Shown here piece by piece: positions 1-64,000 of a stretch of DNA of 64,000 bases. A program made the position numbers and the translations under genes. Source of the stretch: Salinadaptatus halalkaliphilus (GTDB lineage: Archaea > Halobacteriota > Halobacteria > Halobacteriales > Natrialbaceae). Each line of letters begins with the position of its first letter. Within the stretch, counting starts at the first letter, position 1. Location: the NCBI RefSeq assembly GCF_006543045.1, contig NZ_RBZW01000055.1:62001-126000 (forward strand). Reading direction: 5' to 3'. The notes beneath the pieces were generated by a model. It worked only from the letters and a program-made list of their open reading frames with translations. It made no database searches and was not told where the DNA came from.

Positions 1-622
1 CCTCGTCGGGACAGCGTTCGGTCTCGCGTACCGTCTCGAGTGGGTCACCGTCCTCGACGTGTGGTCGACCGGAGATGCCGGCACCTTCGCTGGAGGGATC
101 GTCCTCATGCTCGTCATCATGTTGTGCGTCGGATTCTGGGAAGAGGCAATATTTCGGGGCGTCGTCGTGACGAACGTCGCCGAAGGTCTTCGGACACAGC
201 TTTCGTCCCCACAGGCGCTGGTCGGAGCCTGGACGGTGAGCACCGTCCTGTTCGGTGTTGTTCACCTCCCGCTCGGAACCGTTCCGGGCGATGCATCGCC
301 CGTCGGAATGCTCGCCGTGTGGCTCTCGCTTGGCGGACTGCTGGGTCTCGCGTACATCTTCTCGGGCCAACTGGCGCTTCCAATCGGGATCCACTTCGCC
401 GTGAACTACGCGACGAATAGCGTCTTTTTCGGCGGTGACCTGTTCCCGACCGTTCTCCGGACAGAAATTACGGCTCCGGAACTGTGGCATCCGATCGCTG
501 GTCTCACGATGGTCCCCGGTCTCCTCGTCGCCTTCGGGCTCGTGATCGCGTGGTGTTACTGGCGGCGGGGTGAATCGGTGCTCGCCGTTCACATCTCGGA
601 ACGGCCGTCGAGAACGCCGTAA
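1..622 (+). CDS. CPBP family intramembrane glutamic endopeptidase, 5'-truncated by window edge
   Basis: The reading frame is open from base 2, so the start lies outside the window; the ATG-like codon at 59 is internal. The protein shows the three CPBP/ABI (Rce1-like) signatures: the EE-x3-R motif in WEEAIFRG, an F-x3-H motif in FGVVHL, and H-x3-N in HFAVNY, all within or next to hydrophobic segments. These residues form the membrane-embedded active site in the family, which cleaves near membrane-anchored substrates or acts in peptide immunity. The substrate cannot be told here. The next gene runs towards it from the other strand with a 14-bp gap, so the ends are convergent. Confidence 0.9.
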   Translation, partial: LVGTAFGLAYRLEWVTVLDVWSTGDAGTFAGGIVLMLVIMLCVGFWEEAIFRGVVVTNVAEGLRTQLSSPQALVGAWTVSTVLFGVVHLPLGTVPGDASPVGMLAVWLSLGGLLGLAYIFSGQLALPIGIHFAVNYATNSVFFGGDLFPTVLRTEITAPELWHPIAGLTMVPGLLVAFGLVIAWCYWRRGESVLAVHISERPSRTP

Positions 623-636
623 CCGACCGATTGCGA

Positions 637-1869
637 TTACTGGTAGAAGTAGCCCGCAGAGGAGACGACATCGCTCGAGTCGTCGTTTTCGATCTTCTCG
701 AAGGCCTCGAGGAAGTCCTGGTGACGGACCTCCTCGCGGTCGTTACGGATGGCGAACATGCCGGCTTCGGTGGCGAGACTTTCGATTTCGGCCCCGGAGT
801 AGCCCTCGGTATCGTCGGCGAGCTCGGCGAACTCGACGTCGTCGGCGACGTTCATGCCGCGGCTGTGGATCTCGAGGATCTGTTCGCGGCCGTCGCGGTC
901 GGGTTCGGGGACTTCGATGAGACGGTCGAAGCGGCCGGGCCGAAGGATGGCACGATCGAGCATGTCGAAGCGGTTAGTGGCGGCGATGATACGGATCTCG
1001 CCGCGAGCTTCGAACCCGTCCATCTCCGAGAGCAACTGCATCATGGTGCGTTGAACCTCGGCGTCGCCGGAGGTTTTCGACTCCGTGCGTGTGGTCGCGA
1101 TGGCGTCGATCTCGTCGATGAAGATGATGGCGGGTTCGCGCTCGCGGGCCATCTCGAAGAGGTCCCGAACGAGCCGCGAGCCCTCGCCGATGAACTTCCG
1201 GACGAGTTCGGAGCCGGCCATCTTGATGAACGTGGCGTCGGTCTTGTTGGCGACGGCTTTCGCGAGCATCGTCTTGCCGGTTCCGGGCGGTCCGTAGAGC
1301 AAGACCCCGCTCGGGGGCTCGATGCCGACCTCCTCGAAAATTTCGGGGTCGGCCAGTGGCTGTTCGACGGCTTCGCGAACTTCCCGAACCTGTTCGTCGA
1401 TGCCGCCGATATCCTCGTAGCCGACGGCGGGCTTTTCGGTGATCTCCATCGACTGGGCACGCGCGTCGGTTTCTGCATCCAGAATTCGCTGGATCGCAAA
1501 GGAGTCGTTGACCGCGACGCGGTCGCCAGCCTCGACGCGGTCTGCCATCCGCGAGGAGACCTCGGTGAGCACCTCCTGGTTGTTGCCGTGCTGTTTGACG
1601 ACGACCTCACCGTCGTCCATCACGTCCTCGACGGTCGCGATGTACAGCGACGAACTCTTCAGCGTCTCGTTTTCACGCTCGACGCGGTCGACCTTCTCGC
1701 GCAGACCCTGCCGGCGATCCTCGGCCTCCTCGAGTTGGCTCTCGAGTTGTTCGTGGACATCGACGAGATCCGCGTAGTGACCACGAAGCGCCTCGAGTCG
1801 CTCGTCGTCGGGGAGATCGGGATCGATATCGCGATGAGGTCGGTCGGGGAGAGACGGGCTTCGAGACAT
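637..1869 (-). CDS. pan: Proteasome-activating nucleotidase (PAN, AAA+ ATPase)
   Basis: Hexameric ATPase that unfolds proteins and feeds them to the archaeal 20S proteasome in the cytoplasm. The 410-residue length is normal. In order: an N-terminal coiled coil (about residues 25-72), an OB domain (about 75-135), then the AAA+ module with Walker A GPPGTGKT (193-200), Walker B around residues 248-255 (IIFIDEID) and an arginine-finger region (about 310). The C-terminus ends in F-Y-Q, the hydrophobic-Tyr-X tail that docks into the 20S alpha ring. The gene stands alone, convergent with the CPBP gene; pepF lies 90 bp upstream on the same strand. Haloarchaea usually have two PAN paralogues and which one this is cannot be decided here. 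Confidence 0.97.
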   Translation of the reverse strand: MSRSPSLPDRPHRDIDPDLPDDERLEALRGHYADLVDVHEQLESQLEEAEDRRQGLREKVDRVERENETLKSSSLYIATVEDVMDDGEVVVKQHGNNQEVLTEVSSRMADRVEAGDRVAVNDSFAIQRILDAETDARAQSMEITEKPAVGYEDIGGIDEQVREVREAVEQPLADPEIFEEVGIEPPSGVLLYGPPGTGKTMLAKAVANKTDATFIKMAGSELVRKFIGEGSRLVRDLFEMAREREPAIIFIDEIDAIATTRTESKTSGDAEVQRTMMQLLSEMDGFEARGEIRIIAATNRFDMLDRAILRPGRFDRLIEVPEPDRDGREQILEIHSRGMNVADDVEFAELADDTEGYSGAEIESLATEAGMFAIRNDREEVRHQDFLEAFEKIENDDSSDVVSSAGYFYQ

Positions 1870-1959
1870 CCTGACGTGAACCGATAAGTTCTCGGTGATA
1901 AATGTGCCTTTGGGTCGCGGTCGGTTTTCGGGAGAGCGATACTTCCGATCGACGACTGC

Positions 1960-3771
1960 TCACTCGAGCAACGCGTCCATCTCCTCGAGACGTCGGCCGT
2001 AGGTCGAGAGCGCGCGGTCGATCGGGTCTGACGTGCTCATGTCGACGCCGGCGGTCCGGAGGAGTTCGAGCGGGTACTCGCGCGAACCACGCCGAAGGAA
2101 CGCGAGGTAGTCCTCGGCTGCGTCGGGGTTCGGGTCGCTACCGGGACCGTCCGGAAGCACGTCGTCGACGATCGCGAGCGCGGCCGAGATGCCGGTCGCG
2201 TACTGGTAGACGTAGAACGCCCGATAGAAGTGCGGGATGCGCATCCACTCGCGAGCGATCCGGTCGTCGATCGCTGCCGGTTCGTAGTAGTCGCTCTTGA
2301 GCCCGCGGTAGAGGTCGTCCAGTCGGTCGGCCGTCAGCGGTTCGCCCTCTTCCTCGAGGCGGTGGGCTTCGTGTTCGAACTCCGCGAAGAGCGTCTGGCG
2401 GTAGAGCGTCGAACGCACGCGTTCGAGGAATTCGTTGAGGACGTGCTTGCGGAACTCGGGATCGTCGATGGTTTCGAGCAGGTGATTCGTCAGCAGCGCC
2501 TCGTTGACGGTGCTTGCGACCTCGGCGACGAAGATTTCGTAGCTCGAGTAGACGAACGGCTGTTCGTCTTTGGTCAGTTCGGAGTGCATCGAGTGGCCGA
2601 GTTCGTGGGCCAGCGTGTACATCGAGGCGATGTCGTCCTGGTAGTTCATCAGGATGAACGGCTGAGTGTCGTAGGTACCTCCGGAGTAGGCCCCCGACTG
2701 CTTGCCCTCGTTCTCGTAGACGTCGACCCAACGGGACTCGAGTCCGTCGGCGACACGGGACTGGTAGTCCTCGCCCAGCGGCTCGAGGGCGTCGACGACG
2801 TACTCGGTGGCCTGATCGTACTCGAGGTCGGGGCCCTCGTCGCCGGTCAGGGGCATGTAGATGTCCCACATCCGAACCTCGTCGACATCGAGTGCCTCGC
2901 GTTTGAGTTCGGCGTGATGGTGGAGTTTGTCGAGATTGTCGTGGACCGTCTCGACGAGCGTGTCGTAGACGGAAACAGGGACGTTAGGACCGTCCAGGGC
3001 GGCTTCTCGGGCCGTCTCGTAGTTGCGCGCCTGCGCCGTCTTGACGTCTGCTTTCACGCTGTTCTTGTAGGCCGCGGCGACCGTGTTTCGCATCTCGGAC
3101 CACTCGTCGAAGTAGCCCTCGTAGACGCGCCGGCGAAAGTCTCGATCCGGGCGCTTGAGCAGATTCGTGAAGTTGCTCTGGGTGATCTCGACGGCTTCGC
3201 CCTCCGGATTTTCGACCGTGGGGAACGACATATCCGCGTTCGAGAGCATGTTGTACACGTCCCCAGTCGCGCCCGTGACCTCGCTCAGGTCCGCAAGCAG
3301 TTCCTCGACTTCCGCCGAGCGCGTGTGGGGTTTCATCCGCAACACGTCGTCGACGTAGTGGTCGTAGGTTGTGAGGGCGGGTTCGGTCTCCATCATCGCC
3401 TCGAACTCCTCGCGAGTCAGTTCCTGCAGTTCGGGCTCGATGAACGACGCCGCCGACTGGGCGTCGGCCGCGAGTGACTGCGCTCGAGCCGTCAGGGCCT
3501 GATACTGTTGATCCGTCGTGTCCTCGTCGCGGCGCATCCGGGCGTAGGCCGCGACCGTCGACACCTCGCGCATGATTTCGTCGCGCAACTCCAAGGCCTC
3601 GAGCAGCATCGTCGCGTCGTCGGTCAACCGTCCGTCGTAGGTCTGCAGTTCGTCGACGCGGTCGGCGACGCTCTCGTAGGCCGCCTCCCAGTCGTCGTCG
3701 CTCGCGTAGATACTCTCGAGATCCCAGGTATACTCCTCGTCGACCTCGGAGCGGTCGGGGACTGAACTCAT
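1960..3771 (-). CDS. pepF: Oligoendopeptidase F (M3B metallopeptidase)
   Basis: Cytoplasmic zinc oligopeptidase that degrades short peptides. The 603-residue length matches PepF. The gluzincin motif HELGH is at residues 389-393, and the downstream third ligand lies in the helix with EIFVAEVAST (about 415-425). The N-terminal half is the helical M3 clamp. The ATG start at 3771 is preceded by an ordinary intergenic stretch. The gene follows uvrA on the same strand after 218 bp, so it probably has its own promoter. Its place beside PAN is compatible with a role in finishing peptides released by the proteasome, but that is inference. Confidence 0.96.
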   Translation of the reverse strand: MSSVPDRSEVDEEYTWDLESIYASDDDWEAAYESVADRVDELQTYDGRLTDDATMLLEALELRDEIMREVSTVAAYARMRRDEDTTDQQYQALTARAQSLAADAQSAASFIEPELQELTREEFEAMMETEPALTTYDHYVDDVLRMKPHTRSAEVEELLADLSEVTGATGDVYNMLSNADMSFPTVENPEGEAVEITQSNFTNLLKRPDRDFRRRVYEGYFDEWSEMRNTVAAAYKNSVKADVKTAQARNYETAREAALDGPNVPVSVYDTLVETVHDNLDKLHHHAELKREALDVDEVRMWDIYMPLTGDEGPDLEYDQATEYVVDALEPLGEDYQSRVADGLESRWVDVYENEGKQSGAYSGGTYDTQPFILMNYQDDIASMYTLAHELGHSMHSELTKDEQPFVYSSYEIFVAEVASTVNEALLTNHLLETIDDPEFRKHVLNEFLERVRSTLYRQTLFAEFEHEAHRLEEEGEPLTADRLDDLYRGLKSDYYEPAAIDDRIAREWMRIPHFYRAFYVYQYATGISAALAIVDDVLPDGPGSDPNPDAAEDYLAFLRRGSREYPLELLRTAGVDMSTSDPIDRALSTYGRRLEEMDALLE

Positions 3772-3989
3772 AGCAGCCGGTTAGGAGTCGCGGTGGTAAA
3801 GCGTGTCGAAGCCCTGCGTGTCGTGAACACACCACCGTCGCGACCAGCCACGACCGCTACGGCCCGCTCAACCGGGGCGTTTACGAGGCGGCTTCGCCTC
3901 GAGTCAGGCGTCGACTATCCGACCCTCTGGGGGGACGCGGGACCTGTATCAAGACGCCCGACATCGCCGAAACCGAAATCAGATGCCGT

Positions 3990-6953
3990 TCAGTCGTCGT
4001 CCATGGGCGCGCTCACGGGCTCGACGCGTTCGCCGCGTGGCCCCTCGAGCTCCACGTCGGGCAACAGGTCCCGCAGATAGCGGCCGGTGTGTGAGTCCTC
4101 GAGGCGAGCGACATCTTCGGGCGTGCCGGTGGCGACGACATCGCCGCCGTGCTCGCCGCCTTCGGGGCCGAGGTCGATAATGTGGTCGGCGTTTTTGACG
4201 AGGTCGAGTTCGTGTTCGATGACGACGACGGTGTTACCGTTGTCGGTCAGGCGATGGAGTACGTCGATGAGTTTGCGCTCGTCCTCGCTGTGGAGTCCCG
4301 TCGTCGGCTCGTCGAGCAGGTAGAGCGTCTCACCGGAATCCTTTTTGCCCAACTCCTCGGCCAACTTGACCCGCTGGGCCTCCCCGCCCGACAGCGTCGT
4401 GGAGGGCTGGCCCAGTTTCATGTAGTCCAGTCCGACGTCTTTGAGCAGTTTCAGCCGGCGGCGGATCTGGCTCGAGGACTCGAAGAACTCGTAGGCCTCT
4501 TCGACGGACATCTCGAGGACGTCGGCGATGGTCGCACCCTTGTAGGTAACGTCCAGCGTGGCGTCGTTGTATCGAGCGCCGTCACACTCCTCGCAGGGGA
4601 CGTAGACGTCCGAGAGGAAGTTCATCTCGATCTTCACCGTTCCCTGTCCGCCACACTCCTCGCAGCGTCCGCCTTTGACGTTGAAGGAGAAGCGTCCCTT
4701 TTTGTAGCCGCGCTGTTTCGAGAGCTTGGTCTGGGCGAACAGTTCGCGGATGTAGTCGAAGACGTTGGTGTAGGTCGCGGGGTTCGACCGCGGCGTGCGA
4801 CCGATCGGGGACTGATCGATCAGGCGAACGGTCTCGATTTCCTCGAGCCCCTCGAGGCAGTCGTGATCGCCGGGGATGACGCTCGTGTTGTCGTTCATCT
4901 GGCGAGCGAGTCCCTTGTAGAGCACCTCGTGCATCAGGGTAGACTTGCCCGAGCCCGAGACGCCCGTAATAGCCGTAAAGCAGCCAAGCGGGATATCGAC
5001 ATCCAGATCGTCGAGGTTGTGCTGGCGCGCACCCAGAATCGTCAATGCACCCTCGGGATCACGTCGCTGCTCGGGAACGGGGATCTGTCGACGACCGGAG
5101 AGGTAGTCGCCGGTGATCGACTCCTCGCACGCTTTGAGTTCGTCGACGGAACCGTTGACGACGACCTCGCCGCCCCGCTTGCCGGGGCCGGGCCCCATGT
5201 CGATGACGTTGTCCGCCCGGCGCATCGTCTCCTCGTCGTGTTCGACGACCAGTAGGGTGTTGCCCAGATCCCGAAGCTCCTCTAAGGTGTCCAACAGGCG
5301 GTCGTTATCACGTTGATGGAGCCCGATCGAGGGCTCATCTAAGACGTACAGGACCCCGACGAGCCCGGAGCCGATCTGGGTCGCGAGTCGAATCCGCTGG
5401 CTCTCGCCGCCCGAGAGGGTCGAAGCCTCCCGATCGAGTGTGAGGTACTCGAGGCCGACCTCGACCATGAATCCCAGCCGGGCGCGAATCTCTTTGAGGA
5501 TCTCCTCGGCGATGACCTTCTCGCGCTCGGTGAGGTCGGCTTCCATCGACTCGAAGTGGGCGAGGGCGTCGCCGATCGACAGCGCGTTGATCTCGGTGAT
5601 CGCGGTGTCGTCGACCAGCACGGCTCGACTCGCGGGTTTGAGTCGGGTGCCGTCACAGGCCGGACACTCCGTGACCGACATGTAGTCCTCGATGTGTTCC
5701 CGGGTCGAGTCCGAATCCGTCTCGACGTATCGACGCTCGAGGTTGGGGATCACGCCCTCGAAGCGCTTTTTCTTGCGCCGGGTGCCGTTTTTGGTCTGGC
5801 GCTGGAACAGCACCTGGTCGCTCGTCCCGTAAAGAAACGCCTGTTGGACGTCGGCCTCGAGCTCTTCGAACGGGGTCGACAGCGAGACATCGAAGTGCTC
5901 GGCGACGGCGTCGAGTCGCGTCTGGTAGTACGAGCGGTTGTAACTCCAGGCCTCGAAGACGTGTTTTAGCGGCTTGGACTCGTCCTGGACGACGAGATTC
6001 TCGTCGACCTCCTTGGTCTCGCCCAACCCTTCACACTCGGGACAGGCACCGTGTGGCGAGTTGAACGAAAAGGAGCGCGTCTCGATTTCGGGGACGTCGA
6101 TCCCGCAGTGCGTACAGGCCAGATCCTTCGAGAACTCGACGACGAAGCGGTCGTCCTCGTCGGTCTCGTCTCCCAGCGCACCCGTCCGGCGCGCTTCCTC
6201 ACCCAGATAGCTCGCGACGTCTTCGGGCGGCTCCGGCAGGATGAGCTTCAGCACGCCCTCTGCCTCCTCGAGGGCGGTCTCAACGCTGTCGACGATCCGC
6301 GGGCGGGCCTCGGTACTCACCTTCACGCGGTCGACGATGACGTCGATCGTGTGATCGAAGTTCTCGTCTAAGTCGGGCGTCTCGAGCGTGAGATCGTGTT
6401 CCTCGCCGTCGACCTCGACGCGGGAGTAGCCCTCCGAGACGAGTTCCTCGAAGAGGTCCTCGAAGGCCCCTTTCTGGTCGCGGACGACCGGCGCGGCGAG
6501 TTTGGCCCGGGTTCCGTCCGGGAGCTCCAGCAAGCGTTCGACCATGTTCTGGGCCGATTGCTCGCCGACCTCGCGGCCACACTCCGGACAGTGTGGCGTG
6601 CCGACGCGGGCGTACAGCAGCCGGAGGTAGTCGTGGAGTTCGGTGACGGTCCCGACGGTCGATCGAGGGTTGTTCGCGGCGTTCTTCTGGTCGATCGAGA
6701 TCGCCGGCGAGAGCCCTTCGACAGTCTCGACCTGGGGTTTGTCCATCTGGCCCAGGAAGTTCCGAGCGTAGGCCGAGAGGCTCTCAATGTAGCGCCGTTG
6801 GCCCTCGGCGTAGACGGTCTCAAACGCCAACGACGACTTTCCCGACCCCGAGAGACCGGTGACGACGGTAAACTCCTCGCGGGGAATCGTGACGTCGAGG
6901 TCCTTGAGGTTGTGCTCCTCTGCACCCCGCACCTCGATGTAGTCCTTGCTCAT
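3990..6953 (-). CDS. uvrA: Excinuclease ABC subunit UvrA
   Basis: Damage-sensing ATPase of bacterial-type nucleotide excision repair. The 987-residue protein has two ABC ATPase units: Walker A GLSGSGKS at 33-40 and a second, GVSGSGKS, near residue 660. There are two signature motifs, LSGGESQR and LSGGEAQR. Zinc-finger cysteine pairs are visible (CPECG near 117; CTHCG about 283 with [13 protein letters not shown] with CEEC about 755-785). Termination is clean and the C-terminal tail is acidic. Haloarchaea acquired uvrABC from bacteria. Upstream is a 258-bp gap containing a GC hairpin. Confidence 0.98.
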
Positions 6954-7130
6954 GCGTAGTAGATTGGTGACTGCAGTAGTGTGGGACTCGCTGCTCGATT
7001 CACTGTGAATGAGTCAGTGGCTGCAACGACTTAACGAGTCTGAAAGCCCGTTAGCGTGGTTCGTGCTAGCAACCAGCTCGAATGGTGGTCGGCAGTCACC
7101 CGTGTGGTGGTGTCGACCTGGCTGTGAATC

Positions 7131-7153
7131 GCCTCGGGGTCAAGCCCCGGGGC
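7131..7153. repeat. GC-rich hairpin between uvrA and the COG1395 regulator gene
   Basis: A 9-bp arm (7131-7139) pairs with 7145-7153 around a 5-base loop, with one G-T wobble. It lies 59 bp after the stop of the upstream minus-strand regulator and 178 bp before uvrA. There is no T-tract on either side. It could be a transcription or processing signal, or a relic of an IS200/IS605-type right end, which in haloarchaea often carries such a hairpin. The rest of 6954-7211 shows no open gene. Confidence 0.4.
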
Positions 7154-7211
7154 ATTCTCCTATACCGCCTGTAAAACGACCGAACGCCCGAACCGATCCG
7201 AAGACCGTCGG

Positions 7212-8183
7212 TCAGGCAGCCTCCTCTCGCTCTGCGCGTTCGCGGATGACATCTTTGAGGTCGTCGGCGTCGCGTAGCTTCTCGAGTTCGTCGCGTTCGA
7301 CGAGTGCGGTGCCGTCGACCGACTCCTGTTTCGCGCGGTCGACGACGTAGACCGACTGCGTGCGGGTGACGTGGCTGATCGAACTCATGATGCGCGCTCG
7401 CTTCTCGGCGGCTTTGGTGAACTCCGAGTGGCCGGTGAGGACGACTTCGTCGTCGCTGTCGTCTGCATCACGACTGACGGCCTTGAACGGCGAGCGAGCC
7501 GTCGGATGGACGCGATAGCCGGCGCGGGTAAAGACCGCGACGACCTGTTCGTCGTCGGGGTCGGCTTCGGGGTCGTCGGGCGTCGTCTCGGTCTCGTGAA
7601 CGTCGTCGGCACCCTCGAGGACATCGACAGGGCTGGTCAGGGGCGCTTCGAACAGCTCCTGAAGTGCCATCGCGACCTCGACGGAAGCGTTCATGCCGTC
7701 TTCGTACTTCGAGACGGTGCGTCTCGAGACGCCGAGTTCGCTCGCGAGTTGGCCGAGGCTCCAGTCTCTGTCCTCGCGTTTGTCCGCGAGCAGGTCGCCG
7801 TCGATGTTGACGTAGAGGCCGCCTGGGGCGGCGTAGATCAACGGCGGAACGTCCTCGATGAACAGGTTGTACGCCGTATCGGGGCTAAACACCGGCACGC
7901 CGTGACGGAAGTAGACGACATCGGGTTTGAGGTCCTCGTCGCGACTCCGGAGGCCGATGACCAGCGGCGTCGCCTCGAGGTAGGTACCGAGCCGGCGCAT
8001 CTCGTGGCCGGTGGCCTCGTTGAACGCGTCGATGTTGCCGAGAATCTTGACCAGGATCAGGTCCTCGCCGCGGCGGGCCGCGATGTCGAAGCTCTTCGGT
8101 CGGATCGCACACCGGTCGCTCACCACGAAGCCTGCGTCCTCGAGCATCGCGGTCACGTTGCCGACCAGTGCGGAACGGGACAT
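7212..8183 (-). CDS. COG1395-type HTH transcriptional regulator
   Basis: A 323-residue protein of the archaeal regulator family that pairs an N-terminal restriction-enzyme-like (PD-(D/E)XK-fold) domain with a central Cro/CI-type helix-turn-helix. The HTH is clear: [19 protein letters not shown], about residues 135-153. The N-terminal part contains the D-x-A-x-R and LVKIL strands of the nuclease-like fold (about 25-45). The start is the ATG at 8183 (MSRSALVG); the longer frame reaching 8270 runs through the promoter. tiaS starts 151 bp away on the other strand, so the two share a divergent promoter region. The target is unknown. Confidence 0.88.
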
Positions 8184-8334
8184 AGACGTACGTAAGCTAT
8201 TCCTCGTATAAGAGCTTTGTCCCGGTATGTCCGGGTGCCGTGTCGCGATTCGGTCCCCAACCGGCAGCACAGTTATATACGATCGGTCCCCCGCTGGCGA
8301 AACGCGTTAGCCGCTCGCGCCCGAAGAGCCGGCG

Positions 8335-9711
8335 ATGACAGTCGTCGGGTTCGACGATACCGACTCGAGGGAACGCGGGATGTGTACGACCTACGTCGCG
8401 ACGCAGGTCGCCGAGCGACTGCGTCGAGAGCGTGCTCCCGAGGGCAGCGCCGCGAGGACCGACGACAGCTCCGCGACGACCGGCGGTTCGGCGGCGACTG
8501 ATCCGATCGCTCGCATCCTCCTCGTCAGACTCAATCCCGCCGTCGAGTACAAGACGCGGGGCAACGCCGCCCTGGCGATCCACACCGACTGCGATCCCGA
8601 CCAAGCGTTCGACATCGCTCGCGACTGTCTCGAGTCGCTTGCCGAAACCGACGACGAGCGGACAAACCCTGGATTGGTCGTCGCCGACCACGACGCCGAT
8701 CCGAATTCGATCCCCGAAGACGTAGCGACGTTCGCCCAGCGAGCGATTCGAGACCACCTCGAGCCGGCCGACGCCGTCGCCCGCTGCCAGCGCCACGGTT
8801 ATCGAACCTGGCACGCGGGCACCGGCCGGGGACGCATCGGCGCGCTCGCCGCCATCGGGAGCTGGCGCGCGCTCTCCGAGTGGACCTACGAGCAGATCGT
8901 CTACCGTCAGTCGGATCGGTGGGGAACGGACCGCGAGGTCGACCACGAGAGCGTCTTCGCCGCCGCCGAGGACGGCTATCCCGACGTCTGGGATACGGTC
9001 GATCGCGGCGAGGACGAGACCGTCTGCGTCCCTCACACGCCCGGCCCGATTCTGTACGGCATTCGCGGCGACGATCCCCGGGCGGTGCGGACGACCGCCG
9101 ATCACATCGAGAGCGAACCCGTCGCCGAGTCACAGCTGTTCGTCACGAACCAGGGCACCGACGTCCACCTGCAGGCAGGGTCGATCGCCGCCGCTCGAGA
9201 CGGACGCTCCTATCGTCTCGAGGGCCGGGTCGCGACCGAGCCCGAGACCAGACGCGGCGGCCACGTCTTCGTCGACCTCGTGTCTACCGACGATGAGACG
9301 GCCGCCGAAGCCGGCGGCGAACCGTCTCCGCGGCTCACCTGCGCCGCCTTCGAGCCGACGAAACGCTTTCGCGACCGCGTCAGAGCCCTGCGTGTCGGCG
9401 ATCGCCTCACCGTCTGTGGCGAGATTGCAGACGGAACGCTGAAACTCGAGAAGTTCGCCGTGCGAGAGCTCGTCACTACCGAGCGGGTCACGCCGACCTG
9501 TCCCGACTGCGAGCGGCGGATGGAAAGCGCCGGCCGCGACCAGGGGTATCGGTGTCGGGACTGCGGGACGAGCGCAGCCGAGAAAGCGACGGTCCCGCTC
9601 GAGCGCGACCTCGAAGTGGGCTGGTACGAGGTGCCGCCGTGTGCACGTCGCCACATCGCGACGCCGCTGATCCGGGGCGGGTTCGACGCGCCGATTCATC
9701 CGGAACGGTAG
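8335..9711 (+). CDS. tiaS: tRNA(Ile2) 2-agmatinylcytidine synthetase TiaS
   Basis: ATP-dependent enzyme that attaches agmatine to C34 of the CAU-anticodon tRNA-Ile, so that it reads AUA. The N-terminus has the family signature FDDTDS (residues 5-10) followed by G-M-C-T-T-Y. The central TCKD/FLD-like region is followed by an OB fold (about residues 295-385, containing GRVATEPE). A C-terminal zinc ribbon, CPDC-x14-CRDC, spans residues 389-411. The 458-residue length is in range; a low-complexity Ala/Thr/Ser insert near residues 35-55 is typical of halophile loops. Essential in archaea. Confidence 0.96.
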   Translation: MTVVGFDDTDSRERGMCTTYVATQVAERLRRERAPEGSAARTDDSSATTGGSAATDPIARILLVRLNPAVEYKTRGNAALAIHTDCDPDQAFDIARDCLESLAETDDERTNPGLVVADHDADPNSIPEDVATFAQRAIRDHLEPADAVARCQRHGYRTWHAGTGRGRIGALAAIGSWRALSEWTYEQIVYRQSDRWGTDREVDHESVFAAAEDGYPDVWDTVDRGEDETVCVPHTPGPILYGIRGDDPRAVRTTADHIESEPVAESQLFVTNQGTDVHLQAGSIAAARDGRSYRLEGRVATEPETRRGGHVFVDLVSTDDETAAEAGGEPSPRLTCAAFEPTKRFRDRVRALRVGDRLTVCGEIADGTLKLEKFAVRELVTTERVTPTCPDCERRMESAGRDQGYRCRDCGTSAAEKATVPLERDLEVGWYEVPPCARRHIATPLIRGGFDAPIHPER

Positions 9712-9825
9712 TCTCGAGCCGGATCGAACGGAATTCGACGCTCGCCGCTACCCTCCGGTAACCTGGGTAACGAACCCATACGTTGACCTGACTCTCCGCT
9801 CTGGTTGCACGTACGACGCTCTCCG

Positions 9826-11034
9826 ATGGACGGGACAGCTACCGACGAATCGAACTCGAGGACGATCCCCTGGGACTCCGGAACGTTCTACGTCATCCTG
9901 AGCAGTTCGCTGATGGGCGTGATGGGCGTCTCGCTCATCAGCCCGGTATTGCCACAGCTACAGGCCGTCTTCGACGTGTCGGACGCCCAGATCGGACTCG
10001 TCATCACAGCCTACACGCTTCCGGGCGTATTTCTGACGCCCTTTATCGGCCTGATCGCGGACCGGATCGGGCGGCGGCGCGTCATCATCCCTCTGTTGTT
10101 CATCTTCGGCGCCGCGGGCGCGGGGATGGCGCTGGCGACCTCCTTCACCGAACTACTGGCGCTTCGGTTCCTCCAGGGGATCGGCGCGAGCGCGCTCGTC
10201 ACGCTCGCGGTTACCCTGATCGGCGATGTCTACGAGGGCGGCCGTCAGAACGCCGTCATGGGCGTCAACTCGAGCATGCTCGGCACGGGCGCGGCGCTGT
10301 ATCCGTTGATCGGCGGCGGGCTGGCGGGGATCCGGTGGAACGTGCCGTTCCTGTTTTTCGGGGTCGGCATCCTCGTCGGCGTCTTCGCGCTCGTCGTCCT
10401 TCCGGAACCCGACGGCCAACAGTCGACCGACGTTCGGACGTATATCCGTCGGCTACGAGACGTGTCCACCGATCCGCAGGCGGCCGCCATCTTCGTGGCG
10501 ATCTTCGTCATCTTTTTCGTCTTCTACGGGGCCGTTCAGACGGCGCTGCCGTTGTTACTCAGCGACGAATTTGCACTCACGTCTGGCGAGATCGGCGTGA
10601 CGCTCTCGATGGTCGCGGTCGCTAGCGCCACCGTCTCCTCGCAGTACGGCCGGATCTCCCAGTGGCGAACCGCGCCCGAACTGGTCGCACTCGGCTTCGT
10701 CGCCTACGGGATCAGCCTGCTCGGCCTCTGGATCGCGCCGTCGCCGATCTTCGTCGGCCTCTCCCTGCTCGCCTTCGGCGTCGGCTTCGGGATTGTCATG
10801 CCGTCGGTCGATACGACGATCGTAACCCTCGTTTCGAACCGGCTCCGAGCCGGCATGATGGGAATGCGAACGAGCGTCCTCCGTCTCGGTCAGACCCTCG
10901 GCCCGGTCGCGTTTACGTTCCTCGCCGAGACCGCCTTCGAGACGTCGACGACTGGCTACCGCACCCTCATCCTTGGCTTCGGCCTACTGATCCTCGCTTC
11001 GGGGCTACTCGCGTATCCGTTCCTCCGGCGATAA
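9826..11034 (+). CDS. MFS transporter (multidrug-resistance-like, 12 TM)
   Basis: A 402-residue major facilitator protein. The loop between TM2 and TM3 carries the MFS motif A, read here as GLIADRIGRRR (about residues 75-85). TM1 begins near residue 20 (YVILSSSLMGVMGVS) and the central loop is hydrophilic (about 190-215). The ATG at 9826 is preferred to a TTG at 9805. The profile resembles drug:proton antiporters (DHA1-like), but the substrate cannot be deduced. Monocistronic in appearance. Confidence 0.9.
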   Translation: MDGTATDESNSRTIPWDSGTFYVILSSSLMGVMGVSLISPVLPQLQAVFDVSDAQIGLVITAYTLPGVFLTPFIGLIADRIGRRRVIIPLLFIFGAAGAGMALATSFTELLALRFLQGIGASALVTLAVTLIGDVYEGGRQNAVMGVNSSMLGTGAALYPLIGGGLAGIRWNVPFLFFGVGILVGVFALVVLPEPDGQQSTDVRTYIRRLRDVSTDPQAAAIFVAIFVIFFVFYGAVQTALPLLLSDEFALTSGEIGVTLSMVAVASATVSSQYGRISQWRTAPELVALGFVAYGISLLGLWIAPSPIFVGLSLLAFGVGFGIVMPSVDTTIVTLVSNRLRAGMMGMRTSVLRLGQTLGPVAFTFLAETAFETSTTGYRTLILGFGLLILASGLLAYPFLRR

Positions 11035-11186
11035 CTCGAGTGATCCATCGAGACCGGCGGCGTCGACCCCGTCCAGTACCGATCCGAACCCACTCGAGAG
11101 TTGCCACGCCAGAGCGGAGCCGCTATATAAAGCAAGCAGAGATATGCGGCACCACGGTTATCGACGACGACCTCGTTCGGAGCAGT

Positions 11187-11384
11187 ATGCAACGAAACGT
11201 CGGCGGACTCGATCGTATCGTTCGTGGCGTCCTCGGCATCTGGCTCGTCGTCGCCTTCGCGGCCTACCGGGACGACAAGCGAGAGCGAGCGCTCGTCGCT
11301 GCCATCGCTGGCGCCGGACTCCTCCAAAACGCGCTGGTGCGGTACTGCGGCGGCAATCACCTTCTCGGTATCGACACCACTTGA
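11187..11384 (+). CDS. Small membrane protein, DUF2892 (YgaP transmembrane-like)
   Basis: A 65-residue protein that matches the DUF2892 pattern: an N-terminal NVGGLDRIVRGVLG segment leading into a first TM helix (about 12-27), a short polar turn (DDKRERA), and a second hydrophobic helix with AGAGLLQNAL, ending in a C-G-G-N-H-L-L-G turn. In other organisms the domain is fused to rhodanese (YgaP) or stands alone; its function is unknown. The ATG at 11187 sits about 40 bp after a TATA-like stretch (ctatataaag near 11122). Confidence 0.85.
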   Translation: MQRNVGGLDRIVRGVLGIWLVVAFAAYRDDKRERALVAAIAGAGLLQNALVRYCGGNHLLGIDTT

Positions 11385-11489
11385 TACGGGCTGATGTCGG
11401 TCCGTTCCGGTCATCGCTGGATCCGCTTGAGCGATGACCGGGACAACGCGACACCGATCCGTCTGAGACGGGCGTCCTGGGACGATACG

Positions 11490-13166
11490 CTACGAGTCCA
11501 CGACGTATCGGCCGCGATTCTCCACCGCACGCAGGCGCTCGAGTACTTGCTCGTCGCCGACCTCGCGATAGCCATCGCGGACGGCCTCGCACAACCGGTC
11601 GGGGTCGTCTGTGGTCCCGACGAGACTCTGCTCGAAGACGTGCAGATCCATCGCGTAATCCTCGACGTGATCGGTGTGATAGCCGAGACCGAAGTCGATG
11701 AGCCACGTGCGGTCTCGCTCGCCGCTGGCCGTCGAGCGGGTGCTCGAGCCCCCGCCACTGCCGACGCGAACGTTTCGCGTCGTCGGATCGCCGTGGACGA
11801 AGCCGGCCTCGTGGATGGTCGCGAGGTGACGGCCAACGGTCCGAACGCGCTCGATCGAGACCGCGTCTCGGAGGTCGGCCTCGCCGACGTACTCGAGTTC
11901 GAGGCGCGCGTCGTGAGGGTCGACGTCCGAGAGAACCGGCGTCGGCACGCCCTCGCGGCGAGCGAGACTCGTCAGGCGTGCCTCGAGGGTCGTCCGCTCG
12001 CGGCGAAGGCGCTCGTCGAGTTCGGGGTGGCGGTAGCGCTTCGGTCGGCGACGCTTCGTCGCTCGCCCGCTCGCGGGGTCGAGGTCGACGACGGCTTCGG
12101 CACCGCGGATCTCGCGTTCGGCCTCGAGTCGGTCAGCGCGCGTGCGATCGTCGCCCTCACGCCAGGTCACCGGCACCTGGTCGGGGCGGAAGTTCGGATC
12201 GACCCGAGAGTGCTCGATGGCGAGCGTGTCGCCGGCCGCGTACATCTCCGCGCCGAGGACGGCGATCATCCCGGCGTTGTCCCGGAGGAATCGCGGCTCG
12301 GGCGCGTGAAAGTCGGCGCCGCGCTGGGCACACATCGACGCGAGCATCGCCCGCAGGCGGGCGTTCTGGCCGACGCCGCCACCGAGGACGAGCTCGTCGC
12401 GACCGGTCACCGATAGCGCGCGCTCGGCGACCTCGGTCAACATGGCGAAGATTGTCTCCTGCAGCGAGAAGCAGACGTCCTCGACGGGAATCTCGTCGTC
12501 GTAGCGCTGTTTGGCCGCGCTCATGATCCCCGAAAAGGAGAAGTCCATCCCCTTGACGACGTAGGGAAGATCGATGTACTCGCCGTCGTCGGCCGCCGCC
12601 TCGACTTTCGGTCCGCCGGGATGGGACCAGCCGACGTGGCGGGTGAACTTGTCAATGGCGTTGCCCACGCCGGTGTCCATCGTCTCCCCGAGGACGCGAT
12701 AGCGACCGTTCCGATACGCGAGCAAGTGGGCGTTCGCGCCGCTTGCGTTCAGACAGATCGGCGAGCCAAAGGCGGCGGTGTGGCGTCCGATCTCGAGGTG
12801 AGCGACCATGTGGTTGACGCCGACCAGCGGGACCGCGAGGGCCTGGCTCAGCGCACGGGCCGCCGTCGCGACGATGCGCAGGCAAGGGCCGAGTCCGGGG
12901 CCCCGAGAGAACGCGACGGCGTCGACCGGCGGTTCCGAGTCGGGACCGTCGAACGTCTCCCGGGCGTGCTCGAGGACTCGCTCGACGACGCGGGGGATCG
13001 CGTCGTGCATGTGTTCGGCGGCCTCGCGCGGGTGAATGCCGCCGCTCTCCGGTTCGTAGGCATCGGTCTCGATGAAAACGGCATCGATGCCGGCCGCAGT
13101 GTCGTAGACGGCCGCGCTGGCGGCCCAGGCGGTGCCTTCGATACCGAGTATTCGTGTGTGGCTCAT
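11490..13166 (-). CDS. kae1: Bifunctional tRNA threonylcarbamoyladenosine biosynthesis protein Kae1-Bud32
   Basis: Fusion of the Kae1/TsaD ATPase-like transferase, which makes t6A37 of ANN-decoding tRNAs, with its Bud32 kinase/ATPase partner; both belong to the KEOPS complex. Residues about 1-335 are Kae1: the HPREAAEH metal-site helix, the second metal/nucleotide region NHMVAHLE and the glycine-rich LGGGVGQNARL. A charged linker leads to Bud32, with HGDPTTRN at 458-465 and the DFG-like IDFGLG about 490-496. The ATG start at 13166 (MSHTRILG) is chosen; the longer frame to 13196 is not conserved. It is 107 bp downstream of rps27ae on the same strand, likely co-transcribed. Confidence 0.97.
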   Translation of the reverse strand: MSHTRILGIEGTAWAASAAVYDTAAGIDAVFIETDAYEPESGGIHPREAAEHMHDAIPRVVERVLEHARETFDGPDSEPPVDAVAFSRGPGLGPCLRIVATAARALSQALAVPLVGVNHMVAHLEIGRHTAAFGSPICLNASGANAHLLAYRNGRYRVLGETMDTGVGNAIDKFTRHVGWSHPGGPKVEAAADDGEYIDLPYVVKGMDFSFSGIMSAAKQRYDDEIPVEDVCFSLQETIFAMLTEVAERALSVTGRDELVLGGGVGQNARLRAMLASMCAQRGADFHAPEPRFLRDNAGMIAVLGAEMYAAGDTLAIEHSRVDPNFRPDQVPVTWREGDDRTRADRLEAEREIRGAEAVVDLDPASGRATKRRRPKRYRHPELDERLRRERTTLEARLTSLARREGVPTPVLSDVDPHDARLELEYVGEADLRDAVSIERVRTVGRHLATIHEAGFVHGDPTTRNVRVGSGGGSSTRSTASGERDRTWLIDFGLGYHTDHVEDYAMDLHVFEQSLVGTTDDPDRLCEAVRDGYREVGDEQVLERLRAVENRGRYVVDS

Positions 13167-13273
13167 ACGGTCTGGTGTAACTATTTCTCGGCGCACTCGG
13201 ACAGTGGGTTGCGAACGCGCCGAAAACGACGTACAGCAGTCCGTCTCACGAGTCGAGCGCAGTCACTCGCTCG

Positions 13274-13408
13274 TTACGCCCACTCGGTGTAGCCACACTG
13301 ACCGCAGTGCTGGCGGTCGCCATGGTCCGCGAGGAACGTGTCGCCACAGCGGGGACACTGCTCGCCCTCGACGGATCCGTCGTCGCCGTAGAGATCGTAG
13401 CGGGCCAT
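13274..13408 (-). CDS. rps27ae: 30S ribosomal protein S27ae (eS31)
   Basis: A 44-residue zinc-ribbon ribosomal protein; it is too short to be picked out by length alone. It reads [11 protein letters not shown] and then CPRCG-x13-CGQCG, the four cysteines expected for eS31. The ATG at 13408 lies one base after the rps24e stop codon, so the two are translationally linked. The order rps24e-rps27ae-kae1 is conserved in haloarchaea and supports the call. Confidence 0.95.
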
Positions 13409-13409
13409 C

Positions 13410-13730
13410 TTAGGCTTCCTCCGCTTCGACGTCTGCGTCGTCCTCGGTGTCGACACCGATCTTGTTACGCTCGAGCATGTGGTCCTGCTCGACATCGCGG
13501 GCGTTGTCGGCGGTCTCGTACACTTTTGCTTCGCCGACGGTCTTTCGCATGCCGAATTTCGTCTTGAGGGCGCGAACGACGACCTCGTCGGCGTCCTTGT
13601 TCAGTTTGGCGGCGAGACTGTCCCGAACCTGCAGACGCTCGGGCGTGGCCTCGTCGTGGGTCAGTTCGAAGGTGACGTCGGTCCGATGCAACATGGGATT
13701 CTCCGTTTCGGAGATGATGTCGATATCCAT
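13410..13730 (-). CDS. rps24e: 30S ribosomal protein S24e (eS24)
   Basis: A 106-residue ribosomal protein. The body has the eS24 pattern: an N-terminal beta strand [16 protein letters not shown], the [12 protein letters not shown] segment (about 50-62) and [13 protein letters not shown]; the C-terminal tail is very acidic ([10 protein letters not shown]), as in other halophiles. First gene of the rps24e-rps27ae-kae1 operon; the divergent PQQ-repeat gene starts 177 bp away. Confidence 0.96.
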
Positions 13731-13907
13731 GATATCACTCAGTTACTCTACTATCCCCGTGTAGCGCCTAAAAGGATTTCGAAGCACCCCACCGCGGATC
13801 GATCGGTCGCCGCCGCCAGCGCGGGAGCGATCGAGCGCTCGCGTCACGTATCGGTCGTCCTCGTCGTATAGAAAGATATTCACGTCACTCGAGAGATCAC
13901 TCGAGCG

Positions 13908-15143
13908 ATGCCCTCCAGACGCAGCGTCCTCGCAGCCGGCGGTCTCGTCGCCGCCGGACTGGCCGACAGCGTGCGGGCGGTCGTCGACGGCCCGGAGCCG
14001 AATTCGGCGGTGTCGACGGCATTCACAGAGACGGTCGACTGGCCGATGGTCCGCTACGACGCCGCGGGGACCGGCTACAACCCCGATGCCTCGGGGCCGA
14101 CAGACGACGTTCGAGTGCGGTGGGAATACGAAATCGACCATGGCGAGTTCGCCTGGCAAGCCCCGATCCTCGCCGGCGACACGCTGTTTGCGACCGGCCG
14201 CGATTCGATTATCGCCCTCGAGCGTGAGACGGGCGACGTTCAGTTCACCCGATCGGGCGCGTTCCGTTCAGCGCCGGCCCACGCCGAAGCGAGTGCGTAT
14301 CGAACCGATACGCTCGCGGTCAGTAGCCCCGACAGCATCGACGGGCTAAACGCCGGCGGCGGCTACGAGCTGTTCGGCCTCGAGTTCGGCAGCCAGCGGT
14401 GGCGAAGCGTCGGCCGCGGTCTCGACACGCCGTTCCGGTCCGACCCGACGACTCGACCGCCCGTGACCGACGGCGAGACGGTGTACGCGATCGCGCCCAA
14501 CGCCCACCGCGCGGTGGCGATCGACGCCAGCAGCGGCGACCTCGAGTGGGAGTTTTCGATCGACGAGCTCCCGCTGGCCACACCCTATCGACCAGTGGTC
14601 TGGGACGACACCGTCTACCTCGTCGGCTTGCCGACGACTGTCGCCGCGATCAACGCCGAATCGGGGACCAGACGCTGGGCCACCGGCTTAGAGCAGATCG
14701 ATCTCCTCCCGCCGACGGCGACCCCCGAGGGCGTGCTGGTGCCCGGCAATCGGCAGGTATCGCTGCTCGGACACGCCGACGGCGACGTGCGATGGGAGTA
14801 CACCCACGACGGGAACGCGGACGACGGCAGGGTCGCCGTCGCCGAGGGAACCGTGTTCTGCACCGACGGCGAGGGAAGCCTGCACGCGATCGACCTTGAG
14901 GAGGGCACCGAACGCTGGACCGCGGATACCGAGTACAGTTTCCAGACGAATCCTGTCGTCGCCGACGGCGTCGTCTACCTCGGCGATTTTCGGTGGGACG
15001 AGCTACTGGCGTTCGACGCCGAGACCGGTGAGTCCCTACTCGCCTACGACGACGGGGCCGGCTTCTCCCAGCCGATCTTCGGCGACGGCGTCTGCTACGT
15101 CGTCGAAAACCAGCGCATTCTCGCACTCGAGGAGGCCACGTAA
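13908..15143 (+). CDS. Exported PQQ-type beta-propeller repeat protein
   Basis: A 411-residue secreted protein. The N-terminus MPSRRSVLAAGGLVAAGLA has a twin-arginine pair and a short hydrophobic core, consistent with Tat export. The body has repeated WxxE/DxxTGxxxW blades, for example IALERETGDVQF, AIDASSGDLEWEF, AINAESGTRRWAT, AIDLEEGTERWTA and AFDAETGESLLAY, which form a PQQ/BamB-like propeller. No catalytic or PQQ-binding residues can be assigned, so it is more likely a binding or assembly protein. The next gene begins 2 bp after its stop. A tandem repeat TCACTCGAG lies at about 13885-13904, just before the start. Confidence 0.88.
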   Translation: MPSRRSVLAAGGLVAAGLADSVRAVVDGPEPNSAVSTAFTETVDWPMVRYDAAGTGYNPDASGPTDDVRVRWEYEIDHGEFAWQAPILAGDTLFATGRDSIIALERETGDVQFTRSGAFRSAPAHAEASAYRTDTLAVSSPDSIDGLNAGGGYELFGLEFGSQRWRSVGRGLDTPFRSDPTTRPPVTDGETVYAIAPNAHRAVAIDASSGDLEWEFSIDELPLATPYRPVVWDDTVYLVGLPTTVAAINAESGTRRWATGLEQIDLLPPTATPEGVLVPGNRQVSLLGHADGDVRWEYTHDGNADDGRVAVAEGTVFCTDGEGSLHAIDLEEGTERWTADTEYSFQTNPVVADGVVYLGDFRWDELLAFDAETGESLLAYDDGAGFSQPIFGDGVCYVVENQRILALEEAT

Positions 15144-15145
15144 CC

Positions 15146-15964
15146 ATGACCGACGATTCGACGCCAGACACCGACGGCGACACCGAGACCACACCCGCTG
15201 ACGAGTTCGAGAACTCGCGGACGCTGGAGGATCCGTCCCATCCACTCGTGCGAGCGGGCAGACACGTTCGCCGTGATCCGTGGCTGCTCGTCCCGTTTTT
15301 CCTCGTCGGAGTCGCCCTTACCGCACTCGACTGGCTGCGCCGACAGGATCCCATCCCGACCCTCGAGCAAACGGCGTTCGACGGAGCCACCCTCGACGTA
15401 CAGATCGAGTTCGCCGGCTATCCGACCGGCGTTACCCAGACGGCGGTGTCGCTCGAGTCGCTGGTCGACCTCTACCCGCAGTTGTTGGTCTGGGGGATCG
15501 CTAGCTACGTCCTCCCGCTGCTGGCGGTTGCCGCTGCCGGCGCGTATACGATGGCTCGAGCGATGGGTCGGGAGCCGTGGCTCGCGGCGACCGGGTCGCT
15601 GTTTGGATTCGCGCTCGCTATCGACCTGGCACAACGACTGTTCGGCTCGATCGACGCCCTGCAGGGGATGGGGCTGTGGTGGGGCCTCCCGATACTCGCG
15701 CTCTATCTCCTCGTCATGGTGCGGCTGTTCGCCGTTCCCGGCTTGCTCGTCGCCGGTCGCGGACTGCCGACCGCCATTACGGAGAGCTCCCGTCGGATCG
15801 CTGGACGTGGCTGGGGTATCTTCGGCCTCGTGCTCGCGTTCGGCCTCGGCGCGTGGCTGCTCGCCGGCGTCTCGAGCGTCGGCGCGTTGCTTAGCACGGC
15901 CATCGTCGCGCCCCTCCACGCCGTGACGATCGTTACCGTACTCGGTCTCGAGGGCGACGAGTGA
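15146..15964 (+). CDS. Hypothetical multi-pass membrane protein paired with the PQQ-propeller gene
   Basis: A 272-residue protein that I do not recognise. An acidic N-terminal tail (about 1-35) is followed by hydrophobic segments at roughly 46-62, 110-135, 145-165, 178-200 and 220-260. It starts 2 bp after the PQQ-propeller stop, so co-translation is likely and the pair may act together at the cell surface. Its last 32 bp overlap the 3' end of the convergent BNR-propeller gene. Confidence 0.75.
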   Translation: MTDDSTPDTDGDTETTPADEFENSRTLEDPSHPLVRAGRHVRRDPWLLVPFFLVGVALTALDWLRRQDPIPTLEQTAFDGATLDVQIEFAGYPTGVTQTAVSLESLVDLYPQLLVWGIASYVLPLLAVAAAGAYTMARAMGREPWLAATGSLFGFALAIDLAQRLFGSIDALQGMGLWWGLPILALYLLVMVRLFAVPGLLVAGRGLPTAITESSRRIAGRGWGIFGLVLAFGLGAWLLAGVSSVGALLSTAIVAPLHAVTIVTVLGLEGDE

Positions 15965-17009
15965 GCGACGCCGACACCACTGCGAGTCCGCGTGGAGTCT
16001 GACTCTCGAGTTCGTCGGCCCAGTCGATGTCGACTCGCTCCCAGCGACCGCCGAAGTCCTCGGAGACGAACAGCCCCCGATTGGAGAGTCCGTAGACGAC
16101 GCCGCCCTCGCCGGTCGTCCCGAAGACCGCGCGGACGACACCCTCGCCCGTCGGGAGCCCGGTATCCTCGAGTCGTTCCCAGGCCGTATCGGCGGCGTCC
16201 TCGTCTCCCGCCGCGGATCGTCGGTAGACGTACGACTCGGCGCGCTCGGCCGTGTGGGCGCTCGAGGCGCCGCTAGCGCTCGAGACGATCACCGATCCGG
16301 GATCGCCAGGGTCGCGAGCGAGGCCCCAGCAGTAGGTGTGCTCAAGGCCGGCCTGTGGATGCACCCAGGACTCGCCGCCGTCGTCGCTCTCGGCGTAGCC
16401 GTCGCCCGCGGCGGTGTAGACACGCCCCTCGCGGTCGGGGTGGGTCGCGAGCGTGTGATTATCCCGGCGCGAACCCTCGGGTCGTTCGTGCCAGGTCTCG
16501 CCGCCGTCGTCGCTGTAGACGAACGCGCCCGCCTCGATCCCGACGTAGAGACGGTCGGGATCGAACGGATCGACCTCGAGCCAGCGGACGTGATGGGTGT
16601 GTGGCCGCGGCGGGAACGACCACTCGTTGGCTGAGGGGAGATCGACGATTCCCTCGAGGTGGGTCCAGGAATCGCCGCCGTCCGTACTGCAGTAGACGCG
16701 GCTCGGTTCGGTGCCGGCATAGACCACGTCGGCGTCGTGGGGACTGATCGCAAGCGACGTCACCGCCTCGCTGTCGAACACCGCGTCGGTCTCGAGCCGT
16801 TCGAACGTCTCGCCGCCGTCGGTCGTTCTGAACAGGCCGTCATCGAACGTGCCGACGAACGCGCTATCGGGCGCGTCGTTCGAGGCGACGACACACTCGA
16901 GGTCGTGGCCCTCGAGACGAGTTTCGGTCCCCCAGCCGTCGCCACCGGCTTCCCCTGGGGATCGACAGACGAGCAACCGATCCCTGAGTGCGGCGTAGAC
17001 GCTTGCCAT
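15933..17009 (-). CDS. BNR/sialidase-like beta-propeller repeat protein
   Basis: A 358-residue protein with at least five Asp-box-like motifs of the form S/T-x-D-x-G-x-x-W/F: TTDGGETF, STDGGDSW, YSDDGGETW, ESDDGGESW and SEDFGGRW. This is the pattern of WD40/YVTN/BNR-like 'glycosyl hydrolase' proteins, which rarely have demonstrated hydrolase activity. No signal peptide is visible, so it is probably cytoplasmic. The ATG start at 17009 (MASVYAAL) is preferred over the in-frame upstream extension. The 3' end overlaps the preceding convergent gene by 32 bp. Confidence 0.82.
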   Translation of the reverse strand: MASVYAALRDRLLVCRSPGEAGGDGWGTETRLEGHDLECVVASNDAPDSAFVGTFDDGLFRTTDGGETFERLETDAVFDSEAVTSLAISPHDADVVYAGTEPSRVYCSTDGGDSWTHLEGIVDLPSANEWSFPPRPHTHHVRWLEVDPFDPDRLYVGIEAGAFVYSDDGGETWHERPEGSRRDNHTLATHPDREGRVYTAAGDGYAESDDGGESWVHPQAGLEHTYCWGLARDPGDPGSVIVSSASGASSAHTAERAESYVYRRSAAGDEDAADTAWERLEDTGLPTGEGVVRAVFGTTGEGGVVYGLSNRGLFVSEDFGGRWERVDIDWADELESQTPRGLAVVSASLTRRPRDRVR

Positions 17010-17114
17010 ACCGACCGTACGATCCGCTCGTACAAACCGCTTGGCTGCCTGGCCACCCGCCGAGTAGCAACGGAAATAACCAAGCAACAGTGATCGAAAC
17101 GATCGTTACGATCG

Positions 17115-17414
17115 TTGGCGGTGGCGTTCGGCGCGCTGTTTCGCCGACTCCGCCAGCAGACGGACCTGCAAACCGGCTACCGTGACATACCGATCCTCGA
17201 AGACGAGACGTTGCGATGGCGGCGAGCTGACGGCACGCCGTCGCGGACCGCCGTCACCGGTGTGGCCGCCGAGCACGTACTCGGGCCGTTCGCTCGCAAT
17301 ATCATCGGCGCCAAACGAGCCGGAACGCGAATCCAATCGTTGCTCGCCGACGAACTCGAGGGGGACTCGGCGGCGAGTCCGACGAACCGCTACTCGGCGC
17401 TATTTTCCGACTAA
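17115..17414 (+). CDS. Small hypothetical ORF (doubtful)
   Basis: A 99-codon frame starting at TTG 17115 or GTG 17121. Its C-terminal half ([14 protein letters not shown]) has a halophile-like acidic composition, but no family is recognised. The opposite strand is also partly open (17106-17336). It sits directly upstream of a decayed ribosomal protein gene, so it may itself be a remnant. Confidence 0.3.
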
Positions 17415-17519
17415 GAGTGGCTCGCAGCGCCGTCTCGAGTTCGGACGCAGTCGTTTTAACAACACGCCCTCCAGAATTGGCAATCCATTTGTCGATGGCA
17501 ACCGTCGGTCGGGGATACC

Positions 17520-17682
17520 GTGGGCAATTCCACCGACAGCGACCCGGACGAAACTGGGCCAGACGCGCGTCTGTCGCGCGACCGGCCGCGAACAGGGACT
17601 GATCGGCAAGTACGATATCTGGCTCTGCCGACAGTCGTTTCGTGAGATGGCTCGAGACATGGGGTTTCGAAAGTACGACTGA
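17520..17682 (+). pseudogene. rps14: Degenerate, frameshifted copy of 30S ribosomal protein S14 (uS14)
   Basis: The frame ending at TGA 17680-17682 encodes an unmistakable S14 C-terminus: [17 protein letters not shown] followed by a [15 protein letters not shown] end. No start codon exists in that frame. In the neighbouring frame, a GTG at 17520 with a GGGGGA ribosome-binding-like run just upstream (about 17510-17515) opens an acidic N-terminus, [13 protein letters not shown], as in haloarchaeal S14. The frames meet at GAAACTGGGCCAGACG (about 17550-17565), as if roughly 20 bp were lost between short repeats. The Cys-x2-Cys pairs expected of zinc-binding S14 read C-R-A-T and C-R-Q-S here; I am unsure which form is normal in this lineage. 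The functional copy should be in the spc operon, outside this window. Confidence 0.75.
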
Positions 17683-17766
17683 TCGCTCGAGGTGTTCGGA
17701 CGCGTCGTCGGTATCGGCGACGACACCACGATAGCAACGGCTATCGTAGCCACTGCAAGTCAATGC

Positions 17767-17968
17767 ACACCTGATCGCACGACGAACGCGCGGTTCCGAG
17801 CGAACAGCACGAGCGAGAACCGCGGAACGGCGAACGGGGAACGGCGTGACTCGTGAGTGGGCTGTGCGATCAGGTGTAAATCGTTTCATACGGTTTACTG
17901 TAAGTCGTTACCGCCGAAACCGCGACCCGTCTGCGGTTTCGCCGGTAAATCGTTACAGCAATCCGTAT
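17767..17968. repeat. Nested inverted repeats (MITE-like or terminator structure)
   Basis: Two nested structures. First, a perfect 14-bp inverted repeat, 17767-17780 with 17864-17877, has an 83-base spacer. Second, a 26-base imperfect inverted repeat, 17888-17913 with 17943-17968 (20 of 26 match), begins ATACGG and ends CCGTAT. Inside it is a central hairpin, ccgccgaaaccgc (17911-17923) against 17933-17945 with one mismatch. The right edge coincides with the stop codon of the minus-strand membrane protein gene (17968-17970). No ORF in 17683-17967 looks like a protein gene. Confidence 0.6.
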
Positions 17969-18396
17969 CAGTCGTCATTATAGGGCGACTCGATGTCGAA
18001 CGCATCCTCGTCGATGGCAACGCCACCGAGCAGACACTCGAGTGCACCGACGGCCAGGACGAACGAGACGAGCAGCGAGATCGCGGCCTGGGCGAGTCCC
18101 CAGCCACCGGTACCGACCAGCAACTGCACGAACCCGAGCGTACTCGAGCCGATCGCCAGCAGTGCCAGTCCGACGGCGGCGACGCGCGGCCAGCCGACGC
18201 GGACGGTCCCGAGCGAAAGACGATCGCGGCGGCCGGCGAGAATCACGAGGGCGCCGCCGACGCCGAACCACGCGATCGGGAGAAGTTGGGCCGGCGCCGT
18301 CGGTACGTCGGCGATCGCTAGCAATACGACGACCATCGCCAGCGTGAGTGCGCCGCCGCCGGCGAGCGTCCGACGGATACGGTCCCTGCTGTGCAT
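17968..18396 (-). CDS. Hypothetical four-helix membrane protein
   Basis: A 142-residue protein that I do not recognise by family. Hydrophobic stretches lie at about 13-30, 38-56, 72-92 and 102-125, giving four predicted membrane helices; the C-terminal tail is acidic (DEDAFDIESPYNDD). The ATG at 18396 (MHSRDR) is chosen over the upstream extension, which is Arg-rich and unlike the rest. It is divergent from the hydrolase gene at 18529. Confidence 0.7.
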   Translation of the reverse strand: MHSRDRIRRTLAGGGALTLAMVVVLLAIADVPTAPAQLLPIAWFGVGGALVILAGRRDRLSLGTVRVGWPRVAAVGLALLAIGSSTLGFVQLLVGTGGWGLAQAAISLLVSFVLAVGALECLLGGVAIDEDAFDIESPYNDD

Positions 18397-18528
18397 ACCA
18401 CCTCGTTTCGGAGCATCCTCGGTAACGATTCGGATTTCGACCGATCGCCGACGCGCACGCACGTTTCTGAAATTCTATAGTTTCGTGGCGGCCCACAATA
18501 TATCACAGGTGACGTGGTAACGCCCACC

Positions 18529-19605
18529 ATGACACGAACGCGAGCCACGACGCTCGAGGGCGTCCAATCACGCGTTGTCGACACCGACCGCCTCGAGACC
18601 CACTATCTCGAGTCTGGGTCCGACGACGGCGAGGGCACGGTCGTATTCGTCCACGGCAACGTCTCGTCATCTCGGTTTTTCGAGGACGTAATGGCCGCGC
18701 TCCCCGATCGGTACCACGCTATCGCACCCGATCTTCGAGGGTACGGCGACTCGGAACGAAAGCCGGTCGACGCGACGAACGGCTTCGGGGGATTCGAGCA
18801 GGACCTCCGATCGCTGGTCGATGCGCTCGAACTCGAGGTGCCGCTGACGCTCGTCGGATGGTCCAACGGCGGCGGCGTGGCGATGCGCTACGTGATCGAA
18901 CAGCCCGACGACGTCGACTCGCTGGTGCTTGTCAACCCCGTCTCGCCGTACGGATTCGGCGGGACGAAAGACCTCGATGGAACGCCGTGTTTCGACGACT
19001 ACGCCGGCTCCGGCGGCGGGATCGGGAACGATCCGTTCGTCGAGGCACTCGGGGCTCGCGATCGCAGCGAGGAAGGCGAAGCGTCCCCCCGAAAGATCCT
19101 CCGAACGTACTACGTCGCCCCCTCCTACACCTTCGATTCCGATCGCGAGGAGTCGTATCTGACGGGCATGCTCGATACGACTACCGGCGACGAGCACTAC
19201 CCTGGGTCGTCGGTCCCGAGCGAGAACTGGCCCGGCGTTGCACCCGGCGAAACGGGGGTCAACAACGCTATTTCGCCGAAGTACTGCGACCTCGAGGCGA
19301 TCACCGAGATCGACGCCGACGCGAAACCACCGATCCTGTGGATTCGCGGCGACGCCGACCAGATCGTCTCGAACGAATCGCTGTTCGACCTCGGCGCGCT
19401 CGGACGAATGGGCGAAGTCCCGGGCTGGCCCGGCGAAGATGTCTTTCCACCCCAGCCGATGGTCGATCAGACGCGAGCCGTCTTCGAACGCTACGCCGAC
19501 CGCGGCGGCCAGTTCGAGGAAGTCGTCTTCGGCAACACCGGCCACACGCCCCACGTCGAGGTGCCCGGCGATTTTAGACGGCGTCTCGAGGATGTCCTCG
19601 AGTGA
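18529..19605 (+). CDS. Alpha/beta-fold hydrolase
   Basis: A 358-residue serine hydrolase of the alpha/beta fold. The oxyanion motif HGN is at 42-44; the nucleophile elbow GWSNGG has Ser112; the acid is likely Asp in the WIRGDADQ strand (about 274); the catalytic His is in GNTGHTPHVE (about 342). A cap-like insertion separates strands 6 and 7. Substrate specificity is not evident; an esterase, epoxide hydrolase-like or haloalkane dehalogenase-like role is possible. ATG 18529 is preferred to GTG 18514. Convergent with dphB, 20 bp apart. Confidence 0.88.
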   Translation: MTRTRATTLEGVQSRVVDTDRLETHYLESGSDDGEGTVVFVHGNVSSSRFFEDVMAALPDRYHAIAPDLRGYGDSERKPVDATNGFGGFEQDLRSLVDALELEVPLTLVGWSNGGGVAMRYVIEQPDDVDSLVLVNPVSPYGFGGTKDLDGTPCFDDYAGSGGGIGNDPFVEALGARDRSEEGEASPRKILRTYYVAPSYTFDSDREESYLTGMLDTTTGDEHYPGSSVPSENWPGVAPGETGVNNAISPKYCDLEAITEIDADAKPPILWIRGDADQIVSNESLFDLGALGRMGEVPGWPGEDVFPPQPMVDQTRAVFERYADRGGQFEEVVFGNTGHTPHVEVPGDFRRRLEDVLE

Positions 19606-19625
19606 GGGTGTGGATCGGTCCAGGG

Positions 19626-20414
19626 TCAGACGATGTCGAGTGTGTCGCGGTCGGCGCCGGCGAGTTCGACCAGCGCGTCGGCCTCTAAGAGGTGGCAGTC
19701 GCCCGGCACCACGAGCAGGTGCAGCGGGTCGCCGAAGTCGCGGTCGGCGAGATCGGTCATCGTCCCGGCCTCGACGAGGGGATCGGGGCTGCCGGCACGG
19801 GCGACGACGACGCCGACGAGGTCCGGGTACTCTTCGGCGAGCAGTTCGGCACCGATGTCGGCGGTCATATACTCGTCTGCGTCGGTGCGGTCGTGGCCGA
19901 TCTTGATGTCCAGGTAGACGACGGTGTGGAGGCCGTCGGCGCGATTGTCGTCGATCGTTTCGGTGACGCTCGCGGGGAGGCCGTCGGCGCCGTGGGCGTA
20001 GGGAAAGGGCAGCGTCGTCGCCTTGCCGAAGCGATAGTTCTGGAGGCCGGTCAGTGAACTCGTCGCCGTCTGGGCGGTGATCCCGTGGACGACCCGTGTC
20101 TCGATCCCGCGCTCGTGGGCTCGCAATCGAAGATCGACGTGGGTCGTCGAGATCATCGTATCGCCGGCGGTCAAGAAGGCGACGTCCTCGTCCTCGGCGG
20201 CGTCGAGGATATCCTCGGGACGTTGCTCGACACCGGCTCGGTCTCGGACCTCGATATCGACATCGTGGTGGGACTCGAGGTCGGCCACGCTCGTCCCGAT
20301 CAACTCGCTGGTGTAGAACTCGGCGTAGGCCCGGTTGGCGTCCCGCAACGCCCGTTGGCCCTCGACGGTTATCGAGCGCTCGTCGTAGAGCCCCAGACCG
20401 ATGAAGGTGAGCAT
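19626..20414 (-). CDS. dphB: Diphthine synthase DphB
   Basis: S-adenosylmethionine-dependent methyltransferase that methylates the modified histidine of elongation factor 2 during diphthamide synthesis. The 262-residue protein starts MLTFIGLGLYDERSIT, the typical DphB N-terminus, with the tetrapyrrole-methylase-fold motifs FLTAGDTMIST (about 92-102) and VVHGITAQTATSSLTG (about 125-140). The start at 20414 is preferred to ATG 20435. It is divergent from the DtxR-family regulator (160 bp between starts). Confidence 0.96.
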   Translation of the reverse strand: MLTFIGLGLYDERSITVEGQRALRDANRAYAEFYTSELIGTSVADLESHHDVDIEVRDRAGVEQRPEDILDAAEDEDVAFLTAGDTMISTTHVDLRLRAHERGIETRVVHGITAQTATSSLTGLQNYRFGKATTLPFPYAHGADGLPASVTETIDDNRADGLHTVVYLDIKIGHDRTDADEYMTADIGAELLAEEYPDLVGVVVARAGSPDPLVEAGTMTDLADRDFGDPLHLLVVPGDCHLLEADALVELAGADRDTLDIV

Positions 20415-20505
20415 ACCCGTTGTAGTGTGAGACATCGGTAGAAGGTTTCGAGTCGTGGCGCCCGAGACGATTCGTCGGCGAACTGGCAGCACTACAATAC
20501 ATGAG

Positions 20506-20519
20506 TTAGCTGGACCTAA
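20506..20519. promoter_or_regulatory. Candidate DtxR-family operator TTAG-N6-CTAA upstream of the regulator gene
   Basis: The sequence TTAGCTGGACCTAA matches its reverse complement at 10 of 14 positions and resembles DtxR/IdeR half-sites (TTAGG..CCTAA). It abuts an AT-rich TATA-like run (about 20518-20526) about 55 bp before the regulator's ATG, so binding would block transcription. The same TTAG-N6-CTAA pattern recurs at 21257-21270. Confidence 0.55.
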
Positions 20520-20573
20520 ATATATAGTTGTGTATAGTAAACTTATTATTCTCTGTCGGACAATAGTCGTCTG

Positions 20574-21260
20574 ATGGATCTCAGTCCGATCGCGGAGGAC
20601 TATCTCAAAGCGATCTATCATCTCGAGGACGGACACCAGCGGCCAGTTCGTACCGCCGAGATCAGCGAGGAACTGGGTGTAACGTCCCCCTCAGTCTCGA
20701 GTATGATCGATACGCTCGACGAACGCGGGGTCGTCGACTACACGCCGTACAGGGGCGTCGAGTTGACCGACCGGGGCGAGGAGGTCGTTTTGCGTCTCGT
20801 CAGGAACCACCGCCTGCTGGAGACGTTCATGATGGAGTGTCTCGACTACTCGTGGTCGGAGGTTCACGACGATGCCGACCGACTCGAACACCACGTCAGC
20901 GACGAACTGGCCCGACGGCTCGAGGCGTTTCTCGGCGAGCCGTCGATGGACCCACACGGGGATCCAATCCCCGACGCGGAGCTTTCGATGCCGGAGGAGT
21001 CGCCATACACACCGCTTACCGAATACGAGGTCGGTGAGACCGTCGTCGTCGACCAGGTACCACATCGCGATCCGGATATTCGTGAGTACCTGTCTCGACA
21101 CGGAATTGGGCCGGGAACGCGCCTCACCGTCGACGAGATTTCGCCGATCGATCTCGTTACCGTCGTTCCCACGTCCGACGGCCAGCCCGTCTCGTTACCG
21201 ACGTACGTCGCACGACGACTCGGCGCTCGAGCAGCACCGCGGAATGAGAATGGTTTTTAG
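20574..21260 (+). CDS. DtxR/MntR-family metal-dependent transcriptional regulator
   Basis: A 228-residue metalloregulator. Residues 1-65 form the winged helix (MDLSPIAEDYLKAIYHLEDG; SPSVSSMIDTLDERGV). About 66-140 is the metal-binding/dimerisation domain, with conserved residues in LRNHRLLETFM and DDADRLEHHVS. About 150-222 is a C-terminal SH3-like FeoA domain (VVVDQVPHRDPDI). It stands 63 bp upstream of a metal ABC transporter on the same strand, and the shared palindromes suggest that it represses both itself and the transporter when Mn, Fe or Zn is plentiful. The metal is not determinable from sequence. Confidence 0.94.
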   Translation: MDLSPIAEDYLKAIYHLEDGHQRPVRTAEISEELGVTSPSVSSMIDTLDERGVVDYTPYRGVELTDRGEEVVLRLVRNHRLLETFMMECLDYSWSEVHDDADRLEHHVSDELARRLEAFLGEPSMDPHGDPIPDAELSMPEESPYTPLTEYEVGETVVVDQVPHRDPDIREYLSRHGIGPGTRLTVDEISPIDLVTVVPTSDGQPVSLPTYVARRLGARAAPRNENGF

Positions 21261-21270
21261 AGTGATCTAA
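21257..21270. promoter_or_regulatory. Candidate DtxR-family operator TTAG-N6-CTAA upstream of the metal ABC transporter
   Basis: TTAGAGTGATCTAA is an inverted repeat (TTAGA-N4-TCTAA). It overlaps the regulator's stop codon and lies 54-67 bp before the substrate-binding protein ATG, across the likely promoter. It shares the TTAG-N6-CTAA form with the site at 20506-20519. Confidence 0.55.
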
Positions 21271-21280
21271 TCTATAGATT
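21269..21280. promoter_or_regulatory. Perfect 12-bp palindrome AATCTATAGATT in the ABC transporter promoter
   Basis: A perfect palindrome overlapping the preceding operator by two bases and containing a TATA-like core (CTATAG). It may be a second regulator half-site or part of the TATA element; centre about 50 bp before the ATG at 21324. Confidence 0.4.
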
Positions 21281-21323
21281 TGAGTCATAAAATTCAAATA
21301 CCGGTCCACTAAACGGGAGAGTG

Positions 21324-22361
21324 ATGAGTGATACTCCATCGCAGCGAGATGGCACACGTAGCGTGTCGCGCAGACGATTCACTGCCTTCGGTGTGGGAGC
21401 GCTCGCGACCGGTCTGGCTGGATGTATCGGGGGTGCTTCGGACGACGACCCCGAGGATCAGAACGTCGCAGTCGCGTCGTTCTTTACGTTCTACGACTTT
21501 ACCCGGCAGATCGCCGACGAAACGCCGATGTCGGTCGACAATCTCGTTCCCGTTGGCCTCCACGGCCACGGCTGGGAGCCGGACCCGACGATCACACAGG
21601 ACATCGTCGATGCCAACGCGTTCATCCACGTTGGTCCGGACTTCCAGCCCTGGGCCGATCGGGCGATCGAAACGGTCGAGGACGACGGTGCAGATACCCA
21701 CCTCATCAACGCTCGAGAGGGAGTCGAACTGCTCGACCTCGCCGAGACCGTGGAGGACGACGAGGAAATCGAGGGGGGGAAAGATCCCCACTTCTGGCTC
21801 GATCCGGAGTTGGCAAAACACGCGGTCGACAACATCGCGAACGGGCTCGCCGAGGTCGCACCCGACCACGAGGGCGAGTTCGCCGACAACGCCGACGAAC
21901 TCAAAGGCGAGTTAGACGAACTCGACGCGGAGTGGGAGGCGATCTTCGAGGAGGCAGAGCGAGAATACGTCTTCCTGGCGGCACACAACGCCTTCGAGTA
22001 CCTCGGCCAGCGATACGCCACGACGATCCAGCCGTTGATCGCGAACCTCGCCGCGGCCGACGATGTCCGGACGAGTGACATGCAGTACGCAGAAGACATG
22101 ATCGCCGAACACGACATCCAGTACATCGGAGCAGCGATCTTCGAGCCTAACTCCTGGGCAAAGCAGTTAGTCGACGAGACCAATGCCGAGGCGTACTATC
22201 CCGTGACCCCCTACGCCGGAACGAGAGAGGAGTGGGTCGACCAAGGCTGGGGTTACTTCGACATCGCTCGTAATATCAACATGCCGACGTTCGAGATCGT
22301 TCTCGACGCAGCGGATCCGTCGGAGACGACCCTCGGTGAGGAGTGGCGCAACTTCGACTGA
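21324..22361 (+). CDS. Metal ABC transporter substrate-binding lipoprotein (ZnuA/TroA-like, cluster 9)
   Basis: A 345-residue extracellular binding protein for Zn, Mn or Fe. The N-terminus has a Tat motif (SRRRFTAFG) and a lipobox L-A-G-C (about residue 35), so it is a lipid-anchored Tat substrate. Candidate metal ligands are the His in LHGHGWEP (about 71-74), DPHFWLDPE (about 155-160), AAHNAFEYLG (about 220) and the Glu/Asp in the final lobe. The ATG at 21324 is preferred to GTG 21321. First gene of the SBP-ATPase-permease operon. Confidence 0.93.
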   Translation: MSDTPSQRDGTRSVSRRRFTAFGVGALATGLAGCIGGASDDDPEDQNVAVASFFTFYDFTRQIADETPMSVDNLVPVGLHGHGWEPDPTITQDIVDANAFIHVGPDFQPWADRAIETVEDDGADTHLINAREGVELLDLAETVEDDEEIEGGKDPHFWLDPELAKHAVDNIANGLAEVAPDHEGEFADNADELKGELDELDAEWEAIFEEAEREYVFLAAHNAFEYLGQRYATTIQPLIANLAAADDVRTSDMQYAEDMIAEHDIQYIGAAIFEPNSWAKQLVDETNAEAYYPVTPYAGTREEWVDQGWGYFDIARNINMPTFEIVLDAADPSETTLGEEWRNFD

Positions 22362-22394
22362 CACAATCTCCACCCACCAGCAAACCCCATCATA

Positions 22395-23132
22395 ATGACA
22401 CACATATCGGTCGAGGATGTCTCGTTTGGATACACCGCAAGTCCCGTGGTCCGAAACACATCGTTTACCGTCGAGAAAGGGGAGTACGTCGGCGTCATTG
22501 GGCCGAACGGCTCCGGCAAGAGCACGCTTCTCCAGTTGATCCTGGGACTGTACGAACCCGACAAGGGAACCATCGAACTGTTCGGCCAGCCGTCTCGAGC
22601 CTTCGTCGACCGCGAACGCGTCGGCTACGTCGCTCAGGACGTCACGGAGAACACGAAAGAGATGCCGATCACCGTCGAGGAGGTCGTCCTGATGGGGCGA
22701 TTTCCCCATGCAGGCTTCGGGCGAGTCGGCTCCGACGATCGCAGGCGCACGCGAGAAGCCCTCCGGACGGTAGGGATCGATCACCTCGCCGGTAGGAAGA
22801 TTACGAAGCTCTCGGGCGGTCAGCGCCAGCGGACATACATCGCACGGGCACTCGCCAGCGAGGCAGACTTGCTCGTTCTCGACGAGCCGACCGTCGGCGT
22901 CGACGCGGAATCCATCGAGGACTTCTTCGACCTGCTCGATCGACTCAACGACGACGGCATGACGATCCTGCTCGTCGAACACGACATCGAAGCCGTCCTC
23001 GAGCACACCGGTCGCGTACTCTGTCTCAACCGGACATTGTACTTCGACGGTCCACCCGGCGCGTTCGTCGATAGCGACGCGCTCGAGCGGGCCTACGGCA
23101 TCGAAACCCAGCGAGGAGAAGTGACACCATGA
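22395..23132 (+). CDS. znuC: Metal ABC transporter ATP-binding protein (ZnuC-like)
   Basis: A 245-residue ABC ATPase: Walker A GPNGSGKST (about 36-44), signature LSGGQRQR (about 139-146), Walker B LLVLDEPTVG (about 157-166), and the H-loop in VEHDIE (about 195). It powers the metal importer with its neighbours. It is 33 bp after the binding protein and overlaps the permease start by 4 bp (ATGA), so they are translationally coupled. Confidence 0.95.
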   Translation: MTHISVEDVSFGYTASPVVRNTSFTVEKGEYVGVIGPNGSGKSTLLQLILGLYEPDKGTIELFGQPSRAFVDRERVGYVAQDVTENTKEMPITVEEVVLMGRFPHAGFGRVGSDDRRRTREALRTVGIDHLAGRKITKLSGGQRQRTYIARALASEADLLVLDEPTVGVDAESIEDFFDLLDRLNDDGMTILLVEHDIEAVLEHTGRVLCLNRTLYFDGPPGAFVDSDALERAYGIETQRGEVTP

Positions 23133-24151
23133 CGCCGTCACCGACATCGACGCTGACAATCGCGAGCGTCGATGGCCTCGTCGTTCCTAGTGTGACCGGT
23201 TTGCCGACGGGTGCTATCGGCTGGCTCATCGATCGTTGGAGCGATCTGCTGTCGGCCGTTGGCGACGCCGCCGGCATCGAAATGCTCCAGTACGGGTTCA
23301 TGCACCGGGCGTTTCTGGTCGGGGTCCTGATCGCGGTGATGGCACCGCTGATCGGAACCTTCCTCGTCCACCGTCAACTCGCGCTGATCGGTGACGCGCT
23401 CGCACATACGGCCTTCGCCGGCGTCGCGGTCGGACTGTTCGTCAACGCGGTGCTGGGGACGGGTATCTCGCCGTATCTTACCGCCGTCGTCGTCGCAATG
23501 ATCGCTGCGCTCGCGATCGAGTTGATCTCGGAGGTTACCGACGCCTACAACGATGTCTCGATGGCGATCGTCCTCTCGACCGGGTTCGCACTGGGGGCCG
23601 TACTGATCAGCCTCAACGCCGGCGGGCTCGCCGTCGGGATCAACCAGTACCTGTTCGGGAACCTCGCGACGGTCTCGCGGTCGAACGCGATGATCCTGAT
23701 CGGCCTCTTTCTGGTCGTCACGCTCGTCGTCGGAACCACGTACAAGCAGTTGCTGTACGTGACCTTCGACGAGACCGCCGCCAGGGTCGCCGGCCTCAAC
23801 GTTCCCTGGTACAATCGGATCATGACGATGCTCACCGCGATGGTCGTCGTCGGCGCGATGCAGATTATGGGCGTGATCCTCGTCGCAGCCATGTTGGTCG
23901 TCCCGGTTGCCGGCGCGGCCCAGCTCGCCCGGAGTTTCCGGGAGGCGTTGCTGGCGTCGATTATCCTCGCCGAACTCGCCGTGCTCGTAGGAATCACGCT
24001 CTCGTTCCAGTACGAGGCCACCGCGGGCGGGACGATCGTCCTCGTCGCCGTTGCACTCTACGTCGGGGCTGTCCTCCTCGGGAAAGTTCAGTCGAATCGA
24101 AAAACGGTGGGCGATATCCATGCAACCGCCGAAGAACAGACTGCCGACTGA
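23129..24151 (+). CDS. znuB: Metal ABC transporter permease (ZnuB/TroC family)
   Basis: A 340-residue ABC-3 family membrane subunit with about eight or nine hydrophobic helices; family-typical stretches include HRQLALIGDALAHTAFAGVA (about 81-100) and MQIMGVILVAAMLVVPVA (about 246-263). The N-terminal about 50 residues form a non-conserved extension. The start ATG overlaps the end of the ATPase gene by 4 bp. It exports no metal itself; it forms the channel of the importer. Confidence 0.95.
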   Translation: MTPSPTSTLTIASVDGLVVPSVTGLPTGAIGWLIDRWSDLLSAVGDAAGIEMLQYGFMHRAFLVGVLIAVMAPLIGTFLVHRQLALIGDALAHTAFAGVAVGLFVNAVLGTGISPYLTAVVVAMIAALAIELISEVTDAYNDVSMAIVLSTGFALGAVLISLNAGGLAVGINQYLFGNLATVSRSNAMILIGLFLVVTLVVGTTYKQLLYVTFDETAARVAGLNVPWYNRIMTMLTAMVVVGAMQIMGVILVAAMLVVPVAGAAQLARSFREALLASIILAELAVLVGITLSFQYEATAGGTIVLVAVALYVGAVLLGKVQSNRKTVGDIHATAEEQTAD

Positions 24152-24285
24152 GCGCCATCAGTCAAATCGCGGTCGTCGGCAGGACCCGCCTCTCGTCCTA
24201 CTGGAACGTCACGACCGGCGTGATGACCGTCATCGTCGCGATCGCCCTCTACAGCTGGTCCGGGCTCGGTGAGCCGCTCTGGTAG
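24148..24285 (+). pseudogene. Truncated fragment encoding one membrane helix, no start codon
   Basis: The frame ending TAG 24283-24285 reads ISQIAVVGRTRLSSYWNVTT and then one hydrophobic helix (GVMTVIVAIALYSW). It looks like the C-terminal end of a transport protein, but no ATG/GTG start exists in frame before it runs into znuB. It could be what is left of a second metal transporter (for instance NRAMP-like), but the family is not certain. 24286-24469 shows no gene. Confidence 0.3.
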
Positions 24286-24469
24286 CACCGCAACTGGCAA
24301 CGACGGGCCAACAGGAGTTATGGCTGTGGAGTCCGGTCAGTCCCCGCCAGTGAATTTTCCTCTCGGAATTAGACGCACCAAATTATTTTATTAGCCAGCA
24401 AAATATACAAGTACTATATCGTCTCGTGGGAAAGGACACACGGTCCGTGACCGGCCGAAATCCTGGCGA

Positions 24470-24916
24470 TCAGAAGGAGATATGCGATGTCGAGTCCGGC
24501 CCCTCGTCCTCGTCGATGCCGCCCTCGTGGGCGAACGTAACGTCGTCGTCGGTGAGATAGATCGTGTCGTGGGTGACCGAGATATTGACCGACGGCAGCG
24601 TCGTCCCGGCGGCCTCGCCGTTATCACAGTCGCCCGAACACGAGTCGAACAGCGAGCCGTGTCGCGGACAGATAAGCTGGCCGTTCCGAATCGGGGCACC
24701 GTCGCCCGTGTCGAATCGCTGCGATTCGTGCGTACAGCGATTGATCCACGCCTCGACGCCGTCGTCCGACCCTGGCCGACTACTCGTGGAATCGTGTTCC
24801 ACGGTGTCCTCACAGGGGACGAGAACCACCTCCTCGAGCTCACCGTACTGGTCCCGGACCGTAAACAGCCACGACCCGGCCTCGTAGACCGTCTGTACGG
24901 TCGTTAGCTGGTGCAT
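24470..24916 (-). CDS. Rieske [2Fe-2S] domain protein
   Basis: A 148-residue soluble protein that is one Rieske domain. The cluster ligands are C61-x-H63 in NRCTHESQRF and C83-P-R-H86 in CPRHGSLFDSCSGDC, with an extra Cys pair typical of the disulphide-bearing fold. No TM helix or signal is present, so it is probably a ferredoxin-like electron carrier or an oxygenase ferredoxin component. Start ATG 24916 (MHQLTTVQ). No partner oxygenase lies next to it. Confidence 0.9.
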   Translation of the reverse strand: MHQLTTVQTVYEAGSWLFTVRDQYGELEEVVLVPCEDTVEHDSTSSRPGSDDGVEAWINRCTHESQRFDTGDGAPIRNGQLICPRHGSLFDSCSGDCDNGEAAGTTLPSVNISVTHDTIYLTDDDVTFAHEGGIDEDEGPDSTSHISF

Positions 24917-25253
24917 ACGACGGTATCGGTGCTGGACGCTCAAAACGGTTCACGTTTGCGACGCGATTATCCGCCTCGAAACGCCCCGCGATGCTAGCCA
25001 ACACGTAATCGATCGATACTCATCGAAAGAATTATTAGCTATCACCAATAATTACATACTGCCCATCCAGATGGTTTCGTCTGGAGGCAGACCCCCACCC
25101 GCTTGTCATTCCATCCCCATCCCCAACGACTTCCGCGGTTGGGATCCGCGGCCGGCGAGGGCTCGATACCCTCGCTTTTGCTCCCCTTCGAAAACCGCCT
25201 GCTCGTACGCTACGTAACTCATAATGAATGCAAGGCGGAAACCCGCGTCTTTA

Positions 25254-25317
25254 TTGGTGAGATGGATGCGGATGCCATCGAACTGGTCGTCGATGGCATC
25301 CGCATCCATCTCACCAA
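25254..25317. repeat. Perfect 28-bp inverted repeat (hairpin, 8-base loop)
   Basis: Bases 25254-25281 are the exact reverse complement of 25290-25317, with the loop actggtcg between. Such a long perfect stem is far beyond what protein coding or a terminator needs. It is the largest of four hairpins in this element. Confidence 0.95.
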
Positions 25318-25432
25318 GGTGGTACAGCAGCGACTTCGAGAGCGGGCTTCGGTCTTCGAGGTTCAGCTCTTCGCCCCGAGCCAACTGGAGGTGTCTAGCA
25401 CTGGTGTTCGTGAACTCACGGTGGAATGCGCT

Positions 25433-25465
25433 CCGAGTGAGGACTCTGGAGAAGTCCTCACTCGG
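25433..25465. repeat. Perfect 13-bp hairpin
   Basis: CCGAGTGAGGACT (25433-25445) pairs exactly with 25453-25465 across a 7-base loop (ctggaga). Part of the palindrome-rich element at 25.06-25.64 kb; a further 9-bp perfect hairpin follows at 25522-25543. Confidence 0.9.
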
Positions 25466-25687
25466 GTAGGTGCCGTTAGGCTTCGTTCCGAAGTCCAGAG
25501 CAGGATACAGCAGCGACCTACGGCACGGCAGACTTGCCGTGCCTCGGTAGTAATGACCATGTTCTAAATAGGATGTCACCGGAGAAAACTGTCTTTCAGG
25601 CACTTCGGCAACTACTGTTTAGCGCGGGGAGGATGTCAAGTATCGTGAGTATCCAACACTGGTCGATGAACTATATATGTTCGGCTG

Positions 25688-26458
25688 GTGGGACGTTGGA
25701 CCACCGTGACACTCGCCACCGTGGTGAACCGATCGCTGTCACTGCTTGGCTACCCTGCCGTCGCACGGGAACTGCTCAGTCGGTACAGCGACTCGACGAC
25801 GCTCGAGGTCGCGTCCTCGGCCCGGATCGCGAAGGGGTGTTTGCTCCGCGGGCGTGTCTCGCTTGCACCTCGAACGCGGGTGAGCCGTGGGTGTCTACTC
25901 AACGGGACCGTCGCCGTCGGCCGGAGAACGAACCTCGAGCCCCACTGTGAACTCGTCGGCGACGTGACGATCGGGAACTACTGTGCGATCGCCAGAGAGA
26001 CCACGTTCCAGGAGCCAAATCACGAGATGGATCGCGCGTCGATGCAGATTCGGTTCTACGACGAGGTTCTGGATAGCGACCTTGCGCCAACTTCCGAGGG
26101 GCCGATCACGGTGGGTAACGACGTCTGGGTCGGGACACGGGCCACGATCCTCTCGGGCGTCTCGATCGGCGATGGCGCTGTTATCGGTGCCGGAGCGGTC
26201 GTCACCGACGACGTCGACCCCTACGCCGTCGTCGCCGGCGTGCCGGCCGAACGAGTCGGATGGCGGTTTTCGGAACCGATCCGGGAGAAACTGCTCGACC
26301 TCGAGTGGTGGCACTGGGACGAATCGACGCTTCGAAACCGGCGAGCATTCTTCGAACGGACGCTCGAGGACCCAGACGACGTACCGACAGTCGCCGAGTT
26401 CCACGGCGACTCGACGGCCACGCCAACGGCCAGCTCGACGGAGACGCCGTTTGGGTAG
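25688..26458 (+). CDS. Acyltransferase with left-handed beta-helix (hexapeptide repeats)
   Basis: A 256-residue transferase of the maltose/galactoside acetyltransferase or WbbJ type. Hexapeptide turns run from about residue 40 to 180, including LVGDVTIGNYCAIA and ITVGNDVWVGTRATILSGVS; the active-site His is likely in QEPNHEMD (about 110), and the closing block DPYAVVAGVPAERVGWRF is diagnostic. It probably O-acetylates a sugar or cell-surface glycan. The start is a GTG at 25688 behind a TATA-like run (ctatatatg, 25671-25679); GTG 25706 is an alternative. Thr-rich C-terminal tail. Confidence 0.9.
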   Translation: MGRWTTVTLATVVNRSLSLLGYPAVARELLSRYSDSTTLEVASSARIAKGCLLRGRVSLAPRTRVSRGCLLNGTVAVGRRTNLEPHCELVGDVTIGNYCAIARETTFQEPNHEMDRASMQIRFYDEVLDSDLAPTSEGPITVGNDVWVGTRATILSGVSIGDGAVIGAGAVVTDDVDPYAVVAGVPAERVGWRFSEPIREKLLDLEWWHWDESTLRNRRAFFERTLEDPDDVPTVAEFHGDSTATPTASSTETPFG

Positions 26459-26491
26459 TCGCCGACCCCGCCTGCGACCGGGCGTCGGCAC

Positions 26492-27154
26492 TTACGGACG
26501 TGCGGTGGTAAGCAGCGAGTGAACCTCGTCAGTACTCTCCGTCTCGGTGATCACCGCGACTTCGTCACCGGCCTCGAGTTCGGTGCCAGGAAGCGGGATG
26601 GTTAGTGATTCGCGTGCGCGACCGTGGGCGTATATTCGCGCACCGTTGGGGAGATCGAGTTCGCTCATCCGCTTGCCGACGGCGGGCGACTCCGTATCGA
26701 TCTCGAGGACGGTCAACTGGAGGTTGGTAGCGAGGTCGGCAACGACGTTGAAATCGCCGCCGAGCAGCGCAGTTTTCGCGCCGGCAGCGCCCAGTCGTTC
26801 GGGATAGATGATCTCGTCGACATCCTGGGCGTACTTCTCGTAGATGTCCTCACGATAATCCTCGTCGATCCGAAGAACGGTCCGACAGTCGTAGTGCGTA
26901 CCGACCATACAGGCGGCGAAGTTGACGTTGAGATCGGGTGTGAACGCGCCGATCGCGTCGGCCTCGTCGATACCGGCCTCGAGGAGAGTCGCTTCGTCGG
27001 CACCATCGCCCGAGGTCGCGTCGAACCCCGTCCTCGTGGCGCGGTCGATACGGTCGTCGTCGTCGTCGACGACCGTCACGTCGTGTCCTTCTTCGGAGAG
27101 AATCCGTGCAGTTCGAGCGCCGACCCGACCATACCCCACGATAACGAATATCAT
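26492..27154 (-). CDS. trkA: TrkA family potassium-uptake regulatory protein (RCK domains)
   Basis: A 220-residue cytoplasmic regulator of K+ channels/transporters. The N-terminal Rossmann domain begins MIFVIVGYGRVGARTA (GxGxxG at 7-12), binds NAD(H) or ATP, and contains the acidic VVDDDDDRID strand end. The RCK-C domain follows (about 140-215: LQLTVLEIDTESPAVGKR). The start is ATG 27154; the upstream extension to 27316 covers the promoter. No TrkH partner is adjacent. It is divergent from the NCS2 permease. Confidence 0.94.
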   Translation of the reverse strand: MIFVIVGYGRVGARTARILSEEGHDVTVVDDDDDRIDRATRTGFDATSGDGADEATLLEAGIDEADAIGAFTPDLNVNFAACMVGTHYDCRTVLRIDEDYREDIYEKYAQDVDEIIYPERLGAAGAKTALLGGDFNVVADLATNLQLTVLEIDTESPAVGKRMSELDLPNGARIYAHGRARESLTIPLPGTELEAGDEVAVITETESTDEVHSLLTTARP

Positions 27155-27306
27155 GATATCGTCGTACGCGCTCCGAAGGCAAATACGTTGGTCCCGACGC
27201 CCAGCCGCCGCTCGAGTGACCAACATATGCACAGCCGTGGACAACAACCCGAGATCGGAGACGGGAATACTTAACTCCCTGGTGTAGCTACGCTCGAGCG
27301 TCCAAC

Positions 27307-28764
27307 ATGGGGGCAATAGAGTCGGTCGCGGCGTACTTCGGTTTCGAGGAGCACAACACTGATTATCGGACGGAAGCGCTTGCGGGGTTGACGACGTTTC
27401 TCGCGATGGCTTACATCATCGTGGTCAATCCGGCGATCCTAAGCGATGCGATCGTCATCGAGGGGTACGACCAGGGCGAGGTGTTTCAGATGCTCGCGAT
27501 CGTGACGATCATCGCGTCGATCGTCGCGACGGCAGTGATGGCGTTCTACGCGAATCGGCCGTTCGGCCTGGCGCCGGGCATGGGATTGAACGCCTTCTTT
27601 ACGTACACCGTCGTGATCGTCCTCGGAGTTCCGTGGGAGCTCGCACTCGCTGCAGTCTTCGTCGAGGGAATCATCTTCATCGCACTGACGGCGGTCGGTG
27701 CCCGTGAGTACATCATCGAACTGTTCCCCGAGCCGGTGAAGTTCGCCGTCGGCGCCGGTATCGGGATCTTCCTGCTCTTTCTCGGTCTCCAGGAGATGGA
27801 TCTCGTCGTCCCGTACGTCGACGCCGACGGCCTCCCGTCCGGAACTCTGGTCGAGCTCGGTAACGCCATCCAGAGCCCGGTTGCGGCGCTGTCGGTTGTC
27901 GGACTCGGCTTTACGTTCTTCCTCTACGCCCGCGGCATTCGGGGGTCGATCGTCATCGGCATCCTCACGACCGCGATCGCCGGCTGGGCGCTGACGCTGC
28001 TTGGCATCGTTCGGCCGGGCGTGCTCACGCCGGATGGTGCCTACGAGGACATCGCAAACGAAGGGCTGCTCTCGTTGCTCCTCTCGGTTCAGTACGACGT
28101 GACGCCGCTGTTCTGGGGCTTCGTCGACGGACTCGGTATGATCGGAGACGACCCGCTCGTGTTTGCTCTCGTCGTCTTTACGTTCTTCTTCGTGGATTTC
28201 TTCGACACGGCAGGGACGCTGATCGGCGTCGCGCAGTTCGGCGGCTTTCTCGACGACGACGGTAATCTCCCAGACATCGACGAACCGCTCATGGCCGACG
28301 CCGTCGGGACCACCGTCGGTGCGATGATCGGCACCTCGACGGTGACGACCTACATCGAGTCCTCGACCGGCGTCGAGGAGGGTGGCCGCACCGGCTTTAC
28401 GGCACTCGTCGTCGCCGTCCTGTTCAGCATCGCACTCGTGACCGTCCCCATCATGCAGGCGATTCCCCAGTACGCGACCTACCTCGCGCTTGTCGTCGTC
28501 GGCATCATCATGCTGCAAGGCGTCGCCGACATCGACTGGGAAGACCCCGTCTGGCTCATCTCGAGCGGCCTAACGATCACGATCATGCCGCTGACGGCCT
28601 CGATCGCCAACGGCATCGCGGCCGGCATCATCAGCTACCCGCTGCTCAAGACCGCCATCGGCGACGCTCGAGACGTCTCGTTCGGTCAGTGGGTACTGGC
28701 AATCACCTTCGTCTGCTACTTCGTCGCGTACTTCGCCACCGAGGCTGGCGTCGTGACGTTCTAA
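27307..28764 (+). CDS. NCS2 family purine permease (AzgA/PbuG-like)
   Basis: A 485-residue transporter for adenine, guanine or hypoxanthine. AzgA signatures are visible: the N-terminal TEALAGLTTFLAMAYIIVVN (about 22-41), FGLAPGMGLNAFFTYTV (about 86-102) and the FVDFFDTAGTLIGVA segment (about 293-307), followed by GTSTVTTYIESSTGVEEGGR. Twelve to fourteen membrane segments are expected. It stands alone; a glutaredoxin-like gene follows after 84 bp. Confidence 0.95.
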   Translation: MGAIESVAAYFGFEEHNTDYRTEALAGLTTFLAMAYIIVVNPAILSDAIVIEGYDQGEVFQMLAIVTIIASIVATAVMAFYANRPFGLAPGMGLNAFFTYTVVIVLGVPWELALAAVFVEGIIFIALTAVGAREYIIELFPEPVKFAVGAGIGIFLLFLGLQEMDLVVPYVDADGLPSGTLVELGNAIQSPVAALSVVGLGFTFFLYARGIRGSIVIGILTTAIAGWALTLLGIVRPGVLTPDGAYEDIANEGLLSLLLSVQYDVTPLFWGFVDGLGMIGDDPLVFALVVFTFFFVDFFDTAGTLIGVAQFGGFLDDDGNLPDIDEPLMADAVGTTVGAMIGTSTVTTYIESSTGVEEGGRTGFTALVVAVLFSIALVTVPIMQAIPQYATYLALVVVGIIMLQGVADIDWEDPVWLISSGLTITIMPLTASIANGIAAGIISYPLLKTAIGDARDVSFGQWVLAITFVCYFVAYFATEAGVVTF

Positions 28765-28848
28765 GAGTCGGGTCTCCGTTCTCACGGTTCGATTGCCGAT
28801 CGGCTCTGCGACCGGTGCACTCTTGGGTCTCTCGCCTCTACGACGAGT

Positions 28849-29094
28849 ATGGCAGATATCACGATCTACGAACTTCCAGGCTGCCCGTACTGTGCGAAAG
28901 TCCGCTCCAAACTCGACGAACTCGAGCTCGAGTACGACATCATCGAAGTGCCGCGCTCTCACAGCGAGCGAACGGAAGTCGAGGCGGTTAGCGGCCAAAC
29001 CGGCGTTCCGGTTATCATCGACGACGCTCACGGCGTCGACGGCATGCACGAGAGCGACGATATCGTCGACTTCCTCGAAGAGACGTACGCGTAG
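28849..29094 (+). CDS. Glutaredoxin-like/GST N-terminal domain protein
   Basis: An 81-residue thioredoxin-fold protein: beta strand ITIYELPG, the C12-P-Y-C15 redox motif, the cis-proline G-V-P-V-I segment (about 54-58), and G-V-D-G-M-H-E-S-D-D-I (about 63-73), the glutathione-recognition region. Haloarchaea use gamma-glutamylcysteine rather than glutathione, so the physiological thiol is probably that one. ATG 28849. Confidence 0.93.
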   Translation: MADITIYELPGCPYCAKVRSKLDELELEYDIIEVPRSHSERTEVEAVSGQTGVPVIIDDAHGVDGMHESDDIVDFLEETYA

Positions 29095-29193
29095 AACCGA
29101 CGGGAGCGAAACGGTGACGCACCTCGGAGGCGAGTCTCGAGGCACTCGCCCTGTTGTCTCTGCAAACAGCGACGTTCGGCGAGGCTGCTACCG

Positions 29194-30492
29194 TTACAGC
29201 GTTTTCTCGGCTTCCCCCTCCTCCACGACCTCGATTCCACGGTTGTTGACCGCCATCGGATCGAGGCCCACTTCCTGAAGGAAGTTCTTGTACTCGCGTT
29301 CGCACTGTTCGGCGTCTTTCTGCTTGTCGCTCGCGCGGTCACAGAGTTCCACGAGGTTCTCGGGAACGTCGTTCTGGTAGACGATCCAGTGATTGATCAG
29401 ATCCGAGAGCCGGCGGATGGGGCTCGTGAAGTGACCGTAGATTTCGAAGTTCAGCGCGTGGTGGCCGCCAAAGGGGTCGTCCATGTACTTCGCGCGAGGC
29501 ATGACCTTCATGACGGCCCACTGGATCTTGTCGAGCTGGCGCGCAGGAGCCTCTTCGAGCGTCGCGTTGACGGCCTTTCGCGGATCGTCCCAGGCGCTGC
29601 CGGGAATCGAGACTCCATCGAGGTCCTGAATCTCCTGGAGGGCTTCGGACCACTCGTCGGGACTGGGCTGTGGGTGGACCCGATACATCGCAGAGACGCC
29701 GCGATTCCACATGAGTTCGTGCGTGACGGCCTTGTTGGCCTTGAGCATGCACTCCTCGATGATGGTGTGGGCGCGGTCGCGGGCGGGGTTCAGGACGAGC
29801 GAGCCGTCCTCCTTGCGGATTTCGTGCATCCGATCGGCGACCTGGTGGACCAGTTTGTTCTCCTCATGCAGCGGCGCGTCGGGATCTTCGAGGCGGTTCT
29901 CGGCCTGGGAGTAGGTCAGACGCTCGTCGGATTCGATGACGGATTTGTAGATCTCGATGTTCTCGTAGCTCAGGGTCTCCTTGTCGAGGTGCATCTCGAC
30001 GGTGTGGGCGAGTCGATCCTCGTTGGGAACCAGCGAACAGACCGTCTCGGCCAGCACCGGTGGCAGCATGTGAATCGTATAGCCGGGGAGATAGACCGTG
30101 TTGGATCGCTGGACGGCCGAGTCCCACATCGCGGTGTCGGGATTGACGTAGTGAGTTACGTCGGCGATGTGGACCCAAAGAACGTACTCGTCCTCGCGTT
30201 CTTCGATCGAGATGGCGTCGTCGAAGTCCTGGGCGTCGATCGGGTCCGTCGTCCAGGTCGTCAGGTCGCGCAGATCCTCCCGCTCGTCGATCTCGTCCTG
30301 AATTTCGGCCTCGACGCCGTCCGTGCGTTCCTCGGCTTCCTCGAGTACCTCGGGGGGGAAGCCGTCGGGAATCTCGAACTTCTCGAACAGCTCCTCGCGT
30401 TTGTTCTCGAGGTGGCGCGCGAGGTCTTCGGAGATCTCGACGGGGCCCTGCCCTTCGGCCGTGCCGGCTTCGGCCTGTGCGTCGTCGCTCAT
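29194..30492 (-). CDS. RNB-domain exoribonuclease (RNase II/R family, minimal form)
   Basis: A 432-residue 3'-5' exoribonuclease made almost only of an RNB catalytic domain. The aspartate signature D83-x5-D89-x-D91-D92 (DPIDAQDFDD) provides the magnesium site, and the arginine-containing HFTSPIRRLSDLINH block (about 355-370) is diagnostic. No cold-shock domains precede it and no S1 domain follows, unlike bacterial RNase R, which is about 700-800 residues. The N-terminal about 75 residues are acidic and helical. It could act in mRNA turnover alongside the exosome, which haloarchaea also have. Confidence 0.93.
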   Translation of the reverse strand: MSDDAQAEAGTAEGQGPVEISEDLARHLENKREELFEKFEIPDGFPPEVLEEAEERTDGVEAEIQDEIDEREDLRDLTTWTTDPIDAQDFDDAISIEEREDEYVLWVHIADVTHYVNPDTAMWDSAVQRSNTVYLPGYTIHMLPPVLAETVCSLVPNEDRLAHTVEMHLDKETLSYENIEIYKSVIESDERLTYSQAENRLEDPDAPLHEENKLVHQVADRMHEIRKEDGSLVLNPARDRAHTIIEECMLKANKAVTHELMWNRGVSAMYRVHPQPSPDEWSEALQEIQDLDGVSIPGSAWDDPRKAVNATLEEAPARQLDKIQWAVMKVMPRAKYMDDPFGGHHALNFEIYGHFTSPIRRLSDLINHWIVYQNDVPENLVELCDRASDKQKDAEQCEREYKNFLQEVGLDPMAVNNRGIEVVEEGEAEKTL

Positions 30493-30708
30493 ACGGTGGG
30501 GTACGGACGAAAGGGTGAAAGTCGTGTCGGGATGGGTACGGTCTACTGTGACCGATACCGATTACTGTCCCGATCTCCCGGCCCACCCACCGCCCGAGTC
30601 GCAGTTGCACCCGAACTGACTGACAGGAAACCGTATAACTCGACCGGCCGTGAGTCAGCCAGAACGGGTATATGGGTCCGAGGGAAAGACGGGGACGAAC
30701 CCGGCGAC

Positions 30709-32230
30709 ATGTCCTGGCAGTATCCGCCCCATCTCCTCCCGTATATCGGCGTGCTGTTTCTGGCGATGGTTATTGCCGGTACGTTGGCCCTCTACACCGT
30801 GGTGACTCGGTCGGACGCGATGGATGAACCGAGCGTTCGGGCGTTCGTCGGTCTGAACGCCGGGGCTGCGCTCTGGTCCGGAGCGTACGCGCTGCAGTTG
30901 CTGAGCGTCGAACTGCCGATGAAACGGCTCTGGTTGGTCATCGCCTTCGCCAGCGCGATTCTGGTGGTGGCCTCGGTATTCGCCTTCGCCGTCGCGTACT
31001 CGAATCACGAACGGTGGCTCACCCGACGAACCCTTCTTGCCGTGACATCCGTCCCCGCAGTGGGGTTTGTCCTGCACGCGACTCAGTACCGAAACCTGTA
31101 CGAACGTCCAATCGAGACTACCGTCGTCGACGGAATCGTCGTTCTGGATCGAACCCTGGAACCGGCGGCGATCGTCACCCTTCTGTTCATGTACGGCCTC
31201 GTCGTCGTCGCCGCGGGGTTCTTGCTCAAAACGGTGTACGAATCACAACGCGTCTACCGCTTGCAGTCCGTGGCCATCCTGATCGCGATCTTCGTTCCGT
31301 TCGTTCCCAACGTTGCGTGGGCGCTCGGTCTGGGTCCGAGAGCGAACCTCGATCTGACGCCCGTCGCGTTCACCGTCTCTGGAGTCGTGTTCGCCGTCGC
31401 AATGTATCGCCATCACCTCCTGGATATCGCTCCCGTCACCCGCACCGCCGTCGTCGAAGACATGCGCGACGGCTTTCTCGTGATCGACGGGACCGGCCGT
31501 ATCCGAGACGCCAACGCAGCCGCTCGAGGGAGCGTCGCCCGCGACATACCCTCTTCCATCGTCGGCCAGGACATGACTGGGCTTTTCCCCGAGCTCGCGC
31601 CGATCGTTCGCGACGAGGCGTCGACGAACCAGATCGAATATCGCCGTCGATCGGGCGGAGTATCGGCTCCGGACCGCCGACGGCGAGTGGCGAGATGTCG
31701 AGACGACCGGGAGCAACTTACTCGAGGATCCGTTCGTCGAGGGCGTCGTCTTGAACACGCGGGATATCACCGACCGCAAGCAACGCGAACGCGAGATCCG
31801 TCGCTCGAACGAGCAACTCGAGCGGTTCGCGGACGTTGTCAGCCACGATCTGCGCAATCCGTTGAACGTCGCCCAGGGCTACCTCGAACTGGCCAGCGAC
31901 GACATCGACTGTGCGTATCACGACGATATCGAACTCGCTCACGACCGAATGGCGGCGATCATCGAGGACGTGTTACGCCTGGCTCGAGAGGGACAACCGA
32001 TCGACGACACCGAACCGGTCGACCTCGAGCGCGTCCTCGAGTACGGCGAGACCTCGTCGGGGTCCGGAACCGGGTTCGGACTCGCGATCGTCGACGAGAT
32101 CGCTGACGGCCACGGCTGGACGCTTCGGATTACCGAAAGCGCCGACGGCGGTGCCCGGTTCGAGTTCGACACTGGACCCACGTCCCGAACATCCGCAGCG
32201 ACTCGGAGTCCGTCGGCCGACGACGCGTGA
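30709..32230 (+). pseudogene. Sensor histidine kinase disrupted by a frameshift and by loss of the ATP-binding core
   Basis: From ATG 30709 the frame encodes an N-terminal 7-helix histidine-kinase sensor (HisKA_7TM) and a PAS domain (DGFLVIDGTGRIRDANAAAR). Near 31632-31645 coding moves to the next frame (NIAVDRAEYRLRTADGEWRD), which carries on to the phospho-acceptor block ERFADVVSHDLRNPL. The HATPase part then jumps from EPVDLERV straight to LEYGETSSGSGTGFGLAI; the N-box and G1 box, about 60 residues, are absent. The joint sits at CTCGAG repeats (32030-32041). Both lesions should abolish kinase activity, though a sequencing error at the first cannot be excluded. Confidence 0.8.
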
Positions 32231-32316
32231 GGAGTGGCCCCTCGAGAGCTGTTGGTCTGTCCGATCGCGGGCGGGACAGCACGGTCGCCCCGCTGGCGGT
32301 ATCCGTATTGGGCGGT

Positions 32317-32610
32317 TCAATACTCTTCCTCGAGCGTCCCGTATCGCTCCTCGACAATCTCGAGGTAGCTCGAGAGAAACGCGTCCCGATCGGTTTCGCC
32401 CGCGTCGAGTTCGATCAACAACGCCTCGAGTTCGTCCCGCGGATAGTGACAGAGGTCGTCGTGACAGGATTTACAGCAGTACTCGAAGCGCTTGTCCGTA
32501 CGATCCCAGCGGTCACCGTGCTTGTCGTATTCGCGGGCCATCGACCGGCTGACCTGCTTGCCGCAGGCAAGACACGTGACCGACTCACTCGCGTTCCGGG
32601 AGGGCCACAT
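32317..32610 (-). CDS. Small zinc-finger-like hypothetical protein
   Basis: A 97-residue cysteine-rich protein that I do not recognise by family. C-L-A-C-G near the N-terminus (about 13-17) and CCKSCHDDLCHYP (about 45-57) give enough Cys/His for a treble-clef or zinc-ribbon fold, of the kind found in haloarchaeal nucleic-acid-binding or HNH-like proteins. The C-terminal half is acidic and helical (EALLIELDAGETDRDAF). Stop at 32317; ATG 32610. Confidence 0.75.
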   Translation of the reverse strand: MWPSRNASESVTCLACGKQVSRSMAREYDKHGDRWDRTDKRFEYCCKSCHDDLCHYPRDELEALLIELDAGETDRDAFLSSYLEIVEERYGTLEEEY

Positions 32611-32842
32611 ACTAGCCGGGAAGACATGCTAATACTTAGCAATTGTCACGCTATCCGGCCACGAACACAGTCTCTCTGGCCGATCAGTTGTCGAATTGGA
32701 GTGGGCAACGATCCGACGGGTTACTCGTCGTTCGACGGAGCCACCACTCGAGAGAGAATACCCTTTCCCGATGTCTCACCGCCACACCGAGGCCGTCGGA
32801 GCAAAACTAATCTGTTAAATGCATACGTCGGGAAGCGCCTGT

Positions 32843-33322
32843 ATGCAGGTCAAATCTCGACACCACCTTCGCAGCGACGCCGTCTCGGAACTCGAAGATG
32901 CGCTTGCTGACCAGCTGGGTGTCGCCGCCGAGGGCGATACCTACGAGCGCGTCGAGTTCGAGGAGACCGACTGGGAAGTCGTCCTCATCGACGGCGAACC
33001 GCAGGTGGCGTACTTCGATTCGGAGCCGTTCCTGACGGTTCGTGGCGCGAACGCCTACGATCCCGACAAGCGGGTGGTGACCGTCGATGCGGGTGCCATC
33101 TCGTTCGTCAGCGACGGCGCGGATATCATGCGCCCCGGCATCACCGAAGCGACCCACGATATTTCGCCGGACGATCTGGTCGTTATCGCCGAGGAGTCTC
33201 ACGGGAAAGTACTCGCGATCGGTCGCGCTCGCGTCGACGGTGCCGACATGGCGGGTGACGAGGGGAAGGTCGTCGACTCGCTCCACCACGTCGGTGACGA
33301 CCTCTACGAGTTCGCCGGCTAG
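32843..33322 (+). CDS. PUA-domain RNA-binding protein (Tma20/MCT-1-like)
   Basis: A 159-residue protein of COG2016. Residues about 1-75 form the MCT-1-like N-terminal domain (MQVKSRHHLRSDAV), and about 78-155 the PUA domain with VTVDAGAISFVSDGADIMRPG, which is diagnostic. Eukaryotic relatives act in translation re-initiation and ribosome recycling; the archaeal role is likely RNA binding at the ribosome. ATG 32843 is preferred to ATG 32819, because alignment to the family starts at MQVKSR. Confidence 0.92.
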   Translation: MQVKSRHHLRSDAVSELEDALADQLGVAAEGDTYERVEFEETDWEVVLIDGEPQVAYFDSEPFLTVRGANAYDPDKRVVTVDAGAISFVSDGADIMRPGITEATHDISPDDLVVIAEESHGKVLAIGRARVDGADMAGDEGKVVDSLHHVGDDLYEFAG

Positions 33323-33582
33323 TGAGTTTTTGTTGATACGTTTTGTCGTCGCACCCCTAACAGTTCGAATTTTGATTTGTTTAAAATATAATATATTTGG
33401 AGATTGTTCTGCGATCGTCGAACGGGAGGCCGGATTCGTGTGTGCAGATATTATTCCCGATTAATGCATCGGGATATTGGTGGTGTATACAAGGATATAA
33501 CCCATCATATCATGGGTATCTGATCAGAATAAGAGATGCTGGCCACATGTTTCATATCGTTGAAAGTGAGTGTCGAAAGGGA
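33323..33582 (+). promoter_or_regulatory. AT-rich leader with two small hairpins upstream of the PAS-GAF-HTH10 gene
   Basis: AT-rich compared with its surroundings, containing a TATA-like run (aaaatataatatattt, 33383-33398) and two perfect 6-bp hairpins: CCCGAT/ATCGGG (33456-33473) and ACCCAT/ATGGGT (33500-33517). No gene is seen in it. An in-frame extension of the downstream CDS to 33397 exists but its composition does not look coding. Confidence 0.45.
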
Positions 33583-35190
33583 ATGGACACTGACGACTCC
33601 GGATCTGTCTCTCAGCCTACTGGTGCAGAATTTTATCAAACCGTGGTGGAACGCGCCCCGGTTGGGGTTGTGACGATCGATAGCGAGAATACGATCGTCG
33701 ACGCGAACGCCGCGCTCGAACGATTCGTCGGCTACTCGCCGGACGAACTCGTCGGCAAACACGTGTGCAAACTCGTCCCCGAACGGAGCCAATCACTGGA
33801 GACGGCGGCCTCGTTCGGAGCGGATGGGCCCGAGGAAGGCGAGATCGAACTGCCGTTCACACACAGGGATGGGACCGATGTCGCGATGATCGTCCGGGTC
33901 GACGCCTACGAGTATCAGGACGAACGCATCCGGACTGCGTTCGTGTGGCCCCGGCCGGATCGAACCGAGGGAGCGTCCGTCCCTGCAGACAAGCACCACG
34001 ACGCCACCGACATCGACGAACTGTTCAGATCGGTCGCGGCCGAGATCGTCGAAACGTCGACCCGAGAGACCATCGAGCAGACCGTGTGTGAGGAACTCGC
34101 CGCATCCGAAGCCTACGAGTTCGCCTGGATCGCCGAGGTTGACCGAACGACAGGTGACGTGACACCGCGGTCGATGGCCGGTGTGGAAGGGTATTTCTCG
34201 GAGATCGAACTCACGACCGATCCCGACGATCCGGCCGGACAGGGGCCGGGTGGCAAGACTCTCAGAACGGGGCAGAGCCACGTTTTACGAAACGTATTCG
34301 AAGAGCCGTCGTTCGAGCCCTGGCGATCCGAGGCCGAGCGGTACGGCTTCCGATCGGTCGCGGTCGTTCCCATCAGTAACGGATCGACCCAGTACGGTGC
34401 GCTTGGCATCTACTCGGCACGAGTCCGCGCCTTCGGCAAACGGGAGCGAACGATGGTCGAACAGCTCGGCCGGCTCGTCGGTGCCGCGATCGCGAGTGTC
34501 GAACAGCAACAAGCGTTACTGACCGATTCGATCGTCGAGCTCGAGTTTCGAAGCCGAAACGTCTTCCAGTTGTTCGATCGCCCCGTCACGGCCGATGGTG
34601 CGATCGCGCTCGAGCACGTCGTCGCCCTCGACGACGAGTCGTTTCTCGGCTACGGGACGGCCACGGCAGAGAGCATGGCCGTCGTCGAGAAACTCGTCGA
34701 CGACGACGCGATCGAATGCGTCACATCGGCGACGGTGCTCCACGAAACCGATACGGCGACCCGATTCGAGGTCCGGTTGCGCGATCCGCCACTCTTGCCG
34801 ACACTGACGTCTCACGGGGCCATACTCGAGACGTTCCGACTCGCGGAGGGGGATCTCACCATGCAGATTCACGCCGTACCCGGTCGGGACATACATCAGA
34901 TCGTCGATGCGGTAACGACCACGTGTCCCGGTGCCGAGATGGTGGGGCGACGACAGCGTCCACAGATCGCACGCTCACCCCAGGAGCTGCGCCAGTCGCT
35001 TCTGGATCGGCTGACGGCTCGCCAACAGACGGCCCTCGAGGCGGCGTACTACGGCGGCTTTTTCGAGTGGCCGCGAGAGCGTTCGGGCGAGGACGTCGCG
35101 GCTTCACTGGACATCAACTCCTCGACGTTCCATCAGCACGTCCGGAAAGCGGAGAACAAACTCCTCGACGTGTTGTTCGAAGAGCAGTAG
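33583..35190 (+). CDS. PAS-GAF sensor regulator with C-terminal HTH-10 (Bat-type)
   Basis: A 535-residue one-component regulator. A PAS domain (about 12-115: VVERAPVGVVTIDSENTIVD) is followed by a GAF domain (about 140-300: VAVVPISNGSTQYGALGIYS), a bacterioopsin-activator-type linker domain (about 315-460) and the HTH-10 domain (about 475-535: LTARQQTALEAAYYGGFFEW, SSTFHQHVRKAENKLLD). It probably senses redox, light or a small molecule and activates target promoters. ATG 33583 follows a GGGA element; ATG 33547 is a possible alternative. The gene at 35246 follows it at once on the same strand. Confidence 0.92.
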   Translation: MDTDDSGSVSQPTGAEFYQTVVERAPVGVVTIDSENTIVDANAALERFVGYSPDELVGKHVCKLVPERSQSLETAASFGADGPEEGEIELPFTHRDGTDVAMIVRVDAYEYQDERIRTAFVWPRPDRTEGASVPADKHHDATDIDELFRSVAAEIVETSTRETIEQTVCEELAASEAYEFAWIAEVDRTTGDVTPRSMAGVEGYFSEIELTTDPDDPAGQGPGGKTLRTGQSHVLRNVFEEPSFEPWRSEAERYGFRSVAVVPISNGSTQYGALGIYSARVRAFGKRERTMVEQLGRLVGAAIASVEQQQALLTDSIVELEFRSRNVFQLFDRPVTADGAIALEHVVALDDESFLGYGTATAESMAVVEKLVDDDAIECVTSATVLHETDTATRFEVRLRDPPLLPTLTSHGAILETFRLAEGDLTMQIHAVPGRDIHQIVDAVTTTCPGAEMVGRRQRPQIARSPQELRQSLLDRLTARQQTALEAAYYGGFFEWPRERSGEDVAASLDINSSTFHQHVRKAENKLLDVLFEEQ

Positions 35191-35245
35191 GTGATCACAT
35201 ATTTTGGGCACCCCGACTATCACCAGGATCGAGCTATTGATTCCC

Positions 35246-35923
35246 ATGGTGGACGGGTTCGGTTCGACAGGGTGTAGCCAGGGCACACGATCTACAATCG
35301 TCGCCAATCCGCGACTGCGACGGCTCTGTTCCGTGCTGCTGTCTAACCCACAGCCGCTGACCGTTCGGGACCTCGCCGTCGAACTCGCGGCCGCGATCGG
35401 CGACAAACCGCCGACGGAAGTCACAGCCGTCGAACGAACGCGGTCCCGCTCGCTGTTGGTCCACCAGTACCTGCCAGTCCTCGAGGATGCGGACATCGTT
35501 CGCCAGGAATCGGACATCGTTCTCGTCACCGACCGAACGCCGTTCGAGGGGACGCGTCTCTCCGTTCGCCACCTTCGTGAACTCGAGCTCCCCGCCTGGG
35601 GGTGGGACGCACTTGCGGCGCTCGTCGGCTGTCCCAACCGACGACGGATCGTCTCGTTGGTAACCGATCGCGCACCGCTTTCCCTCGAGCGCCTCGCGGC
35701 GATGCTACCGCCTGCAGCGTTCGGGGTCGGCCGATCAGCCGACGCCGACGGCCGACCGCTCCAGGTCGTCTTGCATCACGTGGAACTCCCGGCCCTGGAC
35801 GACGTCGACGTGGTCGAGTACGATCCACTCAAGCGGTTGTTGCGCCACAGCCAGCGACTGTCGGAGCTGTGCGACCGTGCGGCGGTCGTCCGCGAGCTAT
35901 GCGCGCTCGAGTCGCCGGAGTAG
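35246..35923 (+). CDS. Hypothetical protein with two winged-helix-like domains (DUF7344-like)
   Basis: A 225-residue protein with two repeats of one fold. The first (about 15-95) reads RLRRLCSVLLSNPQPLTVRD followed by LAVELAAA; the second (about 120-215) reads VGCPNRRRIVSLVTDRAPLS followed by LERLAAML. Each has a segment like VHQYLPVLEDADIVR / LHHVELPALDDVDVVEYD, typical of haloarchaeal winged-helix DUF7344 proteins, where helix 3 would bind DNA. It is 55 bp after the HTH-10 regulator and converges on the next kinase (17-bp gap). Confidence 0.8.
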   Translation: MVDGFGSTGCSQGTRSTIVANPRLRRLCSVLLSNPQPLTVRDLAVELAAAIGDKPPTEVTAVERTRSRSLLVHQYLPVLEDADIVRQESDIVLVTDRTPFEGTRLSVRHLRELELPAWGWDALAALVGCPNRRRIVSLVTDRAPLSLERLAAMLPPAAFGVGRSADADGRPLQVVLHHVELPALDDVDVVEYDPLKRLLRHSQRLSELCDRAAVVRELCALESPE

Positions 35924-35940
35924 TGGCGATTCGTCGATCG

Positions 35941-37785
35941 TCACGACGGATCGTCGACGGTCGGGAGTTCGACGCAAACGATGCTCCCTCGTGGATCGTT
36001 GTCGTCGATCCAGACATCGCCGCCGTACTGCTCGACGAGCGTTCTAACGAGATAGAGGCCGATCCCGGTCCCGGGGCTCTCGAGTCCTTTCTCGCCGCGG
36101 CCGAAGACCGCGTCTTTGCGCTCGTCGGCGATGCCCGGCCCGTTGTCGGCGACGCTTACCAACACGCTGTCCTCGTCGTGATCGACCGCGACATCGATCT
36201 CGGCTAGATCGGCGTCGTTGTGGACGATCGCGTTCTGGACGAGGTTGTGGACGACAGACTCGAGCATTCCGTCGGCCTGGACCGTGACGTCCGTCCCGAG
36301 TCCGTAGACGGTGATAGCCGTCTCCTCGTAGCGAGAGCGTGCCGAATCGACAGCCGACCCGACGACGTCCTGGACGGAGATCGACCGGAGTTCGGTATCG
36401 TCGGACGCGAAAACCGTCTCAGTTAGATCCCGTGCCGTCTCGGTCAGATCGATCGCTTCGTCCGCCGAAAGGATGATCTCCTCGAGGTGTGTCTCGCCGG
36501 CGGGTTCGACGTGATCGTCCAGGAGTCGACCGCGACCGCGGACGACCTGCATGTGGTTGCGCAGATCGTGGCGAACGACCTGATTGAGCACCGCGAGTTT
36601 GTCCCGCGTCTCGACGAGTCGCTCGTACTGATCGCGGCGGTCGGTCACGTCGTGGCCGGTGACGACCAGCGACGTGGGTTCGTCCCCCTCGTTGGTGACG
36701 GGACGAACGGTGCCGCTGATCCGCCGCGACTCGCCGTCTGGCCGCTCGTGGTCCGACTCGTAGTTGACGTACTCCCCCGTCGCAGCCTGTTCGACCCACT
36801 TGCGAACACTGTCTCGAGCGTCGTCTGCCCACCACGGCGTCTCCCAGAACGGTTCGCCGACGATCCGATCGCGATCGACGTCGACGTACTCCATCGCGGT
36901 CCCGTTGACCTGCAGTACCGTCCCGTCGGGGTCGAGCAGCCCGACGAGCATCTGTGGATCCTCGAAGACGGCCTCGAATCGGCGCTGGTTCCGCCGCCGT
37001 TTGCGTTCTTGCTCCCGGCGATGGGTAACGTCGGTGATGAATCCCTCGAGCGCTTCGATATCGCCACCGTCCGTGTAGACACCGCGCCCGCGCTCCCAGA
37101 GCCACTTCGTCTCGCCGTCTGCGGTCTCGATCCGATACGTCTCCTCGAACGCCTCTCGGTTCTCGAGAGCGGCCTGTGTGATCTCCCAGATCGCCTCGCG
37201 ATCGTCGGGGTGAACGAGGTCGTGACCGATCGATACCGCACCGGATTCGAACGTACCCGCCGCGTAACCGGTGATTTGCTCGCAGTCGCCCTCGATATAC
37301 TCCATGGGCCACCCGGGTTCGTTCCGACAGCGATAGACCATCCCCGGGAGGTTGTCGATGAGCGTTTCGAGGCGAATGTTTCGACGCTCGAGACCGCGTC
37401 GCGATCGGTAGTTTTCGACGAGCGTCTGGATTCGGTTCGCGAGCAAGACGTTTCGGTCGTCGGCCGAATCGTGCAAGTGATACTCGGTCGCGTCGTACTC
37501 GATCGCCGTTTCCGCCGCCGATTCCGAGCCGGGCTCGATACGAAGGACGAACGGCAGCTCGGGATACCGATCCCGGATCGCCGCGAGTAGTTCGAGTCCG
37601 CCCATTCCGGGTAGCTCGTTTCGGCTGACGACACAATCGACGGTCGATCGCTCGCCGGCGAGATACTCGAGGACGCCGTCGGCGGTGGCCGTCGTTTCGA
37701 CCGTAAACTGGTACTGGTCGTCGCTCGGAAGAGTCAACGGACCAGTGTCATCAACGGCAAGAACGTTGATCGAATGTTCCCCCAT
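35941..37785 (-). CDS. Hybrid sensor histidine kinase with degenerate receiver domain (REC-PAS-PAS-HisKA-HATPase)
   Basis: A 614-residue kinase. Residues about 5-120 form a receiver-like domain with the acidic pair VDD (about 11-13). Two PAS domains follow (about 135-265 and 280-395), then the HisKA phospho-acceptor VVRHDLRNHMQVV (about 417-429) and the HATPase with N-box VVHNLVQNAIVHND, G1 VADNGPGIAD and G2 GLESPGTGIGLYLV. In the receiver the strand normally ending in the phospho-accepting Asp reads V-V-S-R-N-E-L-P-G, with Arg in its place; the conserved Lys segment reads LRIEPGS, without Lys. It is therefore probably a pseudo-receiver. The kinase core appears intact. Confidence 0.9.
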   Translation of the reverse strand: MGEHSINVLAVDDTGPLTLPSDDQYQFTVETTATADGVLEYLAGERSTVDCVVSRNELPGMGGLELLAAIRDRYPELPFVLRIEPGSESAAETAIEYDATEYHLHDSADDRNVLLANRIQTLVENYRSRRGLERRNIRLETLIDNLPGMVYRCRNEPGWPMEYIEGDCEQITGYAAGTFESGAVSIGHDLVHPDDREAIWEITQAALENREAFEETYRIETADGETKWLWERGRGVYTDGGDIEALEGFITDVTHRREQERKRRRNQRRFEAVFEDPQMLVGLLDPDGTVLQVNGTAMEYVDVDRDRIVGEPFWETPWWADDARDSVRKWVEQAATGEYVNYESDHERPDGESRRISGTVRPVTNEGDEPTSLVVTGHDVTDRRDQYERLVETRDKLAVLNQVVRHDLRNHMQVVRGRGRLLDDHVEPAGETHLEEIILSADEAIDLTETARDLTETVFASDDTELRSISVQDVVGSAVDSARSRYEETAITVYGLGTDVTVQADGMLESVVHNLVQNAIVHNDADLAEIDVAVDHDEDSVLVSVADNGPGIADERKDAVFGRGEKGLESPGTGIGLYLVRTLVEQYGGDVWIDDNDPRGSIVCVELPTVDDPS

Positions 37786-38060
37786 CCGTCCTCAGCGGAT
37801 ACGGAGCACAAATATAAAATTGCGTTGGCTAGTACCGTTCCAATCGTCGACTGATAGCTCGAATCGCCCGACGCAGCCGGATTCGACCCTGCAGTGCAGC
37901 CTTGGAACGCCACTAGAGCGTGTCGTCGCCAACTGACGATGCCGAGTTCCGGTCCTCGACACCGTCTTCCACTCGTCTGCGCGGGGTTTTCCTCAGAACC
38001 AGATCCGGGCGACTGTGTCTGACGTAAGAACTATACTGACGGCGACAGTGGGTACGGGCG

Positions 38061-38423
38061 ATGGGACTTATGAGCAGAATCATCGGCGGGGACCAGTCCC
38101 GGGCCGCCGAGGATTACGTCGAACTGGACCTCGACGACGTATCGACTGGGACGGCCGACGCGGCGATGCAAGTCCGCATCGCCGAAGTCGGCGGACAGCC
38201 CGACGCGATCGACATCAAAGAAGCCGTCTACGATGGCGACATCGTCATCGCCGACATCACTCGGCTGCGCACCGAGGACAACACCGTCGAACACATCGTC
38301 GACGAACTCCGTCAGGTCGCCCAGGAGGTCGACGGCGATATCGTTCGCAAGGGTGACGATCAGATGATCATCACGCCAACCGGCGTTCGGATCAGCCGCG
38401 AAAAGCTCGGCCAGTCACTCTGA
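38061..38423 (+). CDS. sepF: Cell division protein SepF
   Basis: A 120-residue FtsZ membrane anchor; SepF is essential for division in haloarchaea. The N-terminal MGLMSRIIGG can form the amphipathic membrane-targeting helix, an acidic linker follows (EDYVELDLDDV), and the globular domain covers about 40-118 with DIKEAVYDGDIVIADIT and DDQMIITPTGVRIS. Length and order match archaeal SepF. 37786-38060 upstream contains only an AT-rich promoter and no gene. The 3' end overlaps the next, convergent gene by 9 bp. Confidence 0.95.
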   Translation: MGLMSRIIGGDQSRAAEDYVELDLDDVSTGTADAAMQVRIAEVGGQPDAIDIKEAVYDGDIVIADITRLRTEDNTVEHIVDELRQVAQEVDGDIVRKGDDQMIITPTGVRISREKLGQSL

Positions 38424-39305
38424 GTCGACGTATTCTGTTATCGTCTCGAGGACCGCTTCCGGGTCGTCGATGGCGTCTCTCTCACAGCGAATCGCTGGCC
38501 GGAACCGACGCTCAAGGACGAGTTCGTCCTCGGTGAGCCTGAGGTCGGTGATGCGGTTCCAGGGATACAACGTTCTGTGAGACGGTTTCATCGACGGCGC
38601 GACGACCAGTCCTGGCCTCGTCGCCTGTAGCTCGCCGCGAACGCCGTCACCGAGCTGATCGTCGTGTGGAACCCATGGAAAGACGAAGGGTTTCCAGACC
38701 GAATCCGACCGAAGGGAATCGGGCGCCAGTGCCTGAAACAGGAACATGAGCGCGAACAGCACCAGTAAGATTGCCGTTACATCGAGGAAGACGGTCGCCA
38801 CCAGTCCGACCGCGCCGAATCCGAGACCGACGGCGACCATGCCGATGTCGGTGCCGGCCGGTCGCCAGTCCCAGCGAACCACGGGAGCGTCGACGACGCT
38901 GTCGATGTAGGCGTCGTGACCGATTGCGGCGAGCTCCCAGCCCGCCCCGGCGACCGCGACCGCCGCGACGCCGACGGGAAGTACGTACCAGGCCGCCGTG
39001 ACGACCTCGAGCTGCCAGAGCCCCGTTCCGAGCCCGACGAGCACGACCGCGGGGACGACACAGCAGCTGCGTCGCCCTCGCCAGCCACCGAGCCGCCGGG
39101 CGAACCCGGGCCGATGCCAGGCGTAGAGTGCGCCCACGAGTAATCCGGCGGTAAAGACCGTCGGCAGCGTCGAGAGCAAGACGCCACTCGAGACCCCACT
39201 CGCCGCCAGACCGATGGCGACCAGCCCGGTGGCGATCGCCCCGACGTAGATGCCGAGCGTCGCCTGGAGACCGACGCCGGAATCGACACGATCGCTCGAG
39301 GGCAT
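38415..39305 (-). CDS. Hypothetical membrane protein with C-terminal PH-like domain
   Basis: A 296-residue protein with about six or seven hydrophobic helices (about 14-38, 42-62, 84-103, 104-124, 155-180 and 180-200), then a soluble part (about 205-296) with RTLYPWNRITDLRLTEDELV and a strand pattern like a bacterial PH (YdbT/YdbS-type) domain. The family is not recognised. It overlaps sepF by 9 bp at the 3' end, tail to tail. Confidence 0.78.
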   Translation of the reverse strand: MPSSDRVDSGVGLQATLGIYVGAIATGLVAIGLAASGVSSGVLLSTLPTVFTAGLLVGALYAWHRPGFARRLGGWRGRRSCCVVPAVVLVGLGTGLWQLEVVTAAWYVLPVGVAAVAVAGAGWELAAIGHDAYIDSVVDAPVVRWDWRPAGTDIGMVAVGLGFGAVGLVATVFLDVTAILLVLFALMFLFQALAPDSLRSDSVWKPFVFPWVPHDDQLGDGVRGELQATRPGLVVAPSMKPSHRTLYPWNRITDLRLTEDELVLERRFRPAIRCERDAIDDPEAVLETITEYVDSE

Positions 39306-39423
39306 AGCCGACCGACTCTAGTTGGGCCACTGTCAAAAGTGTCGCCCTTGGGAGGGTGCCGTCCCCCACCGTCCGTGATCCCAGCAGAACGATCGGCTTC
39401 GTATTGACTGCTGTCCGACAGTA

Positions 39424-40143
39424 TCAGCCGTCCCTCGATCCGAAGTACTCGAGGAGTCGCTCCCGCCCCCGGTTCGCGCGTCGCGTTCGCTCTTCGTGAT
39501 CGATCTCCTCGACGCCGACCGGCACCTCGCGGTCGTAGTGAGCGTAGTACCCCTCGAGAGCGATCCAGTCGTTGTAGAAGTCGGGAACGACGTCGTTGAT
39601 CAGCGTCAGTGCGACACTGGCGCCGTCGCCCGCGGCGACCAGCGCCTGGTGGTGGGTACTCGTGAGGCGCCCGGCCGCGTAGATCCCTTCGACATCGGTG
39701 CGTCCGTCCCCATCGGTCGGGACGATATCGACCGGCCCCGGTTCTTCGGGTTCGGTCGAGACCCCAACGTCCTGGAGGTAGTCGCTGTCGGCCCAGGACG
39801 TGGCGATGACGGCGTCGGCCTCGATCGAGGCCCCCTCGAGACGAAGCTCGAAGCCGTCGTCGCTCCGAGAAAGCGTTTCGACGCGTCCGTCGCGGAGCGT
39901 ACAGCCGGCTTCGCGGGCGTGTTCGCGGCCGAGCTCGAGCAGCGAGCGCGGCTCGATCCCGGCCGGAAAGCCGAGATAGTTCTCGACGTAGGCACTCTTC
40001 TGGAGCGTCGAGCGGCCGTCTTCGAGCACGATCGTCTCGAGGTCGGCCCGGCTACAGAAGACGCCGGCCGCACAGCCGGCCGGACCGGCGCCGACGACGG
40101 CGACGTCGAACGATGCTGTCTCGGTGGAATCGGTTCGTGTCAT
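39424..40143 (-). CDS. Short FAD-dependent oxidoreductase (TrxB-like fold, no CxxC)
   Basis: A 239-residue flavoprotein that contains the FAD-binding signature VAVVGAGPAGCAAGVFCSRA (GxGxxG at 18-23) and the closing GIYAAGR strand (about 165-171), but not the separate NAD(P)H domain (about 120 residues) nor the CxxC redox pair of thioredoxin reductases (about 310 residues). Glu-rich C-terminal helices follow. Last gene of the minus-strand ABC-importer operon, 30 bp after the ATPase gene, so probably co-expressed with peptide/metal-type import. Its substrate is unknown. Confidence 0.85.
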   Translation of the reverse strand: MTRTDSTETASFDVAVVGAGPAGCAAGVFCSRADLETIVLEDGRSTLQKSAYVENYLGFPAGIEPRSLLELGREHAREAGCTLRDGRVETLSRSDDGFELRLEGASIEADAVIATSWADSDYLQDVGVSTEPEEPGPVDIVPTDGDGRTDVEGIYAAGRLTSTHHQALVAAGDGASVALTLINDVVPDFYNDWIALEGYYAHYDREVPVGVEEIDHEERTRRANRGRERLLEYFGSRDG

Positions 40144-40173
40144 GAACGATCAAGTGTCGGGTTGATGAGTTGA

Positions 40174-42399
40174 TTATCGCGTCGTCGTGTCGGGAGGGTC
40201 TGGAGACTGGTCCCGCGGCGATTCGCTGTCTTCGGTGACCCCCCGTGAGGCAACCTGCTGTGCAAAATGACAGTGTGAGTCGACGCCGCCGACGGCGACC
40301 GAATCGGGCTCGTCGGTCTCGCACACCGGCTCGGCGATCGGGCACCGAGGATGGAATCGACAGCCCGACGGAACGTCGACGCCGCTGGGGATCGGCCCCT
40401 CGAGCCGAGTCGCGTCGGTCCCGTCGTCGATCCGCGGAACGGCCTCGAGCAACGCGGCCGTATAGGGATGGCTCGGGCGGTCGAACACGCGCTCTGCTGG
40501 CCCTCGCTCGACGATCTCGCCGAGGTACATGACCGCGACGCGGTCGGCGACGTGGCGGACGACGTCCAGATCGTGAGAGATCACGAGGTAGGTCAACCCG
40601 AGTCGCCGCTGTAGATCCGCGAGCAGGTTCAGCAACTGCGCTCGGACGGAGACGTCGAGCGCACTGACCGGCTCGTCGAAGACGACGACGCGGGGCTCGA
40701 GGGCGATCGCTCGCGCGATAGCGACCCGCTGCAGCTGGCCGCCCGAGAGCTGGTGGGGCCGGCGCGACCCATACCGTTCGGCGAGGCCGACGAGATCGAG
40801 CAACTCTCGAACGCGTTCGCGGCGACACTCGCTGTCCCAACCCCGCTCGAGCAGCGGTTCGGCGATCGTCTCGCGAACCCGCTGTCGGGGATTGATGCTT
40901 CCCTGTGGGTTCTGGAAGACGACGCCGACATCGGCGAGCTGGTCGGCGGTTCGGTCCGCGACGGTGCCGACCGGCTCGCCGTCGAACCGGACCTCGCCCG
41001 TCGAGGGCGCCTCGAGGCCGGTCAGGAGCTTCGCGAGCGTCGACTTCCCGCTGGCGCTCTCGCCGACGAGCCCGACGGTCTCGCCAGGATAGACCGCGAG
41101 ATTGACGCCGTCGACGGCCCGAAGCGTCCGCGAATCGCCGAACGCGCGCTGAATGGCTGAGTCGGCAAGATCGTAGGTTCGCGTGACGCCCCGAGCCTCG
41201 AGGATCGGATCGCCGCGGTCGGCGCTCCCGCCAGCAGAACCGGATCGGCCGCGCGCATCGATCGTCCTCGAGCCGTCGGCTCGAGCACGGTCGCGGGTCA
41301 CCGATTCGCTCGGATCGGCCCGCGGGCGACCGGGCGGGGTCGATTCGGACGGAGAGCCCGCCGCCGCGGGCGAATCGTCCGCTCGCACGGCCTCGAGTTC
41401 GTGACAGGCGACCTCGTGGTCGGGGCCGACGGTGCGGACGGCGGGATCGCGTCGCTCGCAGTCGTCGGTTCCGTAGGAACACCGAGAGGCGAACGGACAA
41501 CCGGGGCCACCGTCGAAACGTTCGGGGACGGTCCCGTCGATCGTCGGCAAACGGTCGCGCCCGTCGTCCGCCCGGAGGAGACACGATAGAAGCCCTCGGG
41601 TATAGGGATGTTCGGGCGACTCGAGCAGTCGATCGGTCGGTCCCCGTTCGACGATCTCGCCGCCGTACATGACGGCGACACGATCACAGCAGTCCGCGAC
41701 GACGCCGAAGTCGTGGCTGATGACGAGCACCGCGGTGTCGGTCTCGGCGGCGAGTTCGCGAAGCTGGTCGAGAATGCGGGCCTGTGTCGTCGTGTCCAGG
41801 GCGGTCGTCGGCTCGTCGGCGATCAACAGATCCGGATCGCCGGCCAGCGCGATGGCGAGCATCGCGCGCTGGCACATGCCGCCGGAGAGCTCGTGGGGGT
41901 AGGCGTCGACGCGGTCCTCGGGGTCGGCGATGCCGACCTGATCCATCAACTCGATCGCGCGCTCGCGGTGGCGTCGCCAGCGAGAGCGATCCGAGACCAA
42001 CGGCACGTGACAGAAGTCGAGCAGCGACTGCCCGCTCGAGTCGTCGTGGACGCGAAGCGATTCCGCGATCTGTTCGCCGACGTCGAAGACGGGGTTGAGC
42101 GTCGCCGTCGGATCCTGAAAGACCATCGCGATGTCGGTCCCGCGATACCGCTCGCGGGTCGACGCCGAGACGTCGGTCAGATCGACGCCGTCGAAGTCGA
42201 TCGCTCCCTCGACGATCCGACCGGGTGAGTGGAGGCCGACGATCGATCGAGCCAGCACGGACTTCCCGCTGCCGCTTTCGCCCACGAGGCCGACGATCTC
42301 GCCGCGATCGATCGTCAGCGACGCGCCGTCGACCGCGCGAACGACTCCATCGTTCGTCTCGAATCGAGTGTGTAGGTTATCGACGGTGAGTAGCGTCAT
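40174..42399 (-). CDS. dppD: Fused double ABC transporter ATPase (DppD-DppF type, peptide/nickel)
   Basis: A 741-residue fusion of the two ATPases that normally form a heterodimer. The first half (about 1-320) has Walker A GESGSGKS, signature LSGGMCQR and Walker [13 protein letters not shown]. The second half (about 395-715) has Walker [10 protein letters not shown], signature LSGGQLQR and Walker [12 protein letters not shown]. Both end in the oligopeptide/dipeptide C-terminal domain with Cys patterns ([11 protein letters not shown] and [14 protein letters not shown]). A Ser/Pro/Asp-rich linker (about 330-400) joins them. Start ATG 42399; the DppC gene ends 1 bp before. Confidence 0.95.
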
Positions 42400-42400
42400 C

Positions 42401-43300
42401 TTAGACCTCCTCGAGTTTGGTTTGCTGGCGCGGGTCCAGTGCGTCCCGAAGCCCATCGCCGAGTAGGTTGAAACCGAGCACGGTGAGCATGATCGCGACC
42501 CCGGGCGCGTTGACGATCCACCACGCGCTCCGGAGGTGGTTGCGACCGTCCGAGAGCATCGTCCCCCACTCCGGGGTCGGCGGCTGTGCTCCGAGTCCGA
42601 TAAAGGAGAGCCCGGCGGTCGCGAGGATGACCGTGCCCAGGTTGAGCGTCGCGATCACGAGCACGGGGTTGACGACGTTGGGCAAGAGATGCCGGCGGAA
42701 GAGCCGGCGACGTGGCGTCCCCGCGAGCTTCGCGGCCGCGACGTACTCGCGTTCCCGAATCGAGAGGACGCTGCCCCGGACGACCCGTGCGTACGTCGTC
42801 CAGCCGACGACGGCGAGGGCGATCATCACGTTTCGCAGGCTCGGCCCGAGTATTCCGGCGACGACCAGTGCAAGCACCAGCCCCGGAAACGCCAGTTGGA
42901 TGTCGACCAGCCGCATCAGGATCTCGTCGATCCAGCCGCCGGCGTAGCCCGCCACCAGCCCGACGCCGGTGCCGATCACGACGCGAATCGCCGTCACCAA
43001 CAGGGCAATGCCCAGCGAATAGCGCGCCCCGTAGACGATTCGGGCGAGCACGTCTCGGCCGAGCTGGTCGGTCCCGAGCGGATGGACCAGCGACGGCGCC
43101 TGCAGTCGGTTCTGGAGCGTTTGTGTCGTCGGATCGTGTGGAACCACGACCGGGCCGACGATCGCGACGACCCCCAGGACGACGACGATGATCCCACCGG
43201 CGGACGTAAACGGGTTGTGACGCAGGTGGCCGACGATGGCGCGGCCGACCTGTCGTCTTCCCGCACCGTCGCCGTCTCGAGCGTCCTCGAGGACGCTCAT
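42401..43300 (-). CDS. dppC: ABC transporter permease (DppC/NikC type)
   Basis: A 299-residue inner-membrane subunit. The N-terminal arm (OppC_N domain, about 15-60) precedes a hydrophobic core of about six helices with the binding-protein-dependent transport motif EAA-like segment VAAAKLAGTPRRRLFRRHLL (about 192-211). Family members move dipeptides, oligopeptides or nickel. Overlaps the DppB gene by 4 bp and runs on to the fused ATPase. Confidence 0.95.
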   Translation of the reverse strand: MSVLEDARDGDGAGRRQVGRAIVGHLRHNPFTSAGGIIVVVLGVVAIVGPVVVPHDPTTQTLQNRLQAPSLVHPLGTDQLGRDVLARIVYGARYSLGIALLVTAIRVVIGTGVGLVAGYAGGWIDEILMRLVDIQLAFPGLVLALVVAGILGPSLRNVMIALAVVGWTTYARVVRGSVLSIREREYVAAAKLAGTPRRRLFRRHLLPNVVNPVLVIATLNLGTVILATAGLSFIGLGAQPPTPEWGTMLSDGRNHLRSAWWIVNAPGVAIMLTVLGFNLLGDGLRDALDPRQQTKLEEV

Positions 43301-44247
43301 CGCGTCCCACCACCGAGGGAGATTCGCGGATCGAGGTAGTGGTAGGTCAGGTCGACGAGGAAGTTCGTCACGACGAACAACACCGCGATGACGAGCACGA
43401 CGCCCTGAACGACGGGGTAATCGCGGGCGAAGATCGCATCGACCAGCAGCGTTCCAAGCCCCGGTCGCTGGAAGACGACCTCGATCACGACGGCGCCGTT
43501 TAGAACGAACGCGAACTGGAGACCGATCACCGTGACGACCGGGATCAAGGCGTTTCGAAGCGCGTGTTTGTAGACGACGATCCGGCCGCGAAGGCCCTTC
43601 GCGCGAGCGCCGTCGACGTACTCGCGGTCGATCACCTCGAGCATGGACGTCCGGACCAGCCGCATGACGATTGCCGCCATCCCCGTGCCGAGTGCGATCG
43701 CCGGCAACACCAGATGCGAGAGCCCGCCGGTGCCGGCGACCGGGAACAGATCGAGCGTGAGCGCGAAGACGATGATCAGCAGGTAGCCGAGCCAGAAGTT
43801 CGGCATCGAGACGCCGACGAGGGCCACCAGCTGACTGCCGGCGTCGATCGAGGACCCGTGGTGAACGGCGCTTGCGACGCCGGTGGGGATGGCGACGAGC
43901 AGCGCGACGGCCATCGACGCGACGGCGAGTTCGATCGTCGCGGGTAGATGTTGAACGAGCAACTCCGTGACCGCACGGTTGCTGTAGTACGACTGCCCAA
44001 GGTCACCCTGGAGTGCGCTGCCGAGCCAGTCGACGAACTGCACGGGGATCGGCTCGTTCAGCCCTTCTTCCTCGCGAAAGGACTCGACGGCCTCCTGACT
44101 CGGCTGGTGGCCGGTCTGCTGGATGAGGATCGTCTCGGCGGAATCGCCCGGCGTGAGATAGACGAGTCCGAACGTCAGCACGGATGCCCCCAGGAGGACG
44201 ACCGTCGCCGTCAGCGACCGGTACAGCAGGTACATCCGCGAGATCAC
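43297..44247 (-). CDS. dppB: ABC transporter permease (DppB/NikB type)
   Basis: A 316-residue permease. The N-terminal helix is followed by the DppB signature LTPGDSAETI (about 30-40) and EEGLNEPIPVQFVDWL. The EAA loop is YVDGARAKGLRGRIVVYKHA (about 205-224). It overlaps the binding-protein gene upstream by 4 bp and the DppC gene downstream by 4 bp, so the set is translationally coupled. Confidence 0.95.
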   Translation of the reverse strand: MISRMYLLYRSLTATVVLLGASVLTFGLVYLTPGDSAETILIQQTGHQPSQEAVESFREEEGLNEPIPVQFVDWLGSALQGDLGQSYYSNRAVTELLVQHLPATIELAVASMAVALLVAIPTGVASAVHHGSSIDAGSQLVALVGVSMPNFWLGYLLIIVFALTLDLFPVAGTGGLSHLVLPAIALGTGMAAIVMRLVRTSMLEVIDREYVDGARAKGLRGRIVVYKHALRNALIPVVTVIGLQFAFVLNGAVVIEVVFQRPGLGTLLVDAIFARDYPVVQGVVLVIAVLFVVTNFLVDLTYHYLDPRISLGGGTR

Positions 44248-45809
44248 GCCCCGTCGTCACCTCGCGCTGTTCGCGAGAGCTCGGTCCACTCGAGCATCTT
44301 GTCGATCGGGTGGGTTTCGATGCCGGAGACCGACGCTCGCGTCCCGAGGACGTACTCGTCGTAGTACAGTGGAACGATCGCCCCCGTCTCGAGGACGCGA
44401 CGTTGGACCTCGCCGTAGTACTCGCGTTTTTCCGCACCCGTCTCGGCCCGATAGCCGTCTTCGATGAGCCGGTCGACTTCGTCGCCGGGGTTGTAGACGC
44501 CGGTTCCGTCGGCCTCGTAGCGCTGGTAGTTATCGCTGCCCCTCGAGTGGAACATCGCCCGCACGAGGTAATCCGAAGCGGCGCTGTTCGAGCCGAAGCC
44601 GACGATCGTGAGATTGGCCTCGCCAGCAACGAAGGTGTCGTAGAACGAGGCGGGATCGACCTGGACGATCTCGGTCGCGACGCCGATCTCGTCGAACCAG
44701 TTCTGGAGTACTTCCGCGATCCGGCTGTCGTCGCCATCCTCGCTGTCGACCAGCATCGACAGTTCCTCGCCATCGTAGCTCGAGTCGTCGACCAGCTCCC
44801 TCGCCCGGTCCCGATCCGGGCCGTACGCCGGCAACTCCTCGTGGATCGACCACGGGATCGACGAGGAGAACGGCCCCCGTGCGGGCATTCCGATCCCGTC
44901 GAGGACCGTCTCGACGAGTTCCGCCTGATCGACCGCCCAGTTCAGCGCCCGGCGAAGTCCCTCGTCGTCGGTGGGTGATTTGTAGAGGTTGACCGCGACG
45001 AGCCCGGCGTGGTTACCGACCTGCGTCTGGATCGTCGTCTCGGGGTGCTCGTCGACGGCCGCAGCCTGGTCTTTGGGGACATCGTGGGCGATGTCGATAT
45101 CGCCGTTCTCGAGCGAGAGCACTCGCGTGGTGTCGTCCTCGAGGTGGCGAAACGTCAGTGCCGACGGCTCGGGCGTCTCGTTGCGGTACTGCTCGAACGC
45201 GACGAGGCGAACCTCGCCGTCCTCGGTAGTGTCGACTTCGAAGGGGCCGGTGCCGACCGGGGCGTCGGCGGCGTCGTGGTTCTGGATCGCGAAGTAGTGA
45301 TGGGAGATCGCACCCGGAAACGCCGGAAACGGGTCGGTGGTTTCGAACCTGACCGTCGTCTCGTCGACCGCGGTGGTACTCCCGGGATCGAGGCCGGTCC
45401 AGCCGTCGACCCACGGCCAGTGATCGAACGTGGCCTCGAAGGAGGCGACGACGTCGGCGGCGGTCAGGTCGGTGCCGTCGTGAAACGTGACCCCCTCCCG
45501 GAGGTCGAACTCCCAGGTGGTGTCGTCGATGGCCGTCCAATCGGTTGCAAGCAGGGGCTCCGGTTCGACGTCGCTCGAGACGCCGACCAGCGGTTCGACC
45601 ACCTGCGTGAAGTAGGGGACGACGTAGTCGAAGGCGTCCCAGTCGTCGTCGGTCGGATCGCTGTGTAAGCCGATCGTAAATTCGTCCGAGGCGCCGTCGT
45701 CGCCGCCGGTGGCCTCGTCGGTGAGACAGCCGGCCAGCGCACCGACGCCGCCCGCGAGTGTTGCTTGCAGTACCGTCCGTCGTGACGTATCGTGGTGTGG
45801 TTCGGTCAT
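44244..45809 (-). CDS. ABC transporter substrate-binding lipoprotein (peptide/nickel family), second copy
   Basis: A 521-residue family-5 solute-binding protein. The N-terminus has a Tat motif (SRRTVLQATLAGG) and a lipobox L-A-G-C (about 28). The core has VTFHDGTDLTAADVVASFEA, PVGTGPFEVD and LRRALNWAVDQAELVETV, which are typical. It probably captures the substrate at the outer face and delivers it to DppB/DppC. Its start lies 33 bp after the stop of a second binding protein; the two share the same C-terminal phrase H-P-I-(D/E) but are clearly diverged. Confidence 0.94.
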   Translation of the reverse strand: MTEPHHDTSRRTVLQATLAGGVGALAGCLTDEATGGDDGASDEFTIGLHSDPTDDDWDAFDYVVPYFTQVVEPLVGVSSDVEPEPLLATDWTAIDDTTWEFDLREGVTFHDGTDLTAADVVASFEATFDHWPWVDGWTGLDPGSTTAVDETTVRFETTDPFPAFPGAISHHYFAIQNHDAADAPVGTGPFEVDTTEDGEVRLVAFEQYRNETPEPSALTFRHLEDDTTRVLSLENGDIDIAHDVPKDQAAAVDEHPETTIQTQVGNHAGLVAVNLYKSPTDDEGLRRALNWAVDQAELVETVLDGIGMPARGPFSSSIPWSIHEELPAYGPDRDRARELVDDSSYDGEELSMLVDSEDGDDSRIAEVLQNWFDEIGVATEIVQVDPASFYDTFVAGEANLTIVGFGSNSAASDYLVRAMFHSRGSDNYQRYEADGTGVYNPGDEVDRLIEDGYRAETGAEKREYYGEVQRRVLETGAIVPLYYDEYVLGTRASVSGIETHPIDKMLEWTELSRTARGDDGA

Positions 45810-45842
45810 CGGTAGTATCGTCGAATCGGTTCGAAAGCGATG

Positions 45843-47441
45843 CTACTCGGGCGTGTAGTCGACGCCGGTGACGTCGACGGTGTGTTCGATCGGGTGCGGA
45901 TCGAAGCCCTCGACCGATTGCCGGGTCGCGGCGATCCGCGCGTAGTAGGTGAGGAACGCGACGGGGACCTCCTCGAGAACGATCCGCTGGATCTCGTCGT
46001 AGAGCTCCTTGCGTTCGTCCCGGTCGAGCGTTCGCCGGCCGCGTTCGATCAGCTCGTCGACGCGTTCGTTTTCGTAGCCGCTGTCGATCAGCGTCTCCGT
46101 CGAGTGGAAGTATCGCAGCATCCGGTCGAGATCGCCGCCCATGATCGTCGCCCAGGACTCGAGCGAGAGATCGAACTCGCCACGCTGTTTCGCGTCGCTC
46201 AGTGCGCCGTAGTCGGTGACGGTAATATCCACGTCGATGCCGACCTGAGCGAGCTGGGACTGAAGAACCTGTCCGATCGTCGGAATCTCGTGGGACTCGT
46301 ACCCCCAGAGGGTGATCTCGAAGCGCTCGCCGTCGCGCGTTCGGACGCCGTCGTCGTCGCGCTCGTCCCACCCCGCTGTATCGAGCAGCCGGTTCGCCGC
46401 CTCGAGATCGAAGTCGTGGCCCTCGAGGTCGTCGTTGGGCCAGTGGGCCATCGTCGGCGAGACCGGGCCGACGGCGGGTTCGGTCAGGCCCTCGAGTGGC
46501 CCCTCGACGATCGCCTCACGGTCGATCGCGAGGCTGACCGCCCGTCGCGTCTCGCGGTCGTCGAATGGCGCTCGAGCGTTGTTGAACACCAGAAATCGCA
46601 TCCGCGGCACGTCGTAGACGTGGAGGTCGACGGCGTCGTCCTCACGCAGCGTCGGGACCGACGACTCCGCGATCGCGCGGCCGAGCTGGAGCTCGTCGTT
46701 CTGGAGTTTGAGCGATCGCGTCTGGTCGTCGTGGACGTACTCGTAGACGACCCGCTCGATCGCTGGCGGTTCCCCGTAATAGTCGTCGAATCGCGAGGCG
46801 GTCAAGCGCTCGCCCTGTTGCCAGGAATCGAATCGGAACGGTCCCGCGCCGATGGGCTCGACGACCTCGTCGCCGTCGACCGAATCGGGGCTGAGGATCC
46901 AGGCCGGATCGAGCGTGAGATACCCCAACAGCGGGGCAAACGGTTCCGTCGTCGCGATCTCGAGCCGACGATCCCCGGTCGCTTCGACCGAGTCGATCGG
47001 CACCGGCTCGAAGTCCTCGGCCTCGGCGAACGCCCTCGAGAGCGACCACTCGACCGCTGTGGCGTCGACCGGCGATCCGTCGTGGAAGGTCGCATCCTCG
47101 TCGAGGTCGAACGTCCAGACGCGGTCTTCCTCACCGACGGCCCACGACTGGGCTATCCCCGGGACGAACTCCGCGTCGTGGGTCAAGTGGACGAGCGGTT
47201 CGAATAGTTGGGTGCGACGTGCGATACCGGTCTGGACGGGGTCGACCGAATCGAGTACCGGCCACGCCAGCCCGACCCGCAGCTCCGAGCGTGAGCCGGC
47301 GGCCCCACCACCGCTGAGACAGCCAGCGAGAGCGGCGACGCCACCGCCGACGCTCGACAACACTCCCCGTCTCGTCGAAACAGCCGTTTCGAGGCCACGC
47401 TCGAGTGAGGACTCCGTCGTTGGTGATCGCTTCCCCGTCAT
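45843..47441 (-). CDS. ABC transporter substrate-binding lipoprotein (peptide/nickel family), first copy
   Basis: A 532-residue family-5 solute-binding protein, first gene of the importer operon. N-terminal TRRGVLSSVGGG and a lipobox L-A-G-C (about 40) indicate Tat export and lipid anchoring. It shows the family features ATFHDGSPVDATAVEWSLS, PIGAGPFRFDSW and TRRAVSLAIDREAIVEG. Together with the neighbouring copy it gives one transporter two receptors. Upstream is an AT-rich promoter (about 47445-47510) in a 413-bp divergent region. Confidence 0.94.
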   Translation of the reverse strand: MTGKRSPTTESSLERGLETAVSTRRGVLSSVGGGVAALAGCLSGGGAAGSRSELRVGLAWPVLDSVDPVQTGIARRTQLFEPLVHLTHDAEFVPGIAQSWAVGEEDRVWTFDLDEDATFHDGSPVDATAVEWSLSRAFAEAEDFEPVPIDSVEATGDRRLEIATTEPFAPLLGYLTLDPAWILSPDSVDGDEVVEPIGAGPFRFDSWQQGERLTASRFDDYYGEPPAIERVVYEYVHDDQTRSLKLQNDELQLGRAIAESSVPTLREDDAVDLHVYDVPRMRFLVFNNARAPFDDRETRRAVSLAIDREAIVEGPLEGLTEPAVGPVSPTMAHWPNDDLEGHDFDLEAANRLLDTAGWDERDDDGVRTRDGERFEITLWGYESHEIPTIGQVLQSQLAQVGIDVDITVTDYGALSDAKQRGEFDLSLESWATIMGGDLDRMLRYFHSTETLIDSGYENERVDELIERGRRTLDRDERKELYDEIQRIVLEEVPVAFLTYYARIAATRQSVEGFDPHPIEHTVDVTGVDYTPE

Positions 47442-47854
47442 CGTTTGGTAATAAAATTAACCCTATTATCAATAAGGCTTGTTAAAATATTGTCTATAGT
47501 TACTATTTGGAGGGCGTTCCGACGAGGTCGACGACAGCGGACTAATTGACTTACCATTTGGCAACCTTAGTTTCACTAGATAAAATTCACTTGATAAACG
47601 TTGTGATACGAGGGCAATCTGTCCGGTGACCGTGATGGATGCCCACAGATCGGATCGGTGGGGTGGCGGCTGGAATCCGGAATCGTGATCGGTCGGTAAA
47701 AAATCGGTTCGGATCACTGGTAGTTGGACCCGGCCCGCGTCCACCAGTACGAGGAGTGGTGCTGATCCGACCGCGATCCGTCGCAGTGTCGCCCCGCGAC
47801 CGGGTGACAGCCTGGAGGCGGTATTTTCACCCGCCGGGAATTACGGACCGGGTT
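47442..47854. promoter_or_regulatory. Divergent intergenic region between the peptide/nickel importer operon and an HTH-10 regulator
   Basis: Left part (47442-47610) is AT-rich, with TATA-like runs on both strands (taataaaattaac; ttaaaatattg), and probably carries the operon promoter. Right part is GC-rich and ends in a small hairpin, GGCGG/CCGCC (47816-47835), 19 bp before the regulator's ATG. No protein gene is convincing within it; a 5' extension of the downstream frame to 47639 is Arg/Pro-rich and not like the family. Confidence 0.4.
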
Positions 47855-48535
47855 ATGAGCACGGACGCGGTAGATCCATCTATGTCAGGGTTTCGTGCAA
47901 CCGTCGTCGTCCACGATCCGGGCCAGTGTCCAGTGGCCGCCGTCTCGACGACCAGTGCCGAGTCGATCGACTCGGTTCACCGAACGCGACCGGAAGCTGA
48001 CGGCGAACCGGTCGTCGAAGAGTTCAGCGCCAGCCCCGAGACGCCCCAGTCGGCGGTCGAGTCGGCAGCCGATGCGGAGCTAATGCCAGTCCAACACACC
48101 GATCAAGAGGTCGTCTATCGCTTCGAACGCGACGGAAGCGACGCCTGTGCCTGCGAGGTCGTCGAAGAGACCGGCACGCCGATCGGCTCCGTTCGCGCAC
48201 AAGACGGCTCGTTGCTCATCTCCTTTCGCACGTTCGAGCTCGATGCGGTCGCCGAAATCGTCGACGACCTCCGAGCGCAGTTCGACGGCGTCATCGTCGA
48301 AGAACTCGCACAGGATCACGCCGGCTCGAGCGACCGCGTCGTCGTCGACCGCGACGTGTTGACGACGCGCCAGCGAGAGATCATCGATACCGCCCACGAA
48401 CTGGGATATTTCGATTATCCGAAAGGCGCGAACGCGAGCGAAGTCGCCGACGAACTCGGCGTCGCCCGCTCGACGTTCACCGAACACCTCGCGGCTGCCG
48501 AGACGAAACTGCTGGACGCGATCCTCGAGTCCTAA
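47855..48535 (+). CDS. HTH-10 (Bat-type) transcriptional regulator
   Basis: A 226-residue regulator of the haloarchaeal bacterioopsin-activator/DmsR family. Residues about 8-155 form the sensor-like N-terminal domain (FRATVVVHDPGQCPVAAVS), and about 165-226 the HTH-10 domain (LTTRQREIIDTAHELGYFDY, GVARSTFTEHLAAAETKLLD). It has a possible metal or redox ligand pair C-A-C (about 108-110). ATG 47855; ATG 47882 is an alternative. Its position opposite the importer operon makes it a candidate regulator of that operon. Confidence 0.9.
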   Translation: MSTDAVDPSMSGFRATVVVHDPGQCPVAAVSTTSAESIDSVHRTRPEADGEPVVEEFSASPETPQSAVESAADAELMPVQHTDQEVVYRFERDGSDACACEVVEETGTPIGSVRAQDGSLLISFRTFELDAVAEIVDDLRAQFDGVIVEELAQDHAGSSDRVVVDRDVLTTRQREIIDTAHELGYFDYPKGANASEVADELGVARSTFTEHLAAAETKLLDAILES

Positions 48536-48681
48536 GCGGTGGGATACGAGCGGCCAGCGCCGCCGTCGGTCGGTTGGTACCGCGTCGAATACGACCGGCG
48601 ATGACGGAGGTTTCTTCGTCGAGAGCGTTATTTTAGAGCGGGAATTTATTACGTTTCCGTTCATTCGACGGGGTAACAAGG

Positions 48682-51249
48682 ATGCTCCGGAGAGTAATAC
48701 CAAGTACTATTCGACGCAGTTATGCATTGAAATTTATGATCGCACTGTTCGTTCTCGGGCTGACCGTCGGTGCGGTCGGCTACGCCGGGACGGAGCTCAT
48801 CGCACAGGAGACCGAAGCGCAAACGTTCGATCAGCAGGCCGAGTTCGCCGCCCAAGAAGCGGAGAACATCCAGAACCTCCACGAACGAAATAGGCTCGTT
48901 ACCGAGTCGATCGCGACATCAGACGTGGTCGTCTCCGACGCGGCAAACGGATCGTCCGAACAGATAACGACCTATCTCGAGGGCGAACGTGATCGACACG
49001 ACGGCGCCGAAAATATCCACATCGTCGACGTCGACGACGGGGTGGTAGTCTCCAGTACGGATCCGGCACTCGTCGATACCGAACTTGCAGACGTCCATAC
49101 GGGCTGGGCCGAGCTAGACGCCGAGGCGACGGTCGACGATAGCGGATTCGTCGTTGGCGAAACTCAGTTCCTCGGCGAGTATACCGACCCCAACGGCGAG
49201 TACGTCGTCGGCTACGCGGCACCGATCCCAGACGGCGAGGACGGCGTTTCCGATCGCGTCGCCGTCTATGCCGTCGGTCTCGAGCCCTTCGGTGAAGAGC
49301 TGATCGAGAACGATGGCCAGATATCGTATCTCGTCAACCCGGCCAACAACCGCATCCTGATGGATCCCACGGGCGAATCGCTGTGGCACACCTACCGTGA
49401 CGGAAGCGCGCTCATCGAGGAATCGAGCTCCCACTCGATCGGAACGCCGGGCGATAACCTCGCTGGCTCGATCGCGGCGGCAAACGAGGGCGAGGGATAC
49501 GAAACCGAAGCCTACATCGCGTCCTACGGTGAGTTGCCCGGCGACACCGGCTGGTACGTCGTCCATCACACCCCAGAAGACGACGCGCTCGGATTCGTCC
49601 ACACCGTCCAGCAGTACGGCCTCTATGCCTCCGCAGCCGGCATTCTCGGTGTCGTCTTACTCGGTGGCATCGTCGGTCGAAACACCTCCAAGTCGATCAA
49701 TCGGCTCCGACGCAAGGCCGAACGGATGGGCGAGGGCGACCTCGAGGTCGAGTTCGAATCCAAACGCGTCGACAGTATCGGGCAACTCTACGACGAGTTT
49801 GGGGCCATGCGTGATTCGCTACAAGACCAGATCCGGACGGTCGAGCTCGCTCGAGAAGAGGCCGAACAGGCACGCGAAGAGACCGAACGAGTCAACCACG
49901 AACTCGAGCGGAAAGCCGACGAGTACCGCGAAGTGATGCAGGCGTGTGCCGAGGGCGATTTCACGACGCGCATGGATCCCGAGACCGACAACGAATCGAT
50001 GCGCGAGATCGCGACGGAGTTCAACGCGATGATCGGCGACATCGAGCGAACGACGGCCCAGCTCACGCGCTTTGCCAACGACGTCGCCGTCGCTTCCGAA
50101 CAGGTCACGGCGAGTTCCGAGAGCGTCAGATCCGCCTCGATCCAGGTGACCGACTCCATCCAGGAAATCTCCGACGGTGCCGAACGACAAAACGACAGCC
50201 TCCAGGCGGTCAACCAGGAGATGAACGGGCTGTCGACGACGATCGAGCAGATTGCCTCCGCGTCCAACGAGGTGGCAGACGTCGCAGAACGAACCGCACA
50301 GGCCGGCACTCGCGGCCGCGAGGCAGCACAGGCGGCGATCGATGGGATGTCCGAAATCGAAGCCGAATCCGACGCTGCCGTCGAGGAGATCGAGCAACTC
50401 CAGCGTGAAGTCGAACAGATCGACGAGCTCCTCGAGTTCATCAGCGAGATCGCCGAGCAGACCAACATGCTCGCGTTGAACGCCAACATCGAAGCCTCCC
50501 GATCGACCGAGTCGAACGACGGATTCGCAACGGTCGCCGCCGAAGTCAAAGAGCTCGCCGAGGAGACCAAATCCGCCGCCGACGACATCGAAGGGCGCCT
50601 CGAACGGATCGAAACCCAAACCGAGCAAGCAGCGAGCGAAGTTCGACTGACCAGCGACCGGGTCGCCGAACACACGACGTCGGTCGAGCGTGCGGCTACG
50701 GCACTCGACGAAATCGCCGAGTACGCCGGCGAAACGAACGATGGCGTCCAGGAGATTTCGGCCGCAAGCCAACAACAGGCGGCCTCGACACAGGAGGTCG
50801 TCTCGATGATCGACGAAGCGGCGACAATTTCCGAAGAGACGACCGTCGAAGCCGAAAACGTCGCCGCTGCAGCCGAAGAGCAGACCTCCGCGCTCGTCGA
50901 GGTAACCGACAGCGTCAACGACCTCTCCGACCAGGCGACCCAGCTCTCGGAAGCGCTCGACCGGTTCGATACCGACATCGATATCGCGAGCGGCCAGACC
51001 GACATCCTCGACGCCGTCGAAACGCAGGCCGGTACCGACCACCCCGAGTTAGACGAGCCGACCGGCACCGTAACGACTCCCAACGCGGATTCCGACAGTG
51101 GCACCGAACTCGAGTGGGTAGAACCACCGGACTTCGCGGACGAGCTGACGGATACGTCGGACGAGCCGGACGAGACGGCAGAGACCGACGCTGGACGTGA
51201 TCACCCACCGGCGACTGACGACCCAGCAGCGACCGAAGACGAGCCGTGA
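48682..51249 (+). CDS. Methyl-accepting chemotaxis/phototaxis transducer (Htr type)
   Basis: An 855-residue transducer. TM1 is about 16-37, an extracellular Cache-like sensor about 45-305 (GYAAPIPDGEDGVSDRVAVY), TM2 about 311-333, HAMP about 335-390 with a second HAMP-like part (about 400-465), then the long coiled-coil signalling domain with its tip at about 585-612 (EQTNMLALNANIEAS) contacting CheA/CheW. The C-terminal tail (about 770-855) is acidic and disordered. The chemoeffector is unknown and no che genes are adjacent. The ATG follows an AAGGA ribosome-binding-like element. Confidence 0.96.
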   Translation: MLRRVIPSTIRRSYALKFMIALFVLGLTVGAVGYAGTELIAQETEAQTFDQQAEFAAQEAENIQNLHERNRLVTESIATSDVVVSDAANGSSEQITTYLEGERDRHDGAENIHIVDVDDGVVVSSTDPALVDTELADVHTGWAELDAEATVDDSGFVVGETQFLGEYTDPNGEYVVGYAAPIPDGEDGVSDRVAVYAVGLEPFGEELIENDGQISYLVNPANNRILMDPTGESLWHTYRDGSALIEESSSHSIGTPGDNLAGSIAAANEGEGYETEAYIASYGELPGDTGWYVVHHTPEDDALGFVHTVQQYGLYASAAGILGVVLLGGIVGRNTSKSINRLRRKAERMGEGDLEVEFESKRVDSIGQLYDEFGAMRDSLQDQIRTVELAREEAEQAREETERVNHELERKADEYREVMQACAEGDFTTRMDPETDNESMREIATEFNAMIGDIERTTAQLTRFANDVAVASEQVTASSESVRSASIQVTDSIQEISDGAERQNDSLQAVNQEMNGLSTTIEQIASASNEVADVAERTAQAGTRGREAAQAAIDGMSEIEAESDAAVEEIEQLQREVEQIDELLEFISEIAEQTNMLALNANIEASRSTESNDGFATVAAEVKELAEETKSAADDIEGRLERIETQTEQAASEVRLTSDRVAEHTTSVERAATALDEIAEYAGETNDGVQEISAASQQQAASTQEVVSMIDEAATISEETTVEAENVAAAAEEQTSALVEVTDSVNDLSDQATQLSEALDRFDTDIDIASGQTDILDAVETQAGTDHPELDEPTGTVTTPNADSDSGTELEWVEPPDFADELTDTSDEPDETAETDAGRDHPPATDDPAATEDEP

Positions 51250-51307
51250 CAGCCTCGACGGCCTGACGGGACACGGTTGCGCCGGAAACGACGGACAGCA
51301 GTCCGTG

Positions 51308-51745
51308 TCAGTGGGCGACCATAACCGTCCGTTCGGTCTCGAGGATGACTTCTTGGCTGACGCTGCCGAAGACGGCTTTGCCGACGGGTGAGCGTTTGCG
51401 TGATCCGAGGATGATCGCGTCGACGTCGTTCTCACGGGCGATGTGGAGAATGCCGTCGGCGGCATCACCGACCATCCGCTGGAAATCGGTCTCGACGCCA
51501 GCATCCTCGAGGCGACGTGTGGTCTGTTCGACGGCGTCGGGTGTGCCACGGAGTTCCGGTAGCGACTCGTTGATATCCTCGATAACGGTCGCCCCGGCTT
51601 CGTCCGGAACGGTGTCGATCTCTTCGACGACGTGAAGCAGCGTGACCGACAGTTCGTCGGCGTCACCCGGTAACGAGAGCAACGTGTCGACCTGTTCGTC
51701 CGCGCGCTGTTTGTCCTCGTCGAGAGGGATGAGAACGGAGTACAT
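51308..51745 (-). CDS. Universal stress protein UspA family
   Basis: A 145-residue single-domain USP. The N-terminus MYSVLIPLDED and the C-terminal ATP-binding-like G-S-R-K-R-S-P-V-G-K-A-V-F-G-S-V-S motif (about 116-132) fit ATP-binding Usp proteins; a DAIILGS strand precedes it. Cytoplasmic, role in stress tolerance unclear. It lies 100 bp downstream of the MFS gene on the same strand. Confidence 0.93.
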   Translation of the reverse strand: MYSVLIPLDEDKQRADEQVDTLLSLPGDADELSVTLLHVVEEIDTVPDEAGATVIEDINESLPELRGTPDAVEQTTRRLEDAGVETDFQRMVGDAADGILHIARENDVDAIILGSRKRSPVGKAVFGSVSQEVILETERTVMVAH

Positions 51746-51845
51746 ACACGATGCTGTGTCGTCCCATCCAATATACGTGGCGGTCTCTCGGGTAACGTAC
51801 TGCGGCGTCGGGCTCGAGGGACGCTCGCCGGATCCTCGTAGACGG

Positions 51846-53102
51846 TCAGCTGCCAGTGGTCCGACGGAGAAGGAATGTTACCGTCGCACCGATCGCCGCG
51901 ATCGTCCCGAGGACGACGAACAGCTCGCTTGGACCGGCGTACGTGAGGACGAAGCCGGCGAGGCTAGCCCCGAGTGCACCGATACCGAAGATCGCGAGAA
52001 ACGTGTAGCCGAACGAGAGACCACGCGTGCCCGGCGAGGAGTATTTCGCGACCGCCGCCTGCTGGAGCGGCTGGATCGTAAAGAGTGCAACACCGAGCAA
52101 CAGCGAGACCACGAGAAAGGACGCAGTCGAGCCACTGGCGGGGACGAAAAGCAACGCAAGCACCGCAAGCGTCGAGAGGACGCCTACGAGCGCGCGTTCG
52201 ACGGCGATCCGATCTGCGAGCTGACCGCCGAGGTACTGACCGACGACGCCGAAGATCAAAATGCCGACGTAGAAGTACCGTGCGAGGTCGAACTCTGCGG
52301 CGTATGGGCTATCAGGGTCGATCAAATCGACGTCGACGAGCCCCGCGAGGACGTCGCTCAACAGGTCCGGAAGGAACGTGAGAAACGCACGGTAGTAGAG
52401 GCCGCTCATCATGACGATGACGATCACTAACCCGAACGCGACCGTCGCGAGCCGCCGCGTGTCCTCGAGGACGGTCCCCAGCGAGACGTGCCCTTTCGTG
52501 TCGTTGGAGCCGGCATCGCCGCCGTCGGCCGCGGTTGCGGTCTCCGTTTTCCCAGGCGCGATATCGACGAAGAGCCCGAGAACGAGGACGACGAGAGCAG
52601 GAATGGCGAGGACGATCGAGACGACACGCCAGTCGAACCAGAGCAACAACAACGCAGTCGCAAGCGGGCCGAGTGCGATGCCGAGGTTGCCCCCGATCCC
52701 GTGATAGCCGAGTGCGATGCCCGTCCGGTCGACGCGTGTCGAGAGCAACGCGAGGCCAGCCGGGTGATAGACGCTCGCCGTGATACCCCAGACAGCGATC
52801 GCGAGTGCGAGCCACAGGATCGACCCCGACAGACCGACCAGGACGAACGAGCCGGCCATGCCGCCGAGGCAGGCCAGAATGAGTGGCTTCGAGCCGTAGC
52901 GGTCGACGAGTACGCCCCCGGGTAACGCGCCGACGCCGAACAGTCCGTACCCGATCGTGACGATCACGCCGAGGGTCGCGGCGGTCGTCGAAAACTCCGC
53001 GAGCCAGACGGTCATCAGGATGGGTATCGACAGCTCGTACGTGTGGACCAGTCCGTGTGCGGCGGCCGTAAAGAGGACGACGCGACGATCCGTTCGCTCC
53101 AT
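51846..53102 (-). CDS. MFS transporter (12 TM)
   Basis: A 418-residue major facilitator. The N-terminal half has TM1 from about residue 7 (VVLFTAAAHGLVHTYELS), with a motif-A-like loop GVLVDRYGSKPLILA (about 65-79); a hydrophilic central loop is Asp/Gly-rich (about 190-220: KTETATAADGGDAGSNDTKG). Start ATG 53102 (MERTDRRVV); the in-frame run upstream to 53564 lies over the VOC gene and is a shadow. Substrate not evident; a sugar or drug transporter is possible. It is divergent from the VOC gene (160 bp). Confidence 0.9.
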   Translation of the reverse strand: MERTDRRVVLFTAAAHGLVHTYELSIPILMTVWLAEFSTTAATLGVIVTIGYGLFGVGALPGGVLVDRYGSKPLILACLGGMAGSFVLVGLSGSILWLALAIAVWGITASVYHPAGLALLSTRVDRTGIALGYHGIGGNLGIALGPLATALLLLWFDWRVVSIVLAIPALVVLVLGLFVDIAPGKTETATAADGGDAGSNDTKGHVSLGTVLEDTRRLATVAFGLVIVIVMMSGLYYRAFLTFLPDLLSDVLAGLVDVDLIDPDSPYAAEFDLARYFYVGILIFGVVGQYLGGQLADRIAVERALVGVLSTLAVLALLFVPASGSTASFLVVSLLLGVALFTIQPLQQAAVAKYSSPGTRGLSFGYTFLAIFGIGALGASLAGFVLTYAGPSELFVVLGTIAAIGATVTFLLRRTTGS

Positions 53103-53261
53103 TCGCTCGAGGCTACTCGTCTCGGATAGCTTAAACGATCGGATATCGGTCGGCTGTTGCCGATTCGGGTATCGCCTCGAGTGACCGTCGAACCGCTCGG
53201 AAGGGGTGCCCTCGAGCCGCGTGCCGGTACCCCTTTTAGGACTGGCCTCATCACCGGTGAT

Positions 53262-53636
53262 ATGGACGTCATTCACACGGCGCTTTGGGTGTCCGACATC
53301 GAACAGACGCGAGCGTTTTACGTCGACGGGCTCGGGCTCACCGAAAACTGGTCGTTCACCGCCGACGACGGCGTCGAAAACGTCTACATCGGCGGCGAGA
53401 ACGCGGAGTTCCAGTTCAAGTACGATCCCGACGGCGGCCCGGCGATCGATCCGGGAACGATGGCACACGTCGCCCTCGGCGTCGAGAGCACCGACGAGAC
53501 GTTCGAACGACTGCAGGAGCGAGCCGATCCGCCGGTTCGCGAAGCACCGACGACGATGGACCACATCGATCGCCGCGTCGCGTTCGTCGCGGATCCGGAC
53601 GGCTACGTCGTCGAACTCGTCGAACGCGTCGAGTAG
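53262..53636 (+). CDS. VOC superfamily protein (glyoxalase I-like)
   Basis: A 124-residue vicinal-oxygen-chelate fold protein with two beta-alpha-beta-beta-beta modules. Motifs: I-H-T-A-L-W-V-S-D-I-E-Q-T-R-A-F-Y (about 4-20) with metal-binding His5; FQFKYDP (Glu/Gln side); MAHVALGVES (His68 or so); VAFVADPDGYVVELVE with the last metal Glu. Glyoxalase I, fosfomycin resistance and extradiol dioxygenase relatives all share this. ATG 53262. Confidence 0.92.
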   Translation: MDVIHTALWVSDIEQTRAFYVDGLGLTENWSFTADDGVENVYIGGENAEFQFKYDPDGGPAIDPGTMAHVALGVESTDETFERLQERADPPVREAPTTMDHIDRRVAFVADPDGYVVELVERVE

Positions 53637-53679
53637 TGTTTCTGTCCGCGCGTGTGGCTGCGCTGGGCCGGGGATAGAA

Positions 53680-54879
53680 TTACGTATCCATGGCAGCCGG
53701 CTTCGAGACGGATGCAGGCGTTTGGATCACGATGACGAGCAATCCCGCAGCCACGACGACGAGTGCAGCGAGCAAGAGCCAGGATGCCCGGTAGCCAACC
53801 GTGTCCGCGAGGAAGCCAAAGGCAGGTGGCGCAAACAGCGCCCCACTGGTCAGTGCGAGCTGGCCGCCGGCGGTGGCACCACCCATCTCGTCTGCGCTGA
53901 CGAGGGTCGCCATGACGGAGTAGTACACGCCGGTATAGCCGAGAACGAAGAAGCCGAGTACAGCAAACGCGAGTGTGGCGCCGACGACCGTCGTGGTCAA
54001 CGCGACGACGACGAACATGCCGGCCCCGGCGAGCGATTGGACGATCAGAATGGCGCCGATACGCGTCCGGGGATCGCCAGGTAGGGTATCGGCGAGCCAT
54101 CCGGTCACGACACGACCGATACTGCCGAACAGTTGGACGAGCGCGAGCACGACGCCACTGTACGCGACCGACGCGCCGATCGACTCCTCGACGTAGAGAA
54201 CAGTGTAGCCGGTCGTCGTAAACAAGGCAGCGCCGAGAAACAGTCCAGCAACCGTCAACAACACGTACGGTCGGTTCGACAGCAGTATTCGAAAGTCCGG
54301 ATAGTCGGCCGTCCCATCGCCGCTCGTATGCGGATAGAGCACGTAAAACCCGAAAGCGACGACGAGACCGAACACCGTGGCGACGACGAATCCCGCCTGC
54401 CAGAACACGATCCCGGCGAGCCCCGTCACCAGCAACGCACTGATGCCGCTCCCGCCGGTAACACCGACCTGCTTGATACCCATCGCAAAGTTCTGCTTGC
54501 CGGGCTGAATGTTGTCGAAGACGGCTTTGTTCGTTCCCGGCATCGCGGTGCCATACAGCGACCCCAACACGAACACTGCAGCCAGTAATAGGGCGTAGGT
54601 GGGCGCACCGGCAACCAGTGCCGTCGCCGTGGCGAGTCCAACGAGTCCGAGCGTCAGCGTGAGCCGTTCGCCGAATCTATCTACCAAGGCACCAAGGGGC
54701 AGCAAGAAGACGGCGTATCCGAACGTGACCATCGTGACCACGATACCGACGGAGAATCGAGAGAGACCGAACGCATCCCGAAAAAACGGCGTCGCAGCGA
54801 ACACAGAATAGTAGCAAACGCTCGCCGAAATTTGCCAGACAGTAATGAGTAAGACGGTTTTCCAGTATGACCAATCCAT
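53680..54879 (-). CDS. MFS transporter (OFA/nitrate or organic-acid-like)
   Basis: A 399-residue facilitator with 12 predicted helices. Motif A is FLLPLGALVDRFGERLTLTL (about 58-77). The G-x-K-Q-V-G-V-T-G-G-S-G segment (about 135-146) and the GMGIKQVG-like stretch before it resemble MFS anion/oxalate-type carriers. The substrate is not known. It is divergent from the TAXI binding-protein gene (250 bp between starts) and tail to tail with the VOC gene (43 bp). Confidence 0.9.
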   Translation of the reverse strand: MDWSYWKTVLLITVWQISASVCYYSVFAATPFFRDAFGLSRFSVGIVVTMVTFGYAVFLLPLGALVDRFGERLTLTLGLVGLATATALVAGAPTYALLLAAVFVLGSLYGTAMPGTNKAVFDNIQPGKQNFAMGIKQVGVTGGSGISALLVTGLAGIVFWQAGFVVATVFGLVVAFGFYVLYPHTSGDGTADYPDFRILLSNRPYVLLTVAGLFLGAALFTTTGYTVLYVEESIGASVAYSGVVLALVQLFGSIGRVVTGWLADTLPGDPRTRIGAILIVQSLAGAGMFVVVALTTTVVGATLAFAVLGFFVLGYTGVYYSVMATLVSADEMGGATAGGQLALTSGALFAPPAFGFLADTVGYRASWLLLAALVVVAAGLLVIVIQTPASVSKPAAMDT

Positions 54880-55129
54880 CGATTGGTGGCCGTTGGATGA
54901 CCGGTCAAAAAAGTGTGCTGCTCTCGGGACTGCAGTAGTGCATCCGGCAAAAAGTTGGTGAAGCCAACAGTATATATGCAGACAACACCCCCGTCATATT
55001 CGGGGACTGTCACCTATTATGATGGAATATCCGTCTTATTACGGGAAGAATGTACATTCGGAATAAATAATCGATGATTGCGGGGTTTAAACAACAGTTT
55101 TTTATACCGGCAATCTGAACGAGTTTTAT
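54880..55129. promoter_or_regulatory. Divergent promoter region between an MFS gene and the TAXI-TRAP operon
   Basis: AT-rich. A TATA-like TATATATG (about 54970) faces the MFS gene, and TTTTTTATACC (55098-55108) stands about 22-32 bp before the TAXI ATG. Two small hairpins: CCCC/GGGG (54987-55003 around gtcatattc) and CCGT/ACGG (55031-55044). No gene is present. Confidence 0.45.
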
Positions 55130-56170
55130 ATGCCCCACAGTGGCAAACAGAACAGGCGTAACTTCCTGAAAGGTGCAGCAGCAGTGGGTGTCGTGAGTGT
55201 GGCCGGATGTCTCGGTGACGACGAACTCGAGACGGTGACGATCGGTGGAACTTCGAGTGGGAGTTCGACACAGGCCGCGGGACAGGCACTCGCCCGTGCC
55301 GCGTCCGAAGAGAGCGACGTCGTCGAAGTCTCCGTCCAGGAGACGGACGGGTGGACGGCGAACCTCTACGAGTACGACAACGATCAGATCCCAGCGATGG
55401 GCGTCGACAACAACTCGATGTCGAAAGCTATCGCGGAAGAGGGGCCGTTCGCGGACGACCCGGTCGATACACTGCCTCATCAGGGCTTTCAGTTCACAGC
55501 GCTCCAGATTCACTGGGTCGGTCTCGAGGGCGGTGGCGTCGAATCCGTCCAGGACCTTCGTGACGGCGGCTACACGATTTACCCGATCCAGCCCGGGTTC
55601 GGAACGCGGCTGCTAACCGAGGAAATCCTGGAGGATGCAGGCATCTGGGAGGAAAACGAGATTTCGAACGTGGATACGAGCGACATCCCCGGACAGGTCG
55701 AAGAGGGCAACGTCGACGCCCTCTGTCTGTACGGCTCGAACGGCGTCGAACTCGCCAGCTGGTGTCAGGAGGTCGATGTCCGGAGCGGCGACGGGCTCTA
55801 CCTGCTCGAGACCGACGAGGAGTTCGAGCAGACGATCGAAGACCACCCCGGTGCGTTGCTCAACCACCACGAACCGTACGGCTACGAACAGGACGTCACC
55901 GAACTCACCGACGAGGCGGTGTCCTGGGCACTGCCCGCACAGTGGGCGTTCGGTCCACAAATTTCCGCGGAGGCGACCTACGATATAGCGCGTCTCGCAC
56001 TCGAACACGACGACGTCATTCGCGAAGCCGACGAGACGGCCCCGGACTTCACGCCGGAGTACATGGCCGAGACGGTCATGGATGACGTTCCGGTCCACGA
56101 AGGCGTTGCAGACTTCTTCGAAGAGGAAGGCGTCTGGGACGACGCCTGGGAGCGAGGCGAGGCCGAATAA
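55130..56170 (+). CDS. TAXI family TRAP transporter solute-binding lipoprotein
   Basis: A 346-residue extracellular binding protein. N-terminal Tat-type pair (QNRRNFLKGAAAVG) and lipobox V-A-G-C (about 27); then the TAXI start VTIGGTSSGSSTQAAGQALA (about 38-57), and a later VGLEGGGVESVQDL. The TAXI class binds organic acids or amino acids such as glutamate in some organisms; the ligand here is unknown. It is 51 bp before the permease gene. Confidence 0.92.
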   Translation: MPHSGKQNRRNFLKGAAAVGVVSVAGCLGDDELETVTIGGTSSGSSTQAAGQALARAASEESDVVEVSVQETDGWTANLYEYDNDQIPAMGVDNNSMSKAIAEEGPFADDPVDTLPHQGFQFTALQIHWVGLEGGGVESVQDLRDGGYTIYPIQPGFGTRLLTEEILEDAGIWEENEISNVDTSDIPGQVEEGNVDALCLYGSNGVELASWCQEVDVRSGDGLYLLETDEEFEQTIEDHPGALLNHHEPYGYEQDVTELTDEAVSWALPAQWAFGPQISAEATYDIARLALEHDDVIREADETAPDFTPEYMAETVMDDVPVHEGVADFFEEEGVWDDAWERGEAE

Positions 56171-56221
56171 CGGCCGTCTCGAGGGAGAATAACGTTCAGA
56201 CGAACTTATACTATTTAACAG

Positions 56222-58321
56222 ATGGGGACTAACGACGATACCAACTCGACCGACGAGACGACCGCTACCGAGGGCGACGAGCCGGCGGTACCCGATAGTA
56301 ACGGCGACGGCGTTCTCGACGACGAGCCGCCACTGTCGATTTCGGACGGGCTTCGCGGCCGCTTCGAGACGGCCGTTATCCTGGGTTCGATTCCGCTTTG
56401 GCTGATCGTCTTCTGGTATTCCTACACCCAGATGATGCCGCGGGCGCGATACGGAACCCTCTTTCTCGGCGGCGTCCTGTTGCTGTATATCCTCCTCGAG
56501 CTGCCCGACGATCTCGAGGATGGCAACCGACTCGAGGCGGGAATGCTGGTCGTCTCGGCGGGCGTGATACTGGCCGCGACAGTGTATCTGTTTACGTACT
56601 ACCAGTGGGCGATTATCGACCGCGCAGGCCACGCCTACGGCTACGAGATCGGTCTCGCGCTGGCGTTCGTGTTTGTGATGATTTATCTCACCTGGCGATC
56701 GTTCGGCATGACGTTCCTTGTCGTCGTGATCGCAGGCATCCTCTATGGACTCGGCGGCTCGTACATTCCGGGAACGCTCGGTCACGGCGGTCTCTCGCCC
56801 GAGCGAACGCTTCGCATTCTCGCGGTCAGTGGTGACGGCTTCTACGGATTCCTGACGCAACTGGTGGCCGCGTGGATCGCGCTGTTCCTGCTGTATGCAG
56901 GACTGTTGAAAGCCTACGGGGCGTTCGATCTCATCCTCCGGATGGCCGTCCGCTCCGCCAAGTACGTCGATTCCGGTATCGCCCAGACCGCCGTCCTCGC
57001 GAGTGCGGTCATCGGCTCGGTCAACGGAAGCCAGACCGCAAACGCCGGGATGACCGGTTCGTTCACCATTCCGTTGATGAAAAAGAGCGGCGTCAAACCC
57101 GCAACCGCCGGCGGCATCGAATCCGTCGCCTCGACGGCCGGACAGGTCCTCCCGCCCGTGATGGGCGCAGGCGCGTTCATCATGGCATCGCTGATCAGCG
57201 GCATTACGTACGTCGATGTCATCATCGCCGGGCTCATCCCGGCGTTCATCCTCGTCGTCTCGATCGTCGTCGCCGTCCACTACGCTGCGGCCCCCCAGAT
57301 CGATGATCCCGAGATGGGCGGCATGTTCGACGACAAACTCGAGACCCAGCAACTCGTCCTCGAGGGTATCAAGTACGGCGTTCCACTCCTCGTTCTCGTC
57401 TACCTGCTGGGATATCTCCAGACGACGGTCATGACTGCGGCGTTCTGGACGGCCATCTCGATGATGGTCTTTGGGATCACGATCCCGATCGTCGAGGCGC
57501 TGTTGGACGGCGGTGATGTCGGTGGTGCCGCCGTCTACACCGGCAAACAGACCATCGAAGGCTTTCGACAGGGTGTGATCGTCGTCGCACCGATCACCAT
57601 CATCCTGGCGGCGATCAACGGCGTCGTCGATCTCTTGATGGCGACCGGTGTGCCGACCGCGATCTCGCTCACGCTAATGGACCTGTCGGGCGGCGTCATG
57701 CTCATCGCAGTCATCCTCGCGATGATTATCTGTATCATCCTCGGGCTGGGAATGCCGACGACGGCAGCCTACACCGTCGTCGCGTTGTTGGTCGCGCCGA
57801 CGCTGATCAACCAGTTCTTCGTGCCCGAACTCGCCTCCCACTACTTCGTCTTCTACGCGGCGATCCTCGCCGGACTGACGCCGCCGATCGCAACCTGTGT
57901 CGCAGTCGCGACCGGCATCGCCGGATCCGACTTCTGGCGAACGTGTTATGAGGCGATCAAGATTTCGGCACCACTGTTCATCCTGCCGTTTGCCTTCGTC
58001 TACCATCCGGAACTCGTCGGCGGCGAGTTCACGTCGGAGGCACTCATCGCCGGTGGGATCGCGTTGCTGGCAGCGATCATCATTATCCACGGCATCAACT
58101 ACCGGTTCACGTTCGGTCGTACCCAGACCTACGGTCTCAGAGTCGGATTCATCGTCAGCGGCATCGTTGCGATGGTCTACTGGGAGCAGCTGATCCAGCT
58201 TGCCGCATTGGGACTCGCAGTTTCCCTCTACGTGGTGCAAGTTGCCATCGGGAAACCCGATCCGCTCGCTCTCGTCCGAGGCGCCGTCAGTGGATTCAAC
58301 GGTCGTCGCGGCCAGCGCTAA
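56222..58321 (+). CDS. TRAP transporter fused permease (DctQM type)
   Basis: A 699-residue permease in which the small 4-TM DctQ-like part (about 45-200) is fused to the large DctM part (about 205-660). Family blocks: SVNGSQTANAGMTGSFTIPL (about 260-279), SVASTAGQVLPPVMGAGAFI and LGLGMPTTAAYTVVALLVAP. The N-terminal about 40 residues are acidic. It forms the TAXI-TRAP transporter with the upstream binding protein, driven by an ion gradient, probably Na+ in a haloarchaeon. Confidence 0.95.
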   Translation: MGTNDDTNSTDETTATEGDEPAVPDSNGDGVLDDEPPLSISDGLRGRFETAVILGSIPLWLIVFWYSYTQMMPRARYGTLFLGGVLLLYILLELPDDLEDGNRLEAGMLVVSAGVILAATVYLFTYYQWAIIDRAGHAYGYEIGLALAFVFVMIYLTWRSFGMTFLVVVIAGILYGLGGSYIPGTLGHGGLSPERTLRILAVSGDGFYGFLTQLVAAWIALFLLYAGLLKAYGAFDLILRMAVRSAKYVDSGIAQTAVLASAVIGSVNGSQTANAGMTGSFTIPLMKKSGVKPATAGGIESVASTAGQVLPPVMGAGAFIMASLISGITYVDVIIAGLIPAFILVVSIVVAVHYAAAPQIDDPEMGGMFDDKLETQQLVLEGIKYGVPLLVLVYLLGYLQTTVMTAAFWTAISMMVFGITIPIVEALLDGGDVGGAAVYTGKQTIEGFRQGVIVVAPITIILAAINGVVDLLMATGVPTAISLTLMDLSGGVMLIAVILAMIICIILGLGMPTTAAYTVVALLVAPTLINQFFVPELASHYFVFYAAILAGLTPPIATCVAVATGIAGSDFWRTCYEAIKISAPLFILPFAFVYHPELVGGEFTSEALIAGGIALLAAIIIIHGINYRFTFGRTQTYGLRVGFIVSGIVAMVYWEQLIQLAALGLAVSLYVVQVAIGKPDPLALVRGAVSGFNGRRGQR

Positions 58322-58385
58322 GCGGTCACTATCGGTTCTCCTTTCGGGATTCGTCGACGAGTGGCTACGATCCCCCTTGCTTCGA

Positions 58386-58415
58386 TTGACATCCTCCTCC
58401 GCGTGAACGCGGAGG
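58386..58415 (-). mobile_element. Right-end terminus of the TnpB element: hairpin plus GGATGTCAA end
   Basis: A perfect 8-bp hairpin (CCTCCGCG, 58396-58403, with CGCGGAGG, 58408-58415, loop TGAA) is followed by ATCCTCC and the TTGAC end, reading GGAGGATGTCAA on the minus strand. This is the subterminal structure recognised in IS200/IS605 right ends. It lies 33 bp past the tnpB stop codon. Confidence 0.7.
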
Positions 58416-58520
58416 AATCCCACGGCACCGCACCGCTGGATTGGGATATTAGGGTTTGCAGTCTACCACTTGTTCCCTCGGTGAGAATCCGTGAGACAAG
58501 TCATGAAGGTAGACTCCGGG
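58386..58520 (-). ncRNA. Predicted omega/reRNA region overlapping the 3' end of tnpB
   Basis: In IS200/IS605 elements the guide RNA for TnpB is transcribed from the 3' end of tnpB through the right-end hairpin, with the guide just past the boundary. Here that would be the minus-strand stretch from the tnpB tail through the right-end hairpin at 58396-58415, with any guide beyond 58386. The boundaries are inferred from the family. Confidence 0.35.
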
Positions 58521-59762
58521 CTGTGCCAACCAGCCGGTACTCCTATCCTCGCCCAAATTGGCCGAAGACTCGGAGTTACTTTGGTTCAGGTCCAGACGGA
58601 TGTTCTCCGCCCCGTTCACGTCGGCATTGAACGCCGCATCACAATCCTCACACACGTACAGACCCCGTTCAACACGCTGACTCTCGTCTTCTTTCCCACA
58701 GACACAACACGTCTTGCTCGTGTCGCGTTCGGACACTTCCACGACCTCGATGCCCTCGACCTTCGCCTTGTATTCGAGAATCGAGGTGAAGCGGTCGAAC
58801 GCCCACCCGTGGAGATCGAGGTTGCCATGCTTACCCCAGTTTTTCGACGCACCATCTTCGTCTTCACGGACTCCCTCCAAGTCTCCGACGTTGATGCGAC
58901 CAACATCTTTCTCGACACACCGCTGAACGATGTGTTTGGCGAGACTGTGAAAGAAGTGAGTCCGGCGCTCCGACCACTTGTGGTGGAGTCGTGTGGCCCT
59001 GTCGCCACCAGAATTGTCGCAGTTGGCGATTTCTTTCGGGAAGTAGTACCCGTCCTGCTTCAAGCGGTTGCCTGGATACAAGTCGGCGTCTTCAGTACTG
59101 TAGGCGACGGCAGCGAAGTTGCTGATGCCGAGGTCGATACCCGCCGTTTCGGGGCCGGGAGCGTCTGGCGTCTCGATTTCGTCCTTGCAGACGAGGTGTA
59201 ACTCCCATCGCTCCTTTGCTTGGTCGTAGACGGAGCGGACTTGTTGCAGGTTCTCAACCTCGACGCCGGGTCGTGTCTTGTATTCGACGAGGATGTACTC
59301 CCACGCTTTCGGGTGTTCCTTGTGATTCGCTCCTTTTGAGAGGCGAACACGGTTGTTCTTCGTGTCGTGGCGGATACCGTGTTGCTTCCACGTCACCGTC
59401 GAGCGGGGGTGTTCTTCGTGGACGCGGCGACCCTCGTCGTCGTAGTAGTTTTCTTTGCGGTAGCCGGGCGGATTGTCCCTGTCATCGTCGCTGGAGTACC
59501 ACGAGTTGAAGGCTTCAGCGAGTTCCTCCAGAACCCGCTGACTGGACTGTGAGTGCAGTCCCTTGTATTTTGGATGGGTCTTCAACTCGTCTTTCAACTC
59601 CTCGTGGTCAGGAATCTCGCCCGTCTCCTCCCACACTTCTCGGGAGTGGTAGTTGGCAACGTTCCAGAGTTTGCTGGCGCTCCACCCGTGGCGGTCGAGC
59701 GACTCTGCCACCTGTGAGTGGTTGCGGATTTTCGCTCGATATGTGCGGTGAACCTCCAGCAT
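58449..59762 (-). CDS. tnpB: TnpB family RNA-guided nuclease (IS200/IS605, solo, no TnpA)
   Basis: A 437-residue TnpB. N-terminal helix-turn-helix (MLEVHRTYRAKIRNHSQV) and linker; RuvC-I GIDLGIS with Asp at about 210; RuvC-II read here as INVGDLEGVRED; zinc ribbon CCVCGKEDESQ, CEDC; RuvC-III NADVNGAENI; a C-terminus ending REQVVDCKP, typical of haloarchaeal members. At the usual RuvC-II Glu position is Gly (I-N-V-G-D-L). The start ATG at 59762 (MLEVHRT) is chosen over a GTG at 59783. No TnpA transposase gene flanks it, so it is immobile or moved in trans. The ORF is intact. Confidence 0.92.
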   Translation of the reverse strand: MLEVHRTYRAKIRNHSQVAESLDRHGWSASKLWNVANYHSREVWEETGEIPDHEELKDELKTHPKYKGLHSQSSQRVLEELAEAFNSWYSSDDDRDNPPGYRKENYYDDEGRRVHEEHPRSTVTWKQHGIRHDTKNNRVRLSKGANHKEHPKAWEYILVEYKTRPGVEVENLQQVRSVYDQAKERWELHLVCKDEIETPDAPGPETAGIDLGISNFAAVAYSTEDADLYPGNRLKQDGYYFPKEIANCDNSGGDRATRLHHKWSERRTHFFHSLAKHIVQRCVEKDVGRINVGDLEGVREDEDGASKNWGKHGNLDLHGWAFDRFTSILEYKAKVEGIEVVEVSERDTSKTCCVCGKEDESQRVERGLYVCEDCDAAFNADVNGAENIRLDLNQSNSESSANLGEDRSTGWLAQPGVYLHDLSHGFSPREQVVDCKP

Positions 59763-59872
59763 TCTGAACGCCTGTATAATCACTTATATCTACACTTCTT
59801 GTAAAGGTTAGTGTTTGATGGCAGTGGAATATCCAGGCCTGTCGGTGTCGGTAGAACGCCGCACTAAGTGAC

Positions 59873-59910
59873 GGCGCGTATCCACGCCGTGAACGACGTG
59901 GTATTGCGCC
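59873..59910. repeat. Imperfect hairpin in the region upstream of tnpB and citrate synthase
   Basis: 59873-59886 pairs with 59897-59910: 5 bp GGCGC/GCGCC, a 4x4 internal loop, then CCACG/CGTGG. It lies about 110 bp upstream of the tnpB start and about 120 bp upstream of the citrate synthase ATG. It could be the left-end hairpin of the element or a promoter feature. A TATA-like ATATAAA follows at about 59919-59925. The remainder of 59763-60029 shows no gene. Confidence 0.4.
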
Positions 59911-60029
59911 TGCTCCGCATATAAACTGTCCGGGCACAGTTACAACAATTGACGACCAGATATCAGTCATTAGTCGCTATCAGCGACCAAACGACAATGC
60001 TTTTCCATCGGCCACGAAAAATCGAAGGT

Positions 60030-61178
60030 ATGGCAGACGACCTCAAGAAAGGGCTGGAGGGTGTCTTAGTTGCAGAGTCCAAACTCAGCTCGATCGACGG
60101 CGACGCCGGGCGACTGATTTATCGCGGCTACTCCATCCAGGACCTCGCTGAAGGAGCAAGCTACGAGGAAGTGCTGTATCTCCTCTGGCACGGTCACCTC
60201 CCCGACGAGGCCGAACTCGAAGAGTTCACCGCCTCACTCACCGAGGAGCGGGAGGTCAGCGACGACGTCCTGGCGACGATGGAGCGACTCGCCGACGCTG
60301 GCGAGGAGCCGATGGCCGCCCTCCGCACCGCAGTGTCGATGTTCTCGGCCGCCGAGCCCGAACGCGACGCGGACCCGGAGGATCTCGAGGCGACGCTGCG
60401 GCAAGGTCGACGTATCACCGCGAAAATCCCGACCGCGCTCGCAGCGTTCGAGCGCTACCGTCTGGGTGAGGACCCCGTCGATCCCGACTCCGAACTGGGG
60501 CTGGCGGCGAATTTCCTCTACATGCTGACCGGCGAGCAGCCGGACGACATCGCGGCCGAAACCTTCGACCAGGCGTTGATCCTCCACGCCGACCACGGTT
60601 TGAACGCCTCGACGTTTACCTCGATGGTCATCGGCTCGACGATGGCCGACATCTACAGCGCCGTCACCGGCGGCGTTGCGGCACTGTCGGGGCCGCTCCA
60701 CGGCGGCGCAAACCAGGACGTCATGGAGGTTCTCATCGAAATCGACGAGAGCGACCTCGATCACCGCGAGTGGGTCGAGCAAGCCAACGACGAAGGCCGC
60801 CGTATTCCCGGCTTCGGTCATCGCGTCTACAACGTCAAAGATCCGCGCGCGAACATTCTCCAACAACGCAGCGAGGAACTCGCCGAAAACGGCGAGAGCA
60901 AGTGGTACGATTACACCACGACCATCGAACAGTTCCTCAGCGAAGAGCAGGGACTGACCGAACACGGCATCGCGCCGAACGTCGACTTCTACTCGGGCTC
61001 GGTCTACTACCAACTCGGCATTCCGATCGACATGTACACCCCAATCTTCGCCATGAGCCGTGCCGGCGGTTGGATCGCCCACGTTCTCGAGTACCAGGAG
61101 GACAACCGTCTCATCCGGCCGCGGGCCCGCTACACCGGCGACAACGATCTCGAGTTCGTTCCGCTCGAGGATCGATAG
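60030..61178 (+). CDS. citZ: Citrate synthase
   Basis: A 382-residue TCA-cycle enzyme that condenses acetyl-CoA with oxaloacetate. Catalytic residues are visible: His in LHADHGLNASTFT (about 188-200), His in GHRVYNVKDPRA (about 262) and Asp in NVDFYSGSVYYQLGIP (about 317-332). It starts MADDLKKGLEGVLVAESKLS and has the YRGYSIQDLAE block near residue 31. ATG 60030 is chosen over the in-frame extension to 59949. It is the smaller, archaeal-type citrate synthase; methylcitrate synthase activity cannot be excluded. Confidence 0.96.
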   Translation: MADDLKKGLEGVLVAESKLSSIDGDAGRLIYRGYSIQDLAEGASYEEVLYLLWHGHLPDEAELEEFTASLTEEREVSDDVLATMERLADAGEEPMAALRTAVSMFSAAEPERDADPEDLEATLRQGRRITAKIPTALAAFERYRLGEDPVDPDSELGLAANFLYMLTGEQPDDIAAETFDQALILHADHGLNASTFTSMVIGSTMADIYSAVTGGVAALSGPLHGGANQDVMEVLIEIDESDLDHREWVEQANDEGRRIPGFGHRVYNVKDPRANILQQRSEELAENGESKWYDYTTTIEQFLSEEQGLTEHGIAPNVDFYSGSVYYQLGIPIDMYTPIFAMSRAGGWIAHVLEYQEDNRLIRPRARYTGDNDLEFVPLEDR

Positions 61179-61258
61179 CGTCGATTCGCTGATCACGGTT
61201 CATTTTTCGCTCGGCCAGGGCCTGCTCGTACCGACACGACAGCAGACCAACTCGAGTG

Positions 61259-61570
61259 TCAGCTCAGCTCCCGAACGAGCACCGAGACGCCGATGAGGGA
61301 GCCACAGAGGACGACGAGATTGAACGCGGCGTGGATCAGCGGCTGATGTCTGGGCTCGACCCAGAGGTCGATCGCGTCGGTCACGCTGGCGTAGAACTGG
61401 ACCAGCGCGACGAGTGCGACCAGCGAGCAGATCGCCAGCCCGGCCCAGGCGAGCAACCGCCAGACATCTTGGGAACGGGTCTCGCTCTCGCTGGGCGGTT
61501 CCGTACCGTCTACCGGTGGCTGGTCAACGGTCGGTTCGGTCGCCGAGTTGCGTGTGGTCGTATCGGTCAT
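61259..61570 (-). CDS. Small membrane protein paired with the PGF-CTERM protein
   Basis: A 103-residue protein. Residues about 1-35 are acidic and polar; two hydrophobic helices follow (about 37-60 and 75-98). The family is not recognised. Its ATG overlaps the stop of the upstream surface-protein gene by 4 bp (ATGA), so the two are co-translated and likely functional partners in the membrane. Confidence 0.75.
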   Translation of the reverse strand: MTDTTTRNSATEPTVDQPPVDGTEPPSESETRSQDVWRLLAWAGLAICSLVALVALVQFYASVTDAIDLWVEPRHQPLIHAAFNLVVLCGSLIGVSVLVRELS

Positions 61571-62628
61571 GTATGCAGCCTCCGCGTCAGTGCAAGCGTG
61601 GCAAGAAGTGCAAGCGCAGCCCCAGTAACGGTGAACCCGGGCACCGCATCGTCGGTGTCTGTGGCTTCGGTGTCCTCGACAGGTTCGTCACGAACCGGTG
61701 CCGAGTCCGCCTCGACGTCGAGGCTCTCGTCGTCCTCGAACGCACCGGCGTCGAGTCGACTGTCTTCCTCGCTCGCGTTCTCGACGACTGACTCGGGCCG
61801 AAGATCGGCAGCCGCCCGGTCAGTGGCGACGATCGTTCCGTCGAGCCACAGCGTCGCATCGAGATAGTACCGATAGTCGTCGGGCACGTCGACGGTCGTC
61901 GTCGGCGTCACCGTCTCACCGGTATCGACGTTGGCGACATCGACCCGTTCTGTATCGGCGACGATATTCGAATCCGCCTGCCGAGCCGTCACCTCGAGTT
62001 CGAGCGATCCCGTTCGCTCGTCGCCCGTGTTCGTCAGGTAGCTGGTGACATCGAGTGTGGTGTCGTCGCCGGCTGTCGACGCGATGGTATACTCGATCGC
62101 AGGGACGTTCGCAAGCGCCATCCCATGTTCACTACCGAACCGGTGGAACTCCAGACCGGTATCCGCGTAGGCTGGCGTCAACGAGTCCATGCCGGAGACG
62201 CGATGTGACACCGACTCGGTCCGTCTGTCGTCGACGTAGACGAACGTCTCGATCTCGTGGGTCCCCTCGCGTGGGACCTCGAGCGCTGCGGGGACGACGT
62301 CCTCGTGTTCGGCTTCGAGGCGGTCGATCTCGCGTTCGGTCGTCGACTCGACGAGGCCGGTCTCGGCGTTGGTCGCCCGGTGGACGATCGTCACGTTCTC
62401 GACGGCGCCACCGTGGCTCTGGAGGTAGCTATCGACATCGAGCGTCGCCGTCTCGCCGGAGATTTCCTCGGCGGCGAACGTCACTTCGAGCAGCGATGCG
62501 TGACCGTCGACGGCAGCGTCGGTCTCGGGTTCGCTTGGGTCTGCGATCGCACCGGAGAGGGCAAGCGTCGTGAGCGCAGCGAGGACGACCACGAGCGCGA
62601 CGATCGCGAGCGCGTACTCGCGGTTCAT
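61567..62628 (-). CDS. Cell-surface protein with PGF-CTERM sorting signal (DUF7490-like)
   Basis: A 353-residue exported protein. The N-terminal MNREYALAIVALVVVLAALT is a signal peptide or anchor helix. The body has two similar beta-rich domains (about 40-175 and 185-290), with TLDVDSYLQSHGG and TLDVTSYLTNTGDE as matching repeats. An acidic Asp/Glu stretch (about 300-330) precedes the C-terminal VPGFTVTGAALALLATLALT and RRLHT, a PGF-type tail (P-G-F, hydrophobic helix, basic end) recognised by archaeosortase A, which would cleave it and attach lipid. ATG 62628; the frame to 63180 is a shadow. Confidence 0.82.
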   Translation of the reverse strand: MNREYALAIVALVVVLAALTTLALSGAIADPSEPETDAAVDGHASLLEVTFAAEEISGETATLDVDSYLQSHGGAVENVTIVHRATNAETGLVESTTEREIDRLEAEHEDVVPAALEVPREGTHEIETFVYVDDRRTESVSHRVSGMDSLTPAYADTGLEFHRFGSEHGMALANVPAIEYTIASTAGDDTTLDVTSYLTNTGDERTGSLELEVTARQADSNIVADTERVDVANVDTGETVTPTTTVDVPDDYRYYLDATLWLDGTIVATDRAAADLRPESVVENASEEDSRLDAGAFEDDESLDVEADSAPVRDEPVEDTEATDTDDAVPGFTVTGAALALLATLALTRRLHT

Positions 62629-62655
62629 GTCCACCCCTCTCGAACAGAAATATAA

Positions 62656-63150
62656 ATGCTTTGTGTAGTTCGAGTTGAAAGAATCGGCCACGGCGATCCC
62701 GCAGACGGCACAACGCAGACGTATCGGGCGTCCGTATCGACGGACGTGTACGTCTTCGTCTACGGGACGTTGACCGATCCCGCACGGGTCGATCGCGTGC
62801 TGACTGGTCACCGGTACGCACTCGAGGACGACGCGATACTCGAGGGGGTACACCGAGTCGAGGGGCAATACCCGACGCTCGCACCGGGCGGGAGCGTCGA
62901 CGGACGACTCCTCGAGGTCGACTCGGCGGCGCTGGCGGCGCTCGACCGATACGAAGGCGTCGAAAACGGACTCTACGCGCGCGTCTCGATCCCGTTTCGA
63001 ACTGGCGGTGCGTCGGCTGCAACGTACGTCGGCGATCCGGCGCGACTCGGACTCGGCGAGCCCGACTGGTGGCCGGCTGGATCCTCGTTTCAGGATCGCG
63101 TTCGGACGCTGCTCGAGCGGGTCGATCCCGTGGTACAGCGTCGCGAATGA
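62656..63150 (+). CDS. AIG2/gamma-glutamylcyclotransferase-like protein
   Basis: A 164-residue protein of the GGCT/AIG2 fold. The phosphate-binding loop V-Y-G-T-L-T (about residues 35-40, in VYVFVYGTLTDPARVDRVL) is the family's hallmark, with a Glu in AALDRYEGVENGLY (about 93-107) as the likely general acid/base. It may cleave gamma-glutamyl compounds, relevant to gamma-glutamylcysteine, the haloarchaeal thiol. ATG 62656; a later GTG at about 62743 would remove the 29 non-conserved residues and is an equally plausible start. Confidence 0.85.
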   Translation: MLCVVRVERIGHGDPADGTTQTYRASVSTDVYVFVYGTLTDPARVDRVLTGHRYALEDDAILEGVHRVEGQYPTLAPGGSVDGRLLEVDSAALAALDRYEGVENGLYARVSIPFRTGGASAATYVGDPARLGLGEPDWWPAGSSFQDRVRTLLERVDPVVQRRE

Positions 63151-63415
63151 CGATCGGCAGACACCCGTCTGACAGGGCACCTAACCCGACGCAGTCGTTC
63201 GGTTTCACTTTCACCCTGGAGGGATTGGTTTTATGTAATCGGCGCCCCCGTCTACACTCGCACGTCACACGCCGTGCATCCTGTATTCCCTGTCGTGTTG
63301 TCGCGGCCCCCGGCCCGACGACACATTCCTGTCCGACCGAAGACAGCGACGGCCCCACCGAGTCGCCGTCCGCCGTGGCGAATCTCACAAATAGGTCCAA
63401 CCGACAGTATAGAGT
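63151..63415. other. Intergenic region, no gene seen
   Basis: Contains several short GC-rich tracts and a TATA-like element upstream of the threonine ammonia-lyase ATG (aaataggtcc and agtatagagtatg, about 63390-63418). No ORF here resembles a protein gene and no tRNA-like fold was seen. Confidence 0.4.
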
Positions 63416-64000
63416 ATGCTCGATCACGACGACATTCTCGAGGCTCGCGAGCGGGTTCGAGCGACCTCGAGACAGACGCCGCTCGAACGGTCTCACACCT
63501 ATTCGGCGATGACGGGCGCCGACGTTCATCTCAAACTCGAGAACTTCCAACGGACGGGTGCGTTCAAGATTCGGGGCGCGACCAATCGGGTCGCAACGCT
63601 ATCGGCCGACCAGAAGGCGGCCGGCGTCGTCACCGCGAGCGCGGGCAATCACGCCCAAGGTGTCGCCCTCGCGGCTACGCGTGCGGGCGTGGACGCGAAG
63701 ATCGTTATGCCCGAATACGCTCCTATCGCGAAGGTCAAGGCGACGCGAAACTACGGGGCCGAGGTCGTTCTCGCGGGGACGGACTACAACGAGGCCGCCG
63801 AGCGCGCCCACGAGATCGAACGCACGGAGGGTCGAACCTACGTCCACGCCTTCGACGACGAGATGGTGATGGCGGGCCAGGGAACGATCGGCCTCGAGAT
63901 CGTCGAGGACTGTCCCGATCTCGACACCGTCGTTGTCCCTATCGGCGGCGGCGGACTGATCAGCGGTATCGCGACGGCGATCAAGGCCGAAACGCCCGAC
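63416..64000 (+). CDS. ilvA: Threonine ammonia-lyase (threonine dehydratase), 3'-truncated by window edge
   Basis: PLP enzyme that deaminates threonine to 2-oxobutyrate, the first step of isoleucine synthesis or threonine catabolism. The visible 195 codons show the PLP lysine motif G-A-F-K-I-R-G-A (about 48-55), the substrate loop SAGNHAQGVAL (about 74-84) and the glycine-rich GGGGLISG phosphate-binding loop (about 175-182). Whether a regulatory ACT domain follows lies outside the window. ATG 63416. Confidence 0.94.
   Translation, partial: MLDHDDILEARERVRATSRQTPLERSHTYSAMTGADVHLKLENFQRTGAFKIRGATNRVATLSADQKAAGVVTASAGNHAQGVALAATRAGVDAKIVMPEYAPIAKVKATRNYGAEVVLAGTDYNEAAERAHEIERTEGRTYVHAFDDEMVMAGQGTIGLEIVEDCPDLDTVVVPIGGGGLISGIATAIKAETPD

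Follow-up and report, generated by a model that had tools for sequence, protein, structure and literature searches.

A hairpin-rich patch of the Salinadaptatus halalkaliphilus genome combines a small-RNA-like locus, two IS200/IS605 outer ends and a truncated ISH3-like insertion sequence

Make-up of the hairpin-rich patch

The window analyzed here is a 64,000-nucleotide stretch on contig C66 of the source genome (G000), and the patch under study lies at positions 25030-25640. The initial annotation had described 25060-25640 as one gene-free, palindrome-rich element with an IS200/IS605-like terminus, resembling the palindrome-associated elements (PATEs) of haloarchaea or possibly a structured RNA. 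Repeat search and the sequence itself indicated that all the sequence features it listed were present. The 28-bp stem (25254-25281/25290-25317) and the 13-bp stem (25433-25445/25453-25465) were recovered as perfect stems by repeat search, the 9-bp stem (GGCACGGCA/TGCCGTGCC, 25522-25530/25535-25543) and a short stem at 25060-25089 were visible in the sequence, and two copies of TACAGCAGCGAC were located at 25323 and 25506. The inserted part of the patch contained three perfect stems of 9 bp or more in 0.36 kb, compared with 0.14 per kb in 35 open reading frames of the window, and its stems exceed chance.

The 581-base block was then used as a query against 125 genomes of the family. Matches stopped at fixed query points: some genomes matched 1-132, other genomes 158-194, further ones 209-574, and many matched 545-581, each segment having its own identity. 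The patch is three neighbouring or nested pieces rather than one PATE or one element: a conserved small-RNA-like locus, two IS200/IS605 outer ends, and a broken foreign insertion sequence (IS) between these ends. The source genome held no second copy of the whole block, just short partial matches, so the search for further copies that the initial annotation had proposed found a single-copy interior and not the repeat of a non-autonomous family. Rfam returned for the patch only subthreshold miRNA models, which were dropped as they had been drawn by the 28-bp stem; phage records gave no match to the patch, and PDB and PHROGs gave nothing useful.

Small-RNA-like locus

The region 25030-25195 was single copy and conserved in 19 Natrialbaceae genomes. 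It starts with an A+T-rich block (AATTATTAGCTATCACCAATAATTACATAC, 25030-25059, plus strand), which stands just upstream of TGCCC in the 19 genomes and may act as a promoter. Then follows a candidate small RNA (25060-25195, plus strand), delimited by alignment, consensus fold and covariance-model matches, with a hairpin at 25060-25089 (TGCC..CCAGA..TCTGGaGGCA), a C-rich strand (CCCCCACCCGCTTGTCATTCCATCCCC) and two further stems. The hairpin starting at 25060 was nearly invariant across the 19 genomes. The covariance model of 25060-25195 matched 23 of the 392 genomes of the order, every one in Natrialbaceae, and 17 of the 23 had strong scores. The covariation fold that had been suggested as a check did yield a consensus structure, but it was held up mainly by invariance, with little covariation, and the window sequence folded just moderately better than its shuffles (MFE z-score -1.84). 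Rfam had no meaningful match for 25060-25195.

This sequence was also conserved without the IS element in other genera. In L012 and L017 the locus is followed by what by eye is seemingly the acetyltransferase gene that also follows it in the window. The spacer of both was too diverged for an empty-site comparison, and G000 was the only genome of its genus among those compared. Upstream of the locus in the window, three adjacent genes at 21321-24151 (binding protein, ATPase, permease) resemble by eye a metal ABC transporter operon. We regard 25060-25195 as an unannotated small-RNA candidate rather than a proven one. Its 25060 hairpin is separate from the IS pieces and is part of the small-RNA-like locus that adjoins the element.

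IS200/IS605 outer ends

The outer left end of an IS200/IS605 element of TnpB type was found at 25219-25253 (plus strand), where it runs up to the palindrome tip. At 33 of 33 nt it agreed with a stretch that precedes a tnpB gene of Natronorubrum bangense by about 110 bp, and other genomes gave further matches of 91-100%. The outer right end (TTTAGCGCGGGGAGGATGTCAA, 25618-25639, plus strand) is of the same type as the end of the TnpB element at 58386-58396 (minus strand). The string GAGGATGTCAA occurred in the window at two places only, 25629 plus and 58386 minus, and in none of 100 shuffles. The marks of IS200/IS605 ends were therefore found on both sides, as the left end is a sequence that stands upstream of tnpB and the right end is of GGATGTCA type with a palindrome. 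The terminus recognized in the initial annotation is thus a true IS200/IS605-type right end, and shares GAGGATGTCAA with the TnpB element end at 58.4 kb.

Because a matching left end lies only 0.4 kb from the right end, the two outer ends form a PATE-like unit. When they are joined so that a single TTTA remains, a shell of 57 nt results whose centre is palindrome-like and which resembles the 52-bp terminal-only PATEs of Haloquadratum. The shell would fit the definition of a PATE; the block as originally described would not, as its stems come from an ISH3-like gene. The palindrome halves at the site (CCCGCGTC / GCGCGGGG) are in imperfect register, and of the further genome copies expected for a PATE the source genome had short partial matches alone. 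TnpB elements of the IS200/IS605 family are the source of both outer ends, but no tnpA or tnpB is left at the site. In this the shell is like the PATEs of Haloquadratum walsbyi, which likewise have IS605-type ends without a transposase gene. The original target was either a PATE, or a full element with later loss of its core.

The ISH3-like remnant

Alignment to L147 and L006 identified the piece between the two ends (25254-25617, minus strand) as a truncated and frameshifted ISH3-like IS that retains the 5' part of the transposase gene, the leader and one terminal repeat. Over 25268-25633 it shared 97% identity with the full-length, 1.37-kb copy of Natrialba swarupiae (G041:C68, L147), whose terminal repeats are CAGTAGTTGCCGA. 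So the description of the patch as gene-free held in part only, since 25268-25560 on the minus strand is a transposase pseudogene that covers roughly the first 100 codons and has lost 1 nt near 25516; the encoded protein was 76% identical to transposase residues 11-100. One terminal repeat (TCGGCAACTACTG, 25605-25617, plus strand) is intact. Because the second terminal repeat is absent, the left boundary of the remnant was placed by the position of TTTA. This tetranucleotide stands at 25250-25253 and again at 25618-25621 (both plus strand), and the two identical copies represent the target duplication, in agreement with the TNNA rule from 74 sites described below.

The stems of the patch could be assigned to this gene. 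The 13-bp stem (25433-25465) is conserved helix 1 of the transposase gene, and the 9-bp stem (25522-25543) lies at the start of the gene, with the same stem in L147, L091, L034 and L160. The 28-bp perfect stem (25254-25317) has as its core a conserved 14-bp stem (25268-25281/25290-25303), and relatives have the 14-bp stem only at this position. Its extension is an inverted copy of 25304-25317 at 25254-25267, which is private to the window copy and meets the IS605 flank exactly at TTTA. The AGGATGTCA at 25570, once suggested to be a second or older end, was ruled out as such: it is part of the transposase leader, is incompletely conserved and reads AGGATGTCG in a relative. A functional role of TACAGCAGCGAC as a repeat was also ruled out, as both copies encode SLLY in homologues.

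No intact copy of this IS clade was found in the source genome among the matches listed, where the other match had 30% identity. A second relic, in which a related IS end is joined to an IS605 right end (TTCAGTGCGGGGAGGATGTCAA), was noticed on contig C29 of the same genome (L003:1440-1536).

Taken together, the site is very probably an IS200/IS605 outer shell of TnpB type, or a PATE, that was split at its TTTA tip by an ISH3-like DDE IS which was later truncated. The observed parts of this explanation are the two IS605 outer ends, the matching TTTAs, what the insert is and how it is truncated, and the almost exclusive targeting by the intact relatives. The IS would have entered the TTTA tip of the terminal palindrome and subsequently lost its other end. 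A broken IS end may have folded back on the conserved 14-bp hairpin and copied 14 nt, which would produce the 28-bp stem, and the extended end may then have been joined, exactly at TTTA, to a flank that had been cut where the transposon ends; this last part of the history is a conjecture.

Target sites of the intact relatives

The sample consisted of 60 places and 78 named loci, in which IS boundaries were set by the terminal repeats and duplicate sites were removed. The named hosts include Natrinema, Natrialba, Natronorubrum, Halorubrum, Halorientalis, Halobellus, Halosimplex, Halapricum and Haloferax. Among the 74 distinct haloarchaeal sites, an IS605-palindrome half stood on each side of the insert in 65, on one side in 8 and on neither in 1. 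These exact fractions are approximate because the palindrome-half test, a simple pattern, and the outer/inner classes were defined after the first sites had been seen, and because close copies are not fully independent. The control, other TNNA sites in the same DNA, had halves on both sides in 167 of 15,708 cases (1.06%), a contrast large enough to survive these caveats. The flanking tetranucleotide was TNNA in 142 of 148 flanks, although the two flanks of a site agreed in only 47 of 74 pairs. Intact copies of the clade thus insert near-exclusively into the TNNA that forms the tip of an IS605 terminal palindrome. We found no report of an ISH3-like element with such targeting in the open-access literature, which is not proof of absence. 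Target-type palindromes free of an insert were found in 71 of the 125 family genomes, by a pattern that counts full and terminal-only elements together, and the reversed control gave none among the matches listed.

At the palindrome tip the transposase would make a 4-bp staggered cut, either in an extruded hairpin or in a symmetric double-stranded site. We give about even chances to the second form, in which the IS recognizes a symmetric duplex target (CCC..TNNA..GGG) rather than a hairpin, and IS605 palindromes just happen to be the most frequent sites of this kind. The duplicated target lies centrally on the axis of symmetry, the arms vary between insertions while TNNA and GGG persist, and IS1397 and ISRm22 are precedents, as both enter REP palindromes and ISRm22 does so on the symmetry axis (PMC1525189). 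Nothing decisive stands against it; complementarity of the arms does not discriminate between hairpin and duplex, because it is a property of IS605 palindromes anyway.

Insertion into a single palindrome was seen 19 times at a left and 5 times at a right palindrome, and 29 insertions lay between an outer left and an outer right half, the same arrangement as in the window; 16 sites had no assigned side. The two tetranucleotides were non-identical in 14 of the 29 outer/outer sites and in 5 of the 24 single-palindrome sites, which suggests that at least some of the former involve two different palindromes. Outer/outer sites have three possible origins: the IS inserted into a terminal-only PATE, two inserted copies recombined, or both palindromes were captured. 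The last route would mean that the transposase joins the IS ends to the left and right palindromes of one IS605 element and thereby deletes its core. The excess of non-identical tetranucleotides speaks for such a deletion, as do two 63-bp derivatives (L152, L155) whose tetranucleotides also differ, but recombination between two inserted copies yields the same product and outer/outer sites in perfect register fit insertion into terminal-only PATEs, so we consider it unlikely.

Several short elements were noticed during this survey. The 63-bp derivatives (L152:1501-1563 and L155:1501-1563, both from the Natrialbaceae genome G038) are miniature elements with the same terminal repeats, located between palindrome halves, and an 82-bp miniature of the same genome (L156:1501-1582) has the same terminal repeats and, by eye, one clear palindrome half. 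Natrinema gelatinilyticum (G055) has at least five identical short palindromes with left-end-like and right-end flanks (GAAAGCCCACGACTGCAGTCGTGGGAGGATGTCA, e.g., C1:173468-173501), possibly a homogeneous family of terminal-only PATEs. Two identical IS605-end palindromes in direct orientation, 103 bp apart, were found at G044:C80:8867-9003.

Hairpins in the transposase gene

All 15 transposase homologues analyzed, down to 39% amino-acid identity, had 4-6 perfect stems of 9-16 bp, compared with 0.05-0.5 expected from codon shuffles that keep the protein. The hairpin array spans the whole gene, for example L147:235-1342 and its homologues. No perfect stems were found in two TnpB genes or in eight DDE relatives at greater distance. 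In an alignment of 26 genes, three helices were 93% paired with 12 pairs changed on both sides, and the covariation score was 0.188, compared with 0.091 after shuffling and no more than 0.055 after sliding. All helices tested together gave 1579 Watson-Crick cells, 27 G-U and 41 A-C, a set that includes clade-specific helices picked for pairing, so that absolute percentages are inflated, while the choice of helices has no obvious directional effect on the G-U to A-C ratio. These counts did not support structure of the sense mRNA as the cause. Because G-U is not favoured over A-C, unlike what is expected of sense-RNA structure, the constraint looks to be at the DNA level, or a mutational process that corrects palindromes; covarying hairpins of this kind suggest a DNA-level cause.

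These results also bear on the earlier proposal that the hairpins are near-terminal palindromes of a PATE, since the 28-, 13- and 9-bp stems sit in an unrelated ISH3-like transposase gene. According to that proposal the whole of 25060-25640 is one unit, mobilized in trans by an IS200/IS605 transposase that recognizes the hairpins. True IS605-type right and left ends are indeed present, and PATEs are documented in Haloquadratum. But the hairpins map to the transposase gene and to the syntenic small-RNA-like locus, the block has no second copy in the genome, and other genera have a conserved 25060-25195 but not the element, which leaves the proposal highly improbable. The PATE reading is refuted for the interior, and what stands of it is the PATE-like unit of the outer ends, whose 35 + 22 bp alone may have been a PATE. 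Scarcely credible is one structured RNA across all four hairpins: 25060-25195 is conserved and foldable and may be an RNA by itself, but the other three stems belong to the transposase gene, in an insert absent from other genomes with this locus, they show no G-U preference across homologues, and even 25060-25195 alone has only the modest z-score given above.

Family placement of the insertion sequence

The ISH3 family comprises IS4-related DDE insertion sequences of archaea (PMC2266710). Transposases of the clade carry Pfam DDE_Tnp_1, and the best NCBIfam model was ISH3 (NF033541), with 139 and 147.3 bits, which is below its curated cut-off of 225. The published ISH3 signature Y-(2)-R-(3)-E-(3)-R (PMC2266710) was found in the clade as RRRWGIETxYR, which was invariant in the alignment, with Y or F as the first residue; every aligned member retains R-(3)-E-(3)-R. 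The clade differs from the family, apart from its scores, in a 4-bp duplication (TNNA) where ISH3 elements typically have 5 bp (PMC2266710), in its palindrome-tip targeting, and in its hairpin array, which the ISH3-like genes examined at greater distance lacked. For five more distant ISH3-like copies boundaries were found in one, and it was outside any palindrome.

Discussion

The window finding by itself is a dead remnant and ordinary; the interest lies in the intact family to which it leads. In the preferred explanation, an IS200/IS605 shell or PATE split by an ISH3-like IS, the insertion should have disabled the IS605 element, as transposition requires the end that it splits; an insertion at the right end should also split the scaffold of the guide RNA.

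IS1397 and ISKpn1 are members of the IS3 family. Together with ISRm22 and other insertion sequences they target REP sequences, so that they and the present clade all enter short repeated palindromes, ISRm22 at the symmetry axis (PMC1525189); IS1397 and ISKpn1 target REP units, however, whereas the clade targets the end of an IS200/IS605 element. The PATEs of Haloquadratum lack terminal inverted repeats, have near-terminal IS605-related palindromes and are too short for a transposase gene, the terminal-only PATEs of Haloquadratum walsbyi being 52 bp long (PMC3119063). SMR-A repeats of about 110 bp, with terminal repeats, are inserted in the near-terminal palindromes of PATE/IS605 elements; they were reported to be without target duplication and without similarity to transposons, and in 2011 their mobilizer was reported as unknown (PMC3119063). 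Both SMR-A and our clade insert specifically within near-terminal palindromes and are mobile elements that target mobile elements, but, as far as SMR-A can be compared by description, the clade is a full DDE IS with 13-bp terminal repeats and mostly a 4-bp TNNA duplication. A search of plasmid PL47 for this link found no clear IS605 end or candidate repeat, and a family of 77-137 bp repeats ended by CAGTAGTT was found in none of 170 genomes of the family of G144, the scattered matches being similar to the control.

It is possible, though doubtful at present, that the clade is a dedicated hyperparasite of IS200/IS605 elements that reads the extruded hairpins of their palindromes, that the 4-6 DNA hairpins of its gene take part in the transposition cycle, and that its miniatures are the counterpart of SMR-A. 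The gene hairpins might act, for example, through a single-stranded or cruciform stage.

What is of real interest is the intact family, for its near-exclusive targeting of palindrome tips and for the hairpins, apparently at the DNA level, that its transposase gene carries. Watson-Crick covarying hairpins are unexpected in protein-coding sequence, and a role of DNA structure or a mutational process that perfects palindromes is directly testable. That some elements insert into the ends of others is not new, but a DDE family near-absolutely specific for the tips of IS200/IS605 palindromes is a concrete mobilizer candidate, of the kind that SMR-type repeats need. It would also act as a brake that nature has put on TnpB elements and on the guide RNAs they encode, and it offers a transposase with a narrow target, open to laboratory testing.
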